The translations under genes and the position numbers were made by a program. DNA of 64,000 nucleotides from Methanohalobium evestigatum Z-7303 (lineage in GTDB: Archaea; Halobacteriota; Methanosarcinia; Methanosarcinales; Methanosarcinaceae): NCBI RefSeq assembly GCF_000196655.1, contig NC_014253.1, forward strand, positions 1,629,423 through 1,693,422, read 5' to 3'. This document shows positions 1 to 64,000 of this stretch, piece by piece. The notes beneath the pieces were generated by a model. It did not search any database. It saw only the letters and a program-made list of their open reading frames with translations, and was not told the origin of the DNA. Each line of letters begins with the position of its first letter. Position 1 is the first letter of the stretch.

Positions 1-899
1 ACGGATTTGATATTCTTTCTTTTTGATAACGTTGTAAATGAAGATACACCAATTATAGCAAGATGGGGCGGCAGCATTAACAATGCAGTCCTTCCGCTTG
101 GGTCAACTATAACCGCTATTATTATGTTTCTTACAAGCATTGCTGTATTGGATAGCAGAATACCTATATAGCTAACATCTAATAAAGCAGGTTTATGCTT
201 TGCTATTGAAGCAAATGCTCCAGCTGAAGCTTCACTATTGACAAATCCGCTTAAAATACCCGAATAATAAACACCTCCATGAGTTCCAAATTTTTTCAGA
301 AATACATAACTGATAAAACTGATTGCTGACACGAGTACAACTATTAAAATTGCAGATTTCAGATTCAATACACCAAAAACAGGCTGGTCGGGTACAAGTG
401 GATACAAGATAAATGCCACTGCCAGAAAATGAACAGCACTTAAAATGTCGTCCTCTGAAAGATTTTCCGCGAAAGAGTGAAGCGGTTTTTTCTCAATAAG
501 TAAAAATGTAATTACTACCGCACCAACTATTGCAAAAAGAAAGTATCCTTTGGCAACCAGTATTCCAAGTATATATGTACTAAAAAGTGCTATCGGACTG
601 GTTAAACCGTAATGGTTGAAAATGATGTTTTTTGCATAGGCCAAAAAGATACATAACAGTGCAAAAAAAGCAGTTGTAATAAGCAAAAATTCCAAACCGA
701 CAATCTCTGCTACATATATTGAGAGCATACCTGTTATACTGGTTATAGCAAATGTACGTACACCTGCAAATACCTCACGGTATTTCCTTCGATGTTCGCG
801 TTCGATTCCCACAAGGATTCCTATTAACAACGAAAGTAAAAGTTTCTGGAGAAAATCCAGTAACTGTGGGTCGATAGCAAACTCCTGTATCCATTCCGT
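1..899 (-). CDS. MgtC/SapB-DUF4010-type integral membrane protein, C-terminus cut by window edge
   Basis: The frame is open from the left edge to 899 on the minus strand and codes for a polytopic membrane protein. Its N-terminal helix ends in the motif LLSLLIGILVGIERE, typical of the MgtC/SapB/DUF4010 family. Later helices include a Gly-rich stretch (GGVYYSGILSGF, then NSEASAGAFAS) typical of DUF4010. The function is unknown; the family is often linked to Mg or other ion homeostasis. The frame has no ATG, GTG or TTG between its upstream stop and the first membrane helix. An AGGAGGT at 915-909 is followed 9 bases later by ACG at 899-897, which I take as the provisional start. It lies directly behind the metallophosphoesterase gene. 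Confidence 0.75.
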
Positions 900-927
900 A
901 GTAAATTTACCTCCTGATTGTGCATAC

Positions 928-1575
928 TTATGCCTTTATAATCTGAACATCTATTTTTGGGGTGGTTTTTTTGTTTATATTAATTAATGCACCATAACCA
1001 TCAGAAGCCATGCCGGGATTTACTATAACTGACTTTCCGTGTTCCATTACACCCCTTGCTTCATGGATATGACCGCAAACAACAAGATCCACTTTGTCCA
1101 TGAATTTTATAATTGATTTGCAACCTACATTTCCTGCAGAAACTTCATCCAGTGTGCAATATGGAGGTGCATGTGTAAGTAATACTGTGATATTACCAGA
1201 TTCTTCTGCACTGTTTACCAGATTTTCCAGGTGCTTTTCAATTTCTTCTTCTTCGAGTTCAAAGGGTGTATTAAATGGTGTAGGATTTGAACCTCCAAAA
1301 CCGATGAAAGTTACATCATCTCTGGTTACAGTGGTATTGTGAAGATTCACATCCAGCCTGTCAAGTACATCAGGAAGAGATACGGGGTCACAGTTACCGG
1401 GTACTGCCAGAACCGGTGCTTCAAACATGCCAACCAATTCTTCAGCCTTTTCATCAGGTCCAAAATTTGTAAGGTCTCCAGCAATCAATATAAGGTCTAT
1501 ATCCCCAGATTTTTGCAAAAGTGGTTCTATTTTTGAATAATTCCCATGAGGGTCAGTAATTGCAAGTATTCTCAT
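928..1575 (-). CDS. Calcineurin-like metallophosphoesterase
   Basis: A small metal-dependent phosphoesterase of about 215 residues. The metal-binding motifs are in order: DPHGN near the N-terminus, GDLTN, GNCDP, LLTHAPP and CGHIHEARG. This set is typical of the YfcE/MJ0936-like family, which cleaves phosphodiesters in vitro; the physiological substrate is unknown. The frame extends to a TTG at 1608, but ATG at 1575 gives the standard MRILAITDPHGN start and is preferred. The next gene's Shine-Dalgarno follows the stop within about 20 bases, so the two probably form one operon. Confidence 0.88.
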   Translation of the reverse strand: MRILAITDPHGNYSKIEPLLQKSGDIDLILIAGDLTNFGPDEKAEELVGMFEAPVLAVPGNCDPVSLPDVLDRLDVNLHNTTVTRDDVTFIGFGGSNPTPFNTPFELEEEEIEKHLENLVNSAEESGNITVLLTHAPPYCTLDEVSAGNVGCKSIIKFMDKVDLVVCGHIHEARGVMEHGKSVIVNPGMASDGYGALININKKTTPKIDVQIIKA

Positions 1576-1663
1576 AATTCCACACTCTTTATTTTTGGCA
1601 CACTCCAAACAGTTAGAAGCACTTAAAGGTATATTTGCAGTTATGCAGCCATATTATATAATT

Positions 1664-2392
1664 TCAGGGTTTGTATACAACAATTGTAACGTTATCTGTG
1701 GTTGTTTCAAGAGATTTTTTATACAGGTATTTAACGATTTCAGAAGGTTTTTGATAGGCTACACTTTCAACCAGCACAGATTTACCAACATGGTCATGTA
1801 ACCCGTCACTGCTTAATACAAGTATTTCTTCTTCATCAATCTCTGTTTCATACGCATCAACATCAAATTGGTTTCCCATTGAGTGGGTTACAATATGGCT
1901 CATCGGATGATATCTGGCAGTTTCCTCATCTATCATACCCCTATCAAGGAGTCTCTGCACCATTGAATGGTCTTTTGTTCTGAATTTTATACCAGTTCCT
2001 ACTACAGTGGCTCTACTATCACCGGTATTTGCTATTATTGCTTTGTTACCCCTCACAAACGCGGAAACAAGTGTTGTCCCCAACCCCTGTTTATCACCTA
2101 CTGATGCCTGAATAACCTCATCATTGATACGTTCATGGCAATTACAAAGCAAGTCTTTTATCTGTTCATCATCCATATCTTCTGAGTACTGTTCCTTGAA
2201 AAACTCTTCCAGTTTCATAACTGCAATACCTGACGCTACATCTCCTGCAGCATGTCCTCCAAGACCGTCTGCTACTGCGAGGAGATAAGCATCATCAATT
2301 TTCATCATTAAGCAATTGTCTTCGTTATGGTCCCTGTTTCCAGCATCGGTAATTCCGGAAACATTACCATTAAGTGTTGTCAGATTACCCAT
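1664..2392 (-). CDS. PP2C-family serine/threonine protein phosphatase
   Basis: A cytoplasmic Mn/Mg-dependent protein phosphatase of 242 residues, the usual length for Stp1/PrpC-type enzymes. Visible motifs are RDHNEDN, VADGLGGHAAGDVAS, TGDSRATV, KDHSMV, LSSDGLHDHV and the C-terminal TDNVTIVVY, which together give the metal-binding aspartates of the family. It should reverse Ser/Thr phosphorylation; no partner kinase is adjacent. The ATG at 2392 is the natural start, preceded by a purine-rich GGGAGTAC. It may be transcribed with the metallophosphoesterase downstream on the same strand, with a gap of about 90 bases. Confidence 0.92.
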   Translation of the reverse strand: MGNLTTLNGNVSGITDAGNRDHNEDNCLMMKIDDAYLLAVADGLGGHAAGDVASGIAVMKLEEFFKEQYSEDMDDEQIKDLLCNCHERINDEVIQASVGDKQGLGTTLVSAFVRGNKAIIANTGDSRATVVGTGIKFRTKDHSMVQRLLDRGMIDEETARYHPMSHIVTHSMGNQFDVDAYETEIDEEEILVLSSDGLHDHVGKSVLVESVAYQKPSEIVKYLYKKSLETTTDNVTIVVYKP

Positions 2393-2501
2393 ATGTACTC
2401 CCTCTGTTATTATAGTTAGTATATTGTAATATCATTTATTGTGCTGTTACATAAATTTATAACAACTGAAAGCATACAAATCTATTAAAGGAGGGAGTGC
2501 C

Positions 2502-2774
2502 ACGGAATCGTTTATAAAAGACAACCTCATGAATAAAAAGGTTGATATCTATTGTGGAGGACCCGATTATTTTAGAGGTACGATAGTTGACTGCACCGAT
2601 GGTGTAATTACTCTTGAATGGAATATAAAAGAAATAGGATATGAACACGTAATCCCCCAGACAGTAACAAAATACGATATAAGCCCCAGTGAATGGGAGA
2701 TAAAGGAAGAAGGATACACATATATAATGGTAGATAAAATTCTAGCAATCTGGGAAGTAGATCAGCAGATTTAA
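2502..2774 (+). CDS. Small MM0924-like protein (likely beta-barrel), with a putative ACG start
   Basis: A small cytoplasmic protein of about 90 residues, paralogous to the product at 35961-36146. Both share FI-x(n)-KKV, G-T-V/I-x-[ED]C-x-DGV-x-[ST]L-x-W[ND]I and [VE]KI-x-AIW, which looks like a short Sm/SH3-like barrel. This resembles the MM0924 family of Methanosarcina; its function is unknown. The first ATG (2529) would remove the part that aligns with the paralogue and lies 33 bases from the ribosome site. GGAGGG at 2490-2495 is instead followed by a 6-base spacer and ACG at 2502, which matches the paralogue's N-terminus. I therefore place the start at ACG. Confidence 0.7.
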   Translation, partial: TESFIKDNLMNKKVDIYCGGPDYFRGTIVDCTDGVITLEWNIKEIGYEHVIPQTVTKYDISPSEWEIKEEGYTYIMVDKILAIWEVDQQI

Positions 2775-2865
2775 ACCGGCTAAGCAATCAGTTTTAAATA
2801 TAGTATACTTTATAAGTAAAAAATATAAGAATTGATAACAGAAAATATAATCAATTATATTTATC

Positions 2866-4068
2866 ATGGAGATTGTTATGGTAAAAAGAACCGAAACGAT
2901 ATACCTAAATTATGATAAAAACCTTAGCTGGTTGTGTCATATTTCCAAGAATTTATACAACCAGGCAAACTTCATAGTTAAACAATCTCTAAATGATGAA
3001 GGTGATTGGGTAAGATACGAAGAACTAAATAAACAGTTAAAAGGTACTGAAAATTATTCTGTTTTACCCACACAAACAGCACAACAGACACTAAAACTGA
3101 TGGATAAAAACTGGAAATCTTTCTTCCAATCAATTAAAGACTGGAAAAAGAACCCAGAAAATTACTATTCAAAACCCAACCCACCAAAATATAAAAAGAA
3201 AAATGGCGAAAATATTCTTACTTTCACAAACCAACAGTGTAAGATAAAAAACGGAGTCCTCAAGTTACCGAAGATAACAAACCTGCAAGTAGAAACTCGT
3301 CTTACAGATGGCACTAAACTAAATCAAGTTCGAATTATTCCTATGGGTGTTGGTTATAAGTGTGAAATTGTTTACGAGAAGGATTTAGAAACACCAGATC
3401 TAAACGAAGAAAACATCGCCAGTATCGACTTGGGAATTAATAATATCGTCACTATGGTGAATAACATCGGTGAAAAACCGATTGTTATTAAGGGCGGAGT
3501 CGCAAAATCAATAAACCAGTTCTACAACAAAAAAGCTGGAAAACTAAAATCCATTTATGATAAATTAGGCATCAAAAACAGCAAAAAACTAAAAAAACTA
3601 TACCATAAATATAAAATGAAAATCAATGACTTCTTCCATAAAGCAAGTAAAAGGATTGTTGATTTTTGTGTCAAATACAACATCGGCACACTAGTCATTG
3701 GGTATAACGAAGGGTGGAAGCAAGAAGTGTATATGGGTAAGCGCAACAACCAAAAGTTTACACAGATTCCATTTCATAGACTTCTTGAACAACTAAAATA
3801 CAAAGCCGAAGATGTTGGATTGAAAGTAATTGAGCAAGAAGAATCCTATACATCGAAGTGTTCGTTCCTCGATGGTGAACCAGTTGTGAGAAGGACTTCT
3901 TATCTTGGTAAAAGAATTAAAAGAGGACTTTTCCGATCATCTAACGGCACTATAATCAATGCCGATGTAAATGGTGCCTATAATATTATGAAGAAAGCAA
4001 TCCCTGATTTAGATGGGATAGAGGGTGTAGCGTTACACCCGGTGAGTATATCTCACGAATGTAATTGA
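2866..4068 (+). CDS. tnpB: RNA-guided transposon endonuclease TnpB (zinc-ribbon-poor subfamily)
   Basis: About 395-400 residues, full length for TnpB. RuvC-like catalytic motifs are visible: SIDLGINN (Asp), LVIGYNEGWK (probable Glu) and INADVNGAYNI (Asp). The usual paired CxxC zinc ribbon is replaced by YTSKCSFLDGEP...YLGKRIKRGLF, as in the subfamily of the protein at 12052-13296. Known TnpB proteins use an omega-RNA made from the gene's 3' end and right element end to cut DNA. Start candidates are ATG 2866 and ATG 2878 (MVKRTETI). The C-terminal codons form hairpins, as expected if the omega-RNA overlaps the reading frame. No tnpA is nearby. Confidence 0.9.
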   Translation: MEIVMVKRTETIYLNYDKNLSWLCHISKNLYNQANFIVKQSLNDEGDWVRYEELNKQLKGTENYSVLPTQTAQQTLKLMDKNWKSFFQSIKDWKKNPENYYSKPNPPKYKKKNGENILTFTNQQCKIKNGVLKLPKITNLQVETRLTDGTKLNQVRIIPMGVGYKCEIVYEKDLETPDLNEENIASIDLGINNIVTMVNNIGEKPIVIKGGVAKSINQFYNKKAGKLKSIYDKLGIKNSKKLKKLYHKYKMKINDFFHKASKRIVDFCVKYNIGTLVIGYNEGWKQEVYMGKRNNQKFTQIPFHRLLEQLKYKAEDVGLKVIEQEESYTSKCSFLDGEPVVRRTSYLGKRIKRGLFRSSNGTIINADVNGAYNIMKKAIPDLDGIEGVALHPVSISHECN

Positions 4069-4111
4069 TAATAATAATTGTTAGTTAATGTTACTAAGTT
4101 TATCAATTACA
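4023..4111 (+). ncRNA. Candidate omega-RNA core of TnpB element 1
   Basis: The last codons of tnpB contain GGGTGTA-GCGT-TACACCC (4023-4040), then GTGAG-TATAT-CTCAC, then TGTAATTGATAA (4060-4071) paired with TTATCAATTACA (4100-4111). Successive hairpins across the tnpB stop codon are where omega-RNAs lie in characterised TnpB systems. The call is by position and structure only. Confidence 0.45.
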
Positions 4112-4193
4112 ATGACGTACTCTACTGCAAAACAAAGAAAACATAATATTACTTAAAAACAAAACTGAGTTAACTGGCTTAGTGAGGATACAT

Positions 4194-4793
4194 ATGCGAG
4201 ATTTTATAATAATAGGTCATAAAGCATCAACATCAAGCGACTTTTCACTTAATGATTTACCGGGTTCTGCAGGACGAATGGACATATTATGCAGATGTAT
4301 AAATTCTGCATTCTTCCTTTCCCATGACATCAGAAATGATGTACAGGTGCACCTTTTGTTGTTGGGCGAACCTGAACCGGGTAAAATAATACGTTTCAAC
4401 GGTGAAAATATAAAACATCTGAATCCTGATGAAAGAAGCAGTGCCGCATTAATAAAAAAGGCACTTGAGAAAGATGCAGGAGAATCTGAAATCCAGTCTA
4501 CACCCGGTGTATGGATACGCCAGGGCAGTCTCGAGACTTTAATAAATGAATTTTATAATCAGGGAAAAACCCTTGCCTACCTTCGTGAGGGTGGAGATGA
4601 TATAAGAACTACTGCAGGTTCATTAAATGATGCGGTTTTTTTCTTAGGAGACCACATTGGAGTTACAGAGAAAGAAGAAGAGATGATAATAAACGCTGGT
4701 GCAAAATTAATATCCGTTTCACCTTATTCTATCCATGCTGACCACTGTATACTAATTCTGAACAATGAACTTGACAGAACGCTTGAAAAATAA
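4194..4793 (+). CDS. trmY: tRNA (pseudouridine(54)-N1)-methyltransferase TrmY
   Basis: This enzyme uses S-adenosylmethionine to methylate pseudouridine 54 in the T-loop of archaeal tRNA to m1-pseudouridine. It is a SPOUT-fold protein of about 200 residues, the usual family length. The N-terminus reads MRDFIIIGHKA and the C-terminal half holds the Gly-rich SAM-knot stretch (FFLGDHIGVTEKEE, then SPYSIHADHCI). A GTG at 4182 is possible, but ATG 4194 gives the conserved start. The next gene is pus10, which makes the substrate pseudouridine, so the two are a functional pair. Confidence 0.9.
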   Translation: MRDFIIIGHKASTSSDFSLNDLPGSAGRMDILCRCINSAFFLSHDIRNDVQVHLLLLGEPEPGKIIRFNGENIKHLNPDERSSAALIKKALEKDAGESEIQSTPGVWIRQGSLETLINEFYNQGKTLAYLREGGDDIRTTAGSLNDAVFFLGDHIGVTEKEEEMIINAGAKLISVSPYSIHADHCILILNNELDRTLEK

Positions 4794-4860
4794 AACATAT
4801 GCATAATTTCAAAATTAATAAAAATTACAACGTGTCAAGAATCTATTTTAAGTGACCTAT

Positions 4861-6153
4861 ATGAGCCTTATAGAAATTGCCAGAAAGATAATCCAAGAAG
4901 GAACTATCTGTGACCACTGTCTCGGACGACAATTTGCTAAACTGTCAACAGGTCTGGGGAATTATGAACGCGGAAAATCAATAAAAACCTATCTTACCAT
5001 GGAAGGTGACCGCCTGCTCAAAGATGAAAATGATGACAGTCTGTTGAAAGAACTTGCACCTATCAGTCCAATAGCCAGAAAATTGACAGATATAGAACCA
5101 GAAAATGAAACATGCTGGGTATGTCTCGGACTTTTCGATAATCTGGAACAGTGGGCAGAGCGTGCTGTTTCGGAAATGGATGCTTTTGAATACGATAACT
5201 TCCTTGTTGGCACCAAGATGAGTGGACTTTTAAGCGAAAACGAAGAAATTTTATGGACTGAATCCGGAACTACCTATGCAGAACAATTAAAGTCAGAACT
5301 AAACCGTGAGATAGGAAAACGCATCAACGTGATGACAGGAAAAGAAGTAGAATTTGAAAACCCTGATATCGTGGTAATGCTTGACCTTACAAAAGAAGAT
5401 GTTTTGCTCGAGGTTCGTTCTGTTTATATATACGGTCGCTACCGCAAACTTGTTCGAGGCATACCCCAAACAAGGTGGCCCTGCCGCAGTTGCAGAGGAA
5501 AAGGATGTCAAGCATGCGAATACACCGGAAAGCAATACAACGAATCTGTTGATGAACTTATCAGTGAACAGGTGATTAATACACTCCAGTGCATCGATAC
5601 TAAATTCCATGGATCGGGGCGTGAAGATATTGATGCCCTTATGCTTGGTGATGGGAGACCCTTTGTAATCGAGTCTGTCAGACCCAAATATCGACATTTT
5701 GATATCAAAAAGCTGGAAAAAGATATTAATGAATACACAAACGGAAAAGTAGAAATTACAGACCTACAAACCGTATCCAGAGATGTGATTGAATCTCTGA
5801 AATCATCTAACGCGGATAAAGTTTATAAACTTAAAGTTACATTCAAAGAGCCAGTTTCAGAGGAAAAACTTAAATCAGCCATTAACAATCTTAAAGGAGT
5901 AGATATTGAACAAAGAACTCCTCAACGTGTTTCACACCGACGAGGCGATTTGGTTCGAAAACGTCGTGTACATGATATAGAGTTATCCGAATTAGCCGAT
6001 AATCATGCAGTAATCACCGTAAATTGTGAAGGCGGACTTTATGTAAAAGAACTGATTTCTGGTGATAACAGGCGTACTGAACCAAACCTGTCAGATATAA
6101 TCGGTACACAGGCTGATGTTACAGAACTTGATGTTATCAAAGTTAATCTATAA
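4861..6153 (+). CDS. pus10: tRNA pseudouridine(54/55) synthase Pus10
   Basis: Pus10 converts U54 and U55 of archaeal tRNA to pseudouridine. The protein is about 430 residues, normal for the family. The N-terminal part carries cysteine pairs (ICDHCLG and TCWVCLG) for zinc, followed by a THUMP-like region and a [12 protein letters not shown] knuckle. The catalytic segment is [10 protein letters not shown] followed by GDGRPFVIE, with the catalytic Asp in the DID stretch. The frame begins at GTG 4852, but ATG 4861 gives [10 protein letters not shown] and is preferred. It follows trmY, and the eL21 gene starts 14 bases after its stop, suggesting cotranscription. Confidence 0.93.
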
Positions 6154-6167
6154 AAAGGAGGACAATT

Positions 6168-6464
6168 ATGCCAAAATCAGAAGGTGAAAGATGCTCCACA
6201 CGAAGTAAACTAAGAAAAAGTGTGCGTGAGAAAGGACTTTCTCCAGTGAGCAAAGCAATACAAAAATTTGAAAATGGACAGATGGTCCATATCGATATAG
6301 ACCCCAGTGTTCAGAAAGGCATGCCAAACCCCAGATTCCAGGGTAAAACAGGAAAAGTTATAGGACAACGTGGAAGAGCTTACCTTTTGCAGGTAAGAGA
6401 TATGGATTCATTAAAACAGGTAATATCTCTACCAGAACATCTAAAACCACAGAAGCAGAATTAA
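6168..6464 (+). CDS. rpl21e: 50S ribosomal protein eL21
   Basis: A 98-residue basic protein of the large ribosomal subunit, full length for archaeal eL21. The signature [20 protein letters not shown], followed by the [19 protein letters not shown] loop, is diagnostic. The start is ATG at 6168 with AAAGGAGG immediately upstream. It sits after pus10 and before rpo4 and the DUF655 gene, a common arrangement in methanogens. A 9-bp hairpin lies just after the stop. Confidence 0.97.
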
Positions 6465-6468
6465 ATGT

Positions 6469-6492
6469 ATTATTTACTTTTAGGTAAATAAT
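6469..6492 (+). terminator. Hairpin between rpl21e and rpo4
   Basis: ATTATTTAC (6469-6477), loop TTTTAG, GTAAATAAT (6484-6492): a perfect 9-bp stem five bases after the rpl21e stop, followed by a T-rich box-A-like run. It probably separates the two transcripts. Confidence 0.5.
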
Positions 6493-6495
6493 ATA

Positions 6496-6602
6496 TTTTT
6501 ATATCAACAGATATATTTATCTGATAGGTAGTCAATCTGGTAGTAATCAGTCCAGATTACGTTAAATCTATCCGAATTTAAATTTTAACAGAGTGTATCT
6601 CA
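6496..6602 (+). promoter_or_regulatory. rpo4 promoter and leader with two mutually exclusive hairpins
   Basis: A TTTTTATAT box-A-like run near 6496 precedes a leader of about 80 bases. Within it AATCTGG (6534-6540) can pair with CCAGATT (6552-6558). The overlapping GATTAC (6555-6560) can instead pair with GTAATC (6543-6548). The two stems share bases and cannot coexist. Confidence 0.4.
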
Positions 6603-6956
6603 ATGATAGTCAAAGAAGTCCTGGATGAAGAGTTGATGACACTGGCTGAAGTAAAAGAAAGCCTCAATGAAATCATGGAAGAGCGTAGTGAGCGTGGGGA
6701 AGAACTTGGGTACGAACTAAGAAAATCAATAAACCATGCTGATATTTTTTCAAAAATAAGCGCGGAAAAATCAAGGGAACTGGTTAACAATCTGCTGGAA
6801 CTGGAGAAAATGAAACCAGAAATAGCTGTCAAAATAGCTGATATTCTGCCAGAAACAAGGGATGAATTAAGAGCTATATATTCAAAAGAGAGATACACTT
6901 TATCAGAACAGGAACTCGATGAAATTTTAAATACTGTCAACGAGTCTCTGGAATAA
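6603..6956 (+). CDS. rpo4: DNA-directed RNA polymerase subunit Rpo4 (RpoF)
   Basis: Rpo4 pairs with Rpo7 to form the stalk of archaeal RNA polymerase. The 117-residue length and the N-terminal MIVKEVLDEELMTLAEVK are family-typical. So is the C-terminal HRDC-like helical region (EIAVKIADILPETRDELRAI). Start ATG 6603 is preceded by a weak purine run. The neighbours, eL21 before and DUF655 plus rsmA after, match the usual archaeal gene order. Confidence 0.93.
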   Translation: MIVKEVLDEELMTLAEVKESLNEIMEERSERGEELGYELRKSINHADIFSKISAEKSRELVNNLLELEKMKPEIAVKIADILPETRDELRAIYSKERYTLSEQELDEILNTVNESLE

Positions 6957-7036
6957 AGCTAAAAATTAACACTCATAAAATCCTTATTGGGATATTGAGT
7001 GGTATATACACGATGTAGAGTTACCGGTGGGTATAT

Positions 7037-7639
7037 ATGAAAAAAAGGGGAAAACCGAAACAAAAAGAAGATTATGCATGGGTTCTTGATTATTTGCCCT
7101 ATGGAAACCCTAACGATACCAGACCTGCTCATCAGAAGAAACCCCTTTTGCAGGGAATAGGAGACAGGTATTTTGTATTGATGGAAATGGTTCCCAAAGA
7201 AGGTGTTTCCCCGGAAATACAGTCCCGTGTTTATATTGGCGATGGAGAACGAAAGATTGTTGACCACGTCAAACACAGAATAAGTTATGATGACTTAAGT
7301 CATGGCGCACAGCTTGAACTTCCTTATGTACTTGAAAAAACTGTACAGGAGCAGGAAGACAGGTTTGTCAAATTCTTTAATGATGCACACCCAATAACCA
7401 CCAGACTTCATATGCTTGAACTTCTTCCAGGTATCGGCAAAAAACTGATGTGGGCAATAATTGATGAAAAGAAAAAAGGTAACTTCAAGGATTTTACCGA
7501 TTTAAATGACAGAGTTAGTGGTGTCCATCATCCGGTAAGGATTATTGCAAAGCGGATTGAAGAAGAATTAAAAGATGATAATATCAAATATCGGTTATTT
7601 ACAGCCGAACCACATCATCCAAAAAAGAAAGAAGAATAA
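7037..7639 (+). CDS. DUF655 family nucleic-acid-binding protein
   Basis: A 200-residue conserved archaeal protein with an N-terminal OB-like region (YAWVLDYLPYGNPNDTRP) and a helix-hairpin-helix segment (LELLPGIGKKLMWAIIDEKK). Its function is not established. Constant linkage to rpo4 and rsmA suggests a role in RNA or ribosome metabolism. Start ATG 7037 has GGTGGG about 5 bases upstream. In many methanogens rsmA follows directly; here a broken sensor gene and a TnpB element intervene. Confidence 0.88.
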   Translation: MKKRGKPKQKEDYAWVLDYLPYGNPNDTRPAHQKKPLLQGIGDRYFVLMEMVPKEGVSPEIQSRVYIGDGERKIVDHVKHRISYDDLSHGAQLELPYVLEKTVQEQEDRFVKFFNDAHPITTRLHMLELLPGIGKKLMWAIIDEKKKGNFKDFTDLNDRVSGVHHPVRIIAKRIEEELKDDNIKYRLFTAEPHHPKKKEE

Positions 7640-7658
7640 TCTTTACATTAAAACTTAT

Positions 7659-7690
7659 TATCGGTCAATTCCGATATTTTTACCTTTTTT
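7659..7690 (+). terminator. Terminator after the DUF655 gene
   Basis: TATCGG-TCAATT-CCGATA (7659-7676) is followed by two T runs (7677-7690), a hairpin plus oligo-T stop for the upstream operon. Confidence 0.6.
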
Positions 7691-8203
7691 AGTATAAATA
7701 TCCAGCAAAATGGATTCTATTTTTAACCAGCAATTTTTTGATAGTTCTAACCAGATATTTATCTTATTTTATAAAAAACAGAGAATTAATTTATATGCAA
7801 GATGGTTAAAAGAATATTTTTATTAAAAATTTTCTTTAACCATTGAAGGATAACATGCCAGATGAAAAAGGTGACCAGCAATATAATGATTTTTTTAACC
7901 TTTTTAATAGTATAAATGATGCTACTTTTGTACATGACCTAAAAGGTAATTTTTTAGAAATTAATGATACTGCTGCTTCCAGATTGGGGTATTCAAAAGA
8001 TGAGTTGCTTTCAATGGGACCTCAAAACATTGATTCCCCAGAATATGCAGAAAAAATCGCGGATAAGATTAAAAAAATAAACAAACACAAGGAATTAACA
8101 TTTGAATCTGTTCATATAACAAAAAATGGTGAAAGAATTCCTGTTGAAATCAATTCCAAAATTATCCATTACAGAAACCAGCTTGCAATATTGAGTATAG
8201 CAC

Positions 8204-8232
8204 GTCAGCTACTAACCGCTAAAGCGGTTAGC
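8204..8232 (-). repeat. Right-end hairpin of TnpB element 2
   Basis: An 8-bp perfect stem (8212-8219 with 8224-8231) with loop TAAA on the plus strand. It is positioned like the right-end hairpins of elements 3 and 4, and the outside sequence again begins with GT-x-A-x-CTAC. Confidence 0.65.
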
Positions 8233-8247
8233 TTGTCCTTCCATCTC

Positions 8248-9333
8248 TTAACTAATAGAAGCTAAGCGGAGGACATTAGGAAGGCTGACAGCTCCCCTGT
8301 GCGCAATGTTCTTCGAAGCATTGTAGTCAGCGTTCTCTCTATGACCGCATCTCTTGCACCTGAAGTTAGACTGTTTCTGGCGGTTATTTTTATCGATGTA
8401 CCCGCACTCAGAACACTGCTGCGAAGTATACATCGGGTTGATAATCACGACAGGTACTCCTTCCAGTTTTGCTTTGTATAATATAAAATCGGTCAATTCA
8501 GAGAACGCCCATTTACCTAACCTATCTTTCTGCGCTTTAGTAACCGTAGCTTCCGGACGAAAACCGTTGAGGTTTTCCAGTGCAATAGCCCGGGAAGTGT
8601 CTTTAGCGCGTTTAACCAGTTGTTTGGCAACCCGGTGATTCAAGTCACGTTTGAACCGGCGTTCCTTTTTGGATAATTTCTTGAGGTGCTTTTTGGCGGA
8701 CCATGTTCCAGCTGACTGCAACCTTGATTTTAGACTGGTATATCGCTCTCGTATCTCATCGGCTTTTGTGCCTTTGTAAACTTCGTTATCAGAAATGGTT
8801 GCTATATTAACAACACCAAGGTCTATTCCCATGACATCATCGTTATATTCAACCTCGTTTTCACCCACTTCCATCACAAGCATCAGGTAAAAATTATTAT
8901 CTTCGTAAATCAGGTCTGTTTGACCTCGGATTTTACTTATGTCAAAAGGTCTATAATCACCATAAGAGATGCTAATCTTCTCACGCCCATCTAGAGTAAG
9001 TATGGAAACCATATCGTTTCCCTTGAACGACAGTACCCTCTGGTCGTAGACCACAGCTCCTCTTCTATCGAATTTGTGCATGGTTTTTCTGTCGTTGCTG
9101 TAGCTTTCAGCTACTTTACCGATTGCTCTAACAGTCAATTGAGCAGACAGAGTGAATTTTTGCCTGATGTCATAATAAGTCAGTTTCTGAATCCCGGTTT
9201 TACCGAATTTCTTGTTGTACCATGCAGCCTCAGAAGCATAGTTGCAGGCCTCATTGAACTTCTCCATAGTTGTCAATAGTTTATCGCGTTGTTCTCTATC
9301 GGGATTCAGTTTGACTTTCAATGTCAGGTACAT
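8248..9333 (-). CDS. tnpB: RNA-guided transposon endonuclease TnpB (zinc-ribbon type)
   Basis: About 361 residues from ATG 9333 (MYLTLKVKLNPDREQRD); the frame also offers ATG 9357. The RuvC residues are in GIDLGVVNIAT (Asp), AIALENLNGF (Glu) and ENADYNASKNIAHRG (Asp). A four-Cys zinc ribbon (QQCSECG...FRCKRCG) lies between motifs II and III. All catalytic positions look intact, so the nuclease may be active although no tnpA accompanies it. It lies antisense to the PAS sensor gene. The C-terminus (RGAVSLPNVLRLASIS) runs toward the right-end hairpin that probably forms the omega-RNA. Confidence 0.93.
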   Translation of the reverse strand: MYLTLKVKLNPDREQRDKLLTTMEKFNEACNYASEAAWYNKKFGKTGIQKLTYYDIRQKFTLSAQLTVRAIGKVAESYSNDRKTMHKFDRRGAVVYDQRVLSFKGNDMVSILTLDGREKISISYGDYRPFDISKIRGQTDLIYEDNNFYLMLVMEVGENEVEYNDDVMGIDLGVVNIATISDNEVYKGTKADEIRERYTSLKSRLQSAGTWSAKKHLKKLSKKERRFKRDLNHRVAKQLVKRAKDTSRAIALENLNGFRPEATVTKAQKDRLGKWAFSELTDFILYKAKLEGVPVVIINPMYTSQQCSECGYIDKNNRQKQSNFRCKRCGHRENADYNASKNIAHRGAVSLPNVLRLASIS

Positions 9334-9435
9334 GCTATCTACAAATATGTTATACATATATAAACTAATTATGAATCAGAGATGATGTTTTTGATTCATT
9401 AATGGTTTATTTAATAATTAGACGCATTCCTCACT

Positions 9436-9497
9436 CTTTAAACTAAGTTTAAAGATATCTTTAAATCATTGATTTAAAGAGAACAGTTTAAACTGTT
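9436..9497. repeat. Chain of four overlapping palindromes, five TTTAAA cores
   Basis: Perfect palindromes follow one another: CTTTAAACT-A-AGTTTAAAG (9436-9454), an 18-mer at 9448-9465, TCTTTAAATCA-T-TGATTTAAAGA (9458-9480) and a 16-mer at 9482-9497. TTTAAA occurs at 9437, 9448, 9460, 9473 and 9487. The array lies upstream of tnpB in element 2. Confidence 0.85.
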
Positions 9498-10620
9498 GGC
9501 TTCCTGCTCCATTTCTCGTGAATGGATTAAAGATGAGCTGAATCATGTCAAAAAAAAATGGTGATATCATCCATATGGAAGTAAATGCAGGTCTGGTGGA
9601 TCTGGACGGTCACAAATATATACTCGCTATTGAAAGAGATATCACCGAACGCAAGAAAATAGAATACGATTTAAAAAGAACCGAAAATAAATACCGTACT
9701 ATTTTTGAAACAACCGGTGCCACAACTGCAACTGCATCTGAAGACACTACTGTACAACTGGTAAACAAAGAATTTGAAAGGCTTTCAGGTTATTCGAAAC
9801 AGGAAATAGAAGGTCAAAAAAGCTGGACGGAGTTTATATCAAGACATGACCTTGAGCATCTTTATATAGACATAAAAAACACTGATAGATAACCCGGAAT
9901 CCATTCCTGATAAGAATGAATTCAAGTTTATTGACAAGGATGGAAACCAAAAAGATGTGAGTATGGTAATTAACTCCATGCCGGAAGAAAAAACGATTGT
10001 AGCATCACTTCTGGATATTACAGAGAGAAAAAATCTGGAAAATGCTCTTAGAAAAGAACGTGACCAGCTGGAAAAACAGAATCAGGTTAGAAGTATATTT
10101 ACAGGAATCATCCCTACTTTATTAAATGAAAGTCCCAAAGAAAAAAAGAAAATTGTTCTTAAACAGATGCTTGATATGATAGAAAAATGCATGCATCATC
10201 AAGAATGTAAGGAAATGACCAAGTTTAAATATGAAAATATTAACAGCGATAATGTAGGTTATATATGCTGTGAAGTGATGAATCAGCTTGGAGGAGAGTT
10301 TGCAGTAGATACTTCAGATAAAAGTGATGCTAAATTTGCTGTTAAAAGTACATTGTGTCCATGGGGCACAGAACAGGCGAAGTTAAATCCAATATTGTGC
10401 AGGTTAACAAAAGGTATTATATCAAAAGTTGTATCAAACGTTTATGATAACGCAAGGGTTGAAACCTTAAAAACTATGGGCCATGGAGATAATTGTTGTT
10501 ATTTTGAAGTATATATCCCATACTAAATATAACATAAATAAATCAGCGTTCGAAATCATTAAATACCATACTGTACTCCCAATATTATAATTATCAAATT
10601 TTAAATTGCAGTGGTTTAAC

Positions 10621-11430
10621 TTGATTGATTCGTTATTAGATGAATACGGCGTTATAGGAGGAGACCACGACCAGCATTTTCTGGTCGATGACAATTTCCT
10701 CAACCAGATTGTAGATTCTGCAGAACTAACCGAAAATGATACCGTTCTTGAAATCGGTGCAGGAATAGGCAATCTTACAGAAAAAATCGCAGAAACAGTT
10801 CACAAACTTTATGCTGTAGAACTGGACCCAAATCTGTGTGATATATTAATTGAGCGTTTTGCAGACTATGACAATGTGGAGATTATAGAAGGCGATATTC
10901 TTGATATCGAATTACCCGAATTTAATAAAGTGGTTGCAAATTTACCCTATTCGATTTCTTCACATATTACTTTCAAACTTTTAAAGCACGAATTTGAACT
11001 TGGGATACTGATGTATCAGTACGAATTTGCCAGAAGAATGGTATCACCGAAAAATTCCAAGGATTACAGTCGATTGACTGTTACTACCAATTTCTTTGCA
11101 GATGCCTCTATTATAATGAAAGTTCCACGCTCTGCATTCAAACCGGCTCCAGAAGTTAAATCTGCAGTAGTCAAATTAATACCCAGACCAGCATCCTTTG
11201 ATGTTGTTGACGAGGATTTTTTCCTCACATTCGTCACAGCAGTATTCGGGCAGAGGCGGAAAAAATTGAGAAACGCCATTCTAAACACCAACAGTAAACT
11301 GGGTATTGCAAATGTAAAAGAAGTAGTTAATAAATTACCTGATGAATACATGAACAAACGAGCTGAAAATCTGGAACCTTCAGAACTTGCCTATATAGCA
11401 AACCAGCTTTTTAACTTCAAAACTGCTTAA
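10621..11430 (+). CDS. rsmA: Ribosomal RNA small subunit methyltransferase A (KsgA/Dim1)
   Basis: RsmA uses SAM to dimethylate two adjacent adenines near the 3' end of 16S rRNA. The SAM-binding motif is LEIGAGIGNLTE, the catalytic motif is NLPYSISS, and the N-terminal YGVIGGDHDQHFLVD is typical. About 270 residues is the usual length. The frame begins at TTG 10606, but TTG 10621 fits homologous N-termini better; neither has a strong ribosome site, so the start is uncertain. The HemK-like gene begins 6 bases after the stop. Confidence 0.93.
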   Translation: MIDSLLDEYGVIGGDHDQHFLVDDNFLNQIVDSAELTENDTVLEIGAGIGNLTEKIAETVHKLYAVELDPNLCDILIERFADYDNVEIIEGDILDIELPEFNKVVANLPYSISSHITFKLLKHEFELGILMYQYEFARRMVSPKNSKDYSRLTVTTNFFADASIIMKVPRSAFKPAPEVKSAVVKLIPRPASFDVVDEDFFLTFVTAVFGQRRKKLRNAILNTNSKLGIANVKEVVNKLPDEYMNKRAENLEPSELAYIANQLFNFKTA

Positions 11431-11435
11431 TAACC

Positions 11436-12038
11436 ATGGCAAAAATAGAATACAAGTATACAAGGGTACAATTTGTAGACAATGTCTATGAACCTGCTGA
11501 GGATACATTCCTTCTAACTGATTCTGCTTTTAACTACATTAAAGACGGTATGAATATACTGGAAATCGGTACAGGTACCGGATTTGTATCAGCCGTTTTA
11601 AAAAACAATTTTGAAGTTAATATTGTCTCAACAGAAATAAACCCTGACGCTGCACAATGTGCAAGGTCGAACGATGTGGAAGTTATAAGGACTAATATGT
11701 TTGATGGGCTAAAACCCATCCAATGTTTTGACCTTATTCTTTTTAACCCACCTTATCTTCCTACAAGTGATGATGAAAAAGTTCCGGGTTGGATGAACTA
11801 TGCATATGATGGAGGTGTCGATGGATGCGATGCCATCAGAAATTTTTTGGACAATGTATGCAACTACCTTAAACCGGATGGTAGTATCATGCTTCTTGTT
11901 TCATCGTTTTCTGGAATTGATTACATAAAAAAGGTGATGGAATCATACGGATTTGAAGTTTATCCCATCAGCAGGGAAAGATACTTTTTTGAAGAACTGG
12001 CTGTACTTTATGGTACACGTGAACTACCGCTGAGCTAA
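11436..12038 (+). CDS. HemK/PrmC-like class I methyltransferase (probable release-factor or protein Gln methylase)
   Basis: A 200-residue SAM-dependent methylase with LEIGTGTGFVSAV for SAM binding and FNPPYLP, the NPPY motif of glutamine-N5 methylases. Archaeal homologues next to rsmA are considered HemK2-like enzymes that probably modify release factor aRF1. The last codons (encoding RELPLS) and the stop lie in the right end of TnpB element 3, so insertion appears to have replaced the original C-terminus. Core motifs are intact and the protein is probably functional. Confidence 0.88.
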   Translation: MAKIEYKYTRVQFVDNVYEPAEDTFLLTDSAFNYIKDGMNILEIGTGTGFVSAVLKNNFEVNIVSTEINPDAAQCARSNDVEVIRTNMFDGLKPIQCFDLILFNPPYLPTSDDEKVPGWMNYAYDGGVDGCDAIRNFLDNVCNYLKPDGSIMLLVSSFSGIDYIKKVMESYGFEVYPISRERYFFEELAVLYGTRELPLS

Positions 12039-12049
12039 AGACTCAGCGG
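12019..12049 (-). repeat. Right-end hairpin of TnpB element 3
   Basis: Stem CCGCTGAG (12027-12034) with CTCAGCGG (12042-12049), 7-base loop CTAAAGA. The loop and the flanking GTGAACTACC and GGCTTC are the same at element 4, while the stem sequence differs. Confidence 0.85.
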
Positions 12050-12051
12050 CT

Positions 12052-13296
12052 TCAGAAAGAGTTTACTCCGAAGAACCTTATCCTTCTTGGATGGTTCACA
12101 CATCCACTATCGGTTATCTCTATGAGAGAATCACCGACTACTTTTCTTAATATGTTCAATGCTCCATTGACATCGGCATTGAGTAATTTACCAGTAGAAG
12201 ACTGGAACAATCCCCTCTTGACTCTTTTACCCATGTATTTTTGATGTTTTTCAATGGGTTCTAATGCAAGTGCATCGGTTTTACTGGTATATGCCTCATC
12301 AACTTCTATACAATTGATACCGTAGTACTCACATTTAGACCGAAGTTTCTGTTTGAATTTACCAAAGGGTATAGTTTGAAAAGTCTGGTTATTCTTTTTA
12401 CCCATGTTGGAGTTCTGTTTTATGTCTTTCAGTTCTCCGATTATGATGTTGCCGATGTTATTATCTATACAGTGTTTAACGATATAGTTAACACTCTGAT
12501 TCATGAAATCGTTGAGTTTGTTCTTCCTTTTCTCGAACAACCAGTTCAGTTTCTGACCTGATTTAATACCCTGTTTATCATATACAGACTGCAACCCACT
12601 TTTGACTTTGTTCCACCAACGGTTATAAGATTTCAAACCCCTGCCTTCTATGATGAAAGCAGTCCCATTGGTATCTACACAGGTTGCGAAATTGTTCACT
12701 CCTAAATCAATAGATAGATGTTTATTGTAGTCTAAATCGACTTTTTCACCGATATCCCTGTAAACATACTCTATCTCAAACCATTGTCCGTTATACTTTG
12801 GGATTATCCTTACTTCTTTTATGTGTTTACCGGTTATGTTTTCAGGTAACTTAAAGTACAGGTATCTAACACCATAGTTTTTGTAAAATTCTCTACCCAT
12901 AGACAACCTGATGAATCTTTCATCGATTTTAAACATATCTTTTGGAAAGATACATACAAATTTAGAGTCTTTAGGTAAGTATTCAGGCATCTTTACAGGT
13001 CGGTTGTAGTTACCTCTTTTTCTCTCACCCAGAACCCTGAAAAACGATTTCATGTTTCTGTCTACCACTTTCATGGTCTGCTGTGCAACCTGTGAAGGCA
13101 GCATTTTGTAATTCTCATTATCTTTTACCAAATGATAAGCGGATTCATGATTGAGGTATTTTGAATTGTCAAAATAGTATTGTCTTGTAGTGTACAGTGT
13201 AAAATTGTACAGATTTTTAGACAATTTAGTAATCCTTTTCAGGACTTCATACTTCTGTTTATCCGCTTTGATATGGTTTTTCTGGGTGAGATGTAT
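12052..13296 (-). CDS. tnpB: TnpB endonuclease (zinc-ribbon-poor subfamily), start codon altered
   Basis: The open frame from ATA 13296 gives about 414 residues. The N-terminus HLTQKNHIKADK and then LSKNLYNFTLY is expected for this subfamily and lies upstream of the first usual start (TTG 13224). No ATG, GTG or TTG precedes it before the stop, so the codon aligned with a normal Met is ATA. RuvC motifs are SIDLGVNNFAT (Asp), IIIGELKDIKQ (probable Glu) and LNADVNGALNI (Asp). The zinc ribbon is degenerate (AYTSKTDALALEP). It either starts at ATA or TTG, or is a TnpB losing expression. Confidence 0.82.
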   Translation of the reverse strand: MHLTQKNHIKADKQKYEVLKRITKLSKNLYNFTLYTTRQYYFDNSKYLNHESAYHLVKDNENYKMLPSQVAQQTMKVVDRNMKSFFRVLGERKRGNYNRPVKMPEYLPKDSKFVCIFPKDMFKIDERFIRLSMGREFYKNYGVRYLYFKLPENITGKHIKEVRIIPKYNGQWFEIEYVYRDIGEKVDLDYNKHLSIDLGVNNFATCVDTNGTAFIIEGRGLKSYNRWWNKVKSGLQSVYDKQGIKSGQKLNWLFEKRKNKLNDFMNQSVNYIVKHCIDNNIGNIIIGELKDIKQNSNMGKKNNQTFQTIPFGKFKQKLRSKCEYYGINCIEVDEAYTSKTDALALEPIEKHQKYMGKRVKRGLFQSSTGKLLNADVNGALNILRKVVGDSLIEITDSGCVNHPRRIRFFGVNSF

Positions 13297-13464
13297 TTTA
13301 TTATATATTTTATAATTATTTTATTTAAATGTTACGTTATGTATTAGACGGTTTTCTTCCCTTTGTTTCATTTTGAAGAAATGAAACTCGCATTAAATCT
13401 GCGATTTGATGCGATGCTGAAGACATCAGGGTTTTCTACCTTCCGTTATTATAAAATTAAAAAT

Positions 13465-14325
13465 TTATGTAAACCCATCCATTAATTCATCAGCCATTGA
13501 CGGGTCAGTTTCCTGATCTACAAGAGTTCCAGATTCAAGAACCGGTAGATTGTCCTCAAATGTTGGTTTACCTTCTCTCTTATAAAATACTCCTATGGGT
13601 ATATTATCTCCCCATTCCATCGATTTTTCAAACGCTTTGGTTTTGTCATCTGGATTATAATCAGTTTCTTCCAGTTTATAGACCCTTTCATTATACCATT
13701 TAAATGTATTCAATCTATTAAACGTTACACACGGTTGAAGTACATCAACAAGTGAAAGTCCCTTATGTTCGATAGCCTGTTTGATAATTCCTGAAAGGTG
13801 CTTTACATCACCTGCAAAACCTCTGCTTACAAATGTACAATCAAGGGATATGGCAGTTGCCAGTGAATTAAAAGGGGTGTGCATTACTCCATGTTTCTGA
13901 ACCTTTGTTTTCATTCCTATATCACTTGTGGGAGATGCCTGTCCTTTTGTCAGACCATATATCTGGTTATCATGAACAATTACAGTTATGTTGGGGTTTC
14001 TCCTTACTGCATGTATGAAATGGTTACCCCCTTCACCATACATATCGCCATCTCCCCCTACAGCTATAACATTCAGGTCATGGTTGGATACCTTGGCACC
14101 TATAGCCGGTGGGATAGCACGTCCATGAAGACCGTTGAACACATTACACCGTAAATAGTGCGGCAGTTTACTGGACTGCCCTATTCCTGATACCATAAGG
14201 ATTTCATGAGGTGATATATCAAGTCCTGAGAGTGCATTTTTTATCGATGCAAGTATACCAAAATTACCACAACCAGGACACCATTCAATCTCTACTTCAT
14301 TTTTATAATCGCCTTTAGATGTCAT
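13465..14325 (-). CDS. korB: 2-oxoacid:ferredoxin oxidoreductase, beta subunit
   Basis: This is the thiamine-diphosphate-binding beta subunit, about 286 residues. EWCPGCGNFGIL at the N-terminus carries Fe-S cysteines, and GGDGDMYGEGGNHFIHA is the ThDP motif, followed by NQIYGLTKGQASPTS. With the fused alpha/gamma partner it should oxidatively decarboxylate a 2-oxoacid (2-oxoglutarate or pyruvate) to the acyl-CoA and reduce ferredoxin. The exact substrate cannot be read from sequence. Its ATG overlaps the stop of the alpha gene by one base. Confidence 0.9.
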   Translation of the reverse strand: MTSKGDYKNEVEIEWCPGCGNFGILASIKNALSGLDISPHEILMVSGIGQSSKLPHYLRCNVFNGLHGRAIPPAIGAKVSNHDLNVIAVGGDGDMYGEGGNHFIHAVRRNPNITVIVHDNQIYGLTKGQASPTSDIGMKTKVQKHGVMHTPFNSLATAISLDCTFVSRGFAGDVKHLSGIIKQAIEHKGLSLVDVLQPCVTFNRLNTFKWYNERVYKLEETDYNPDDKTKAFEKSMEWGDNIPIGVFYKREGKPTFEDNLPVLESGTLVDQETDPSMADELMDGFT

Positions 14326-16052
14326 TATAATACTCCCCTGTTATCAAGCTCGTTAACAAGATATGCCGGTGTAAATGGTTTACCATCATATTTCAACACA
14401 TTATCGGTCATGGAGACTCCTGCCTCCACCTTTAAGATGTTGGAAAATTGACCTGTTGCATTATTTTCAACACATATCAGATTGGAAGTAGTGGCATTTT
14501 CCAGTATACTTTCTATGGATGTTGGTAATGGATAAACTTCGTTGAAATGTACAAGGTTTATATCCACCCCTCTACTTCTTAGTATATCCACTGTTTCTGT
14601 TAATGGTCCATAGGTAGAACCCCAACCTACAAGGGTTGTTTTCGCAGATTCTGAACCATATATTTCAGGTTCTGATATATCCTCTTTAATCTCATCCAGT
14701 TTATTAAGACGTTTTTTATTCATCTTTATACGATTGTCTATGGTCTGGTCAATATGACCATACTCATCATGTTCATCACTATCCGCCACTACAAGTGAAC
14801 CAAATTTACCCGGCAGTGCTCTGGGAGATATACCTGAAGTTGTGAATTCATAACGTTTGTATTCTTTATCCTGTTCAGCTTTTGAATTTTCTGTCAGTAA
14901 ATGTTTGTTGATTCTAATTTTTGATGTATCGAATTTATCACATGTAAATTCAGAATCTGCAAGATACTGGTCACTCATAATAATAGCAGGTATCTGATAG
15001 TTATCAGCCATATTGAACGCTTTCGATGTCAGATAAAATGCATCATCCGGGGTTTTTGGTGCAAATATACATCTTGGAAATTCTCCCTGTGATGCATGAA
15101 GTGCAAATTCCAGGTCTCCCTGTTCTGTCATTGTAGGTAAACCAGTTGAAGGTCCGGGTCTCTGTCCCAGAAATATAACAACAGGTGTCTCGGTTTCTCC
15201 TGACAGTCCTACAGCTTCAGCCATTAAAGAAAAACCACCTCCAGATGTGGTCACCATTGAACGTGCACCTGCAAATGATGCTCCAAGCGACATGTTCAGT
15301 GCTGATATTTCATCTTCCGCCTGCTCTACAGCAACCCCAAATTTATCAGAATTTGAAGAAATGTAGTTTAAAACACCTGTTGAAGGGGTCATTGGGTATG
15401 CTGATATGAATTTGATACCAGAAGCAAGAGCTCCAAGTCCTACTGCTTCATTACCTGTTATAAGCATCCTTTTTTGGGATAAACCCGGTGCTTTTAATTC
15501 GTAATGACATTTACCCTCATAATTTTCCTGAGCATAATTATAACCCGAACTTGCAGCTTCTATATTTTTATTTACAATTTCTTCTCCTTTCTTGGAAAAG
15601 GTATCGTTGAGAACTTGTTTTAATCTGTCAAAGTCATAACATAAAAGCCCAAGTGCCGCTCCTACTGCCACTGTATTGGAATAAATTTTTCCTCCCACAT
15701 CTTCTGCTAATTTGGTGAATGGTACATGGAAAATGGATTCATCATTATTGTCTATTTTGACCTCGTTTTTATCAACAAGTATAACTCCACCAGATAACTC
15801 ATCAAAATGCTGGTCTATTGATGCTTTATCAAGAGCTACAAGCATGTTGACATCTTCGGTTATGGCTTTTACAGGATTATCACTTACTCGTGCTTGATAA
15901 TAATTATGTCCCCCTCTTATTCTGGAAAGGTAAAACTGTGTTCCGAATACATAAAAACCTCCTTTGAGGAAAATTTTTGAAAGTATTTGACCTATCGTCT
16001 GCAGTCCCTGACCCGCTTCTCCACCTATCTTGATATTAAAATCAACACTCAT
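14325..16052 (-). CDS. korA: 2-oxoacid:ferredoxin oxidoreductase, fused gamma-alpha subunit
   Basis: A 575-residue fusion. Residues 1 to about 190 are the gamma domain (IGGEAGQGLQTIGQILSK, RIRGGHNYYQARVS). The rest is the alpha domain (GNEAVGLGALASGIKFISAY, YPMTPSTGVLNYI, TTSGGGFSLMAEAVGLSGET). The two-subunit layout without a separate ferredoxin-like delta subunit resembles haloarchaeal and bacterial KorAB. The start is ATG 16052. It forms a tight operon with korB and probably supplies reduced ferredoxin or an anabolic acyl-CoA. Confidence 0.92.
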   Translation of the reverse strand: MSVDFNIKIGGEAGQGLQTIGQILSKIFLKGGFYVFGTQFYLSRIRGGHNYYQARVSDNPVKAITEDVNMLVALDKASIDQHFDELSGGVILVDKNEVKIDNNDESIFHVPFTKLAEDVGGKIYSNTVAVGAALGLLCYDFDRLKQVLNDTFSKKGEEIVNKNIEAASSGYNYAQENYEGKCHYELKAPGLSQKRMLITGNEAVGLGALASGIKFISAYPMTPSTGVLNYISSNSDKFGVAVEQAEDEISALNMSLGASFAGARSMVTTSGGGFSLMAEAVGLSGETETPVVIFLGQRPGPSTGLPTMTEQGDLEFALHASQGEFPRCIFAPKTPDDAFYLTSKAFNMADNYQIPAIIMSDQYLADSEFTCDKFDTSKIRINKHLLTENSKAEQDKEYKRYEFTTSGISPRALPGKFGSLVVADSDEHDEYGHIDQTIDNRIKMNKKRLNKLDEIKEDISEPEIYGSESAKTTLVGWGSTYGPLTETVDILRSRGVDINLVHFNEVYPLPTSIESILENATTSNLICVENNATGQFSNILKVEAGVSMTDNVLKYDGKPFTPAYLVNELDNRGVL

Positions 16053-16184
16053 TACTGTATTTCTCCCCCTGTATTACTGGTAGATTATCCAAATTAATGA
16101 TATGTATACCCTTATAAAAAAGGTTCTTTGTAATATTAAAGGCTCAATTTAGCATCCTTTAACAAATAAAAAATAAAAATTAAA

Positions 16185-16685
16185 TTAGCCGAATAAATTG
16201 AAGAGTTGTTCAGCTACCCAGAAAACTGCTTTTTTCATTCCTCCGACTGGTTCTATATCCAGTTTTCCTTCATCTCTGACTTTTTTAAATGTTTCTACGG
16301 GATTATCAGAATCCATAAGGCTGGTAACTGTTTCTTTATTAGTTGTTATCTTTACTGTTGGATCTGATTGAGTTTTATTTCCGATTTTTTCAAATCGGGT
16401 AATTTCTGCATTTTCTGTCACTGCTTCAATTAGAAGTGTATCATTGTTGCTTTTCTCGATTATTACAAGTATTTCTTCATTTCCAACCAATGATTTCACA
16501 AATCCCGGTATCATATCAGCATGCTGGTTGAACACAGAGATGTTAGATTTGAGTTGTTTGTACAGCTCATCTTCTGATTGTTCCTGTGTTTGTGTAGTTT
16601 CCTGTGCGGTTGCCATTGATATGGGCAGAAGTAAAACAAGAATTAACAACAGACCAGTAGTTAGTACTTTTTTTCCGAAAACCAT
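16185..16685 (-). CDS. Secreted or lipid-exposed protein of unknown function
   Basis: A 166-residue protein with a clear signal peptide (hydrophobic run LLLILVLLLPISMATA, cut near AQE). A Gln/Thr-rich linker follows, then a mixed alpha/beta domain ending in VAEQLFNLFG. The pattern TVKITTNKETV...DNPVETFKKVRDEG loosely resembles SCP2-like folds, but I do not recognise it firmly. It is probably extracytoplasmic and has its own promoter. The nearest same-strand genes are korA and korB. Confidence 0.72.
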   Translation of the reverse strand: MVFGKKVLTTGLLLILVLLLPISMATAQETTQTQEQSEDELYKQLKSNISVFNQHADMIPGFVKSLVGNEEILVIIEKSNNDTLLIEAVTENAEITRFEKIGNKTQSDPTVKITTNKETVTSLMDSDNPVETFKKVRDEGKLDIEPVGGMKKAVFWVAEQLFNLFG

Positions 16686-16901
16686 ATTAAAAAATTACTT
16701 CCTGAAAGTATAAAAATCTTACACAATAATAAACAGCCAAAGGGTTGGAACTTTATTTTAGAAAGATAGTTTCACAATCCTTTTTTTTCAATATAATATA
16801 TAAACAACCATGTTCATGTTCGACTTGTTGTAAAAAAGTATAAAACAGTTGCAACACTATATAATATACCACAGGAAAATATCCTGATAGGGGGTAATTA
16901 C

Positions 16902-17411
16902 ATGAAAGTTTTAGTTACTTATATGACACAGACAGGTAATACAAAAAAAATAGCTGATGCTATTTATGAAGCAGTAGATGAGGATAAAGATATCAAAGAC
17001 ATAAATGAAGTTGATAGTCTTGAGGGATATGACCTTGCTTTTATTGGTTTTCCCATACATCAGTTCAATGCACCTGATGAGGTCAAAAATTTCCTGAACA
17101 ATAATACCAATGGCAAAGACATAGCACTGTTTATAACCCATGGTGCACCCAGTGACTTTGACCAGGTTTCAGACTGGGTTTCAAAATCTAAAGAAGCAGC
17201 AAAAGATGCCAATATAATTGATGTTTTCCAGTGTCAGGGAGAGGTATCAAAAGAAATAATGGATATGCTGCAAAACTCGGGTGATCCTCAGATGCAGCAA
17301 TTTGCAGAACTGGTTTCCAAAGGTAAAGGTCAACCGGATGAAACAATGGTACAAAAAGCGAAACAATTCGCCAATGATGTACTGACTCAGAAAAAAGCGT
17401 GGACAAAATAA
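16902..17411 (+). CDS. Flavodoxin family protein
   Basis: A 169-residue FMN-binding electron carrier. MTQTGNTKKIADAI gives the phosphate-binding loop, LAFIGFPIHQFNAPDEVKNF follows, and FITHGAPSDF is another FMN-contact region. Unlike classical flavodoxins, it has a C-terminal helical extension with QPDETMVQKAKQFANDVL. A strong box A (TATATAAAC near 16796) and GGGGG before ATG 16902 suggest good expression. It ends at a hairpin shared with convergent purE. Confidence 0.9.
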   Translation: MKVLVTYMTQTGNTKKIADAIYEAVDEDKDIKDINEVDSLEGYDLAFIGFPIHQFNAPDEVKNFLNNNTNGKDIALFITHGAPSDFDQVSDWVSKSKEAAKDANIIDVFQCQGEVSKEIMDMLQNSGDPQMQQFAELVSKGKGQPDETMVQKAKQFANDVLTQKKAWTK

Positions 17412-17420
17412 AAGCAATAA

Positions 17421-17457
17421 AAAAGGAAGACGCTTTATTACTTCCTTTTATTTTTTT
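17421..17457. terminator. Bidirectional terminator between flavodoxin and purE
   Basis: AAAAGGAAG (17421-17429) pairs with CTTCCTTTT (17441-17449) and T runs follow on the plus strand. It overlaps the purE stop. Confidence 0.65.
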
Positions 17458-17840
17458 AACATATTCAGAATACGTATTGCAAGATTTGCTGCGTTTTTTC
17501 CGTTATCAATACCCACTGTTGCTACTGGTACACCCGGCGGCATCTGTGCAGTAGAGAGTAGTGCATCCAGCCCTCCAAGTTTGGTATTTACCGGAACACC
17601 AATTACCGGTTTTTCTGTTTTGGATGCTACTACACCCGGAAGTGCTGCAGAAAGCCCGGCGATTGTTATGAATACTTTTGCATCACTTGATGTTACGTAA
17701 TCATCCAGTTCATCAGGGTTTCGATGTGCTGAAATGACCTGTACGTCATAACTGTATCCGATATCATCAAGAACCTTTGTCGCTTTTACTGCTATCTCTT
17801 TATCTGATTCAGAACCAGAAATTATTGCTACATCTACCAT
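17448..17840 (-). CDS. purE: 5-(carboxyamino)imidazole ribonucleotide mutase / AIR carboxylase PurE
   Basis: A purine-biosynthesis enzyme of about 130 residues. The N-terminal [12 protein letters not shown] is the PurE phosphate-binding motif, with SAHRNPDEL and [15 protein letters not shown]. Catalysis forms 4-carboxy-AIR; whether it is the mutase (class I) or direct carboxylase (class II) was not decided. A TTG at 17855 extends the frame, but ATG 17840 with GGAG upstream is the better start. Chorismate mutase lies 34 bases upstream on the same strand. Confidence 0.92.
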
Positions 17841-17873
17841 TTTTTTCTCCTTCAAAAACAGTTTTAAAATATA

Positions 17874-18161
17874 TCAGGGCAGGTTTCCGTTACCGCTTAG
17901 TTCATACTGTTTGTCAATACTCATCTGGATAAGAGTTTCATATATTTCTTTTATAGCCGCTGTATCAAGGTTGAGTTCTGTTGCCTCATCTATAGCCCGG
18001 TTAATGACCACCTGATTCTGTTCCTCATCATTTATGGATAGGTTTTCTTTTCTTTTTGCATCCAGTACTTTTTCTGCCAGGTCAACACGTTTTTTAATAA
18101 GTGCAAGTATCTCACTGTCAATCTGCTGGATTTGTGCCCTTGTTTCTTCAATTGTTGTCAT
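17874..18161 (-). CDS. Chorismate mutase, AroQ type
   Basis: A 95-residue all-helical enzyme that converts chorismate to prephenate, the entry to Phe and Tyr. The pattern IDSEILALIKKRVDLAEKV holds the Arg and Lys of the active site, followed by KRKENLSINDEEQ and VINRAIDEA. The length is that of a stand-alone AroQ. It lies 5' of purE and about 1.7 kb from shikimate kinase. The main shikimate genes are at the other end of the window. Confidence 0.92.
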   Translation of the reverse strand: MTTIEETRAQIQQIDSEILALIKKRVDLAEKVLDAKRKENLSINDEEQNQVVINRAIDEATELNLDTAAIKEIYETLIQMSIDKQYELSGNGNLP

Positions 18162-18278
18162 CTGTAATGCAACCGTTGGGTTTGTATGTATTAAAATGTA
18201 AAATCGATTTGTATTAATAAGCCAGTTAGTAATTTCTTTTAATTTATAATTTCTGTTATTGTAACCTATAATGATTAT

Positions 18279-19766
18279 TCAAATCAGGTGACCATCATCA
18301 CCCAGAACTTTAAGCAATTCGACTACCGAATACGCTGCACGGGTTATCCCCATAGACCTTCTGTCGGTATCAGTTCCGGCAAGATAAAGGTTTTTAATCG
18401 GTGTTTTAATATCTGCAAAATTACCAGTTGTGGTTATGGCTGCTTTTTCAGGTATTGTTATCTGTTCATGTTTCATTTCTATGTAATTTTCAATACCTGG
18501 TATAGCGTTATATATGGTTTTATATGCATTTTCGATATTACTTTTCGTATCGCTGTATTCATCCATTATAAACGAAAAACCAACAACCTGCTTACCCTCA
18601 GGAGCAAAACTTGAATCATAATTGCTTGTAGGCATCGCCCAGTAAGGTTTGTTTTTAAACCATACTTCAGAACCGCAATAATTCAATTCATCCATTTTTT
18701 GGGAAAGACCAAGCCATATCGTAAGGCTTTTAGAAATTTTGATGTTTTCAAGTTTTGATTTATATCTTGATGGAAGATTATCAATTGTTCTGGGTAAATC
18801 CCTTGCCATTCCAGTATATACAACAACATCAGAACGGTACACATTACCGTTTGCAGTTTCTACTCCTTCTACAACATTATTTCCTGTAAAAATAGTATTA
18901 ACTTCTTCACCGGTAATGATATCTACATTATCAGGAAGCGAATATAAAACCGAATTCAAAATACTTTTCAATCCGCCTCTGGGGTATCCCTGACAGAAAT
19001 TAACGTTGTTGGTTGCCAGTTTACTAAGAGAACTTATTGAATCAAGAAGATTTAATGAACCAAACAAAAACGGCACACCATCCCTATTAAACTGGAAGGG
19101 GATATCGACATTAGTGGGTAAAAGAGAATTTCTATCTTTTTTATCATTATTTGAATCTTCAGAGATATGATTCAAACTCTGTTCAATTTCTTCCTTAATT
19201 GTGCTGTCACAGACAAAATCACTACCCATAAGTACCCTTTCTACAGGGGTTTCATACATCGATTTACCGGATAAGAAATAACTAACCGTATCTATGAATT
19301 CGTAACAATCCTTTGAAATCGTTTTTGGAACTGCATTATAAACAGGTGTCTTTGACAGGTCAGAACCAAACGTAAATTGTGTCAGTGACCTTGTCAATGA
19401 CTGTGAAATAGCTACTCTATCCCTTTTTGGAAAAATATCAAATCTTGCGAATTCTTTTAAATTAGACGGGAATTTTACAAGGCGATTTTTATACCTTACA
19501 TAGTAATGTCCGTAGGATTCAAAAACAGGAAGATAGTTAAAATAATTATCCATCAACATTTTAAGTGGACCCACACAAAGATGTGTGATTGCATGAACTC
19601 CTGTATCAACCTGAAAACCATCAACCTCATAACTGTTACAATTGCCTCCAACTTCCTGCTCTTTTTCGATAACAAGTACTTTGTGACCGTGTTTTGACAA
19701 CACAAGCGCACTTAAAAGTCCGCTAATACCTGCGCCTACTATTATAGAGTTATAATCCCTGTCCAT
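18279..19766 (-). CDS. FAD-dependent phytoene-desaturase-like oxidoreductase
   Basis: A 495-residue flavoprotein. The N-terminal dinucleotide motif is IIVGAGISGLLSALVLSKHG, followed by VIEKEQEVGGNCNSYE and TGVHAITHL. The C-terminal FAD motif is NLYLAGTDTDRRSMGITRAA. It resembles CrtI/CrtISO-type carotenoid desaturases and isoprenoid saturases, but the substrate is unknown. Possible roles are polyprenoid reduction in lipid synthesis or a carotenoid step. No carotenoid genes adjoin it and it appears to be a single gene. Confidence 0.85.
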   Translation of the reverse strand: MDRDYNSIIVGAGISGLLSALVLSKHGHKVLVIEKEQEVGGNCNSYEVDGFQVDTGVHAITHLCVGPLKMLMDNYFNYLPVFESYGHYYVRYKNRLVKFPSNLKEFARFDIFPKRDRVAISQSLTRSLTQFTFGSDLSKTPVYNAVPKTISKDCYEFIDTVSYFLSGKSMYETPVERVLMGSDFVCDSTIKEEIEQSLNHISEDSNNDKKDRNSLLPTNVDIPFQFNRDGVPFLFGSLNLLDSISSLSKLATNNVNFCQGYPRGGLKSILNSVLYSLPDNVDIITGEEVNTIFTGNNVVEGVETANGNVYRSDVVVYTGMARDLPRTIDNLPSRYKSKLENIKISKSLTIWLGLSQKMDELNYCGSEVWFKNKPYWAMPTSNYDSSFAPEGKQVVGFSFIMDEYSDTKSNIENAYKTIYNAIPGIENYIEMKHEQITIPEKAAITTTGNFADIKTPIKNLYLAGTDTDRRSMGITRAAYSVVELLKVLGDDGHLI

Positions 19767-19886
19767 GGTATCAACTTAAAATTTTTAGATATATTTGAAT
19801 TTCTCAGGAAATTTGGATTGTTAACAAGGAATATTTATTATTATATAAATATATTTATTAAAGTTTGGATATTACAAATTTAGATA

Positions 19887-20750
19887 TTATTCCCAGAATG
19901 CACCTGAATTATTGATTTTTGTTTTTATCACATTTCCAGTTATGTTACAATTTTCCCATGATTTTTTGAGTTCATTTGCTTTGCCTTTTTCAACCAGAGC
20001 AGTAAATGCAGGACCCGTGCCTGACAGACTAACGCCTTCTACACCCACCTCAAGAGCCCGCATCATAAGTTCGGTGTCAAAACCAAGAGCTCCGCAATAC
20101 AAAAATCCGTTCAGTGTCATTGCCCGACCGTAATTTCTGTCAAGCGCGAGTTCATAGGCGATATCAATCCAGTCAGCTATCAATTTTGAGCGGGATATAT
20201 TGGTCTTTGAACTAAAACCTTTCTCATCCGGTGCAAATATAAGAACATCTTTATCACATTCGGTTCTTTTAACAAGTTCTAAATTCTCATTGTCTGTTAC
20301 AACAATGCCGCCAAAAAACGATGCACATGCATCATCAAATGCGCCTGTGACGGTTACTCCTGCATCCACTGCAGCCTGAACTCCTGTTCTGACTGCATCA
20401 AGAGAATCCATTCTTTCACCGATTGCATCAAGTGTAGCAAGAACTGTTGCATTCGCAGCCGCACTACTGCTTTTCAATCCACTGGCAAGCGGTATTTCAC
20501 TCTTTGTAGATACAGTCCCACTGTATTCAAGTCCGTAATGTTTAAGAACCAGTTCTACAGACCGTTCAATCAATGTAGTATCTGCATCGGGATTACCATC
20601 AATTTCACCATGTATAGTCCCACTATCCTCTGACAACTCAACATCTACAAAAGTCTTTAAATCCACTCCAAAAGCAGAGCCTTTTAGTGTGGCAATAGCA
20701 TTTATAATAGTACCTGCACCGAGTGCATAGGATTTTCCTTTAAGCGTCAT
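19887..20750 (-). CDS. aroK: Archaeal shikimate kinase (GHMP superfamily)
   Basis: It phosphorylates shikimate at O3 using ATP. This is the archaeal, non-homologous form of the GHMP kinase superfamily, about 287 residues. The ATP loop is PLASGLKSSSAAANA, the N-terminal SYALGAGTIINAIATLKGSA is typical, and the C-terminal motif is GVSLSGTGPAFTALVEKG. A TTG extends the frame to 20783; ATG 20750 with AGGA about 8 bases upstream is preferred. A PD-(D/E)XK-like gene ends 17 bases upstream. Confidence 0.94.
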   Translation of the reverse strand: MTLKGKSYALGAGTIINAIATLKGSAFGVDLKTFVDVELSEDSGTIHGEIDGNPDADTTLIERSVELVLKHYGLEYSGTVSTKSEIPLASGLKSSSAAANATVLATLDAIGERMDSLDAVRTGVQAAVDAGVTVTGAFDDACASFFGGIVVTDNENLELVKRTECDKDVLIFAPDEKGFSSKTNISRSKLIADWIDIAYELALDRNYGRAMTLNGFLYCGALGFDTELMMRALEVGVEGVSLSGTGPAFTALVEKGKANELKKSWENCNITGNVIKTKINNSGAFWE

Positions 20751-20766
20751 AATGATATCCTTTATG

Positions 20767-21309
20767 TCAGATGTTTTGTTCAATCATATTTTTCAATTTA
20801 TTGAGGTCTGAAATAATCTTCTCACCAGAGACTTCAGATTGATAATCGTTTCTACTGTACTTTTCCAGCAGTTTACTGATGTAATCCAGTTCTACATAGG
20901 CAGAATAATAATCCGGTTCAAAACCATTTAGTTTGTCCAGAGGAAGGACTGTAGCTCCACCTTTAACCGTTTCTTCTTCCAACCCGTTTACAACAATTGT
21001 AAAATTGTATTCTGCAAACCCGAATATACGGGCAAGATTTCTTGAAGTATCCGAAACCTGTTGTGCCCTTTTGGCGTTCATACGTTTTACTGCGCCTACT
21101 GAATCTTTATACTCAACAAACCAGACCTGATTTTCCTTCCACATCATGGCATCATATTCAGCAAGTACTGAAGAATTTTTCAGTGCAAGTACATTAAAGA
21201 GTACACCATTTATTTGAGATAAATCCAGATTATCCCTGAATTCTTTTTCTGTTTCTATGATATCAGGTCTTGTTTTTAATGTATAGGCTCCACTTCTAAA
21301 GACCACCAT
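20767..21309 (-). CDS. Uncharacterised protein with PD-(D/E)XK nuclease-like core
   Basis: A 180-residue protein I do not assign to a named family. VLAEYDAMMW, a strand and turn, then WFVEYKDSV has the spacing of a PD-(D/E)XK core (Asp, then Glu-x-Lys). It is followed by a helix with KRAQQVSDTSRNLARIFG and a strand FTIVVNG. This suggests a metal-dependent DNA- or RNA-cleaving fold, or an inactive relative. It is directly upstream of shikimate kinase on the same strand and possibly cotranscribed. There is no partner methylase or helicase nearby. Confidence 0.72.
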   Translation of the reverse strand: MVVFRSGAYTLKTRPDIIETEKEFRDNLDLSQINGVLFNVLALKNSSVLAEYDAMMWKENQVWFVEYKDSVGAVKRMNAKRAQQVSDTSRNLARIFGFAEYNFTIVVNGLEEETVKGGATVLPLDKLNGFEPDYYSAYVELDYISKLLEKYSRNDYQSEVSGEKIISDLNKLKNMIEQNI

Positions 21310-21369
21310 GAATCCAATATAGGTAAAAAGAGGTATTTAAATAGTGGGGAAATAGTTAGAGATTAGGAT

Positions 21370-22167
21370 TTAATCTGATTGAGTTACACCTATATGGTCT
21401 TTAGCATTCTGATAACATTTTTCAATAAGACCGAGGTCTGCGTTCATTTCTACTACATCAAGTTCAAACAAACGGGAAAATTCACTAACCTTGTCCTCAA
21501 AATCCCTGTCGTAATCAAGTCCTGTATCAACTTTGGCTACTTTCTTGTACCCTGAATAATCAAAAACATATTTTGTCATCTCTATGTTGTCAGGGTCTGG
21601 TGTGATTCCTGCAATCTTTAACATATCCCTCCAGTATTTAGCCTGCATGGGAGTTAGAAAATATATGCCTTCACCCCTGCAACCCATAATTGCATCCAGA
21701 TAGGTCTCTCTGCTACCAAGGGACGCGGCGATACAATCATCCATTATTTCCCCTTTTTCATCCTTTAAAATCCCTACATAACATGGGTAATCACTAAAAT
21801 CGCTTTCAACCTGTCCCAACACGTTTCCGCACAATCCGTAAAAAATGAGAACCCCATCAACGTATTCAGACATGGTTTCTATTTCCCTATATACCCCGTT
21901 TTTGAGTTTTTCAGGAGATGCATCAAGGGCAAACTCAAGCAGGTCAACTATAAGCGTAAATTTGTTATCCTTTTGTTCCGCTTTTTGAGGGAGTTCATTT
22001 ATGGGTAAAACCCTATAAGAACAAGCTTCATAATCCAGCTTACTCTGCAAATTCTTGCTGTCCTCACTTTCAACAACTATTACCTCATCAATTGCAGGGT
22101 CGTTTTTAATAAGATAAACTATCTCATTTTCAAATATCCTGCAGGCTATAAAACTTAGTACTGGCAT
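21370..22167 (-). CDS. DUF1638 protein, copy 1
   Basis: A 265-residue cytoplasmic protein found mainly in methanogens and some anaerobes. The central GVLIFYGLCGNVLG, then DDCIAASLGSRETYLDA and GIYFLTPMQAKYW are shared with the copy at 24270-25061. C-terminal FDYSGYKK-x(n)-D-x-GLDYDRDFEDKVSEF is also shared. The function is unknown; such genes are often near methylotrophic and corrinoid functions, which is an inference here. It lies just after the hydantoinase-like gene on the same strand. Confidence 0.87.
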   Translation of the reverse strand: MPVLSFIACRIFENEIVYLIKNDPAIDEVIVVESEDSKNLQSKLDYEACSYRVLPINELPQKAEQKDNKFTLIVDLLEFALDASPEKLKNGVYREIETMSEYVDGVLIFYGLCGNVLGQVESDFSDYPCYVGILKDEKGEIMDDCIAASLGSRETYLDAIMGCRGEGIYFLTPMQAKYWRDMLKIAGITPDPDNIEMTKYVFDYSGYKKVAKVDTGLDYDRDFEDKVSEFSRLFELDVVEMNADLGLIEKCYQNAKDHIGVTQSD

Positions 22168-22203
22168 TATTATATTACCTCTGGTAAAATAAAAAAGAAT
22201 GAA

Positions 22204-24141
22204 TCAGTGTTCAATTTCTTTTTTAGCTTTTGGCATCCCGATTCCTATAAAAACCAAATTGGTTTCTACCGGTATTCCTGTCCCTTCATGTATAGTTATA
22301 TCATTTCGATGCATATCTACTTTAACGTTTCCTTTATCCAGACCCGCTTCGGTCATATAATCCATCACCATTCTGTGACCAAGGTCTTTCGCATACTCAA
22401 ATGCATCTTCATAAAGTGGGAACTCTTCCCTGCCTCCAGGATAGAATACCACTACACGCTTTTTACTTTTACTGTATACAGACTTCAACATGATTTCAAT
22501 TCGTTTGATTCCTTTACCGACAAGAGCACCCACAGCATTACCTACTTCTGCATATGAAGGTAAACGTACATCTGCATCGATTATGTTAGTAACTTTATCT
22601 TGATATACTCTCGACGGAGCTCCTATAAGCACAACGGGTACATCGAGTTTGAAATGTGTCAGATAATCTCCACGAAGGATTTTATCTATTTCTTCTTTAT
22701 CAACACCTTTAAGGACATAAGACATTAAGTTCAGGGACATATTCAGTGTGACTTCATTTTTAACATGGTTGCACAATTCATCAACACCCATGTTGTTTGT
22801 AAATTTGGACAACATAGCCGCACCCATATTCGCTGCATTGACGTTCCAGTCTTTGTATTCACCCAGAACATGAAGTGCATCAGTTGGTGTAAATCCAACA
22901 GCCTGAACCAAGCGTTTCTGAACCAAAATGTTTAGATACATATCAGACGCGGAGCTCTCCCAAAAGATTTCATTAAGAGATGCTGGCTCGCTTTTCTCGA
23001 TTCTCTCAAGGATTCTCTGTTCAGCATCACTCAAATTGATGGGTTCTTCCCCTGTGGTTATATAGAATTTAGTCGGCTGAATGTTCTCGGTTAATTGTCT
23101 TTTTGAAGGAGCTCTTGCTTTTTTCAATTTATCTATAAACCCTGGATATTTTTCTGCAGCCACACACAACGGAATGACCCGTCTTGGTCCAATGTTTACC
23201 TTCTGGTTTCGCACCCATACGTGACTGTCTCCACCCATAGCGGATGTTTCCATACGCAAAGCTTTTACCTTGGTCTGCCAGCCACCTACTACTGCACCGG
23301 TTTCTGTCAATTCGGGAAGACCATTCTCCATTAGAGAAACATCTGTACTTGTACCTCCAAGGTCAATAACTGCACAGCTGTCAAGGTTTTCAAGGTATGC
23401 TGCACCTACAAGACTAGCTGCAGGACCCGAGAAAATGGATTCAATAGGTTTCTCAAGTGCTTCATTAATTCCTACCACCGAACCGTCACATTTAAGCATC
23501 AATAATCTTGCATCTATACCTCTTCTATCGGTTTCTGAAATTATGGAATGAATGAAACGGTTGGCTATCGGAATTAGCTGGGCGTTTAAATAGGCTGTAA
23601 TTCCTCTCTCATAAGCTCCAAGGTCTTGGGACAGTTCATGCCCGCAGACAACCGGATAATCAGTCAGTTTATTAACAATTTCCTTTATCCGTAATTCATG
23701 TTCGGGATTTCTGACACTGAAATAGGATGATACTGCAAACGCTGAAACTTTATCTTTAACTTTATTTACAAACTCTTCAACTTTTTCTTCATCCAGTGTT
23801 GCAACTTCCAGTCCCTTGGTATCGTGTCCTCCCTGTACTACTGTATAATAATCTATACCAGCATTTGCCGGCACATCATAATTACCTGCCAGTATCAAAC
23901 CGACAGGATAACCGGTCTTTTCAAGTATGGTGTTGGTAGCCAATGTAGTAGAAACCGAAACGATGTTAATGTCTTCCAGATAGGATTGGTCAAGTCCATC
24001 GATGGAATTTTTTATACCTTCCAGAAGGTCGGGATAGGTTGTCAGTGCTTTGTTTGCACTTACAACTGCTCCGTCTGTATTTCTCATAATCACTGAATCA
24101 GTGTAGGTTCCCCCTGCATCAACTCCAAGACTATATTGCAT
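22204..24141 (-). CDS. Hydantoinase/oxoprolinase family (ASKHA-fold) protein
   Basis: A 645-residue protein related to HyuA / N-methylhydantoinase A. The N-terminal GVDAGGTYTDSVIM phosphate loop, TTLATNTILEKTGYPVGLIL, the central FSGPAASLVGAAYL and CAVIDLGGTSTDVSLM form an ATP-binding actin-like core. The C-terminal part is distinct from biochemically known hydantoinases. Between two DUF1638 genes, it more likely acts in ATP-dependent activation or processing of a small molecule or a protein partner. The substrate is unknown. Start ATG 24141 follows AGGAG. Confidence 0.85.
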   Translation of the reverse strand: MQYSLGVDAGGTYTDSVIMRNTDGAVVSANKALTTYPDLLEGIKNSIDGLDQSYLEDINIVSVSTTLATNTILEKTGYPVGLILAGNYDVPANAGIDYYTVVQGGHDTKGLEVATLDEEKVEEFVNKVKDKVSAFAVSSYFSVRNPEHELRIKEIVNKLTDYPVVCGHELSQDLGAYERGITAYLNAQLIPIANRFIHSIISETDRRGIDARLLMLKCDGSVVGINEALEKPIESIFSGPAASLVGAAYLENLDSCAVIDLGGTSTDVSLMENGLPELTETGAVVGGWQTKVKALRMETSAMGGDSHVWVRNQKVNIGPRRVIPLCVAAEKYPGFIDKLKKARAPSKRQLTENIQPTKFYITTGEEPINLSDAEQRILERIEKSEPASLNEIFWESSASDMYLNILVQKRLVQAVGFTPTDALHVLGEYKDWNVNAANMGAAMLSKFTNNMGVDELCNHVKNEVTLNMSLNLMSYVLKGVDKEEIDKILRGDYLTHFKLDVPVVLIGAPSRVYQDKVTNIIDADVRLPSYAEVGNAVGALVGKGIKRIEIMLKSVYSKSKKRVVVFYPGGREEFPLYEDAFEYAKDLGHRMVMDYMTEAGLDKGNVKVDMHRNDITIHEGTGIPVETNLVFIGIGMPKAKKEIEH

Positions 24142-24204
24142 ATTAAAGTCTCCTTTTAATTAATTTGAAACATGGAATACTTTGTATTCATTAATTTGGT
24201 GTGG

Positions 24205-24268
24205 TTTGATTATAAACAATATAATAATTATTATGTTTCCCATATATCAATGTTTATAAACAATCAAA
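24205..24268. repeat. Interrupted inverted repeat between DUF1638 copy 2 and the hydantoinase-like gene
   Basis: TTTGATTATAAACA (24205-24218) pairs with TGTTTAT (24251-24257) plus AATCAAA (24262-24268), with a 4-base bulge. It could be the terminator of copy 2 or an operator before the hydantoinase-like gene. Confidence 0.45.
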
Positions 24269-24269
24269 A

Positions 24270-25061
24270 TTATCCTTTCATAATATCAGATTTTGTTTTT
24301 TCATAACAGTTTTCAATCAACCTTAAGTCACCATGAAAACTTACAATATCAAAATTAAACGCTTCTGCGAATTCATCAACTCTGTCTTGAAAATCCTTTT
24401 CATAATTTAACCCTGTTTCAATTTTACCCGCTCTTTTATAACCAGCATAATCGAAAGCAAATTTTGCCATCTCATGGTCATATGGATCACTGGTAAAGCC
24501 TGCGTCCTTAATCATCTCCTTCCAGTTGGATGCCCACATTGGTGTAAGGAAGAATGTTCCTACACCCCTTGAACTTGTTAGGGCTTTAAAATACTCGTTC
24601 CTACCCCCCAGAACTGCACCTATACAGTCATCTACGACTTCACCATTATTTTCTTTTAATATACGTACACTACAGGTTTTATCTTTGAAATCCTCCTCTA
24701 TATTGCCAAGCACATTACCACAAAGCCCATAGAACACAAGGATTCCATCCAAAAAGGACATCTCATCTACTTTTTCATACACCTCATTTTTGAGGTCTGA
24801 AGGATTAACATGAAGTCCGAATTCAAATATATTTACAACAATATAATACTTGTTATTGTTATCAGTATCTGCAATGTATTTTACCATATCCTCAAAAGAT
24901 GATAGTGTATAGTTATGTCCTATATCCTCGAGTTTACCAGTTAATCCATCAATATTTTCGTTTTTTACAATAATAACATCATCTATGGATGAATCATTCT
25001 CTATCACATGAACGATTTCATCCTCAAACATTCTGCAGGCGATAATACTCATTACTGGCAT
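24270..25061 (-). CDS. DUF1638 protein, copy 2
   Basis: A 263-residue paralogue of the protein at 21370-22167. MPVMSIIACRMFEDEIVHVIEN, GILVFYGLCGNVLGN, DDCIGAVLGGRNEYF and GTFFLTPMWASNW align with copy 1, as does the C-terminal ETGLNYEKDFQDRVDEFAEAF. The two copies flank the hydantoinase-like gene and all three run in the same direction. They could form a heteromer or serve two substrates. The function is unknown. Confidence 0.87.
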   Translation of the reverse strand: MPVMSIIACRMFEDEIVHVIENDSSIDDVIIVKNENIDGLTGKLEDIGHNYTLSSFEDMVKYIADTDNNNKYYIVVNIFEFGLHVNPSDLKNEVYEKVDEMSFLDGILVFYGLCGNVLGNIEEDFKDKTCSVRILKENNGEVVDDCIGAVLGGRNEYFKALTSSRGVGTFFLTPMWASNWKEMIKDAGFTSDPYDHEMAKFAFDYAGYKRAGKIETGLNYEKDFQDRVDEFAEAFNFDIVSFHGDLRLIENCYEKTKSDIMKG

Positions 25062-25169
25062 TAGAACTCCTCTATTATACAGAACAATAATGAATTGATA
25101 ATATTAAACAATAGCGGATATAAAGAATAGAATAATAGTAAATAGGATGATAATCAAATATTTACATGT

Positions 25170-25988
25170 ATGGATTCGGATAAACAATGTAGCCTTGTTG
25201 ATATTGCCCCCACTATTTCTGAAATACTTAACATAAACATGGTCAAGCCCAACGGAAGTGTTCTAACACAGATTACAGATTATGCCCAAAAAAACAACAC
25301 AAAAAAAGTAGTTTTGATAATTGTTGACAGTCTGGGATTTGCACTGTATCAGCATTTGACAAAATTAATGTCTACTGTTAAAAAAATTGCCGATTCCGGA
25401 ATGGTTCTGAAATGCAAATCCACTGCAGACCATACAACCCCGGCTATTGCATCCATATTTACAGGTTATTATCCAGAAGAACATCATCTGTATTATACTG
25501 ATGATATTTATAAAGAACGTGCTAAAAATGAATCGAATCCTAAAATTAAAACTATAATGGAATGGGCACATGATAACGGTCTTAAATCAGGAATTGTTAT
25601 CGAAACTCATGGTGCTGAAAGTCTGTTAAACCGAATTGACGGGATATTCGGAGTACCGGATTCAGATGATATCATCGAATATGACAAATACATTGCTGAA
25701 AATACAAAAAAAGCGCTGGAATCAAATCCTGATATAGTGGCAGTACACCTAAGGTCTATTGATAGATTTGCTCACAGGTCTAAAACGTGGGATGATATAA
25801 AATATTCAGCCCAACGTATTGATGAATACATAGAAATGATTTATTCAAATGCTGATAGCAATACTCTGTTTATCATATGCGGTGACCACCCTATACATTC
25901 CAGCCAAAAATGGCTGCAGAAAGCCAACAAAATCGATTATGAAAATTATCATAAAAGACATGTTGCCCTTATTGTAGGCACTAAATAA
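25170..25988 (+). CDS. Alkaline-phosphatase-superfamily hydrolase
   Basis: A 272-residue soluble metal-dependent phosphodiesterase or phosphatase-like enzyme. VVLIIVDSLGFALYQHL gives the first metal Asp, and TADHTTPAIASIFTGYYP places the nucleophilic Thr. VHLRSIDRFAHRS and FIICGDHPIHSS give the C-terminal metal His and Asp residues. It resembles the type I phosphodiesterase/nucleotide pyrophosphatase group, shortened. The substrate is unknown. It is divergent from DUF1638 copy 2 and convergent with the large surface protein gene. Confidence 0.85.
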   Translation: MDSDKQCSLVDIAPTISEILNINMVKPNGSVLTQITDYAQKNNTKKVVLIIVDSLGFALYQHLTKLMSTVKKIADSGMVLKCKSTADHTTPAIASIFTGYYPEEHHLYYTDDIYKERAKNESNPKIKTIMEWAHDNGLKSGIVIETHGAESLLNRIDGIFGVPDSDDIIEYDKYIAENTKKALESNPDIVAVHLRSIDRFAHRSKTWDDIKYSAQRIDEYIEMIYSNADSNTLFIICGDHPIHSSQKWLQKANKIDYENYHKRHVALIVGTK

Positions 25989-25993
25989 AAAAA

Positions 25994-26020
25994 GAAAGGA
26001 TAGAAAATCTCTGTCCTTTT
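25994..26020. terminator. Short hairpin between convergent genes
   Basis: AAAGGA pairs with TCCTTT around a 13-base loop and T runs follow in both directions. It lies between the phosphatase-like gene and the surface protein gene. Confidence 0.5.
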
Positions 26021-26025
26021 TCAAC

Positions 26026-28773
26026 TTACTTTTTATTCTGTTCTCTTCTTATAAACAACAGCATTGCAATTCCAAGTACACCTACAAGTAACATCGGGTT
26101 GGCAGTAGGAACGCCTGCCCAGTGGTCATATCCAAAGTAATGGCTCGGATCACTGTCATTTACCTGACTCCCATCATACATGGCAGTGACATTACCATAA
26201 TTGCTGTACTGTCCCAGTTTAGCATTCCCTGTAGCAGTACAGATCATGGATTCTGACACATTGAGAGTGGTTTTTGGACAATTCAATGTTACTCCCTTAC
26301 TATCTGTAATGTTAACATCTGTTAGGTTTACATTACCCGTATTTGTCACATTATATGTCCAAGTTACCTGTGTTCCTATCTGTACGAGAGGTCCACTTGG
26401 ATTATCGGCATCCTGTCCATTGGTATACTTCTCAATATCTATCTCTGGCGATAGTTCAAAGATTAGACCTGCATCTAATGTATTATTATATTCACCTGAT
26501 TTCAACCTTACACATGATGTATTACCCAGAGATATATTTGCATCACTATCAGCAGAACTGTCTCCTCCCTGATTTGGTGATGTAAAATTGTAACCTTCTG
26601 GCAACAAAAAGTTGAGATAATATGAGTTTGGATTCAAATCTGTAAACAGATAAAATCCATTCGAATCAGTTGTCGTTGAATTAACAAAGGTTCCATTACA
26701 GTAGTAAAGCTCAACAATTACATTTTCTATACTGGGTTCTCCTTCATCCTGGATACCATCTTTGTCCAAATCTAACCATACACGGTCTCCAATAGCTGCT
26801 TTATCATTCGGTAATTCAATTTCATATAATCCTGCATCTATTGTAACATTATTTTCACCTGATGACAATGTAATACAAGAGGTATTTCCAGTAGTATTAT
26901 TGGCATCACTATCTAATGTATCATCTACTCCCTGGTCCTGCAAGGTAAACTCAAATTCAGGTGGAGCTATGAAATTTACATAATATTCTCCTGGTGCCAG
27001 ATTTGTGAAATTGTAATAACCTGTTCCGTTAGTAGTCGTATTTGCAATTTCGTCTCCTGTATCACACTCATACAGTTTTACCAATACACCCGTTATGCCT
27101 GGTTCTCCGTTATCCTGTGTTCCGTTTACATTCTGGTCGTTCCATACGAAATCTCCAATTGAGGCTGGTTGATATAATCCAGCATCTACATCATTATTAA
27201 TCCCGCCTGAAGTTAAAGTTACACAGGTGGTATTTCCTGACGGATTGGCATCGCTATCTTCGTAATTTGCTCCTTTTCCTAATATAGTGAACTCATACCC
27301 TGACGGAGCTATAAAGTTGATGTAATAGTCTCCTGGTGCCAGACCTGTGAAATTGTAGTAACCCGATTCATTGGTTTTTGTAGTTTCTAAAAGGTCACCA
27401 TTGCAGTTGTACAGATTAACAGTTACATTGTCAATACCTGTATCACCATCATTCTGAACACCATCTCCATTTACATCTTCCCAGACGTAATCACCAATTG
27501 AGGCCGGTTGATACATTCCTGCATCTACTGTATCGTTATATTCTCCAGAAATCAGGGATATGCATGATGTATTACCGGTTGTTACATTGGCATCACTATC
27601 AATGGTTTCGTCAGTTCCTACATTTTGTGCTGTGAATTCATAACCCGAAGGCAAACTAAAATTAACATAATATTGTTCATTAGGGTTTAAATCTGTAAAT
27701 TGATAAAATCCCTCTTCATTTGTATTATTAGTAGCCACAGGTGTGCCATTGCAGTAATAGAGTTCTACAGTCACATTATCAATTCCAGGTTCACCACAAC
27801 ACTGTATACCGTTACCATCAAGGTCTTCCCATACACGGTCTCCTATCGCCGCTTTATCTTCGGGAATTACAGTTTCATATAATCCTGCATCAATTGTATT
27901 ATTGTTTTCACCTTCATCCAACATGATACATGATGTATTACCAGTTACGTTGTTGACATCACTATCCAGTTCATTATCATTACCTGCATTCTGAATAGTA
28001 AATTCAAATCCCGGAGGTGCTGTAAAATTGACAGAATAATTCCCCGGTTCCAGATTTGTAAAACTGTAATAACCTGTTCCGTTTGTTGTTGTGGTTGATA
28101 TTATAGTTCCCGCATCACAGTCATACAATTCAACCGGTACTCCTGGAATACCGGTATTTCCATCATTCTGAGTCCCATTGTTATCCAAATCGTTCCACAC
28201 ATAATCACCGATTGAAGCTGTGGGAGCTATCGTATAACAGAAATAGTATGCCCATCTATTACCTCCAAAATCTTCACCTTCCCCCCAAGCGGTTTCATCA
28301 GGGTCTTCATTTTCATCAGGATTTAATCTGCTTACATTAGCATGGGTTAATATATAGACAGTATCACAATCATTCAACGATATTTCATTTAATGGTATTT
28401 CATAGGTAAAATTATCAATACATCCATGTGAATCGTTCCTGTAACCAAACTGACCCGGTATAGGTATTCCATTATTTGTTTGAGGAATATCGTCCAGTGA
28501 TGTATTAACACTTACCTGAGTTTCTTCCAGACACCAGTTATCTCCTGTATCGTACTTGACAAAAAGATGAGATTCATTGTTCCATACCACCACATCTCCT
28601 GAATCATAATGTTGACCTGCTATTAAATTCCTTACACATGGTGTTTCATTGCATTGTGCTACATCTGAACAATCTGGACATTCGCTATTTTGTGCACTCG
28701 TCAAACCTGAAACAGCAAATATCATTGCCAGAAATACTATTGCTAAACATATTATTCTTTGATAATTTTTCAA
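26026..28773 (-). CDS. Cell-surface protein with five SdrD-type B repeats and C-terminal anchor
   Basis: A 915-residue secreted protein. A signal peptide spans about residues 1-27. An N-terminal module at about 35-185 is shared with the protein at 33715-35733 (GDVVVWNNES, NGIPIPGQF). Five SdrD B-like repeats start near residues 186, 308, 424, 537 and 659 (IGDYVWNDLDNNGTQ / IGDRVWEDLDGNGIQ), with Asp-rich Ca-binding loops. Next comes a DUF11/DUF7507-like domain (YTNGQDADNPSGP, VNLTDVNITDS). The tail HWAGVPTANP is followed by one hydrophobic helix and RREQNKK. It has many N-x-S/T sites. It probably extends from the envelope as a Ca-stiffened adhesin-like rod. Confidence 0.88.
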   Translation of the reverse strand: MKNYQRIICLAIVFLAMIFAVSGLTSAQNSECPDCSDVAQCNETPCVRNLIAGQHYDSGDVVVWNNESHLFVKYDTGDNWCLEETQVSVNTSLDDIPQTNNGIPIPGQFGYRNDSHGCIDNFTYEIPLNEISLNDCDTVYILTHANVSRLNPDENEDPDETAWGEGEDFGGNRWAYYFCYTIAPTASIGDYVWNDLDNNGTQNDGNTGIPGVPVELYDCDAGTIISTTTTNGTGYYSFTNLEPGNYSVNFTAPPGFEFTIQNAGNDNELDSDVNNVTGNTSCIMLDEGENNNTIDAGLYETVIPEDKAAIGDRVWEDLDGNGIQCCGEPGIDNVTVELYYCNGTPVATNNTNEEGFYQFTDLNPNEQYYVNFSLPSGYEFTAQNVGTDETIDSDANVTTGNTSCISLISGEYNDTVDAGMYQPASIGDYVWEDVNGDGVQNDGDTGIDNVTVNLYNCNGDLLETTKTNESGYYNFTGLAPGDYYINFIAPSGYEFTILGKGANYEDSDANPSGNTTCVTLTSGGINNDVDAGLYQPASIGDFVWNDQNVNGTQDNGEPGITGVLVKLYECDTGDEIANTTTNGTGYYNFTNLAPGEYYVNFIAPPEFEFTLQDQGVDDTLDSDANNTTGNTSCITLSSGENNVTIDAGLYEIELPNDKAAIGDRVWLDLDKDGIQDEGEPSIENVIVELYYCNGTFVNSTTTDSNGFYLFTDLNPNSYYLNFLLPEGYNFTSPNQGGDSSADSDANISLGNTSCVRLKSGEYNNTLDAGLIFELSPEIDIEKYTNGQDADNPSGPLVQIGTQVTWTYNVTNTGNVNLTDVNITDSKGVTLNCPKTTLNVSESMICTATGNAKLGQYSNYGNVTAMYDGSQVNDSDPSHYFGYDHWAGVPTANPMLLVGVLGIAMLLFIRREQNKK

Positions 28774-29065
28774 ATCCTATACCCCCAGATTAAAACATCC
28801 GTAAAAGATGATTTTATATACTTTAAATATCCTATATTAGAAGATAAAACCTAAAGAAATATAGTATTATGGAAATTAATATTAGGTCATTTGTTACTTA
28901 ACTTAATTACTCAAAAATCTGGCATTTTAAAAGAAAAAGAATAATAAATAAAAAACAGAAATTAATTTTTAAAATCTGTTTAATTATGTAATACCGTTTT
29001 TAATCAAGATTTATATCCTGATTTTATACTCCCCCCTTATATAAACACATATAATTGTCATCCTT

Positions 29066-29329
29066 TTACATCCACATCGGAGCAGTTACGTAGAGTTTGT
29101 TATTGGAATATTTAGTAACTGCCCTATCTGGGTCTATTAAATAAGATGTCGAATATGTTCCCACATATTCCTTGTTTTTATTTCTTGCATTTACTGAAAA
29201 CTTGTCTTCTTCAAGTTTCAGATTGATGTTTTCCTTTTTTACTCCTGGCAATTTTATTTCAATATTTAGTTTTTCACTATTGTTGTCAGGGTATGCATAG
29301 ACATAGGGTGACTGTGTCAATTTTTCCAT
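29066..29329 (-). CDS. Short Hsp20/alpha-crystallin-like protein
   Basis: An 87-residue protein with the alpha-crystallin/CS pattern KLNIEIKLPGVKKENINLKLEEDKFSV, then YLIDPDRAVTKYSNNKLYVTAPM. It lacks the long N-terminal arm and the C-terminal I-x-I tail of ordinary small heat-shock proteins, which are about 140-160 residues. It is therefore a minimal beta-sandwich, or a truncated gene still carrying a start and stop. ATG 29329 is used. About 290 bases on one side and 200 on the other hold no other gene. Confidence 0.72.
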   Translation of the reverse strand: MEKLTQSPYVYAYPDNNSEKLNIEIKLPGVKKENINLKLEEDKFSVNARNKNKEYVGTYSTSYLIDPDRAVTKYSNNKLYVTAPMWM

Positions 29330-29530
29330 ATTTAAACCCCAAATATAACATTATTAATTCTGATATTTATACATTGCGAAATTTATACATTGCTACATTT
29401 TTACAAAAAGTTAAAAGTTTTTTTACATATTAATATTTTCCGTTTTTCCTAAACAGGTTTGTTTATGTATATGATAGAAAAATGCCGAACAAAAACAATA
29501 ATTAAAAATGGATAAAATAATGATAGATAA

Positions 29531-29962
29531 ATGGTTGACATGGGAGTAGAAGCAATAAAAAATTTAGAAGATAATGAAAATCATTACTATGTTCTGGGGA
29601 CTGAAGACAAATCCCTTGGAGACATCTACTATTCAGAAACCAGAAAAGAATACATTTTCATGCCTTATGAGTCTGTAATGTTTCAAAGTACAGGATTTGA
29701 TTCTGAAACTCTCAGCGATATTGCAAATTTTATAGAAAGATTAAATAGAGAAATGGAGAAAGAAAAATCTTCCAGTTCCATAGAAGTAACAAATAAAACC
29801 GAATTAAGAGATAGTAAAAACTTGGTTGAAAGAGATATTATTACAGAAATGGAAGATGAGTTTTGTGAATGGTGTCGTAAAAACTATGCAATACTTTATG
29901 TTAAGTACAGCGATGGAAGTAAAGAATTCATTTGCAGACATTGTCTTTTTGAAAATTTCTAA
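29531..29962 (+). CDS. Hypothetical protein with C-terminal four-cysteine zinc knuckle
   Basis: A 143-residue protein with no family I recognise. The N-terminal half (YYVLGTEDKSLGDIYYSETR, then FMPYESVMFQSTGFDSETL) looks like a small alpha/beta domain. An acidic and Lys-rich linker follows. The C-terminus is CEWCRKNYAILYVKYSDGS then FICRHC, a CxxC...CxxC site likely to bind zinc. Starts are ATG 29531 or ATG 29540. It is divergent from the mini-Hsp20 gene and precedes the structured RNA candidate. Confidence 0.7.
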   Translation: MVDMGVEAIKNLEDNENHYYVLGTEDKSLGDIYYSETRKEYIFMPYESVMFQSTGFDSETLSDIANFIERLNREMEKEKSSSSIEVTNKTELRDSKNLVERDIITEMEDEFCEWCRKNYAILYVKYSDGSKEFICRHCLFENF

Positions 29963-30014
29963 CAACAAGTAAATTGTTTAATAATTGGATTGGTGATGAT
30001 ATAAACGCTTATAA

Positions 30015-30117
30015 CCAAGAACGAGAATAGCCGGAAACAGGGTCTTTACCCTGTTTCACGAGGTGGGGTATCAGACTATGGGGGTATAGTCTTAATCATT
30101 CGTTTTTCCGTTTTTGG
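30015..30117 (+). ncRNA. Candidate structured non-coding RNA with two hairpins
   Basis: In the 490-base gap at 29963-30454, hairpin 1 is GAAACAGGG (30034-30042), loop TCTTTA, CCCTGTTTC (30049-30057). Hairpin 2 is GACTAT (30074-30079), loop GGGGGT, ATAGTC (30086-30091). AACGA (30020-30024) pairs with TCGTT (30100-30104) to close both. Two T5 runs follow, and TATAAA/TTATAA boxes precede it at about 29999-30015. It is not a tRNA, SRP RNA or RNase P RNA as far as I can tell. The rest of the gap shows nothing I can support. Confidence 0.5.
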
Positions 30118-30404
30118 AAGATTTTATAACTCTGTTTTTATATCTCCTCTCTGTATATATTAATGGACAAATAGATATAACCTATGTTCAAACATTTAAC
30201 ATAAATCAATAATAGATGTACATATAAAATGAATTCATGTACGTAATTTGTAAAAACAGGAGATAGAATTTTTAGGTATCCATGAAAACCAGTTAAAGTG
30301 GTATAAGAACCACCATGATAAAAGCAGTTATCGAATTTAACAATCCACATCAACACTTTATAAGTTGTTTTGTGGATAATATGTTTTTAAAATCTTAAAT
30401 AAAA

Positions 30405-30432
30405 AAGAATGTCTATATAAACATTCCTTTTA
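30405..30432 (-). terminator. Terminator of the TRAM gene
   Basis: GAATGT-CTATATAA-ACATTC, with A runs that read as T runs on the minus strand, about 25 bases after the TRAM stop. Confidence 0.55.
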
Positions 30433-30454
30433 GTTAGTTATCAAAAAATTGGGA

Positions 30455-30667
30455 TTACTGGGCTACTTCACCAAATGCGAATTTTTCCAGTACCTTGTTA
30501 ACTGTAATTGTAACTTCATCGCCAACAGAAGTGTCAGGTACAAAAATTACAAAGCCATTGATTCTGGCAATGCCATCGCCTTTACTTGCAATATTTTCAA
30601 TTTTTACATCGTATTTTTCTCCAGACCGGACTGGAGCTGAGTCATCTCTATAAAACAAAATTTTCAC
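30455..30667 (-). CDS. TRAM-domain RNA-binding protein
   Basis: A 70-residue single TRAM domain: SGEKYDVKIENIASKGDGIARINGFVIFVPDTSVGDEVTI is the family pattern, ending in KFAFGEVAQ. Stand-alone TRAM proteins are abundant in methanogens; some act as RNA chaperones in the cold response (known for Methanococcoides TRAM0076). The role here is inferred. Start candidates are GTG 30667 and TTG 30658. The AGGATGTG upstream sits better for TTG 30658, but the longer form is listed. Confidence 0.86.
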   Translation of the reverse strand: MKILFYRDDSAPVRSGEKYDVKIENIASKGDGIARINGFVIFVPDTSVGDEVTITVNKVLEKFAFGEVAQ

Positions 30668-30922
30668 ATCCTTGTATTAACGCTAAAAGACACAAACAGG
30701 ATGGATTACATAACAGGAAAACAGTAAATGCAGTTAATAAAACATTACCTAATACCAATATATTTAATCAAACAGTCTTATCTTCAAGCAACACTACTAT
30801 GCATTAAACCTATATAAACGTTTGCATATATCCATATTACAAAAACAAATTATTTACCTTTTGTTTTAAAATATTGTTCAAAAAACCTTTTAACTAATTT
30901 ACCGAATGTCGTCAGGTCGTAT

Positions 30923-31990
30923 ATGATTGAGAATTTCATTATATTTTTAGTCGGGTTAACCTTACTGGTAAAAGGTTCTGATTTTTTTGTAGAATCAAGT
31001 TCATCAATAGCAGAAAAATTCGGAGTTTCAAAATTTGTCATCGGACTTACAATTGTATCAGTGGGGACTTCTCTACCAGAACTGGCATCTTCCACCACTG
31101 CTTCACTGAACCAGGCCAATGGCATAGTTATCGGGAATATATTGGGATCTAATATTGCAAATATATGCCTTATTGTTGGCTGTGCAGCACTTATATCAAG
31201 CATAAAAACCGAAACTCAGATGCTTAAAAGAGACGGCTACATAATGCTTTTTGCAGCCTTGCTTTTTTTCATACTATCTCTTGATAATACAATCTCAAGA
31301 ATTGACTCTTTGATTTTCCTGCTTTTATACACAGCATATATCATTTTCCTGATTGATGAGGCACGTATGCATTTGTCAATGAAAGATTCATACTTTAAGG
31401 AATTTATAAGTTATTTTGTCAAATTCAAATACCTGCAAAGTCTAAAAGAAAAAGTAGATAACGGTTTTAACAATTTTACTGATAAAAACACAGACAATCG
31501 ATTGGAATTAAAAGACAATTATACCTTGGTCAAAGATATCTTAATCTTGGTTATTAGTATAGGAGCTGTAGTTATTGGTGCCCGATACTTTATAGAAGAA
31601 TCGATATTTTTTGCACAGGCACTCAATGTTCCTGATACACTGGTGGGAATCAGCCTTGTCGCGGTGGGTACCTCACTCCCAGAATTGATGGTGACCATCA
31701 GTTCTGCAAAAAAAGGTTATGGACATATAGCACTCGGCAATGTGATTGGATCAAACATAACAAATATATTTTTAGTATTTGGCGTCTCTGGTCTTTTACT
31801 GCCACTGGATATTACTCAAACTGACATTTTCTTTATAACTCCGTTCGTGATATTTGTCAGCCTGTTGCTTTTGTTATTTATATGGACTCACTGGGAATTA
31901 AAACGTCTGGAAGGCATTATACTGCTTATTATTTATGGAATATTTATGTATGTCCTTTTTAACTTCTACAATCCGGTAGTTGGTGTTTGA
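30923..31990 (+). CDS. Calcium/sodium antiporter of the CaCA family (YrbG-like)
   Basis: A 355-residue membrane protein with about ten helices and the two inverted alpha repeats: GLTIVSVGTSLPELASS with GNILGSNIANICLIVG, and GISLVAVGTSLPELMVTISS with GNVIGSNITNIFLVFG. The conserved Glu and Asn of each repeat bind the cation. A cytoplasmic loop of about 50 residues separates the halves. It probably exports Ca2+ (or another cation) in exchange for Na+, which suits a halophile that secretes Ca-binding surface proteins nearby. Confidence 0.93.
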   Translation: MIENFIIFLVGLTLLVKGSDFFVESSSSIAEKFGVSKFVIGLTIVSVGTSLPELASSTTASLNQANGIVIGNILGSNIANICLIVGCAALISSIKTETQMLKRDGYIMLFAALLFFILSLDNTISRIDSLIFLLLYTAYIIFLIDEARMHLSMKDSYFKEFISYFVKFKYLQSLKEKVDNGFNNFTDKNTDNRLELKDNYTLVKDILILVISIGAVVIGARYFIEESIFFAQALNVPDTLVGISLVAVGTSLPELMVTISSAKKGYGHIALGNVIGSNITNIFLVFGVSGLLLPLDITQTDIFFITPFVIFVSLLLLLFIWTHWELKRLEGIILLIIYGIFMYVLFNFYNPVVGV

Positions 31991-32089
31991 TAGTTTCTCA
32001 CAGACATATATTAAATCACTATCAAGTATAACCTCTATGTTTTTCATTATAAAAAATAGTTATTAGTGAGATTATTTGGTTTAAAATTT

Positions 32090-32656
32090 TTAGTTGAAAA
32101 ACAAACTTAGATAAAACCATATTCCGAGTATAAAAAACAATGACCCTGCAAATTTTTGAACTATTTTACTATTTATCCTGGACATTATTACTTTTCCAGA
32201 ATATACAGTTAATACTGACAATATCATCAGTGCTGTAATCGTTCCGGCAAAAACATAAAAAGGTTCATATTTTGTAGCAAACAGAGTAACTGCAATAAGT
32301 GACTTATCACCAAGTTCTGATAACAAAATCAGAGTAAACCCAGACAAGAAAGGAGATTTCAGTTCGGGAAGCTCTTCATTTTCATAACCATTTAGATGAT
32401 ATAATGTCAGCGCTCCGAAAATTATGAAAATACTTCCTGCTAATATAGTAATATAATCAACCGGCAAAAAATTGGTAACCAGGTTTCCGAAAAATATCGC
32501 CAATCCATCTACAATTATAAATGATAAAAGGATACCTGCTATAAGATGAACATATTTTCCTGTTTTTGTAGATAATACCAATATAGAAAGCTGCGTTTTA
32601 TCTCCAAATTCCGCAAGACCTACAAGAAAAAATGGTATTAAAATGTCCTGTATCAT
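32090..32656 (-). CDS. TMEM165/GDT1 (UPF0016) family cation transporter
   Basis: A 188-residue membrane protein with two E-x-G-D-[KR]-[ST] motifs, GLAEFGDKTQLSIL and LLSELGDKSLIAVTL, in two homologous three-helix halves. The family transports Mn2+ and/or Ca2+ in exchange for protons in organisms where it has been studied. It is convergent with the CaCA antiporter, placing two likely divalent-cation exporters side by side. ATG 32656 is the start. Confidence 0.93.
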   Translation of the reverse strand: MIQDILIPFFLVGLAEFGDKTQLSILVLSTKTGKYVHLIAGILLSFIIVDGLAIFFGNLVTNFLPVDYITILAGSIFIIFGALTLYHLNGYENEELPELKSPFLSGFTLILLSELGDKSLIAVTLFATKYEPFYVFAGTITALMILSVLTVYSGKVIMSRINSKIVQKFAGSLFFILGIWFYLSLFFN

Positions 32657-32703
32657 GTTTGTTGTTAAAATAGGTCATTAATATAAAAATGTTGGTTATT
32701 AAA

Positions 32704-33534
32704 TTAACCATGGTCATGAACCCAGTAATTACCATCAATCGTTATTTCTTTTTTCCAGATAGGTACCTCTGATTTGACTCTTTCAATTGCTTCACTAAGA
32801 GTCTGGAATAATTCTGTTCTGTGAGATGCTACAACAACTATATAGACAATATCCTCACCGGGATTGACTCTACCGGATTTATGATGAATCAACACATCCA
32901 CTATTCCCGGCTTTTGTTTAAGTTCTACACTTATCTGGTTTATTTTATCTTCTGCTACTGTTTCATATTTTTCGAATTCAAGCATCTTGGTCTGAACCTC
33001 TGAAGTGATTTCCCTTACCACTCCTGTAAAGGTACCTATAGCACCTGCCTTTTTGATTTCTGGATTATTCTTTACCTTTTTAACCAGTAAATCAAGTGTT
33101 ACCCAGTCCGGTTGAGAGCAGATTATTTCAATAATTTTATCAGTGTTGATGTGGGATACATCTGGAACCTGCTCAACTACATTTTTTATATGACGGTCAT
33201 CATCCATATCACCCAGCAAAATTTTGGGCAAATCACTGTTTTTATCACCCTCTACAATGGCATAGTCCATACCATTATCTGCGAGTGTATCAAGTGCCTT
33301 TTCAATGTCAGGATTTTTGGATATGGTCACAAATTCATCTTTTGTAAGAGCAGTAACCATATCTGCACCAGAATCAAAATGTCTACTTGTATCGGTGTCA
33401 TCAGGGTTGAAACGGTGATAAATCATGCTCTTTACAGTTCCAACTTTGCCTGTTCTGGAGAGTTGTTTTGTTAGACGACTTACAAGAGTTGTTTTTCCCG
33501 TTTTTTTGTGACCGATTATAGAAATAACTTTCAT
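32704..33534 (-). CDS. MobB-MoaE fusion, molybdenum/tungsten cofactor synthesis
   Basis: A 276-residue fusion. Residues 1 to about 130 are MobB-like with P-loop IIGHKKTGKTTLVSRL, RHFDSGADMV and YAIVEGDKN. MoaE follows with IGTFTGVVRE, HHKSGRVNPGEDIVYIVVVA, SHRTELF and the C-terminal VPIWKKE Lys. MoaE is the large subunit of molybdopterin synthase. MobB is thought to help load GTP in guanylation of the cofactor. In methanogens the cofactor serves formylmethanofuran dehydrogenase. No MoaD is adjacent. Confidence 0.92.
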   Translation of the reverse strand: MKVISIIGHKKTGKTTLVSRLTKQLSRTGKVGTVKSMIYHRFNPDDTDTSRHFDSGADMVTALTKDEFVTISKNPDIEKALDTLADNGMDYAIVEGDKNSDLPKILLGDMDDDRHIKNVVEQVPDVSHINTDKIIEIICSQPDWVTLDLLVKKVKNNPEIKKAGAIGTFTGVVREITSEVQTKMLEFEKYETVAEDKINQISVELKQKPGIVDVLIHHKSGRVNPGEDIVYIVVVASHRTELFQTLSEAIERVKSEVPIWKKEITIDGNYWVHDHG

Positions 33535-33714
33535 AGTTGAGTTTTATTATAGTTTAACTTTTAACTTTTTCCCAGACTGGAACCATTCTTATTTTTCCAT
33601 GGATTTGACCATATATCCCCTTACTTAATGGTCAGAAACAGTAAGGAATTAGGTTACCGGAAAATTAAAAAATAAAAGAAGAGAAAAAAACAAATCACTG
33701 AATTTAACTTATAC

Positions 33715-35733
33715 TTATTTTTGTTCTCTTCTCATGAATAACAATATCGCTATTCCAAGTGTTCCGACCAGTACTAATGGTTCAGTTGTTGGAACGCCAG
33801 CCCAGTGGTCATATCCAAAATAATGACTGGTATCACTATAGTTTACCTGTATACCGTTATACAAGGCTGTAACATTTCCATAATTACTGTACTGTCCTTT
33901 TTTGGCGGTTCCCGTGGTTGTACAGGTTTTAGATTCTGATTTGTTAAGAGTGTCTATTGTACAGATATCCCCTAATCTACTGTCGGTGATCTTAACATTC
34001 GTCAGATTCACATTACCAGTATTATTTACCTTATATGTCCATTTTACTTCACTACCAATTTGTATTGCTGGTCCCCTTGGTTTATCTGCATCTTGTCCGT
34101 TGGTATATTTTATGATTTCAATCGACGGGTCAGCACCGAAATAATGACCGAAGTCACTATCGTTTATTTCAGTTCCTTGATATTCAGCAGTAACATTACC
34201 TATATTGACGTACTGACCTTTTATTGCAGATGTTGTATTTGTTATATTGAAACTTTCACTTACATTTAGTTCTCCTATTGTATAATTGAAGTTTGAACTG
34301 TTATCAGATATCTTCACTTTGCTAAGGTTCACATTGCCAGTATTTGTAACATTGTAACTAAATGTAACAGTATCATTTACGGGAATCTCTGGACCTTCAG
34401 GACTATCAGCATCATACCAGTTACCATCGGTTCCCATAACATATTTTTGTATGTTAATATCAGAACAAGTTTCTGTAGGACTTGCAATTGAAGTAGTGTA
34501 TGTAGACCATTCATCTCCTTCAAATGAATATGTATATGGTCCATTTTGAGCAGCCCAGGCTGTTTCATTTTCACCTATGTCATAAGGATCACACGGTACG
34601 GTAGTTTCAATCACGGTAAGTTGTTCTTTGTCTAATAACTCACCAGTTTCACTGTATATATCAGAATTTACAAGTATTGCAGCTGTATCTCCACATTCAG
34701 GAGTAAAGTTTTCACAATCGTTTGACTGTGCATACTGGTATATAGCCCAAGCCGTTTTGTTATCCCATGTGATACCGCCATATGGAGTAGTACCTGAGGT
34801 ATTTGACAAGCTTATTGTTTCTGGATTAGTAATATTCCATATTACTCCCTGTATCTCTTCAAAGTCTTCAGATGACCATGTAACATTTTCACCGTTTAAG
34901 TCATATGAACCATTTTTATTATTGAGTATGAAATTTACACAATTGAGTTTATCCTGCCATGGGGTATTATCACCTTCAGGATATTCTCTGAATGGTTCAG
35001 GAGAACAACGTCCATATGTCGGGTAAAACCCCACTCCCTCATAGGTTACACCCGGTGATATTGCAGTAACTGCATCTATACACCATGAAAGATAATCATC
35101 TTTTGGAACATCGATGGATCCATTAAAATCTCCATCATTAAGTTCAGCGATGAAGTATGATGAATCTCTACCAGAAGTTTGAACACTGTAATTTACTTCA
35201 CCTAAGGTAGGCAGCCACCAACCCTGTTCTACTTCTGCATTGGCTGCAACATATAACTTACTACAGCCATCGAATTTCCATGAGCTGAGGTTAAGTTGAC
35301 CACTGCAATTTGTGCAGTTATTATAGCAACTACTGGATTCATTTAAGTAGTCGAGCTGTAAATCAAATTCTTCAGTTATCGGGTTTCCTGAACTGGTCAT
35401 TGGTATATCGTCCTGGCCAGGGACGGGAATACCATTTTTATAATCTTCGTCTTCAACTTTATCAATATGTAGATTTATTTTGTTCAATAACCATCCATCA
35501 AAAGTTTTATAGGCTACTGATACGTTTCCACTTTCATTCCAAATATAAAGTGTACCTACTTCTTTTGTTTGATCGGCATATATTGTCTTTTCTATAGCAT
35601 CAGCAGGAGGGTTCCACATACAAGTCGAACCATTACATTCGAAATTACCTGACCCTGCTGTATCATTAAATGCTGAAGCTGTAGACATTAAAAAAGTGAC
35701 AATTATAGACAACAAAACCAATTTTTTTATCAT
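33715..35733 (-). CDS. Large secreted surface protein with two DUF7507-like domains and C-terminal anchor
   Basis: A 672-residue protein with a signal peptide of about 22 residues. The N-terminal module (YIWNESGNVSVAYKTFDGWLL, then NGIPVPGQ) is related to that of the protein at 26026-28773. A central region resembles Thr-rich host-surface domains (WCIDAVTAISPGVTYEGVGF, AWAIYQYAQSNDC). Two tandem domains follow, each with the VNLS/TKVKI-D pattern, ending with SD-x-x-HYFG. The tail HWAGVPTTEP, one hydrophobic helix and RREQK match the other protein. It is heavily N-glycosylatable and probably envelope-anchored. Confidence 0.85.
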   Translation of the reverse strand: MIKKLVLLSIIVTFLMSTASAFNDTAGSGNFECNGSTCMWNPPADAIEKTIYADQTKEVGTLYIWNESGNVSVAYKTFDGWLLNKINLHIDKVEDEDYKNGIPVPGQDDIPMTSSGNPITEEFDLQLDYLNESSSCYNNCTNCSGQLNLSSWKFDGCSKLYVAANAEVEQGWWLPTLGEVNYSVQTSGRDSSYFIAELNDGDFNGSIDVPKDDYLSWCIDAVTAISPGVTYEGVGFYPTYGRCSPEPFREYPEGDNTPWQDKLNCVNFILNNKNGSYDLNGENVTWSSEDFEEIQGVIWNITNPETISLSNTSGTTPYGGITWDNKTAWAIYQYAQSNDCENFTPECGDTAAILVNSDIYSETGELLDKEQLTVIETTVPCDPYDIGENETAWAAQNGPYTYSFEGDEWSTYTTSIASPTETCSDINIQKYVMGTDGNWYDADSPEGPEIPVNDTVTFSYNVTNTGNVNLSKVKISDNSSNFNYTIGELNVSESFNITNTTSAIKGQYVNIGNVTAEYQGTEINDSDFGHYFGADPSIEIIKYTNGQDADKPRGPAIQIGSEVKWTYKVNNTGNVNLTNVKITDSRLGDICTIDTLNKSESKTCTTTGTAKKGQYSNYGNVTALYNGIQVNYSDTSHYFGYDHWAGVPTTEPLVLVGTLGIAILLFMRREQK

Positions 35734-35960
35734 TTTTAGTTTCCCCCTAATTGAATTGTATATTAGTTGAAACTATGTCTGGATGTCAATTATCCATTTT
35801 GAAATAAAATTTAGTAATACTGTTTAGGTCATTAGTTGAGGATAAGATTAAATTTAATTCAAATAATATCAATATTAAGAAACGTTGTTTCTATAAATTA
35901 GTTAAATATGAAAAATAATAATTTACTTACCTAAATTATTTAATGATAGGAGGTTAAATA

Positions 35961-36146
35961 TTGAAAGAAGCATTTATAACTAAATATTACATTGACAAAA
36001 AAGTATCACTTGATGCTGAAGGTAAAACATATCATGGCACAGTTGCTGAATGTAATGATGGCGTACTAAGCCTGAAGTGGGATATTGGAGACGAATACAC
36101 CCATATAGAAGTTGAAAAAATAACCGCTATCTGGAAAAGGATGTAA
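35961..36146 (+). CDS. Small MM0924-like protein, copy 2
   Basis: A 61-residue protein paralogous to that at 2502-2774: FITKYYIDKKVSL, GTVAECNDGVLSLKWDI and EVEKITAIWKRM. The start is TTG 35961 with GGAGGT 7 bases upstream, which fixes the N-terminus and helps place the start of copy 1. The fold is probably a small barrel and the function is unknown. Confidence 0.8.
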   Translation: MKEAFITKYYIDKKVSLDAEGKTYHGTVAECNDGVLSLKWDIGDEYTHIEVEKITAIWKRM

Positions 36147-36453
36147 ATTGCTAACCACCAATTAAGTAGTTTCAATGCTTTTACTCAGTGTATTATTTTT
36201 TATTTTTCAGTTTTTAAGGTTTTGTGATAATTTAATAATGTTTATACCTTTTTTTGGTCAAACTGATTTCAAAAATTGTCAAGATTTTGGGTAATTCATT
36301 AACTTTTTAGGTAAAACCTTATCCACAAAAAGATTATATAGTAAATACCAAAATTGATACGTTATTATAATTCTCCAGTTTTTATATGTAACCACAACAT
36401 CCAGTCAATATAATAAATATCAATTTTATAGTGTTCAGGAGAGATTGGAATAA
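36147..36453 (+). promoter_or_regulatory. Gene-free 307-base stretch upstream of kae1
   Basis: No ORF with support. T-rich runs just after 36190 probably end the upstream gene. AGATTATATAG near 36330 and TTTTTATATG near 36378 are box A candidates for kae1, and AGGAGAGATTGG at about 36438 is its ribosome site. Confidence 0.45.
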
Positions 36454-37443
36454 TTGAAAACCAGAATTCTTGGGATTGAAGGCACTGCATGGAATTTGAG
36501 TGCAGCAGTAGTGGATGAAGATGATGTTATTTCAGAGGTGACTGAAACCTATCAACCGGACACTGGCGGCATCCATCCGCGCGAGGCTTCTCAGCATCAT
36601 GCAAAATATGCATCCACTGTTATACAAAAACTTCTGGAAAACATCAAAAGCAAGGGAATTGACCCCAAAACATTGGATGCGGTTGCATTTTCACAAGGAC
36701 CCGGGCTTGGACCCTGCCTTCGAACTGTTGCAACAGCCGCAAGGATGCTTTCCTTAACACTTGACATACCGATTATTGGTGTAAACCACTGCATAGCCCA
36801 CATAGAAGTGGGCAAATGGAAGACACCGGCAAAAGACCCTGTTGTTCTTTATGTCAGTGGAGCAAATTCACAGGTTCTTGCATACAGAAAGGGCAAATAC
36901 CGAGTTTTTGGAGAAACCCTTGATGTTGGAATTGGTAATGCACTTGATAAATTTGCAAGAAGTGCAGGTTTAAATCATCCCGGAGGTCCAAGAATAGAAA
37001 AACACGCTGAAAATTTTAAAAAATATGTCCCTCTGCCTTATGTAGTTAAAGGTATGGACTTTTCATTTTCCGGACTTACTACCGCAGCCAGAGATGCACT
37101 GGAATATGAAGCAATGGAGGATGTATGTTATTCATTCCAGGAAACCGCTTTTGCCATGATGGTTGAGGTTACAGAAAGAGCACTTGCTCATACAGGCAAA
37201 AATGAAGTTCTTCTTGCCGGTGGTGTAGGTGCCAATATGCGCCTTAGAGATATGCTTGATATAATGAGTAATGACAGAGGAGCTTCCTTTTACGTTCCTG
37301 AAAAGCGATTCATGGGAGATAACGGTGCTATGATTGCATATCTTGGTCTTTTAATGTACAGGTCAGGCAGTATTACAGGTCTTAAAGATTCTCATGTTGA
37401 CCCAAATTTTAGACCTGATTCAGTAGAAGTTACATGGATTTAA
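36454..37443 (+). CDS. kae1: tRNA N6-threonylcarbamoyladenosine transferase subunit Kae1
   Basis: Kae1 is the catalytic ASKHA-fold protein of the KEOPS complex, which makes t6A at position 37 of ANN-decoding tRNAs. Motifs: LGIEGTAWNLSAAVV, GGIHPREASQHHA (metal His), FSQGPGLGPCLR, VNHCIAHIE, YVSGANSQVLAY, GLTTAARDAL and LAGGVGANMRLRD. The 329-residue length is Kae1 alone. In many methanogens it is fused to Bud32; here it ends with TAA and Bud32 begins 20 bases later in another frame. The start is TTG. Confidence 0.95.
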   Translation: MKTRILGIEGTAWNLSAAVVDEDDVISEVTETYQPDTGGIHPREASQHHAKYASTVIQKLLENIKSKGIDPKTLDAVAFSQGPGLGPCLRTVATAARMLSLTLDIPIIGVNHCIAHIEVGKWKTPAKDPVVLYVSGANSQVLAYRKGKYRVFGETLDVGIGNALDKFARSAGLNHPGGPRIEKHAENFKKYVPLPYVVKGMDFSFSGLTTAARDALEYEAMEDVCYSFQETAFAMMVEVTERALAHTGKNEVLLAGGVGANMRLRDMLDIMSNDRGASFYVPEKRFMGDNGAMIAYLGLLMYRSGSITGLKDSHVDPNFRPDSVEVTWI

Positions 37444-37463
37444 TATAGACGGAGACTGGTCGA

Positions 37464-38036
37464 ATGTATCTTACACAGGGAGCAGAGGCGATAGTTCTAC
37501 AGGAAGAGGGCATTATTATCAAAGAACGTATTCAAAAAAGGTATCGAATAAAAGTACTGGATGATAAAATACGCAAAGAACGTACCCGTGCTGAAGCGCG
37601 GTTGATTTCTGAAACAAGGCGTCTTGGAATACCGACTCCTATAATCTATGATATACAGAATTTTAAAATAGAAATGGAATACATTGACGGTGAACCCCTC
37701 AAAAACGTAATAAACCCAGAATTAAGTAAAAGGGTGGGGGAACTTACAGGTCTTTTACACAATGGTGGAATTATACACGGAGACCTTACTACATCCAACC
37801 TGATACTTAAAGACGGTCGGATATATTTTATCGATTTCGGACTGGCTTTTATCGACAGAACTATTGAAGCACAGGGAGTTGATGTCCATGTCCTGTTCCA
37901 GACTTTTGAAAGCACCCATGAAGACCATGAAAAGCTAATAAATGCTTTCTGTGATGGCTATAGACAAAAATACATACTGGCAGATAAAGTACTAAAAAGA
38001 GTAAAAGATATAGAAAAGAGAGGTAGGTATGCGTAA
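37464..38036 (+). CDS. bud32: KEOPS-associated kinase/ATPase Bud32
   Basis: A 190-residue atypical protein kinase (p53RK/Bud32). LTQGAEAIVL, IKERIQKRYR (catalytic Lys), IHGDLTTSNLIL (HxDxxxxN) and IYFIDFGLAF (DFG) are family-typical. It activates Kae1 through its ATPase activity. ATG 37464 has GGAGA upstream. The last 8 bases overlap the next gene, so kae1-bud32-rdgB form an operon. Being a separate ORF, not a fusion, is worth noting. Confidence 0.94.
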   Translation: MYLTQGAEAIVLQEEGIIIKERIQKRYRIKVLDDKIRKERTRAEARLISETRRLGIPTPIIYDIQNFKIEMEYIDGEPLKNVINPELSKRVGELTGLLHNGGIIHGDLTTSNLILKDGRIYFIDFGLAFIDRTIEAQGVDVHVLFQTFESTHEDHEKLINAFCDGYRQKYILADKVLKRVKDIEKRGRYA

Positions 38037-38574
38037 AATTGTTTTTGTGACCGGTAATGAGGACAAGTACAGGGAAGTAAAAGAAATACTTGAAAAAAAG
38101 GACATAAAAATTATTCAAAAAGATCTTGAATATCCTGAATTACAGGAAGATGACCTCGAGCCCATTGCTTACTACGGTGCTAAATGGACAGCAGATAGAT
38201 TGAATATGCCTGTTATAGTTGACGATTCCGGTATTTTTATTGAGGCTTTAAATGGTTTTCCGGGTCCTTATTCCGCATTTGTTGAAAAACATCTCGGCAA
38301 TCAGAAGGTTCTTAAACTCATGGATGATGAAACTGTAAGGGATGCCACATTCAAATCTGTTATTGGCTACTGTGAACCTGAAAATGAACCGATAGTTTTT
38401 ACTGGAAAAGTGGAAGGTAAAATTGCGTACAGTGAACGTGGAGAAGGTGGTTTTGGATTTGATCCCATATTTGAATATCAGGGCAAAACATTTGCCGAAA
38501 TTGGGGATTATGAAAAAAATAAGGTTTCACACAGAATGAGGGCACTGGAAAAATTTTATGAATGGCTGGATTAA
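38029..38574 (+). CDS. rdgB: XTP/dITP diphosphatase (RdgB/HAM1)
   Basis: A 181-residue house-cleaning nucleotide pyrophosphatase that removes XTP and (d)ITP. N-terminal VFVTGNEDKYREVKEIL, middle VIVDDSGIFIEALNGFPGPY and C-terminal GGFGFDPIF then KNKVSHRMRAL are the family motifs. It overlaps bud32 by 8 bases and so is translationally linked to the KEOPS genes. Confidence 0.94.
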   Translation: MRKIVFVTGNEDKYREVKEILEKKDIKIIQKDLEYPELQEDDLEPIAYYGAKWTADRLNMPVIVDDSGIFIEALNGFPGPYSAFVEKHLGNQKVLKLMDDETVRDATFKSVIGYCEPENEPIVFTGKVEGKIAYSERGEGGFGFDPIFEYQGKTFAEIGDYEKNKVSHRMRALEKFYEWLD

Positions 38575-38576
38575 AC

Positions 38577-39242
38577 TTACGGATTATTAATCAATATAGC
38601 CCTTGCCGGTGATCCATCACAGCCTTCCATTTTTATAGGTAAACAAACAAACGAATATGTACCGTCAGATACACCGTTAAAATTCAAACATTCTATTATA
38701 TTTATCTCGTTTTCAAGTAGTAATCTGTGAACTTCCAGATCAGGCTCAACGTCTACAGAAAAACCATCTATACCCACTGTTTTAAAACCATTTTCAACAA
38801 TACATTCTCCTGCACTTTTGTCAAGTGATATCATGGACTCCATTCCAACAGTTGAGAAATCATTCCAAAGATTTGAATTCTGGGTTTTTATCAGCAAAAT
38901 ATCCAAATTTTCTGCTGCATCAAGTTTATTGAATATGTTCTCAAGGTCGGATTTTTTAATGGTTTCACTAACATCTGATAAATCCACAACAAGAGCATTT
39001 CCGATAAGCGTATCAAGAGACAGACTGTCGACAGATTTGCCATCTTCCAGTATATGTGAAGGGGCATCAATGTGTGTTCCTGTATGACTTCCCATAGAAA
39101 TACTGGATACAGATGCCCTATCATCCGGTAAACAGTAAACTTTCTTTATATCAGGTACTGGATCTCCCGGATATACAGGAGTAGAAGAAGAAATACCAAC
39201 TGATATATCTATCACTTTTTTTGTCGCCGTATTTTCAAACAT
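38577..39242 (-). CDS. Cyclase/kynurenine-formamidase-like metal hydrolase
   Basis: A 221-residue enzyme of the cyclase (PF04199-type) fold with the metal motif GSHTGTHIDAPSHIL and TPVYPGDPVP near the N-terminus. Family members hydrolyse N-formylkynurenine or related amides; the substrate here is unknown. It starts at ATG 39242, 13 bases after the PHP gene, likely in one operon. It is convergent with rdgB, with only 2 bases between the stops. Confidence 0.88.
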   Translation of the reverse strand: MFENTATKKVIDISVGISSSTPVYPGDPVPDIKKVYCLPDDRASVSSISMGSHTGTHIDAPSHILEDGKSVDSLSLDTLIGNALVVDLSDVSETIKKSDLENIFNKLDAAENLDILLIKTQNSNLWNDFSTVGMESMISLDKSAGECIVENGFKTVGIDGFSVDVEPDLEVHRLLLENEINIIECLNFNGVSDGTYSFVCLPIKMEGCDGSPARAILINNP

Positions 39243-39255
39243 ATAATCCCTGCCT

Positions 39256-39894
39256 TTACGTTATTAATTGTTTAGAATTATGCAATATTTCATCTGCCTG
39301 TTTTTCATCCAATCCAGACCCCATAGCTATTTTTCGTGCCATTTCCGTTGTTATCAAGTCATCTGGTCCATGAGTGTCGGTGTTTACCACCATTGTAGCT
39401 CCTACTTCAAGCCCGAGTTTTGCAACATGACCATTGGTAATATTATGACCCTTTCGGGACGTTATTTCCAGACATATGTCATTGTCATATGCCTTCTGGA
39501 CATCATCCTGTGTTATCAATCCAGGATGAGAAAGAATATCCACTTCACCAAGTTCCACAACTGTTGAATTGGTTCCGGATATTACAGGTTCTGTTACAGT
39601 TTCCCCGTGAACAACCACAATATCTGCTCCCTTTTTCCTTGACTTCTCAACAAGTGGTTCGATTTTTGCAGGAGGTACATGGGTCAGTTCCACTCCTGAT
39701 AGAATTTTTATATCATAGACATCTTCAAGATATTTGGCCTTCTCTGCAACATCTACAAGCTGTTCAAAATTGGTATAATCAGCATGGTCTGTTATAGCTA
39801 TCGCCTCATAACCTGTTACTACTGCCCTTCGAACCAGTTCGCTTGGTATCAGTTCTCCATCGCTGAAAACTGTATGTGTGTGTAAATCTATCAT
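39256..39894 (-). CDS. PHP-domain phosphoesterase (histidinol-phosphatase-like)
   Basis: A 212-residue metal-dependent phosphoesterase of the PHP superfamily: MIDLHTHTVFSDGEL, AIAITDHADY, SGVELTHV, VVVHGETV, DILSHPGLI and NTDTHGPDD provide the His/Asp/Glu metal ligands. It could act as a histidinol phosphatase or another phosphoesterase; no histidine genes adjoin. Start ATG 39894 has GGTG upstream. Confidence 0.88.
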   Translation of the reverse strand: MIDLHTHTVFSDGELIPSELVRRAVVTGYEAIAITDHADYTNFEQLVDVAEKAKYLEDVYDIKILSGVELTHVPPAKIEPLVEKSRKKGADIVVVHGETVTEPVISGTNSTVVELGEVDILSHPGLITQDDVQKAYDNDICLEITSRKGHNITNGHVAKLGLEVGATMVVNTDTHGPDDLITTEMARKIAMGSGLDEKQADEILHNSKQLIT

Positions 39895-40143
39895 TGATTC
39901 ACCTTTTAAACCAGATTTAGAACCATGTATTAAAAATAAAGTTAATTAATCTGACCCTTCAATGAACAATACATATAAAATTTCCTCAACTTTTTGACGA
40001 CAGTTACCATAAAAAACAAAAATCATACAGTCATATGTGATAATATACTAATTATTTCTTCGTTTTGGCAACTGTGAAGTGACGTATTCCTGAATCATCT
40101 TGACATACGAATGGTCTTATAGGAGGGTTTATCTATAGATGGG

Positions 40144-40767
40144 ATGACAATCGAATATATAGGCTATGCCGGTTCACTTTTATGGCTTCTTTCTCTGACA
40201 ATGAGCAATAGCATCAAACTGCGCATTTTCAGTTTACTGGGAGCGGGTGCCTATACCCTTTATGGATATTTATTGAATGCATATCCTGTATCAATTGTCA
40301 ACGGGATAATAGTCCTGTTGAATATTTATCATATATATCGGCTTAAACGGCGTGATGGTGATTTATTCAATATACTGGAAATCCCCGCAGAAAATTCAAG
40401 ATACCTACACAATTTTCTGGAACAGCACAAAAACGATATTAGAAAATACTTCCCAGAAATTGATGATATTTCACTAAAAAATTGTTATGCTGTATTTACT
40501 CTGAAAAATTTCATGCCGGTGGGAGTATGTATATACGAAATAAAATCCGGTATTATAGACATTAAAATAGATTATATGTCTTTGAATTCCGGTGACTTAA
40601 AGGGTGCTGTATCACATTATATGGATTACAGACAATCATTAAAAGAAAAAGGTTACAAAGAAATGGTTGTAAAAGTTACGCATAACAAATACAAAAAATA
40701 CCTGTCCAGTTTGGGATATACAGAAGATGCAACCATGAACAATATACTCCGGATACCTCTTACATAA
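40144..40767 (+). CDS. YgjV-like membrane protein with C-terminal GNAT-like domain
   Basis: A 207-residue protein. The first ~75 residues hold three membrane helices of YgjV type (YIGYAGSLLWLLSLTMSNSIKLR is family-like, then GAYTLYGYLL). A soluble C-terminal domain follows (AVFTLKNFMPVGVCIYEI, YMDYRQSLKEKGYKEMVV, YKKYLSSLGYTED) that resembles an acetyltransferase fold without a clear acetyl-CoA loop. It may sense or modify at the membrane; the function is unknown. GGAGGG lies about 20 bases upstream of two possible starts (40138 and 40144). Confidence 0.75.
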   Translation: MTIEYIGYAGSLLWLLSLTMSNSIKLRIFSLLGAGAYTLYGYLLNAYPVSIVNGIIVLLNIYHIYRLKRRDGDLFNILEIPAENSRYLHNFLEQHKNDIRKYFPEIDDISLKNCYAVFTLKNFMPVGVCIYEIKSGIIDIKIDYMSLNSGDLKGAVSHYMDYRQSLKEKGYKEMVVKVTHNKYKKYLSSLGYTEDATMNNILRIPLT

Positions 40768-40780
40768 ATAATTTTAAAAA

Positions 40781-40812
40781 CTGAAAGAGATGAAAATTAT
40801 CATTTCTTTCAG
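40781..40812. terminator. Bidirectional terminator hairpin
   Basis: CTGAAAGAGATGA (40781-40793), loop AAATTA, TCATTTCTTTCAG (40800-40812): 13 pairs with one G-U. It lies between convergent genes. Confidence 0.65.
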
Positions 40813-40818
40813 CCAATT

Positions 40819-42525
40819 TCAGAACCCGTGGACAATGTAGGGTCCAAATATCATAATTGCAAATGATATCAGAATGAACAAGGTTAATATCATCGTCACT
40901 GCACCTGCAATATTTTCTGCAGAACCTTCACTACCGGTTATACGCTGTGCAAACGACTGCAAATATCCTCTGAATACATGACCTCCATCAAGTGGTACAG
41001 CTGGAAGACAGTTGAACAATCCAACATAGAAATTCAACCATGCAATCCAGAGAAGAGCATTTGCCAGCCAGAATATACCTATTCCAAGTGGCTCAGCCCA
41101 TCCTATAGGCTCAAAGAATTGTGCAAAAGTCCCGCTGAATCCTCGAAATCCTTCGCCTCCAAAACCTACAATAGGCAGCCCAAAGATAATTATCCATCCA
41201 CCAAGCTCATCAAGTCTTGAAGGGATACTTTTTAGCATTTCAAGGTATCTGGTAGCCGGAAAGTTCCCGATTTCAACCCCGAGTGAATTACTTTCAAGAT
41301 TTCTTCTTTCATAGAATATACCAATAAAACCTTTATCCTGTGTGCCATCCGGAGATGTGGCTAATGTCAGATTTAATTGTTCAGGACTGGCATCGGTCTG
41401 GTTAGGCTTTAAAGCTTTTATTTCAACTTCCTGTCCCGGACTTGTATTTTCCATATAGTTAGAAAAATCATTGATTGATTGTACTGAATTATTATCAATT
41501 CCTACTATCAACATTCCTTTTTCAAGCCCTGAATTCTCTGCCGGTGATCCTTCTACTACATCGCTTATATAGATACCCTGAACCTGTTCATGCTCTTTGT
41601 CCTGTATATCTACTTCATAGGTAGATGTTGTTCCATCCTTTACCGCATGAACCTCTACCGTAGAACCGGGTGATACATTCATCATATAATTGATGACATC
41701 ATTTGCATTCCTTGTTTGTGTATCATTAATCTGGGTTATCACCATGTTTTCATCTATACCTGCTTTATTAGCAGGGGATTCCGAATTTACATCGGTAATC
41801 ATTGCATCACTAACTGAACCGATTCCACCAAGAACAGGTCCAAAGAAAAGCAAGAAAGCAATAAAGGCGACAACAAAATTTGACATGACTCCCGCAGCCA
41901 GTATCCTTGACCTCTGATTTGTGGTTGCAGCCTTTTTTGTTTCACCGGATTTTTCATCAATGGAAGATTCACTACTACCTACATTTTCATCTCTGGACAC
42001 ACCAAAAAGCTGTTCCTCATCTGGTTCTGCAAAACCGCCTATTGGTACGAGAGCAAGCAGTATTCCCATTGATTTTACACGGACATTCTCTACAATGGAA
42101 AGTATTGCATGTGAAAATTCATGGACTACAAGGGTTACAACCAGTGCTATAATACCCCATGTAAGCGGTATGAAATCATTGACACCCGGTATCAGGAATA
42201 TATTCTGAGGTTCATTGAATTTTCCGGGTTCTGGAGTTTGTCCTCCGAATGAGGTCAGCATCGCAATGTCTGAAAGGATTACAACCAGAAACATTGCCAC
42301 CATCCCAGCAAACATCAAAGGGATTCCTATATTTGCAAACAATCTCCAGAACCTTTTAGGTCTAGCAAGGCTTTTTAACAACCCCTGACCTCTTTCAGTC
42401 CTGATCATCAATATTGGTCCGTAGGCATCAATATTGTATTTTGCAAGTGTTCCCCTTTTTTTAAGATACGACACTACTATCCAGTAAAAAAGGAATATTG
42501 CAATTGCAATGGTTGTATTACTCAA
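40819..42525 (-). CDS. Site-2 protease family (M50) zinc metalloprotease with two PDZ domains
   Basis: A 568-residue membrane protease. The zinc motif is TLVVHEFSHAILS in a helix and the third ligand is in NCLPAVPLDGGHVF. Two PDZ domains lie between them (SPANKAGIDENMVITQINDT and SPAENSGLEKGMLIVGIDNN), at about residues 235-400. A cytoplasmic Ser/Glu-rich insert (about 165-205) follows the active-site helix. Such enzymes cut membrane-anchored regulators or signal-peptide remnants; the target is unknown. The first helix starts at ATG 42525. Confidence 0.93.
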   Translation of the reverse strand: MSNTTIAIAIFLFYWIVVSYLKKRGTLAKYNIDAYGPILMIRTERGQGLLKSLARPKRFWRLFANIGIPLMFAGMVAMFLVVILSDIAMLTSFGGQTPEPGKFNEPQNIFLIPGVNDFIPLTWGIIALVVTLVVHEFSHAILSIVENVRVKSMGILLALVPIGGFAEPDEEQLFGVSRDENVGSSESSIDEKSGETKKAATTNQRSRILAAGVMSNFVVAFIAFLLFFGPVLGGIGSVSDAMITDVNSESPANKAGIDENMVITQINDTQTRNANDVINYMMNVSPGSTVEVHAVKDGTTSTYEVDIQDKEHEQVQGIYISDVVEGSPAENSGLEKGMLIVGIDNNSVQSINDFSNYMENTSPGQEVEIKALKPNQTDASPEQLNLTLATSPDGTQDKGFIGIFYERRNLESNSLGVEIGNFPATRYLEMLKSIPSRLDELGGWIIIFGLPIVGFGGEGFRGFSGTFAQFFEPIGWAEPLGIGIFWLANALLWIAWLNFYVGLFNCLPAVPLDGGHVFRGYLQSFAQRITGSEGSAENIAGAVTMILTLFILISFAIMIFGPYIVHGF

Positions 42526-42617
42526 GATATTTCTCCGATTAATTTGTTAGATAATGATAAGTAGGCAGTCAATTTTTATATATAATGGCTACGGTATAAT
42601 TAATTCTGGTGCTTACA

Positions 42618-42926
42618 ATGTATATGGAGGTATATATAACTGCGGGAAGTATGGAAGAAGCCCGTGAAATCGGGAGTGCACTGGTTTCTGAAAAACTTGT
42701 TGCCTGTGTTAATATGTTTCCCATAAGTTCGATTTATGAATGGCAGGGGAATATGGAAGAAGATGAAGAAATCGCAATGCTTGTTAAAACCACAAGTGAT
42801 AGATTCGAAAAAATTAAAAAAAGGGTACAAGAACTTCACAGCTACGACCAGCCATGTATCGTAACATGGGATATTAGTGGAGAAACTGGTTACATGAAAT
42901 GGGTGTATGATGAAACCCATAAATAA
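42618..42926 (+). CDS. cutA: Divalent-cation tolerance protein CutA
   Basis: A 102-residue trimeric CutA1 protein: EVYITAGSMEEAREIGSALV, LVACVNMFPISSIYEWQG and C-terminal YDQPCIVTWDISG. It is linked to copper or other metal tolerance in bacteria, with an uncertain role in archaea. GTG 42609 opens the frame but ATG 42618 fits the family. A hairpin (AACCCAT/ATGGGTT, 42914-42940) covers the stop and may end the transcript. Confidence 0.92.
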   Translation: MYMEVYITAGSMEEAREIGSALVSEKLVACVNMFPISSIYEWQGNMEEDEEIAMLVKTTSDRFEKIKKRVQELHSYDQPCIVTWDISGETGYMKWVYDETHK

Positions 42927-42943
42927 TTTATTAATGGGTTAAA

Positions 42944-42950
42944 TTTATAA
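42944..42950 (+). promoter_or_regulatory. Box A upstream of tRNA-Leu
   Basis: TTTATAA at 42944-42950, about 40 bases before the tRNA, consistent with a TATA box and a short leader. Confidence 0.5.
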
Positions 42951-42988
42951 ACAAAATCACTATTAGTTATGTCAGGTATCTCACTCGG

Positions 42989-43071
42989 GCGGGAGTTACC
43001 GAGCGGCCAAAGGTGATGGACTCAAGATCCATTCGTGTAGACGTTCAAGGGTTCGAATCCCTTCTCCCGCA
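42989..43071 (+). tRNA. tRNA-Leu (CAA)
   Basis: Acceptor GCGGGAG (42989-42995) pairs with CTCCCGC (43064-43070), with discriminator A 43071. The anticodon loop CTCAAGA contains CAA and reads UUG. The T loop is GGTTCGAATCC, and the long variable arm (TCGTGTAGACG) is typical of class II Leu tRNA. CCA is not encoded. Confidence 0.95.
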
Positions 43072-43084
43072 CTAATTTATTAGG

Positions 43085-43930
43085 GTGACTTTTTTGACAG
43101 AGATTACCAGAGAATCAGTAATTAATGCCACAATTAATGTTTTAAAAAAATCAGAAACCAGCCTACCAGATGATGTTGTGGACGCTTTAAAATCTGCTGA
43201 AAATACTGAATCCAGTGAAGTTGCAAGATCCCAGATAAATGCTGTTTTAAAAAACGTCGATATTGCCAGAAAACATGAAATACCGATGTGTCAGGATACC
43301 GGAATCCTTATTTTTTATATACAGATAGGAAAAAAACTGAGACTGGATTTTGACCTCGAAGATGCTATAGAAGAAGGTGTTAGATACGCCACCTCTGATA
43401 TACCACTGCGTCCCAATGCTGTTGACCCTATTACCCGTAAAAATAGTGGAAACAATGTCGGTACGGGTTTGCCCGATATTAAATATCAATTTATTGAAGG
43501 AAACTGTTTGACCATTACAGTTGCTCCAAAGGGTGCTGGGTCAGAAAACATGAGTCGATTACAAATGTTTAATCCTACCCAATTAGATAGTATCAAAAAG
43601 TTTGCCACCGAAACAGTGCTTAATGCAGGTGGCAAACCATGCCCACCATTAATTCTGGGTATTGGTATCGGTGGTTCATTCGATAAAGCTCCAAGACTTG
43701 CAAAATCCGCTCTTTTGGAGAACATCAGTGAAATGGATGATTTTGAAAAGGATATTCTGGATGATGTAAATTCACTTGGGATTGGACCCATGGGTATCGG
43801 TGGGGATACTACTGCTCTTTCTGTGAAGGTCAAAAAATCCCACTGTCATACTGCATCACTGCCTGTTGCTGTAAACATCCAATGCTGGGCAAACCGTCAT
43901 GCTTCGGTTACACTTGGAGATGATGATTAA
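43085..43930 (+). CDS. fumA: Class I fumarate hydratase, alpha subunit
   Basis: The Fe-S-binding N-terminal part of an oxygen-sensitive class I fumarase, about 280 residues. IPMCQDTGILIFYIQIG has the cluster Cys, with RPNAVDPITRKNSGNN, GSENMSRLQMF, GGKPCPPLILGIGIGGSFD and GIGPMGIGGDTTAL. Together with the beta subunit it interconverts fumarate and malate. The start is GTG 43085 or TTG 43094; GGTGAC would serve as ribosome site for the latter. The start of the beta gene overlaps the stop by one base. Confidence 0.92.
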   Translation: MTFLTEITRESVINATINVLKKSETSLPDDVVDALKSAENTESSEVARSQINAVLKNVDIARKHEIPMCQDTGILIFYIQIGKKLRLDFDLEDAIEEGVRYATSDIPLRPNAVDPITRKNSGNNVGTGLPDIKYQFIEGNCLTITVAPKGAGSENMSRLQMFNPTQLDSIKKFATETVLNAGGKPCPPLILGIGIGGSFDKAPRLAKSALLENISEMDDFEKDILDDVNSLGIGPMGIGGDTTALSVKVKKSHCHTASLPVAVNIQCWANRHASVTLGDDD

Positions 43931-44502
43931 TGGTACACTATCTTTACACTCCTATTGATAAACAGGACATCATGAAATTAAATACCGGTGATATTGTATA
44001 TCTTACCGGTACTGTATTGACTGCAAGGGATGAAGCCCATAAACGCATACTGGAAATCGCGGAAAAAGGCAAGAATTTACCTTTTGAACTTAACGGTTCT
44101 GTGGTTTATCACTGTGGACCTTTGATGAAAAAAGATAATGGTGGATGGGACGTTGTTGCTGCAGGTCCCACAACCAGTAGCAGAATGTCTGGTATGACCC
44201 CCGAACTTCTTGAAAAATTCAATGTCCGCGCACTGGTAGGAAAAGGTGGAATGCAAAACGTCTCCGATTCAATGAAAAACAGGTGCGTATATCTGGCATA
44301 TACCGGTGGATGTGCTGCGCTTGCAGTTGAATCAATAAAAAAAGTCTCTAATGTTTACTGGCTGGATCTTGGTATGCCAGAAGCAGTTTGGGAACTAGAG
44401 ATTAAAAATTTTGGACCACTTATAGTCGGAATCGATGCAAAGGGTAACGACCTGTATTCAGAAATTACAGAACGTGCTAAAAAAATGTTTCTAAATATTT
44501 AA
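43930..44502 (+). CDS. fumB: Class I fumarate hydratase, beta subunit
   Basis: A 190-residue subunit: GDIVYLTGTVLTARDEAHKR, VVYHCGPLM, AAGPTTSSRM, LVGKGGM and YLAYTGGCAALAVE. It completes the active site with the alpha subunit from the preceding gene. Translational coupling is likely since the genes overlap by one base. Fumarase is needed for the partial reductive or oxidative TCA arm in methanogens. Confidence 0.93.
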   Translation: MVHYLYTPIDKQDIMKLNTGDIVYLTGTVLTARDEAHKRILEIAEKGKNLPFELNGSVVYHCGPLMKKDNGGWDVVAAGPTTSSRMSGMTPELLEKFNVRALVGKGGMQNVSDSMKNRCVYLAYTGGCAALAVESIKKVSNVYWLDLGMPEAVWELEIKNFGPLIVGIDAKGNDLYSEITERAKKMFLNI

Positions 44503-44526
44503 CCAAGTTTAAAGGTTCTTCTGACC

Positions 44527-45048
44527 ATGAATTCAGTAAATAACAATGTTGAACTTTATATATATCATGTCAGCCAGTGCGACCCTAAAAAATGTACAGG
44601 CAAAAAAATGGCACGTTTTTACCTTGCACAGATTTTTGATAAAATAAATAAAATCCCCAGAGGCTGTATACTTCTTGACCCTATGGCAGAACAGGCACTG
44701 TCACCGGCAGATGATGTATCAAAAGGAATAACTGTTCTTGACTGTTCATGGGAAGAAATCGACAAGGTATTACCACAGATACTTAAGAGAAATTTAAAAC
44801 ACCGAGCTTTACCATTTCTTGTTGCAGCCAATCCAGTAAATTTCGGGAAACCTTTCAGACTCAATTCTGTCGAAGCATTTGCAGCTGCTTTATACATTAC
44901 TGGACATAAGCAACAGGCGTCAGATATTTTGTCCAAATTCAAATGGGGACTACATTTTATTGAAATGAATAAAGAACCACTTGAAGAATATTCCAGAGCA
45001 AAAGACAGTACAGAAATAATACAAATACAGAACCAGTATCTAGATTGA
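44527..45048 (+). CDS. tsr3: rRNA aminocarboxypropyltransferase Tsr3 (DUF367)
   Basis: A 173-residue enzyme that transfers the 3-amino-3-carboxypropyl group of SAM to a small-subunit rRNA nucleotide (m1acp3-pseudouridine in eukaryotes). Motifs: [59 protein letters not shown], and [15 protein letters not shown]. It follows fumAB. The TnpB element 4 right end begins 5 bases after its stop, sparing the coding region. Confidence 0.93.
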
Positions 45049-45053
45049 TATTA

Positions 45054-45084
45054 GTGAACTACCACTTGGCTAAAGACCAAGTGG
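45054..45084 (-). repeat. Right-end hairpin of TnpB element 4
   Basis: Stem CCACTTGG (45062-45069) with CCAAGTGG (45077-45084), loop CTAAAGA, identical in loop to the element 3 right end. Confidence 0.85.
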
Positions 45085-45136
45085 CTTCCTGTTTCATCCT
45101 TTTCCCTTATGGGAACAAGTCCACAGGCTCTACCCC

Positions 45137-46264
45137 TCATCCCGAAGGTGAATTGATGCCTATTAGATTCTGTCTATCCAACGCGAATTTTTTAATGTTA
45201 ACTGATGCGTTGATGTCCCTATCATGTATCGTTTTACAGTCAGGACATTCCCATTCTCTGTCTTTAAGTTCTAAATCCTGATGATGATATCCACATACAT
45301 GACAGATTTTGCTTGATGGGTCGAATCGTTCTATCTTGATAATATTTTTACCGTACCATTCTGCTTTATACTCTAATTTCTGAACAAAACTACTCCATGA
45401 AGCATCGGTTATATGCTGTGCCAGATTATGATTTTTCAGCAGTCCTTTTACATTCAAACATTCCAGTGCTACAGCTTGGTTCTCGCTTATCAACCTGGAA
45501 CTTAATTTATGCTGGAAATCTTCTCTCTGATTAGCAATTTTCTCATGATATTTTGCTATCTGATGTTTCAGTTTCCTGTAATTGTTAGAACCCTTCTTTT
45601 TTCTGCTGAGCCTTTTCTGTAATACCTTCAATCTTTCAATTGAATTTTTCAGGTATCTTGGATTATCGATTTTTTCACCATCGGATGTTACAGCGAAATC
45701 CTTGATTCCTACATCGACTCCTATAGTATTAACTTCGTAGAATGTCTGTTTTTGTGGTAATTGTTTGTCGTCATCGACTAAAATACTGATATAATATTTT
45801 CCTGTCGGTGTTCTTGTTATAGTTGCAGTCCTTTGTTTACCATCAAAACTTCTATGAAGCCTGGTTTTTATCCAGCCGATTTTAGGTATGTATACTTTAT
45901 TATTACCAAAATCGACTTTATAATACTGAGGAACAGAAAACGATTGTACTGGGTTTTTCTTGGATTTAAACTTTGGAAAACCTGATTTTTCTTTGAAAAA
46001 TTTGGTAAAAGCATTTTCCAGGTTAAGAGTAGCTCCCTGTAATGATTGTGAGTTAATCTCTTTCAACCATTCATAGTCATCTTTTAATGCCCTTATCTGT
46101 TTGTTCAATTCAAATCTTGATATTGCTTTACCATCCTGCTCATAAGATTTGATTTTGTTCTCCAATGCCCAGTTGTATATGAACCTACTAGCTCCTATAT
46201 GTTTTGTAATTAACTCCTGTTGAGTTTGATTTGGATACATACGATACTTGTAGGCTTTTAACAT
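45137..46264 (-). CDS. tnpB: RNA-guided transposon endonuclease TnpB (zinc-ribbon type)
   Basis: A 375-residue full-length TnpB. N-terminal helix-turn region MLKAYKYRMYPNQTQQELI, then ASRFIYNWALENK and SFSVPQYYKVDF. RuvC motifs are GVDVGIKDFAVT (Asp), AVALECLNVKG (Glu) and HDRDINASVNI (Asp). A zinc ribbon (CHVCGYHH...WECPDCKTIHD) lies before the last motif. All key residues are present. Downstream of its stop is the right-end hairpin and then the 3' end of tsr3 in antisense. Confidence 0.94.
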   Translation of the reverse strand: MLKAYKYRMYPNQTQQELITKHIGASRFIYNWALENKIKSYEQDGKAISRFELNKQIRALKDDYEWLKEINSQSLQGATLNLENAFTKFFKEKSGFPKFKSKKNPVQSFSVPQYYKVDFGNNKVYIPKIGWIKTRLHRSFDGKQRTATITRTPTGKYYISILVDDDKQLPQKQTFYEVNTIGVDVGIKDFAVTSDGEKIDNPRYLKNSIERLKVLQKRLSRKKKGSNNYRKLKHQIAKYHEKIANQREDFQHKLSSRLISENQAVALECLNVKGLLKNHNLAQHITDASWSSFVQKLEYKAEWYGKNIIKIERFDPSSKICHVCGYHHQDLELKDREWECPDCKTIHDRDINASVNIKKFALDRQNLIGINSPSG

Positions 46265-46349
46265 ATTTCAGTAATTATCATTTGTCATTATTTATATGTT
46301 AAGTTATATATTGGACGGTATTCAGCCCTGATGCTGAAGACATCAGGGT

Positions 46350-46639
46350 TTTCTACCTTCCATTATTATAAAGATTGGCTCGATTACCAGTACGAAATAG
46401 GACTGCGTCATCACAGAACCAAAAAGAATGAAACAGATAATGTAGATTCGGTTCCAAATATCAATTACAAATACCTAAGCGCCTTTATATATCCCATAAC
46501 TTCCACAATCAAACCGTTCCTTGGAAAGAAAGGTCACAATCAGGAAGAAGTTAACAAAATGTATAATGCGTGGTTTAAAGCGGTTGTTCTTACTGTTACG
46601 TTATGGAGTTATCCATACGTAATGGAAAATGATTTTTAA
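46350..46639 (+). pseudogene. Orphan C-terminal fragment of an unknown protein
   Basis: The frame runs out of the left end of TnpB element 4 and continues as YYKDWLDYQYEIGLRHHRTK, then NYKYLSAFIYPITSTIKPFLG and NAWFKAVVLTVTLWSYPYV, ending at 46639. There is no promoter or start of its own and no N-terminal half on the other side of the element. It therefore looks like a truncated gene. I do not recognise the family. Its codon use is ordinary for the region. Confidence 0.45.
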
Positions 46640-46642
46640 AGA

Positions 46643-46677
46643 AAAAGGGTCTGATGGCTTCAGACCATACCTTTTTA
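46643..46677. terminator. Bidirectional terminator
   Basis: GGTCTGA (46648-46654) pairs with TCAGACC (46660-46666), flanked by an A5 run and a T5 run. It separates the fragment from the convergent DPS-like gene. Confidence 0.65.
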
Positions 46678-46678
46678 A

Positions 46679-47233
46679 TTATTCATGGAATTTGGATACA
46701 TATGGTGAGTTTTTACCTGCAGGACGTCTAAAGTGTCCTGATGGACCTTCACCAAGGAATTCCGCAAACCATGCCTCGTGCTGTACTTCCTCGTGAAGGA
46801 TAGCAAGCGCCAAGTCATAGGTTCGGTGGTCTTTACCAGCTGTCATATTGCATATATGAGTATACTGGCGTACTGCACATCTTTCAGCTTCTACCAGCAC
46901 TTTAAGTATTTCCTGTACGTCATTTGGGTTTTCAGGAAGATATGCAGGTGGACACCCTGATATATCATGGAACTCTTTCATGTCATTTGGTATTTCACCA
47001 CCAAGTTCATAAATCCTTGGAAGCAGGGCTTCAAAGTGGTTTCTGTCCTCTATACGTGCATCCTCAGCAATCTCTTTTATACCTTCACCATCCAGTCCAA
47101 TTAAATTAAACCTTAATAGTGTATAATAGTAGAATGTTGTAAATTCTGCTGCTGCATTTTTAACAAGTAAATCAACTAATTTATCAACATCTACTCCCGC
47201 TTTTTCAACTACTTCTCTAGCTACTTTTGCCAT
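46679..47233 (-). CDS. DPS-like (DPSL) ferritin-family protein
   Basis: A 184-residue four-helix-bundle protein of the DPS-like class. Ferroxidase-type residues are in [42 protein letters not shown] and [15 protein letters not shown]. Cysteines in SGCPPAYLP and [12 protein letters not shown] match the thioferritin pair near the metal site. It should use peroxide to oxidise and store iron and protect DNA, in a dodecameric cage. ATG 47233 has GGGGG upstream. Confidence 0.92.
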
Positions 47234-47435
47234 TTATTATATCCCCCTTATATACATGTATTAACCAAACAGAAAGAAACTATCTTTCTGTAAAAAGGGC
47301 CGTAAAGGGAATCTGAACTTGATACATATTAAATGATTATCCAGAACCCCACAACTACATCTGTTTTTTATGAATCAAATCCATATATAATTTTTCCTGA
47401 TAAATCATTATAATTAAGAAAATATAATCAAAGAG

Positions 47436-48257
47436 TCAGCCAAACGCTACATCCAAAACCATCATCAGTGAAAATCCTACCATAGAACCCATTGTTGCAA
47501 GTGGTGCGTTTCCTCCTCTCTGAGATTCGGGAATCATTTCTTCTACAACTACAAAAATCATAGCACCTGCTGCAAATGCGAGTGCGTAGGGCAGTAGTGG
47601 ACGAACCAAAATCACAAGAGCTGCACCCACTACACTGGCTACAGGTTCCACTATAGCTGATGATTGTCCATAGAGAAAACTTTTGAAACTGGACATCCCG
47701 TCTCTTCTGAGCGGAACTGAAACCACTGTCCCTTCAGGAAGATTCTGGATGCCTATACCTATGGTCAAAGCCATTGCTCCCGATAATGTAGCATAGGGGT
47801 ATCCTCCTCCTGCTACCGCACCAAACGCAACACCTATTGCAAGTCCTTCGGGTATATTATGAAGAGTTACAGCAAGTACCAGCAAAGTACTGCGTTTCCA
47901 TGGTGTTTTTATTCCTTCACTTGCATTACTTGGTCTACCATATTGAAGATGGGGTAATAGTTTATCTATACCACGCAAAAAAACCCCACCAAGCAGAAAA
48001 CCTACCAGAGCCGGAAACCAAGGCAGCTGACCATTTTGCAGTGACATTTCTATAGAAGGTGCAAGTAATGACCAGTAACTGGCGGCAATCATTACACCTG
48101 CCGCAAAACCCAGCATTACATCCATTATCAATCTATCAACATCCCTAATAATGAATACCGCAGATGCACCGGTAAGAGTCATCATCCATGTAAAAACCCC
48201 TGCAAATAGCGCCTGTAAAACCGGATGCATATCCTGTAACAAAGATAGGTCTACCAA
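47436..48257 (-). CDS. ZIP-family metal transporter
   Basis: A 273-residue membrane protein with eight helices. The metal path motifs are TLHNIPEGLAIGVAFG and IGIQNLPEGTVVSVPL, with a short cytoplasmic loop between helices 3 and 4. It is likely to import Zn2+ or another divalent metal. It lies upstream of the DPS-like gene on the same strand but about 200 bases away. The start is ATG 48257. Confidence 0.92.
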   Translation of the reverse strand: MVDLSLLQDMHPVLQALFAGVFTWMMTLTGASAVFIIRDVDRLIMDVMLGFAAGVMIAASYWSLLAPSIEMSLQNGQLPWFPALVGFLLGGVFLRGIDKLLPHLQYGRPSNASEGIKTPWKRSTLLVLAVTLHNIPEGLAIGVAFGAVAGGGYPYATLSGAMALTIGIGIQNLPEGTVVSVPLRRDGMSSFKSFLYGQSSAIVEPVASVVGAALVILVRPLLPYALAFAAGAMIFVVVEEMIPESQRGGNAPLATMGSMVGFSLMMVLDVAFG

Positions 48258-48434
48258 TAGACATATTCCCCCTTTCCTATACCCATAATTGAAAGAAATT
48301 AAGTATGTTATAAAACTTATTAGGATTTAAGATTCTGGTCAATTCCAAAGACAACCTCTATTCTTAAATAGAATATGCTACAAATATACCAATCTCAAAA
48401 TTATTGTTATTCTGTAAATAAAATAATCCGATAG

Positions 48435-48605
48435 TTTATATACACTGATTAGCAGTTTTCTTCTATAAATTAGTCTATAGAAAAAGTAATCGATAATTCT
48501 CAGCATATCGTTTTGGTAGTTAACCATTTAAAAATGAGATTACTTTCACACTGCTTGGCTCTTGTTTAAATATCAGGATGTCATATTGGAGTATTGGTGA
48601 TAGAA
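48435..48605 (+). promoter_or_regulatory. Promoter and structured leader of the 28-codon gene
   Basis: TTTATATA (48435-48442) predicts initiation near 48461-48467. From there: hairpin TTCTATA (48461-48467) / TATAGAA (48476-48482). Then AAAGTAATC (48483-48491) pairs with GATTACTTT (48538-48546), enclosing CGATA/TATCG (48491-48510) and TGGT/ACCA (48514-48526). This is a three-way-junction shape. A second TTTAAATA box lies at about 48568. The gap 48258-48605 holds no other gene. Confidence 0.5.
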
Positions 48606-48692
48606 ATGGACGAATATTTCGAGGATTTGTTCCAGAGAGCCAAGTATTACGAGCAGTTTGAAGACATCGACAGGAAACTGTATCTGAAATAA
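48606..48692 (+). CDS. Putative 28-residue small protein
   Basis: An ORF of 28 codons rich in Asp, Glu, Tyr and Phe (MDEYFEDLFQRAKYYEQF...), which would form one amphipathic acidic helix. GGTGAT lies just upstream of ATG 48606. Codon choice (GAC, TTC, GAG, ATC, CTG) is richer in G/C than nearby intergenic DNA. A promoter with structured leader precedes it and a GAGGCTGG/CCAGCCTC terminator follows. It stands as its own unit. The function is unknown. Confidence 0.6.
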   Translation: MDEYFEDLFQRAKYYEQFEDIDRKLYLK

Positions 48693-48701
48693 TAATAGAA
48701 G

Positions 48702-48757
48702 AGGCTGGCTACCTAAACATTCATCCCCTCTCTTTCTTTTTACCAGCCTCTTTTTTT
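48702..48757 (+). terminator. Terminator after the 28-codon gene
   Basis: GAGGCTGG pairs with CCAGCCTC around a loop of about 33 bases, followed by a T7 run. Confidence 0.7.
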
Positions 48758-48945
48758 ATATTAACTGTTCTCTGTTTCTTGCATTAAGGTTTTTTTCTGC
48801 TATATAAATTTCTATATTTACCTTTAGCCTGTTACTTCCAATTATGTAACAACTATGTCACAACAAATTTAACATCATCTTTATTGTTTAGATGAAACAG
48901 AAAATAAAACTACATATAATTTCATTAATCAAGAGGCTGGATAAA

Positions 48946-49683
48946 GTGAATGCAATTGAAGTTGACTCTCTAACAAAGCAATATAAAAAATTTACAGTAG
49001 TTGATGATATTACATTCAATGTCAATGAAGGAGAAATTTTTGCATTTCTGGGACCTAATGGAGCCGGTAAAACAACCTCACTAAAAATCCTAACAACCAT
49101 ACTCCAGCCTACATCAGGAAATATCAAAGTAAACGGATACGATGTTCTGCACAAGAAAAATGATGTAAGAAAATCTATAGGTGTTATATTCCAGAGTAAC
49201 AGTCTTGATGAAAAATTGACTGCATATGAAAATATGGAATATCATGCAGTGCTTTACAAAGTTCCCAAGAAAGAAATTAAAGGACGGGTGAACAAACTAC
49301 TTGAAAATGTTGAACTTCTGGATAGAAAAGATGATCTTATCAAAACCTTTTCTGGCGGGATGAAGCGCAGAATCGAAATTGCAAGAGGGCTTATCCACAC
49401 CCCACAGGTGCTCTTCCTTGATGAGCCCACAATTGGACTGGATGCACATACAAGAGCATTTTTGTGGGAATATATAAGAAACTTAAAAGATAATAACAAC
49501 CTTACCGTATTTCTAACAACACATAATCTGGACGAGGCTGAAAAAATAGCCGACCGAATAGCCATAATAGACAAAGGTAAGATACAGACGATTGGAACTT
49601 TTGAACAGATTAAAGAGATGACAGGGGTTGATACCCTGGAACAGGCGTTCTTAAAACTTACAGGACATGAGATCCGGCGTTAA
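48946..49683 (+). CDS. ABC transporter ATP-binding protein (drug/lipid exporter type)
   Basis: The ATPase of an ABC-2 exporter, about 245 residues. Walker A is FLGPNGAGKTTSLKIL, the Q-loop is GVIFQSNSLDEKLTAYENM, the signature is FSGGMKRRIEIARG, Walker B is VLFLDEPTIGLD and the H-loop is FLTTHNLDEAEK. The frame opens at ATG 48892, but GTG 48946 (VNAIEVDSLTKQYKKF), preceded by AAGAGGCTGG, gives the family N-terminus. It is paired with the permease 30 bases downstream. The DrrA/NatA-like group exports drugs, lipids or Na+; the substrate is unknown. Confidence 0.9.
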   Translation: MNAIEVDSLTKQYKKFTVVDDITFNVNEGEIFAFLGPNGAGKTTSLKILTTILQPTSGNIKVNGYDVLHKKNDVRKSIGVIFQSNSLDEKLTAYENMEYHAVLYKVPKKEIKGRVNKLLENVELLDRKDDLIKTFSGGMKRRIEIARGLIHTPQVLFLDEPTIGLDAHTRAFLWEYIRNLKDNNNLTVFLTTHNLDEAEKIADRIAIIDKGKIQTIGTFEQIKEMTGVDTLEQAFLKLTGHEIRR

Positions 49684-49713
49684 ATATATTTTACAGATTT
49701 TATAGGTATAAAA

Positions 49714-50463
49714 ATGCTTGGCCCAATACGCATCATGTGGATGAGACAAATAAAAGAGTACTGGAGATCAAAACCAAGGCTTATAGCTTCAATTGCCCAA
49801 CCAACAATATTCCTTATGGCTCTTGGGTTTGGACTTGGACCAGTATTCCAACAAGCAGGTGGAGGGGATTATGTCCAATTTCTTACACCGGGAATACTGG
49901 GTATGGCACTTTTGTTTGGGTCAGTGTTTAACGGGGTCTCTATATTATGGGACAAACAATTTGGTTTTTTAAAAGAAAGTCTTGTTGCACCCGTCCCCCG
50001 TATATCTTTATTAATCGGGCATTCCATAGGAGGAGCTACTACTGCAGTGTTCCAGGGTGTCGTGCTACTACCTGTAAGTTATTTTATAGGATTCAGGTTA
50101 GATAGTCTGTTATTTATACCATTGATAATACTGTTTATGTTTTTAATCTCATTTTTATTTTCACTGCTTGGAATATCAATGGGCGCTAAACTGGATGACC
50201 CTGAAGCTTTTCCATTGATAATCAACCTTGTGATAATACCAATATTCTTCCTGTCTGGTGCACTCTTTCCGATAAATAACCTCCCCGATGTTGTCACTAC
50301 ACTGGCAAAACTCAATCCATTATCCTACGGTGTCGATGGATTAAGAGGTTCCATGACAGGTAGCTCTGATTTTGGAATAGTTACTGATATAGGTATTTTA
50401 CTGATAGTTACGTTTATACTTCTGGTTATAAGCAATTACCTTTTCGAAAAATTAGAAACCTGA
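49714..50463 (+). CDS. ABC-2 type transporter permease
   Basis: A 249-residue membrane protein with six helices. IRIMWMRQIKEYWRSKPRLI is the typical N-terminal cytoplasmic segment, followed by FLTPGILGMALLFGSVFNGV and the ABC-2 signature near FPLIINLVIIPIFFLSGALFP with PINNLPDVV and LNPLSYGVDGLRG. It forms an exporter with the preceding ATPase. No regulator or substrate gene adjoins. Confidence 0.9.
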   Translation: MLGPIRIMWMRQIKEYWRSKPRLIASIAQPTIFLMALGFGLGPVFQQAGGGDYVQFLTPGILGMALLFGSVFNGVSILWDKQFGFLKESLVAPVPRISLLIGHSIGGATTAVFQGVVLLPVSYFIGFRLDSLLFIPLIILFMFLISFLFSLLGISMGAKLDDPEAFPLIINLVIIPIFFLSGALFPINNLPDVVTTLAKLNPLSYGVDGLRGSMTGSSDFGIVTDIGILLIVTFILLVISNYLFEKLET

Positions 50464-50726
50464 ACCATAAGAATGTTTAATGATGCAATAATTAATAGTA
50501 AAAAACACCAGCCAAAAATTGGATGGTTACTTATTTTTTTGTAAATGAAAATATATTATTAAATAATTCCAATTTACATCAAAATCTAAATTGGGTTTTA
50601 ATTTATAGAATGTAAAAACTGAATTTGTATAAACTAAAAAACGTACCAAATTTTAATTGAACCGGATTTTTATCCCATGTTTAATCAGCAAAAAATATAT
50701 TCCATGTCGTTGTTGTGGATAAACGG

Positions 50727-51653
50727 ATGAGATTCAAAGACCTTGACATAATCTCAATGAAAGACTTCTCAAGGGATATGATAGACCATATCCTTGATAC
50801 TGCAGAAAAACTTGAACCCATCGCAAAAAATGAAGAAAAATCCGACATTCTGAATGGAAAAATTCTGGCAGTCCTCTTTTTTGAACCCAGTACAAGAACA
50901 AGGATGTCCTTTGAAACCGCCATAAAAAGGCTTAACGGTGATGTATTAAGCCTTGGTGCTGTTGATGCAAGCTCAATTACAAAAGGAGAAAATCTTGCAG
51001 ATACTATACGTGTGATAGAGGGATATGCTGACGGAATAGTACTGAGACATCCTAAAGAAGGTTCTGCAAAAATGGCGGCTGAAATGACCACTATACCGGT
51101 CATAAATGCAGGTGATGGTGCGGGACATCACCCCACCCAGACATTTCTTGATTTATATACCATGCGAAGAGAGAGCCGGCTGGATGGAGTCAAAATAGCT
51201 ATTGCAGGAGACCTAAAATATGGACGCACTGTCCATTCCCTCTGTTATGCATTATCTCATTACAACGCCGAAATAACACTGGTATCTCCAAAAGATCTCA
51301 GAATGCCCCGTGAAATAATAAGAGATCTCAAAAACCGAGGTATAGAAGTAAAGCAGACTGATTCTATGGAAGATGCTATACAGGATGTGGATGTCCTCTA
51401 TGTGACAAGAATACAAAAGGAGCGCTTCCCTGACCCTGCAGAATATCAGAGAGTATCAACCAGTTTACAGGTTACAAATGAACTCCTTAAGAATGCAAAT
51501 CCCGACTTAAAAATCATGCATCCACTTCCCAGAGTAAATGAAATTGATTCTGGTGTGGACTTTACATCTCACGCATGTTATTTCAAACAATCATTTTACG
51601 GAGTTCCTGTCAGGATGGCGTTACTGTCGCTTATAATGGGGTGTGTAGAATGA
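50727..51653 (+). CDS. pyrB: Aspartate carbamoyltransferase catalytic subunit PyrB
   Basis: The first committed step of pyrimidine synthesis: carbamoyl phosphate plus aspartate gives carbamoyl-aspartate. About 308 residues. PSTRTRMSFETAIKRL binds carbamoyl phosphate, RHPKEGSAKMAAE follows, then HHPTQTFLDLYTM and HPLPRVNEI complete the active site. The frame opens at GTG 50715; ATG 50727 gives MRFKDLDIISMKDF. Its stop overlaps the pyrI start (ATGA), coupling translation of the two subunits. Confidence 0.95.
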   Translation: MRFKDLDIISMKDFSRDMIDHILDTAEKLEPIAKNEEKSDILNGKILAVLFFEPSTRTRMSFETAIKRLNGDVLSLGAVDASSITKGENLADTIRVIEGYADGIVLRHPKEGSAKMAAEMTTIPVINAGDGAGHHPTQTFLDLYTMRRESRLDGVKIAIAGDLKYGRTVHSLCYALSHYNAEITLVSPKDLRMPREIIRDLKNRGIEVKQTDSMEDAIQDVDVLYVTRIQKERFPDPAEYQRVSTSLQVTNELLKNANPDLKIMHPLPRVNEIDSGVDFTSHACYFKQSFYGVPVRMALLSLIMGCVE

Positions 51654-52132
51654 CTATCGAAAACTCTAATGAGAAACATGAAATCAGAGTTCAGCCTATT
51701 GAAAACGGTACTGTTATAGACCATATAACTGCAGGTCAGGCGTTAAATGTTCTCAAAATAATCGGGAAACCCGGCACATCTGAAGGAATCATGAGTGTGC
51801 TCATAAATGCACCGAGTTCACACGGAAAAAAAGATGTTATAAAAATTGAAGGTCGCGAAATTAATGCACAGGAATTTGATAAAATAGCATTAATTGCACC
51901 AAATGCCACCATCAATATCATACGCAATTTCAAAGTAGCAAGTAAAAAACAGGTCCAGATACCAGAACATATCGAGGGTGTAGTAAAGTGTGTAAACCCT
52001 AATTGTATCACAAACAGTAATGAACCCATCAAATCAAATTTTACCGTAAACAACGAAAACAGGAATGTTTTTCTCAGATGTGATTACTGTGAAAGAATCA
52101 TATCTGAAAACATTGCGGATAACCTGATTTAA
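51650..52132 (+). CDS. pyrI: Aspartate carbamoyltransferase regulatory subunit PyrI
   Basis: About 160 residues. The N-terminal allosteric domain (VQPIENGTVIDHITAGQALN) binds nucleotides. The C-terminal zinc domain has VKCVNPNCITN and LRCDYCERI. The ATG overlaps the pyrB stop. It forms the PyrB6-PyrI6 holoenzyme with feedback control by pyrimidine nucleotides. It is convergent with dapB, only 3 bases apart. Confidence 0.95.
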   Translation: MTIENSNEKHEIRVQPIENGTVIDHITAGQALNVLKIIGKPGTSEGIMSVLINAPSSHGKKDVIKIEGREINAQEFDKIALIAPNATINIIRNFKVASKKQVQIPEHIEGVVKCVNPNCITNSNEPIKSNFTVNNENRNVFLRCDYCERIISENIADNLI

Positions 52133-52135
52133 AAA

Positions 52136-52927
52136 TTAAAAACCGAGTACATCTTCCATTGTATAGATTCCGGGTTTTGCTCCTGTAATCCACCGGGCGG
52201 CTTTTATTGCTCCACCTGCAAACGCCTGTCTTGAACCTGCCTGATGTTTAATTTCCATGCGTTCACCTTCTCCTGCAAAAAGAACAGTATGTTCACCCAC
52301 TATATCTCCACCGCGAACAGCATGTATTCCTATTTCATCACCGCGCGGTGCATGTCCCTGACGACCATATACATATTTTTTACCGCCAAGTGTTTCACTT
52401 ATAACATCCGCTGCTTTTAAAGCAGTTCCACTTGGAGCGTCTTTTTTATTATTGTGATGTGCTTCAAGTACCTCAACATCATAATCGGACAAATACCTGG
52501 ACATCTCCTTTATCATCTTAAAAAATACATTTACACCTACTGAATAATTGGGCGCTATGACTGCAGAGTTGTTATTTTTCATGATAAACTGCTCAATGGT
52601 ATTCCTCTGCTCTTCAGTAAAACCTGTGGTACCAATAACCAGATTAACACCATTTTCAGATGCAGCAGTCACATTCTGAACAGTGGCATCAGGAGCTGTA
52701 AAATCAATCATAACATCAGTATTTGTATCAGCAAGTATCTCTCCCATGTTTTCAGGATCTGATATGGGCACACCCACTGTTCCTACTCCTGATAATTCTC
52801 CTGCATCATTCCCGATATTGAATATATCAAAAGCAGCTGATAATTCAAAATCATCAGAATTTACAATATTATCAATTAACATCTTTCCCATACGTCCATA
52901 AGCACCAGACACTGCTGCTTTTATCAT
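52136..52927 (-). CDS. dapB: 4-hydroxy-tetrahydrodipicolinate reductase DapB
   Basis: Lysine/diaminopimelate pathway. N-terminal NAD(P) site AVSGAYGRMGKMLIDNI, IDFTAPDATVQN, IGTTGFTEEQR, the catalytic helix with EAHHNNKKDAPSGTALK, and C-terminal IHAVRGGDIVGEHTVLFAG. 263 residues, normal length. The ATG overlaps the dapA stop by 4 bases (ATGA), so dapA and dapB are coupled. Confidence 0.95.
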   Translation of the reverse strand: MIKAAVSGAYGRMGKMLIDNIVNSDDFELSAAFDIFNIGNDAGELSGVGTVGVPISDPENMGEILADTNTDVMIDFTAPDATVQNVTAASENGVNLVIGTTGFTEEQRNTIEQFIMKNNNSAVIAPNYSVGVNVFFKMIKEMSRYLSDYDVEVLEAHHNNKKDAPSGTALKAADVISETLGGKKYVYGRQGHAPRGDEIGIHAVRGGDIVGEHTVLFAGEGERMEIKHQAGSRQAFAGGAIKAARWITGAKPGIYTMEDVLGF

Positions 52928-53799
52928 TTAAGACACCCCAGAGTTTTGAGAGCATCTGTCAAAATATGCTCGTTATCATTACTAAGCTGTGCAAGTGGTA
53001 AACGAAGGTGCCCACCGGCAAGTCCTACCAGTTCAGCGGCACGTTTAACTGGTATTGGATTGGTTTCTGTAAACATTGCACGTATAACCGGAGCAATCTC
53101 ATAATGAACCTGTCTTGCGGTTTTGATATCATTTTCCCGAGCTGCATTGACAAGTTTTACCATTTTATCAGGTATGATATTGGCAGTAACTGAAATTACC
53201 CCTTCTCCACCTATCGACAGGATTGGAAGTGTTAATGGGTCTTCTCCGGAAATTACAGTAAAATTTTCATCAGCTGTATTTTCAATCATATGTGACATTT
53301 TAGCAAGGTCACCGCATGCGTCTTTAATTGCCACAATGTTGTCCACTTTTGAAAGTTCTTGTATAACTTCCAGAGGCATATCCTGTCCTGTTCGTGATGG
53401 TACATTATACAGTATTATAGGAATATTCACATTTTCTGCTACTGTCTTGAAATGATTTATAAGACCAGCATTATTGGGTTTGTTGTAATATGGCGAAATT
53501 AAAAGCGCTCCATCTGCTCCTGCATCTTCTGCAAATCTTGTAAGTTCCAATGCTTCTGCTGTGTTATTGGAGCCAGTACCAGCAACAACCGGTACATTTG
53601 CACATTCAACTGCTATGTCTATCAGTTCTTTATGCTCTGATGTTGACAGTGTCGCGGATTCACCTGTAGTTCCACAGGCAACTACACCCGACACACCACC
53701 CTTTTCAACATAACTGATATTGTCCTTGAACCCCTGTATATTAACAGAATCATCTTCATTAAAAGGAGTGATAAGAGCCGGCATGACACCTTCAAACAT
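52924..53799 (-). CDS. dapA: 4-hydroxy-tetrahydrodipicolinate synthase DapA
   Basis: It condenses pyruvate and aspartate semialdehyde. About 291 residues from ATG 53799 (MFEGVMPALITPFNEDDS); an upstream extension of the frame runs into the eS17 gene and is rejected. GVVACGTTGESATLS, IILYNVPSRTG and AIKDACGDL (Schiff-base Lys) are the key motifs. The order eS17-dapA-dapB is one also found in other methanogens. Confidence 0.95.
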   Translation of the reverse strand: MFEGVMPALITPFNEDDSVNIQGFKDNISYVEKGGVSGVVACGTTGESATLSTSEHKELIDIAVECANVPVVAGTGSNNTAEALELTRFAEDAGADGALLISPYYNKPNNAGLINHFKTVAENVNIPIILYNVPSRTGQDMPLEVIQELSKVDNIVAIKDACGDLAKMSHMIENTADENFTVISGEDPLTLPILSIGGEGVISVTANIIPDKMVKLVNAARENDIKTARQVHYEIAPVIRAMFTETNPIPVKRAAELVGLAGGHLRLPLAQLSNDNEHILTDALKTLGCLK

Positions 53800-53818
53800 A
53801 GTATCACTACTTAAACCT

Positions 53819-54019
53819 TTATTCAGTAATAGTAGTTTTAAGTGACATGCGTCGGGTGATATAACCAGCCACACGGTTTCTGATGACCTTGCTTTTGATT
53901 GTACTGTATTTTGTTACAAGGTGCTTATTCTTTTCAAAGTCTTTTGAGAATACATTTTGGTAGTTGTTAATTAAACGTTCTGATATGTTTTTGATGTTGG
54001 TCTGTCTTATATTTCCCAT
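53819..54019 (-). CDS. rps17e: 30S ribosomal protein eS17
   Basis: A 66-residue protein of the small subunit: [20 protein letters not shown], then [12 protein letters not shown] and [16 protein letters not shown] are diagnostic. Start ATG 54019 has GGAGAG upstream. dapA follows 19 bases later. Confidence 0.95.
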
Positions 54020-54122
54020 ATATATCTCTCCTTGCTGTTTATAAAATAATTTTTTACGGGTTTTTCAAATCTTGCCGTATTGGTAACCATTATTTGCATT
54101 TATACCTTTTGGATAAATCGAA

Positions 54123-54422
54123 TTATTGATTATCGATGTCGGTTTTTCCCAGGAACCTATCCAAAGTACCTGCATTCTGAAATACCTTTTCCCTTACTCC
54201 TTTACGGTTTATAAAAAGACCTATTAGAACAAGTAAAAGACCAATACTTGGATTTGCCAGTGTCAATATCGCTCCAAGCAGTGTAGCAAACATTGCTGCA
54301 ATACCTTTCATTGCACCTTTTCTGTAGGATTGATACCTTGTTCTTTTATATATACGAATATCACGCAGTGTGAGAAAAAGTACTACGATATAGGCGGTTA
54401 TTGCTATTAGCAGGTACATCAT
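54123..54422 (-). CDS. Small membrane protein of unknown function
   Basis: A 99-residue protein with two or three hydrophobic segments (YLLIAITAYIVVLFLTL near the start, then GAILTLANPSIGLLLVLIGLFI). A basic stretch (RIYKRTRYQSYRKGAMKG) lies between, and the C-terminal tail is soluble. The family is not recognised. It is probably an integral membrane protein with an Arg-rich cytoplasmic loop. It lies between eS17 and the divergent dinB. Confidence 0.65.
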   Translation of the reverse strand: MMYLLIAITAYIVVLFLTLRDIRIYKRTRYQSYRKGAMKGIAAMFATLLGAILTLANPSIGLLLVLIGLFINRKGVREKVFQNAGTLDRFLGKTDIDNQ

Positions 54423-54532
54423 TTAATTATTATCCTCTGGATTTGTATCGTTTTAACTTACACTATATGGGATTTAAATATTTTTGTTTGAAAGAATAAT
54501 AAAAAATATCTATTAACGATTTTAATTGTCAG

Positions 54533-55630
54533 ATGATGGATGATACATCAAACGGTATTAAATTCCACATAGATATGGACAGTTTTTATTCTTCTGTGGA
54601 AGTTAGAGAAAACCCCGAACTTCAAGGGTTTCCTGTAATTGTTGGTTCCGATCCAAAAAACGGCACAGGCAGAGGAGTTGTAAGTACATGTTCGTACGAG
54701 GCAAGAAAATACGGAATCAGTTCAGCAATGCCTGTATCAAAAGCCTACAGACTATGCCCCCATGCTGTATTCCTCCCTGTTAACATGGAACTCTATAAAC
54801 AGGTATCATCCAGAGTTATGAATATAATCAAAAAATTTTCTGATAAATTCGAACAGGTTAGCGTTGATGAAGCATATCTTGAAATTGGAAAAACGGTTGG
54901 AAACTACGAGGACGCTGTTAGATATGCGCAACAGATAAAAGATAAAATCTACAATTATGAAAAACTTACCTGCTCCATTGGCATCGCCCCCAACAAAACA
55001 ATAGCAAAAATAGCCTCTGATTTCAAAAAACCTGACGGTTTAACCGCTATTAAACCTGAAGAAGTTGAAAACTTTCTATCACCACTTCCGGTTTCCAAGA
55101 TACCGGGTGTTGGTAAAAAGACAAATGAAGCACTGGATAATCTGGGTGTAAAAACCATCGGGGATCTTAAAAATTTTGACGTTCAGGTACTGATAGGAAA
55201 GTTTGGTAAATCCGGTCTTCGTATGTATCAAATTGCAAAAGGAATCGACAACAGAGAAGTAGAGGAGCAAACTGAAGTAAAATCTATAAGTAAAGAAGAT
55301 ACTTTCGATGAGGACATCGCCGACCCTATAACCGCTGAGGAAATTATCGATATACTCAGTGATGAGGTTCACAATTCACTTGTTAAAAAGAAATATCTGT
55401 TCAAAACAGTAACCCTGAAATTGAGATTGGATGACTTTACAACATGTACAAGGTCAAAGACATTTGTATCGTATCGCTCAGAAGCAGGTGTTATTAAAAA
55501 AGAAAGCAAGGAATTGATGAATCAGTTTATAAAAAACAACGGAAATTGCAAATTCCGTTTACTTGGTGTTGAGGTCTCAAAGCTTTTCAAAATAAAAGAC
55601 GGGCAGACCATGATTACTGACTTTTTATAA
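54533..55630 (+). CDS. dinB: DNA polymerase IV (DinB, Y-family)
   Basis: A translesion DNA polymerase, 365 residues. The catalytic carboxylates are in FHIDMDSFYSSVEVREN and EQVSVDEAYLEIG. VVSTCSYEARKYGISSAMP, SIGIAPNKTIAKIASDFKKP and the thumb helix-hairpin-helix IPGVGKKTNEALDNL are typical. The C-terminal little-finger domain is present, ending with a tail that could hold a PCNA-binding motif (GQTMITDFL). It is divergent from the small membrane protein gene. Confidence 0.95.
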   Translation: MMDDTSNGIKFHIDMDSFYSSVEVRENPELQGFPVIVGSDPKNGTGRGVVSTCSYEARKYGISSAMPVSKAYRLCPHAVFLPVNMELYKQVSSRVMNIIKKFSDKFEQVSVDEAYLEIGKTVGNYEDAVRYAQQIKDKIYNYEKLTCSIGIAPNKTIAKIASDFKKPDGLTAIKPEEVENFLSPLPVSKIPGVGKKTNEALDNLGVKTIGDLKNFDVQVLIGKFGKSGLRMYQIAKGIDNREVEEQTEVKSISKEDTFDEDIADPITAEEIIDILSDEVHNSLVKKKYLFKTVTLKLRLDDFTTCTRSKTFVSYRSEAGVIKKESKELMNQFIKNNGNCKFRLLGVEVSKLFKIKDGQTMITDFL

Positions 55631-55635
55631 TCGAG

Positions 55636-56403
55636 TTAAATGGTTATCGTACTTGTACCCAAAAATCCGAGCAGGTATAGGATAATAATCAGAAACGGTT
55701 GATGGATGAGATATATAAAAAGAGAATATCTTCCCATCAAACAAAACATATTTATTGGATATTTGCGGGACAAGTCCATAATACTAAATTTTCGGGTGTA
55801 GTTGGGGTATAGGAGGTTTCCTGTAAATATACCTATAAGTATCACACCAAACCATGGGAAAATCGGGAAATAATCAAATGTATAAAATCCTTCAGGCACA
55901 AAACCAAGCCACAAAAACCACGGAAAATCAACACTGAATGTCTGCAGATACGAACCCAGTAAAATAAATAAAAGCCCAAGAACAAGATTCATAGATTTAA
56001 AACGCAAAAATGGATACGCCAGAATAATTGAGATTCCTATGAAATGAAGGATTCCAAAAACAATTACTCCTTGACCGATAAATATCCATGTGATAAGCGT
56101 TAAAAGCAAACCCCAGCCAAATATCCTCAAACCTCTCTTGATGTATTTGGGATACAAATTCCAGACATTTTCAGCATATTTTTTTGTTCGGGATATACTT
56201 ATTGTCAAAGATATACCAACAAGCAAAATAAAAATTATCGCTGCACTTCTTCCCATAAACAGTAAAGAACCGGAATGCAGATTAAAATCATAGCCTCCAA
56301 AATAGTTCAGGTCATATAGAAAATGAAATACAACCATCAGGATGATTCCAATCCCGCGAAAAAAATCAAGTTCCCAGAATCGTTCAGATGGTCTGTTATT
56401 CAT
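55636..56403 (-). CDS. DUF1624 / heparan N-acetyltransferase-like membrane protein
   Basis: A 255-residue membrane protein of about seven helices. The first part RFWELDFFRGIGIILMVVFH, then FLYDL, is the family signature. C-terminal GRYSLFIYLIHQPFLI is typical of acyltransferase-3-like proteins. It probably transfers an acyl group across the membrane; the substrate is unknown. It is convergent with dinB. Confidence 0.86.
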   Translation of the reverse strand: MNNRPSERFWELDFFRGIGIILMVVFHFLYDLNYFGGYDFNLHSGSLLFMGRSAAIIFILLVGISLTISISRTKKYAENVWNLYPKYIKRGLRIFGWGLLLTLITWIFIGQGVIVFGILHFIGISIILAYPFLRFKSMNLVLGLLFILLGSYLQTFSVDFPWFLWLGFVPEGFYTFDYFPIFPWFGVILIGIFTGNLLYPNYTRKFSIMDLSRKYPINMFCLMGRYSLFIYLIHQPFLIIILYLLGFLGTSTITI

Positions 56404-56500
56404 ACGATTCTCCGTATAATACTTAAATTTTTAAGATTGTTTGCATGAATGGATAGTTAACTGGATTTGAAAATAGATGCCAGAGAGGTTTAAAAAGAAG

Positions 56501-56920
56501 TTATTTCTTTTTTTTATCAAACACCGACGGAAGATGAAGCGCGTAGGTTCCGTTTTCTTTTATCGCCATAATGATTTCTTTTCGTTCCATTATGGAACTT
56601 AAGTTCAATTCATATGAACCAGGACCCAGTATCCTAACAGATTCCACTCTGTCATCATCCTGCATCACACTTGATTTTTGTAATTTACTGGTTTTGGTTC
56701 CCAGTACCTCATTTACCTCTCTGACCAATTTTTCATCATTTGTAGATTCTGGTGCTTTATTATCTATAGAGGATTGTTCCTCGTTGGCTACTGATGTATC
56801 TGCTTGCGACTCATTACCTACATATAGGAACTTGTTCCATCCACAATTAGGACATCCGTTTAATATTACCGAATTACCATCTTCAAAAATTTGTTCACAT
56901 TTAGTACATTTGTGAGGCAT
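56501..56920 (-). CDS. Zn-ribbon protein (DUF2072-like archaeal family)
   Basis: About 139 residues from ATG 56920. An N-terminal zinc ribbon has HKCTKCEQIFEDG and GCPNCGWNKF. An acidic, Ser-rich linker of about 60 residues follows. A C-terminal domain with ESVRILGPGSYELNLSSIME and NGTYALHLPSVF ends in a Lys tail. An upstream extension to 56953 lacks conserved sequence. The function is unknown. It lies just downstream of the MTAP-like gene. Confidence 0.83.
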   Translation of the reverse strand: MPHKCTKCEQIFEDGNSVILNGCPNCGWNKFLYVGNESQADTSVANEEQSSIDNKAPESTNDEKLVREVNEVLGTKTSKLQKSSVMQDDDRVESVRILGPGSYELNLSSIMERKEIIMAIKENGTYALHLPSVFDKKKK

Positions 56921-56968
56921 CCATTCACCTATTTTTATTATGGATGGATACATATATTTAAATATTGG

Positions 56969-57832
56969 TCATTCTTCCAGATACTTCCCAATCAGAGGTT
57001 CAAGTTTGCGTTTTGTATCATAAGGTACCATGTTATGGTTTGTAATTATTGCACCTTCAAGAGCATTTTTGCATACACAGTCCCTTTCAAGCGGTATTTT
57101 TTCAATAGCATCGCTTACAATATCCTTTACTGCATTCACATTCTTTCTGGTGTTTTCAATCACTGTAGCAATATCTACGTCCTGTTCTTTCCAAACATCG
57201 TAATCAGTTACTGTAGCAATCATTGTGTAACAGATTTCAGCTTCTCTTGCAAGTTTTACTTCAGGCAACGCAGTCATACCGATAACATCAAACCCAAGAG
57301 ATTGATACACACTGGATTCCGCCCGGGTAGAAAACTGAGGACCCTCTATACAGACATATGTGCCGCTATCATGTACATTGTAACCTTTTGAACGAGCTAT
57401 ATCGGTTATAGTTTCGGATAGTTCCGGACAGAATGGGTCGGCAAATCCTGCATGTACAACAATACCTTCCTCAAAAAATGTGCTGGTTCTTGATTTTGTT
57501 CTATCGTATATCTGGTTTGGTATTACAAGATCCAGTGGTGATATTTCATTCTTCAAACTCCCCACTGCAGATGCTGATATTATACGTTTTACTCCCAGTT
57601 TTTTCAGCGCAAATATGTTGGCTCTGGAATTTAATTGTGTGGGAGATATACGATGTCCTGCATCATGCCGCGGCAGGAAACAGACTGTTCTGTCTCCATA
57701 TTCTCCTATCGTAATTTCATCGGATGGTTTACCAAACGGTGTATCTATATCTACCTGCCTTACATTGTCAAACCAGCTTAGGTCATAAATACCACTGCCG
57801 CCGATTATTGCTATGTCTGCTTTTTCATCCAT
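56969..57832 (-). CDS. mtnP: MTA/MTI phosphorylase (MtnP/PNP family)
   Basis: It phosphorolyses methylthioadenosine or methylthioinosine (or related nucleosides), recycling purine and methylthio groups. 287 residues. IIGGSGIYDLSWFD, LPRHDAGHRISP, ISASAVGSLK, MTALPEVKLAREAEICY and TVTDYDVWKE are present; the Asp pair of TDYDVW fits a 6-aminopurine specificity. The substrate is not decided, since methanogens often act on deaminated methylthioinosine. It is 16 bases from the phosphoribosyltransferase. Confidence 0.9.
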   Translation of the reverse strand: MDEKADIAIIGGSGIYDLSWFDNVRQVDIDTPFGKPSDEITIGEYGDRTVCFLPRHDAGHRISPTQLNSRANIFALKKLGVKRIISASAVGSLKNEISPLDLVIPNQIYDRTKSRTSTFFEEGIVVHAGFADPFCPELSETITDIARSKGYNVHDSGTYVCIEGPQFSTRAESSVYQSLGFDVIGMTALPEVKLAREAEICYTMIATVTDYDVWKEQDVDIATVIENTRKNVNAVKDIVSDAIEKIPLERDCVCKNALEGAIITNHNMVPYDTKRKLEPLIGKYLEE

Positions 57833-57847
57833 ATGTACACCTCTTTA

Positions 57848-58552
57848 TTATTCTACAGGTTTCCATAGTGTTTTACCCTTTGCCTGCATGGATGATACTT
57901 TACCAAGCCGTTCCATTTCCTCCATTATCTCATTTAAGCGACCTGGCTGTGCAATTTCAAAGGATACAGGTTCAATAGAGTAATATTTGTAAAGACCTTG
58001 TTTCAGTGTTTTTATATCCCAGAGCTGTTCACTTTCATCTTTCATAAGAGTTGAAATGATATTAATCATATCTTCCATGAAGTTCCAGGGGAATACTATC
58101 CATGCCCATTCATCAATGTATTCACTCCAGTAATCCGGTTCCATCTGGGACGTGTACAGATATTGTAGGGTGGCGGTTTTTACTTCATTGGGATTCTGTT
58201 CAAGGACATGTTCCTTTGCATACTTCATACTCTCGCCGGTATCTATAATATCATCAACAATTAAAACATTTTTATCTACTACTGCATCTGAAGATAGAGG
58301 GTATTTTATCTGGGCTCCCTCACCAGATATAGCTGCTGTACCGGTATAATGCTCCACTTTCAGGCTTGTAAGGTCATCAAGTCCGAGAAAATCACATAAT
58401 ACACGCCCTGCAAACCATCCTCCACGAGCATGAGCAATTATTATATCGGGCTGAAATTCTGATTTTTTTATCTCGGTGGATACATCCCTGCAAAGATTGT
58501 AGATATATTCCCAGTTTGTTATAACGCATTTGAATTTATCATTTGATTCCAA
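57848..58552 (-). CDS. Phosphoribosyltransferase with C-terminal extension
   Basis: A 234-residue protein. The N-terminal two-thirds is a PRTase domain with IIAHARGGWFAGRVLCDFL and the PRPP loop VLIVDDIIDTGES. The C-terminal ~70 residues look helical, possibly a winged helix (EIMEEMERLGKVSSMQAKG). It resembles xanthine/hypoxanthine-type PRTases of archaea. The neighbouring nucleoside phosphorylase suggests purine salvage; the base is not read from the sequence. ATG 58552 has GGAG upstream. Confidence 0.88.
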   Translation of the reverse strand: MESNDKFKCVITNWEYIYNLCRDVSTEIKKSEFQPDIIIAHARGGWFAGRVLCDFLGLDDLTSLKVEHYTGTAAISGEGAQIKYPLSSDAVVDKNVLIVDDIIDTGESMKYAKEHVLEQNPNEVKTATLQYLYTSQMEPDYWSEYIDEWAWIVFPWNFMEDMINIISTLMKDESEQLWDIKTLKQGLYKYYSIEPVSFEIAQPGRLNEIMEEMERLGKVSSMQAKGKTLWKPVE

Positions 58553-58741
58553 ATAAAAATCTCCTTTATGTTTGATAATTACATCTAGATGATTTTTAGA
58601 CCTGTTAACAATACTGATTTTATATTTTCACCAACATATTTTATATTTATTTATTTGATTTTGTTACTTAAATGAGTATTAACATATTTAACCCTTAATA
58701 ATCGTCCCGTATAGCATGCTAATGGCTTGTGCAGACGTAAG

Positions 58742-58751
58742 TTTTATAAAT
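58742..58751 (+). promoter_or_regulatory. Box A upstream of tRNA-Met
   Basis: TTTTATAAAT at 58742-58751, about 49 bases before the tRNA, leaves a leader of about 25 bases. Confidence 0.5.
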
Positions 58752-58799
58752 AAAGAAACCATTGGGATGGTCTGCTTACTTCACTCACAAACAAAATAT

Positions 58800-58874
58800 A
58801 GCGGGGTGGGGTAGCCAGGAGATCCCGACGGGCTCATAACCCGTAGATCGGTGGTTCGAATCCATCCCCCGCTA
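58800..58874 (+). tRNA. tRNA-Met (CAT), initiator type
   Basis: Acceptor AGCGGGG (58800-58806) pairs with CCCCGCT (58867-58873), with discriminator A 58874. The anticodon loop CTCATAA contains CAT. The three G-C pairs below the loop (GGG/CCC) and the A1-U72 pair are marks of the archaeal initiator. The T loop is GGTTCGAATCC. CCA is not encoded. Confidence 0.93.
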
Positions 58875-58971
58875 CTTAATTACTTTTTTTATATTGGTTT
58901 TTTCAAAAGATTAATAAAACTGTACAGGTTTTAATGTAATAATAAAGAAACTTCATGGGGACGATTTTTAA

Positions 58972-60294
58972 ATGGTGATGGATAAACTTGGAAGTTCCTT
59001 GCAGGACGCCCTTAAAAAACTGGTAAATTCCGGGCGTATTGATGAAAAAAGTGTAAATGATGTAGTAAAAGATATTCAGAGGGCATTACTGCAGGCTGAT
59101 GTTAACGTACAGCTTGTCATGAATATGTCAAAACAGATTAAAGAGCGTGCCCTCAAGGAAGAAGTGCCCTCCGGGATGAACCCCAGAGAACATGTTATCA
59201 GAATTGTTTACCAGGAACTTATAAACATTATTGGAGAAGGTACTGAAATAAACCTTGAACCCCAAACCATAATGATGATAGGTTTGCAGGGTAGTGGTAA
59301 AACCACCACAACCTCAAAACTTGCAAGATACTTCCAAAAAAAGGGACTAAAACCCGCCGTAATCTGTGCCGATACATTCAGACCCGGTGCATATCACCAG
59401 TTAAAATCGTTATGTGATAAAAACAGCATCCCGTTTTATGGTGAAGAAGGAAACGAAGATTCTCTCGGAATTGTAGAGAGAGGGATGGACAAACTTGGAA
59501 AATACGATGTACTGATTATAGATACAGCCGGTCGTCACTCTCTCGAACAGGACCTTATTGAAGAGATGGAACAGATAAACTCCATCGCAAAACCGGATAA
59601 AAAATTGCTGGTTCTTGATGCCGCTATAGGACAGCAGGCAAGTGAACAGGCAAGAGCCTTTAATGAATCAATAGGCATATCAGGTGTTGTTATTACAAAA
59701 CTTGATGGTACTGCAAAAGGTGGAGGAGCTCTCTCTGCAGTATCCGAAACGAATTCATCTATTGCATTCATAGGTGTTGGCGAGACAAGTGGTGACCTTG
59801 AAAAATTCGAACCCGACCGTTTTATATCCCGTTTGCTTGGAATGGGCGACATTCGAAGCCTTATAGAAAAAGCTGAAGAGTCATTGAGTGAAGAGGAACT
59901 TGATGTTGAATCGATGATGCAGGGTCGGTTTACACTGAAAGATATGTACAAACAGCTTGAAGCTGTAAACAAAATGGGACCCCTTAAACAGGTTATGCAG
60001 ATGATGCCCGGCGGAATGGGACAAAACATATCCGAAGAGCAATTCCAAGTCACCAGTGAAAAGTTATCACGTTACAGAATCATAATGGATTCAATGACAG
60101 TAGACGAAATGGACGACCCCAAACTCATCGGAAGTTCCCGTATCAAAAGAATATCAAGAGGTTCTGGAAGCAAACCCGATGATGTAAGAGAACTTCTGAA
60201 ATATCACAAAACAATGCAAAATGCCATGAAAAATTTCCGCGGTGCAGGGAAATTTAATATGAAAAAGATGATGAAAAAGTTTGGAATGCAGTAA
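58972..60294 (+). CDS. srp54: Signal recognition particle protein Srp54
   Basis: A GTPase of about 440 residues that delivers signal-sequence proteins to FtsY. The N domain is followed by the G domain with [42 protein letters not shown] and [15 protein letters not shown]. The Met-rich M domain ([26 protein letters not shown]) binds signals and 7S RNA. ATG 58972 and 58978 are both possible. It follows tRNA-Met by about 100 bases. Confidence 0.95.
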
Positions 60295-60329
60295 TTAGTA
60301 TTCCAGACTTGGTTTAATATTTTTAATAT

Positions 60330-60899
60330 TTAGTAATTATCACAGATTTCAAGGAAATTAAGGAACAGTTCTTCTCCTTTTTCTGTATGTGCTACTTCCG
60401 GGTGCCACTGTACTCCATATATAGGCCTTTCTGGATGTTTCATGGCTTCGGTTTCACAGTATTGTGAGCGCGCAAGTTTAAGGAAATTGTCAGGCATCCG
60501 GGTTACCTCATCTGCATGAGATGCCCATGTGGAGATACTGGAACCAAATCCCTTTAAAATATCGTTCTTTTCGATTATTTCCACATCTATGGATGCATAA
60601 CCACCATGGTTTCCAGTACCGTACTCACCACCGAAAGTCTTTGCTATAAGCTGGTGTCCGAGACATATTCCAAGAATGGGCACATCAATATTTTCTACAT
60701 ACTCTCTACAATTGCCAATTCTGTCCATTGTGGGTCCACCACTTAAAATCAGACCCTGTGGTTCTTCTTCAAGTATTTCATCCACTGAAAGGGTATTTGA
60801 TACAATTTTTGTATCCATATCAAGGTCTCTAACTGTTCTATGAATAAGGTGGCAGAATTGTCCGTGGTTATTCACAACAAGAATCTTTAATTCTTCCAT
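60330..60899 (-). CDS. guaAA: GMP synthase glutaminase subunit GuaAA
   Basis: The glutamine amidotransferase half of archaeal GMP synthetase, 189 residues. ILVVNNHGQFCHLIHRTVRD, LILSGGP, ILGICLGHQLIAKTFGG (nucleophilic Cys), ASHADEV and YGVQWHPEVAHTEKG are typical. The ATP-pyrophosphatase subunit is encoded elsewhere. It is convergent with srp54. The start is ATG 60899. Confidence 0.94.
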   Translation of the reverse strand: MEELKILVVNNHGQFCHLIHRTVRDLDMDTKIVSNTLSVDEILEEEPQGLILSGGPTMDRIGNCREYVENIDVPILGICLGHQLIAKTFGGEYGTGNHGGYASIDVEIIEKNDILKGFGSSISTWASHADEVTRMPDNFLKLARSQYCETEAMKHPERPIYGVQWHPEVAHTEKGEELFLNFLEICDNY

Positions 60900-61071
60900 G
60901 ATATTCGTTCCAGAGGTAATGGTGGTTTATTAATTTTATGCTGGTTATTTTCATTTGAAACTACAGAAAAATTTTAAATATTAAAACCGTGTTATAGTGT
61001 GACATAGTAGCACAAAAGTAGTTAGTAAATTTAATTGACAAGATAAAATAAATGGTGAACAGGGATTAGAA

Positions 61072-61869
61072 ATGACTGAAATTGGCAAAAATATACGAAT
61101 TGAAAGGATAATGGACAGAGAGAGCAGAAACATGGTCATTATACCAATGGATCATGGTATAACTGTTGGACCCATAAAGGGGCTATCAAATATCAGTGAT
61201 TCGATAAACAAAGTTGCAAAAGGGGGTGCAAATGCAGTCCTGATGCAAAAAGGGATGGTCACCCACGGACATAGAGGATACGGACTTGATGTAGGACTTA
61301 TAGTACATATGAGTGCTTCCACATCGCTTGGACCTGACCCTAATGATAAAGTTCTTACATGCACTGTAGAAGAAGCCGTTAAGATGGGTGCGGATGCTGT
61401 ATCCATACACGTAAACATCGGTTCTGAAACCGAAGCCGACCAGTTGAAAAAGCTGGGACATGTTGCCAAACAGTGCGATAGATGGGGTATGCCACTTTTG
61501 TCCATGATGTATCCAAGAGGTAAAAACATCCAGAATTCAAATGACCCTGAACTGGTTGCTCACGTTGCAAGGGTAGGAGCTGAACTCGGTTCTGATGTTA
61601 TAAAAACAAACTATACCGGTGACCCGGAATCATTCAAAGATGTTGTTAAAGGATGTCCAGTACCAGTAATAACTGCAGGTGGACCTAAAACTGAAACCGA
61701 CCGTGAGTTCCTGGAAATGATACGCGGTTCCATGGAAGCCGGTGCAAGAGGTGTCGCTATAGGGAGAAATACTTTCCAGCATGATGACCCTGTCAATATG
61801 ACAAGAGCCATAACTGAAATAGTGCATAAAAACAAATCAGTAGATGAAGCACTGGAAATGCTCAAATGA
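61072..61869 (+). CDS. aroA': 2-amino-3,7-dideoxy-D-threo-hept-6-ulosonate synthase (AroA')
   Basis: An aldolase of the archaeal early shikimate route that joins a sugar-phosphate-derived ketone to aspartate semialdehyde. 265 residues in a TIM barrel: [53 protein letters not shown] (Schiff-base Lys) and [12 protein letters not shown]. It opens the cluster followed by aroB'-aroD-aroE, with a promoter in the preceding 170 bases. Confidence 0.95.
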
Positions 61870-61909
61870 TTTCGAAAATATAAAATCAGTTTAAATCCAT
61901 AGGCCAATC

Positions 61910-63055
61910 ATGAGCGATAAAAACAAATCCATCTGGATAAAAGCGGATAAAGGCAACTGGGAAAACCGTAAAAACAAGATTATCAACGGACTTGAATCCG
62001 GTGCAGATTGTGTTCTTGTCAATTCTGAAGATGTTGACAAGGTCAGGAAACTGGGTAATATTAATGTTGCAGCGTTTGGTGATTCAACATCAAATGCTGA
62101 TATAGTGGTTGTCGGAAAAGGAGGAGAAGGAGACGGTACAAAACCACTACCATCTGATTTTTCCGGTTCATGGGACATAACAACCATAAATCAGCTTAAA
62201 GAGAATGGTAAAAAAGTTGCAGGTTATGTGGTAATCAAAAACAAAGATTACGAAAATTTTGCAGTGGAACTGGGAGAAATCTGCGACTATGTTATCACCA
62301 TCGGAATAGACTGGCAGGTAATACCGCTTGAAAATCTGATTGCAAAACTTCAGGACAAAGAAGTTCAGATAATATCAGGAGTGAAAACTTCTGAAGAAGC
62401 AAATATTGCTCTGGAAACTCTTGAACACGGTTCTGACGGGGTACTTCTTGATTCGGATGATCCGAATACAATCAAAGAAACTGTAGGAATTGCTGAAAAA
62501 TCACAAATTTCAAAGACCGAACTTACACCTGCAGTAATAACCCGGATAGAACCGGTTGGCATGGGCGATAGAGTATGTGTGGACACGTGTAACCTGATGC
62601 AGAGAGGAGAAGGAATGCTTGTTGGTTCACAATCAAAAGGTCTTTTCCTTGTTCATTCAGAATCTGAAGAGAGTCCCTATGTTGCTTCACGCCCATTCAG
62701 GGTTAATGCCGGTGCAGTTCATGCTTATGTACAGGTAGGCGAAAAAACCAGATATCTATCAGAACTTGAATCGGGTGATGAAGTCACTATTGTAGATGCT
62801 GACGGGAAACAAAAAACAGGCATTGTCGGCAGAGTAAAAATAGAAAGAAGACCCCTGATGCTTGTAGAAGCTGAAGCAGACGGTGCGGTTATAAGAACAA
62901 TTCTGCAAAATGCCGAAACCATAAAACTTGTGAACAGTGATAAAAACCCGGTATCAGTTTCTGACCTGAAAAAAGGTGATGAAATACTTGTACATCTTGA
63001 AAAAGGTGCAAGACATTTTGGTACTAAAGTAAACGAAACTATCATTGAAAAATAA
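61910..63055 (+). CDS. aroB': 3-dehydroquinate synthase II (AroB')
   Basis: It oxidatively deaminates and cyclises the AroA' product to 3-dehydroquinate. 381 residues, normal. N-terminal KSIWIKADKGNWENRKNKII, VVGKGGEGDGTKPLP, YVVIKNKDYENFAVE, and the C-terminal half with ELTPAVITRIEPVGMGDRVC, VGSQSKGLFLVHSE, YLSELESGDEVTIVD. It lies 40 bases after aroA' and before aroD. Confidence 0.95.
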   Translation: MSDKNKSIWIKADKGNWENRKNKIINGLESGADCVLVNSEDVDKVRKLGNINVAAFGDSTSNADIVVVGKGGEGDGTKPLPSDFSGSWDITTINQLKENGKKVAGYVVIKNKDYENFAVELGEICDYVITIGIDWQVIPLENLIAKLQDKEVQIISGVKTSEEANIALETLEHGSDGVLLDSDDPNTIKETVGIAEKSQISKTELTPAVITRIEPVGMGDRVCVDTCNLMQRGEGMLVGSQSKGLFLVHSESEESPYVASRPFRVNAGAVHAYVQVGEKTRYLSELESGDEVTIVDADGKQKTGIVGRVKIERRPLMLVEAEADGAVIRTILQNAETIKLVNSDKNPVSVSDLKKGDEILVHLEKGARHFGTKVNETIIEK

Positions 63056-63073
63056 TACTGTAGTTGGGGTCTA

Positions 63074-63778
63074 ATGAATGGGAAATTTATAGGAGAAATA
63101 AATCTGCTGAATAAAACAGGTGTTGTTGCATCTATAAGCGATGACCCGGTGAATTCATCAATAGCTGCAAATCAACTTGGAGCTGATATACTGGAACTCA
63201 GGTTCGATTTGCTGGGTATTCAAACACCTGAAGACGCATGGAATATTATAGAAAAAATTAGGAACAAAGTAAATTTGCCATTTATCGCAACTCTGAGGTC
63301 TGGACAAGAAGGAGGTGACTGGCAGGGTACAGAAAAGGACAGGATCAAACTTCTTCTGGATATCATCCCGTCTGTAGATGCTGTGGATATTGAGCTGTCA
63401 GCACCCGAAAAAAACTGGATAATAAAAAGTGCCGCAAATACCGATGTAAATGTTATTGTTTCATCTCATTGTTTTACATCCACCCCCTCTGTTAAAGAGA
63501 TGAAATCAATACTTGACAATTGCCATAATAGTGGTGCAGATATTGCTAAACTGGCAGTTATGCCGAAATCATCACAGGATGTTTTAAACCTATTACAAGT
63601 CACCTCTGACTCAACAAAACCTGTATCCACCATTGCCATGGGTGAAATTGGAAAGCATTCAAGGATAATATCTCCTTGTTATGGTTCTGTTTTAACCTAT
63701 GGTTCTGTTACAGGTGCTGTTGCCCCCGGACAATTGAGAGTAGATAAACTAAAAGAATTCATGGAGTTGGTTTTATGA
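63074..63778 (+). CDS. aroD: Type I 3-dehydroquinate dehydratase
   Basis: A Schiff-base enzyme of 234 residues in an eight-stranded barrel. GADILELRFDLLG, FIATLRSGQEGGDW, VIVSSHCFTSTPSV (catalytic His), ADIAKLAVMPKS (Schiff-base Lys) and GEIGKHSRIISPCYGSVLTYG are typical. The stop overlaps the aroE ATG (ATGA), coupling the two genes. Confidence 0.95.
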   Translation: MNGKFIGEINLLNKTGVVASISDDPVNSSIAANQLGADILELRFDLLGIQTPEDAWNIIEKIRNKVNLPFIATLRSGQEGGDWQGTEKDRIKLLLDIIPSVDAVDIELSAPEKNWIIKSAANTDVNVIVSSHCFTSTPSVKEMKSILDNCHNSGADIAKLAVMPKSSQDVLNLLQVTSDSTKPVSTIAMGEIGKHSRIISPCYGSVLTYGSVTGAVAPGQLRVDKLKEFMELVL

Positions 63779-64000
63779 AAACTGTTTTTGGTGTTTTTGG
63801 CGACCCTGTGGAACATTCTCTGTCCCCTGACATGCACAATGCTGCATTTTCAGAACTTGGAATGGATAGTATATACCATGCGTTCAGAGTTGACAAAAAA
63901 TCGCTTGAATATGCCCTTAATGGAGCCAATGCTATGGGTTTTGGCGGAGTTAATATTACTGTACCCCTGAAACAGGAAGCGCTTAAATTTGTTAATACCG
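63775..64000 (+). CDS. aroE: Shikimate dehydrogenase AroE, C-terminal part beyond the window
   Basis: The first 75 codons are visible: FGVFGDPVEHSLSPDMHNAA, then GFGGVNITVPLKQEAL. This includes the shikimate-binding Ser pair and the catalytic Lys in VPLKQ. It reduces 3-dehydroshikimate with NADPH. ATG 63775 overlaps the aroD stop. The frame is open to the window edge. Confidence 0.94.
   Translation, partial: MKTVFGVFGDPVEHSLSPDMHNAAFSELGMDSIYHAFRVDKKSLEYALNGANAMGFGGVNITVPLKQEALKFVNT

Follow-up and report, generated by a model that had tools for sequence, protein, structure and literature searches.

A conserved 28-codon gene of Methanohalobium evestigatum shares a promoter box with DNA-repair genes of related methanogens, suggesting an SOS-like damage response

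To our knowledge, a transcriptional DNA-damage regulon has yet to be defined for methanogens or for most Euryarchaeota, and a literature search outside subscription journals returned none. In the bacterial LexA/SOS system, one box precedes the genes for a recA-type recombinase, uvrA, dinB, recQ, a small regulatory protein and the integrases of mobile elements. Small toxins can also be SOS-induced, TisB being an example. The closest archaeal counterpart is the Orc1-2 (DDRE) regulon of the Sulfolobales, in which Orc1-2 binds an ANTTTC hexamer (PMC5817253, PMC9738581). In this study, we relate a small gene of Methanohalobium evestigatum to these systems through an 18-bp box in its promoter.

The window is a 64,000-nt stretch of the M. 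evestigatum Z-7303 genome (NC_014253.1), in which a first-pass annotation had described a self-contained unit made up of a TATA box, a structured three-way-junction leader, a 28-codon open reading frame (ORF) and a terminator, and had proposed it to be a small-protein mRNA or a dual-function RNA. All of the named elements, including a short hairpin, can be read in the sequence; only the ORF and the 3′ stem exceed chance. With a probability of roughly 0.7, we read the locus as a small-protein mRNA of an SOS-like damage regulon, in which the box serves as a DNA-repair cis element and for which activation and induction by damage are predicted. The features concerned are collected in Table 1.

Table 1. 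Features of the small-gene locus, numbered by position in the window
Feature	Position	Strand	Basis or remark
Distal TATA-like TTTATATA	48435..48442	+	TATA box of the first-pass annotation; possible minor upstream promoter
Inverted half-copy of the box, AAAGTAATC	48483..48491	+	In most Methanohalobium copies
Regulatory box ATTACTTTCACACTGCTT	48539..48556	+	18 bp; 0 mismatches to WWTACTTTCACNNNGCTT
Likely TATA box TTTAAATA	48565..48572	+	8 bp after the box; spacing as at ORF copies and repair genes
Shine-Dalgarno-like GGTGAT	48596..48601	+	Sequence; other genera have GAGGTGA in the corresponding place
28-codon ORF, peptide MDEYFEDLFQRAKYYEQFEDIDRKLYLK	48606..48692, stop included	+	ATG start codon read from sequence; homologues, third-position bias
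3′ UTR stem-loop	48701..48750	+	Arms GAGGCTGG (48701-48708) and CCAGCCTC (48743-48750); loop motif CATCCCCTC at 48722-48730
T-run (T7), likely transcript end	48751..48757	+	Sequence

Homologues of the 28-residue peptide were identified in 36 of 60 relatives by similarity search (E <= 1), and a profile search covering 150 genomes of the class found it in 78. All of these matches fall within the Methanosarcinaceae, where nearly every sampled genome has the ORF; the other families of the class gave none. Among the five Methanohalobium ORF copies, codon position 3 accounts for 71 of the 75 pairwise base differences, and across 241 pairs of family members the differences at the three codon positions number 897, 583 and 1959. 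Because of these homologues and this third-position bias, we regard the ORF as real and, judged by its substitution pattern, as a genuine gene under purifying selection. The two signals on which the first-pass annotation had staked its reading, homologues and synonymous-site bias, are both present. The locus has the relatives and the codon selection of a conserved small-protein gene, which supports a small-protein mRNA whose translation is predicted.

The peptide is acidic, aromatic and soluble, has no transmembrane stretch, and is invariant at F5, L8, R11, E16 and E19 in 14 aligned rows. Searches of Pfam and NCBIfam assigned it to no family, searches of the PDB and of viral contigs gave no match, and PHROGs returned weak matches only (best E about 0.002). 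The peptide strings used as queries are absent from the main text of a report on Methanosarcina mazei small proteins (PMC11456600). The gene had no earlier name, and the micropeptide family is unannotated. Two possible features of the peptide were considered and rejected: an amphipathic helix, as its hydrophobic moment is no higher than in shuffles, and a PIP-box, as the invariant arginine occupies the required hydrophobic position.

Comparison of the copies places the probable promoter of the ORF at 48539-48572; the TATA-like sequence chosen by the first-pass annotation exists, but conservation lies with the proximal elements instead. Across the 48 distinct ORF loci, WWTACTTTCACNNNGCTT is present within one mismatch at 43. 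In 41 of the 48 the box begins 66-70 nt before the ATG and the TATA box follows it by 8 bp, while the two further boxed loci encode longer N-termini. Among the copies lacking the box are the fifth copy of the M. evestigatum genome, the second copies of Methanosarcina-type genomes, and L157 and L158. As the box is non-palindromic and sits directly upstream of the BRE/TATA, it would suggest binding of an activator. Promoters of Methanolobus psychrophilus stand some 19-22 nt from the transcription start (PMC5378194), a spacing that predicts a start near 48593 here. The 5′ UTR would then measure about a dozen bases and contain GGTGAT, and the supposed leader would be mostly upstream promoter DNA.

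The same box is widespread in the family. In 51 family genomes, all of which contain it, WWTACTTTCACNNNGCTT has 436 matches, compared with 87 for the reversed control. For about 100 box sites the downstream genes were read and then named by profile. Across the family, the box stands at the same spacing before radA (TIGR02236), RPA (PRK07217), hef (PRK13766), recQ, dinB/dpo4 (an IMS-family polymerase), uvrA (TIGR00630), rmuC and a radical-SAM repair gene (TIGR03916), and with looser spacing (three sites) before xseA, the large subunit of exonuclease VII (ExoVII). A MutS-domain HHH protein, a tyrosine integrase and several unknown families also follow it. From 38 repair promoters we derived the consensus AATACTTTCACcccGCTT, followed by TATATA at the spacing of the ORF promoter; a gap of about 8 bp between box and TATA is common to the ORF and most repair promoters. 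An excess of boxes is also seen in two other families of the order, with radA, RPA, recQ and xseA (named by eye) behind them, and two further families tested show no excess. Thus, among the relatives, one cis element precedes several DNA-repair genes above chance and across genera, and most of its identified chromosomal targets are genes of recombination, excision or translesion repair.

The box also occurs at the promoters of integrases (three loci) and of TnpA/TnpB-like transposase genes of the IS200/IS605 kind (five loci), as if mobile elements had been wired to the damage response. Several box-driven proteins have no Pfam match (L113, L070 and L121; L099 and L139; L123, L128 and L149; L090), and an NCBIfam search with L113 and L099 returned nothing; these families are candidate new repair or response proteins.

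In Methanohalobium itself the picture differs from that in its relatives. The M. evestigatum genome comprises a 2.24-Mb chromosome and a 164-kb second contig, and the sister genome is a Methanohalobium MAG. Boxes with no more than one mismatch in M. evestigatum are confined to four ORF copies, an ORF-less copy with a resolvase-like gene behind it, and two other genes, one of CbiQ type and one on a plasmid; two integrase-like genes are among the sites added at two mismatches. Allowing up to two mismatches reveals no box before radA, RPA or any other recognised repair gene of this genome, so we infer the repair regulon there from relatives. Upstream of RPA, a decayed box with four mismatches (AATTTTTTAACTCTGCTA) remains at the ancestral spacing, and that of the sister genome is visibly similar and also decayed. 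Judging from these remnants, the repair genes of Methanohalobium appear largely to have lost the box, which may leave the small, amplified gene as the regulon's main survivor. Its five copies in M. evestigatum include recent duplications, and the fifth, divergent one (L135:700-786) has no box and has kept the 3′ stem-loop. With five copies, and as part of a multi-gene regulon, the unit is not self-contained as first described.

Box and upstream region are duplicated without the ORF at C1:1939609 and C1:2205144, one of these adjoining a serine-resolvase-like gene, and a TnpB-like ORF of an IS605-type element lies near the unit (window 45137-46264, minus strand). In Methanosarcina-type genomes (L040, L042, L167), about 1.3 kb separate the ORF from a second copy that has neither the box nor the 3′ element.

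Under our preferred reading, an activator would bind the 18-bp box, a cis element of a DNA-repair regulon probably common to the Methanosarcinales, with the TATA box 8 bp downstream; activation is presumed more likely than repression. A short mRNA, predicted to span roughly 48593-48757, would be made from this promoter and would encode the small, acidic, aromatic, soluble peptide of this Methanosarcinaceae-specific family, most likely upon DNA damage; the signal behind the box could also be another stress. By analogy with other damage-induced micropeptides, the peptide may be a small effector whose binding modulates a single partner protein in repair, replication or division. The 3′ stem-loop would end or protect the transcript, with a further role as an RNA possible, and the regulator is presumed to be still at work in Methanohalobium.

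Of the structures first proposed, the 3′ stem with its T7 run is present and beyond chance (z = -4.12 in the window). Across 22 distinct homologues all eight of its pairs show two-sided changes and 95.5% of cells pair, and none of 500 shuffles reached the covariation score. Because a MAFFT alignment across genera misaligned the stem, its arms were matched manually, a procedure biased towards pairing. A covariance model built mostly from Methanolobus (R1) independently placed Methanococcoides matches at the same post-ORF position, and weak matches (E 0.4-0.8) in ANME-3 and Methanosalsum at that position too. In all, a post-ORF stem surrounds the conserved loop in six genera (Methanohalobium and five others), the loop reading CCTCC-ATCCC with TTTGCTTTC, and CATCCCCTC / CATTCATCCCCTC in Methanohalobium. 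Many Methanolobus copies have no evident U-run, from which we infer that the element there is more than a plain terminator.

A conserved structured non-coding part thus accompanies the ORF, and a dual-function RNA is conceivable by way of the 3′ stem-loop, not by way of the leader. Such a transcript would act in trans through its C-rich loop, pairing with or binding the target of a co-regulated small RNA (sRNA) that bears CATCCCCTC. We came upon this RNA as a conserved 70-nt sequence at five box sites without an ORF. By similarity search, the sRNA of about 70 nt occurs in 17 of 60 relatives from seven genera, with the box upstream of all 17 copies, a fold supported by five two-sided changes, and CATCCCCTC in nearly all copies and genera. 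Rfam searches of the window, the local region and the sRNA loci gave no family except two tRNAs elsewhere in the window, and this is a previously undescribed structured RNA driven by the box. Three genomes have it 2.1-2.3 kb from orc1/cdc6, and two more have it close to the end of the contig that is opposite orc1; it was not found in Methanohalobium, either by similarity or near orc1. That the loop sits in a covarying stem and stays with the ORF even where the box is gone speaks for a role in trans; the CATCCCCTC match, however, is short and was spotted post hoc, a terminator or stabiliser role could account for the stem, and no 3′ element was seen at Methanosarcina or Methanimicrococcus ORF copies, so that we hold this role to be possible and no stronger than tentative. 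Rather doubtful is a fuller scheme in which the regulon has its own activator and box, and in which micropeptide mRNA and sRNA, the latter near the replication origin and with the same C-rich loop, jointly hold replication or division during repair.

Could the box instead mark a promoter class of a different or broader stress, such as cold, salt or oxygen, with repair genes only a part of it and the peptide a general stress protein? Its presence before the sRNA, integrases and IS200/IS605-type transposases would fit, as might the "cold box" reported upstream of nine cold-induced sRNAs of Methanolobus psychrophilus (PMC5378194). The identified chromosomal targets, however, are mostly repair genes, and we consider this explanation unlikely. 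A damage-induced toxic peptide, or a toxin-antitoxin-like unit, is very unlikely: it would account for the multiple copies and recent duplications in one genome and has precedent in TisB, but the peptide is soluble with no membrane-spanning stretch, is strongly conserved across nearly all family genomes, and has no antisense antitoxin that we could see.

The three-way-junction leader has fared worst. Its 9-bp closing stem (AAAGTAATC/GATTACTTT, 48483-48491 with 48538-48546) has one arm within the 18-bp conserved box, pairing with the inverted half-box; the fold is unexceptional (z = -0.64, with 56 of 200 shuffles folding equally well); and the covariation check proposed for it found no two-sided change in the stem among five distinct copies. 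Neither a fold beyond chance nor covariation nor an Rfam match therefore marks it as riboswitch-like. The distal TATA-like sequence occurs in L008, a copy of the sister genome, has similar counterparts in a few others, and is absent from L002-L004, so that only some Methanohalobium copies share it. An RNA of about 290 nt from this distal TATA, with the leader controlling translation, hence seems scarcely credible: the TATA-like sequence and inverted repeat do exist, but several M. evestigatum copies lack the former, other genera retain the proximal box and TATA alone, and the fold and its stem behave as just described.

A box with fixed geometry before radA, RPA, hef, recQ, dinB and uvrA makes a damage regulon testable in tractable Methanosarcina, and the box itself is a bait for finding the regulator. 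The unannotated micropeptide family and the Rfam-absent sRNA are candidate checkpoint effectors.

Set against known systems, our box shares with the Sulfolobales DDRE a setting in an archaeal DNA-damage regulon, here putative, a non-palindromic element upstream of BRE/TATA, and a core identical to the upsE hexamer ACTTTC, which conforms to ANTTTC. The Sulfolobales hexamer lies at -44 to -39, however, whereas our core precedes the TATA box by 17 bp, roughly 10 bp further upstream; and our box is 18 bp long and targets repair enzymes, in contrast to a hexamer that targets pili. Orc1/Cdc6 as an autoregulated regulator was rejected, the orc1/cdc6 loci from eight family genomes having no box, and no regulator was found. 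Given these differences in position, length and targets, and the boxless orc1 loci, we do not assign the box regulon to the Orc1-2 regulon. Unannotated small ORFs of the same archaeal family, some on dual-function RNAs, are likewise described for M. mazei (PMC11456600). As in the SOS response, whose micropeptides of the SulA, SidA and TisB types are similarly short, a very small protein here belongs to the putative damage regulon; we claim no sequence kinship with those types, and ours is not membrane-spanning. The LexA operator is palindromic, whereas the methanogen consensus is not and stands upstream of TATA, in the position of an activator site, and its targets (RadA, RPA, Hef) are archaeal, unlike those of LexA. 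In its working, nevertheless, with one box before recombinase, uvrA, dinB, recQ, integrases and a small gene, the regulon resembles SOS, which suggests an SOS-like damage response in methane-making archaea, with induction by damage as its prediction.
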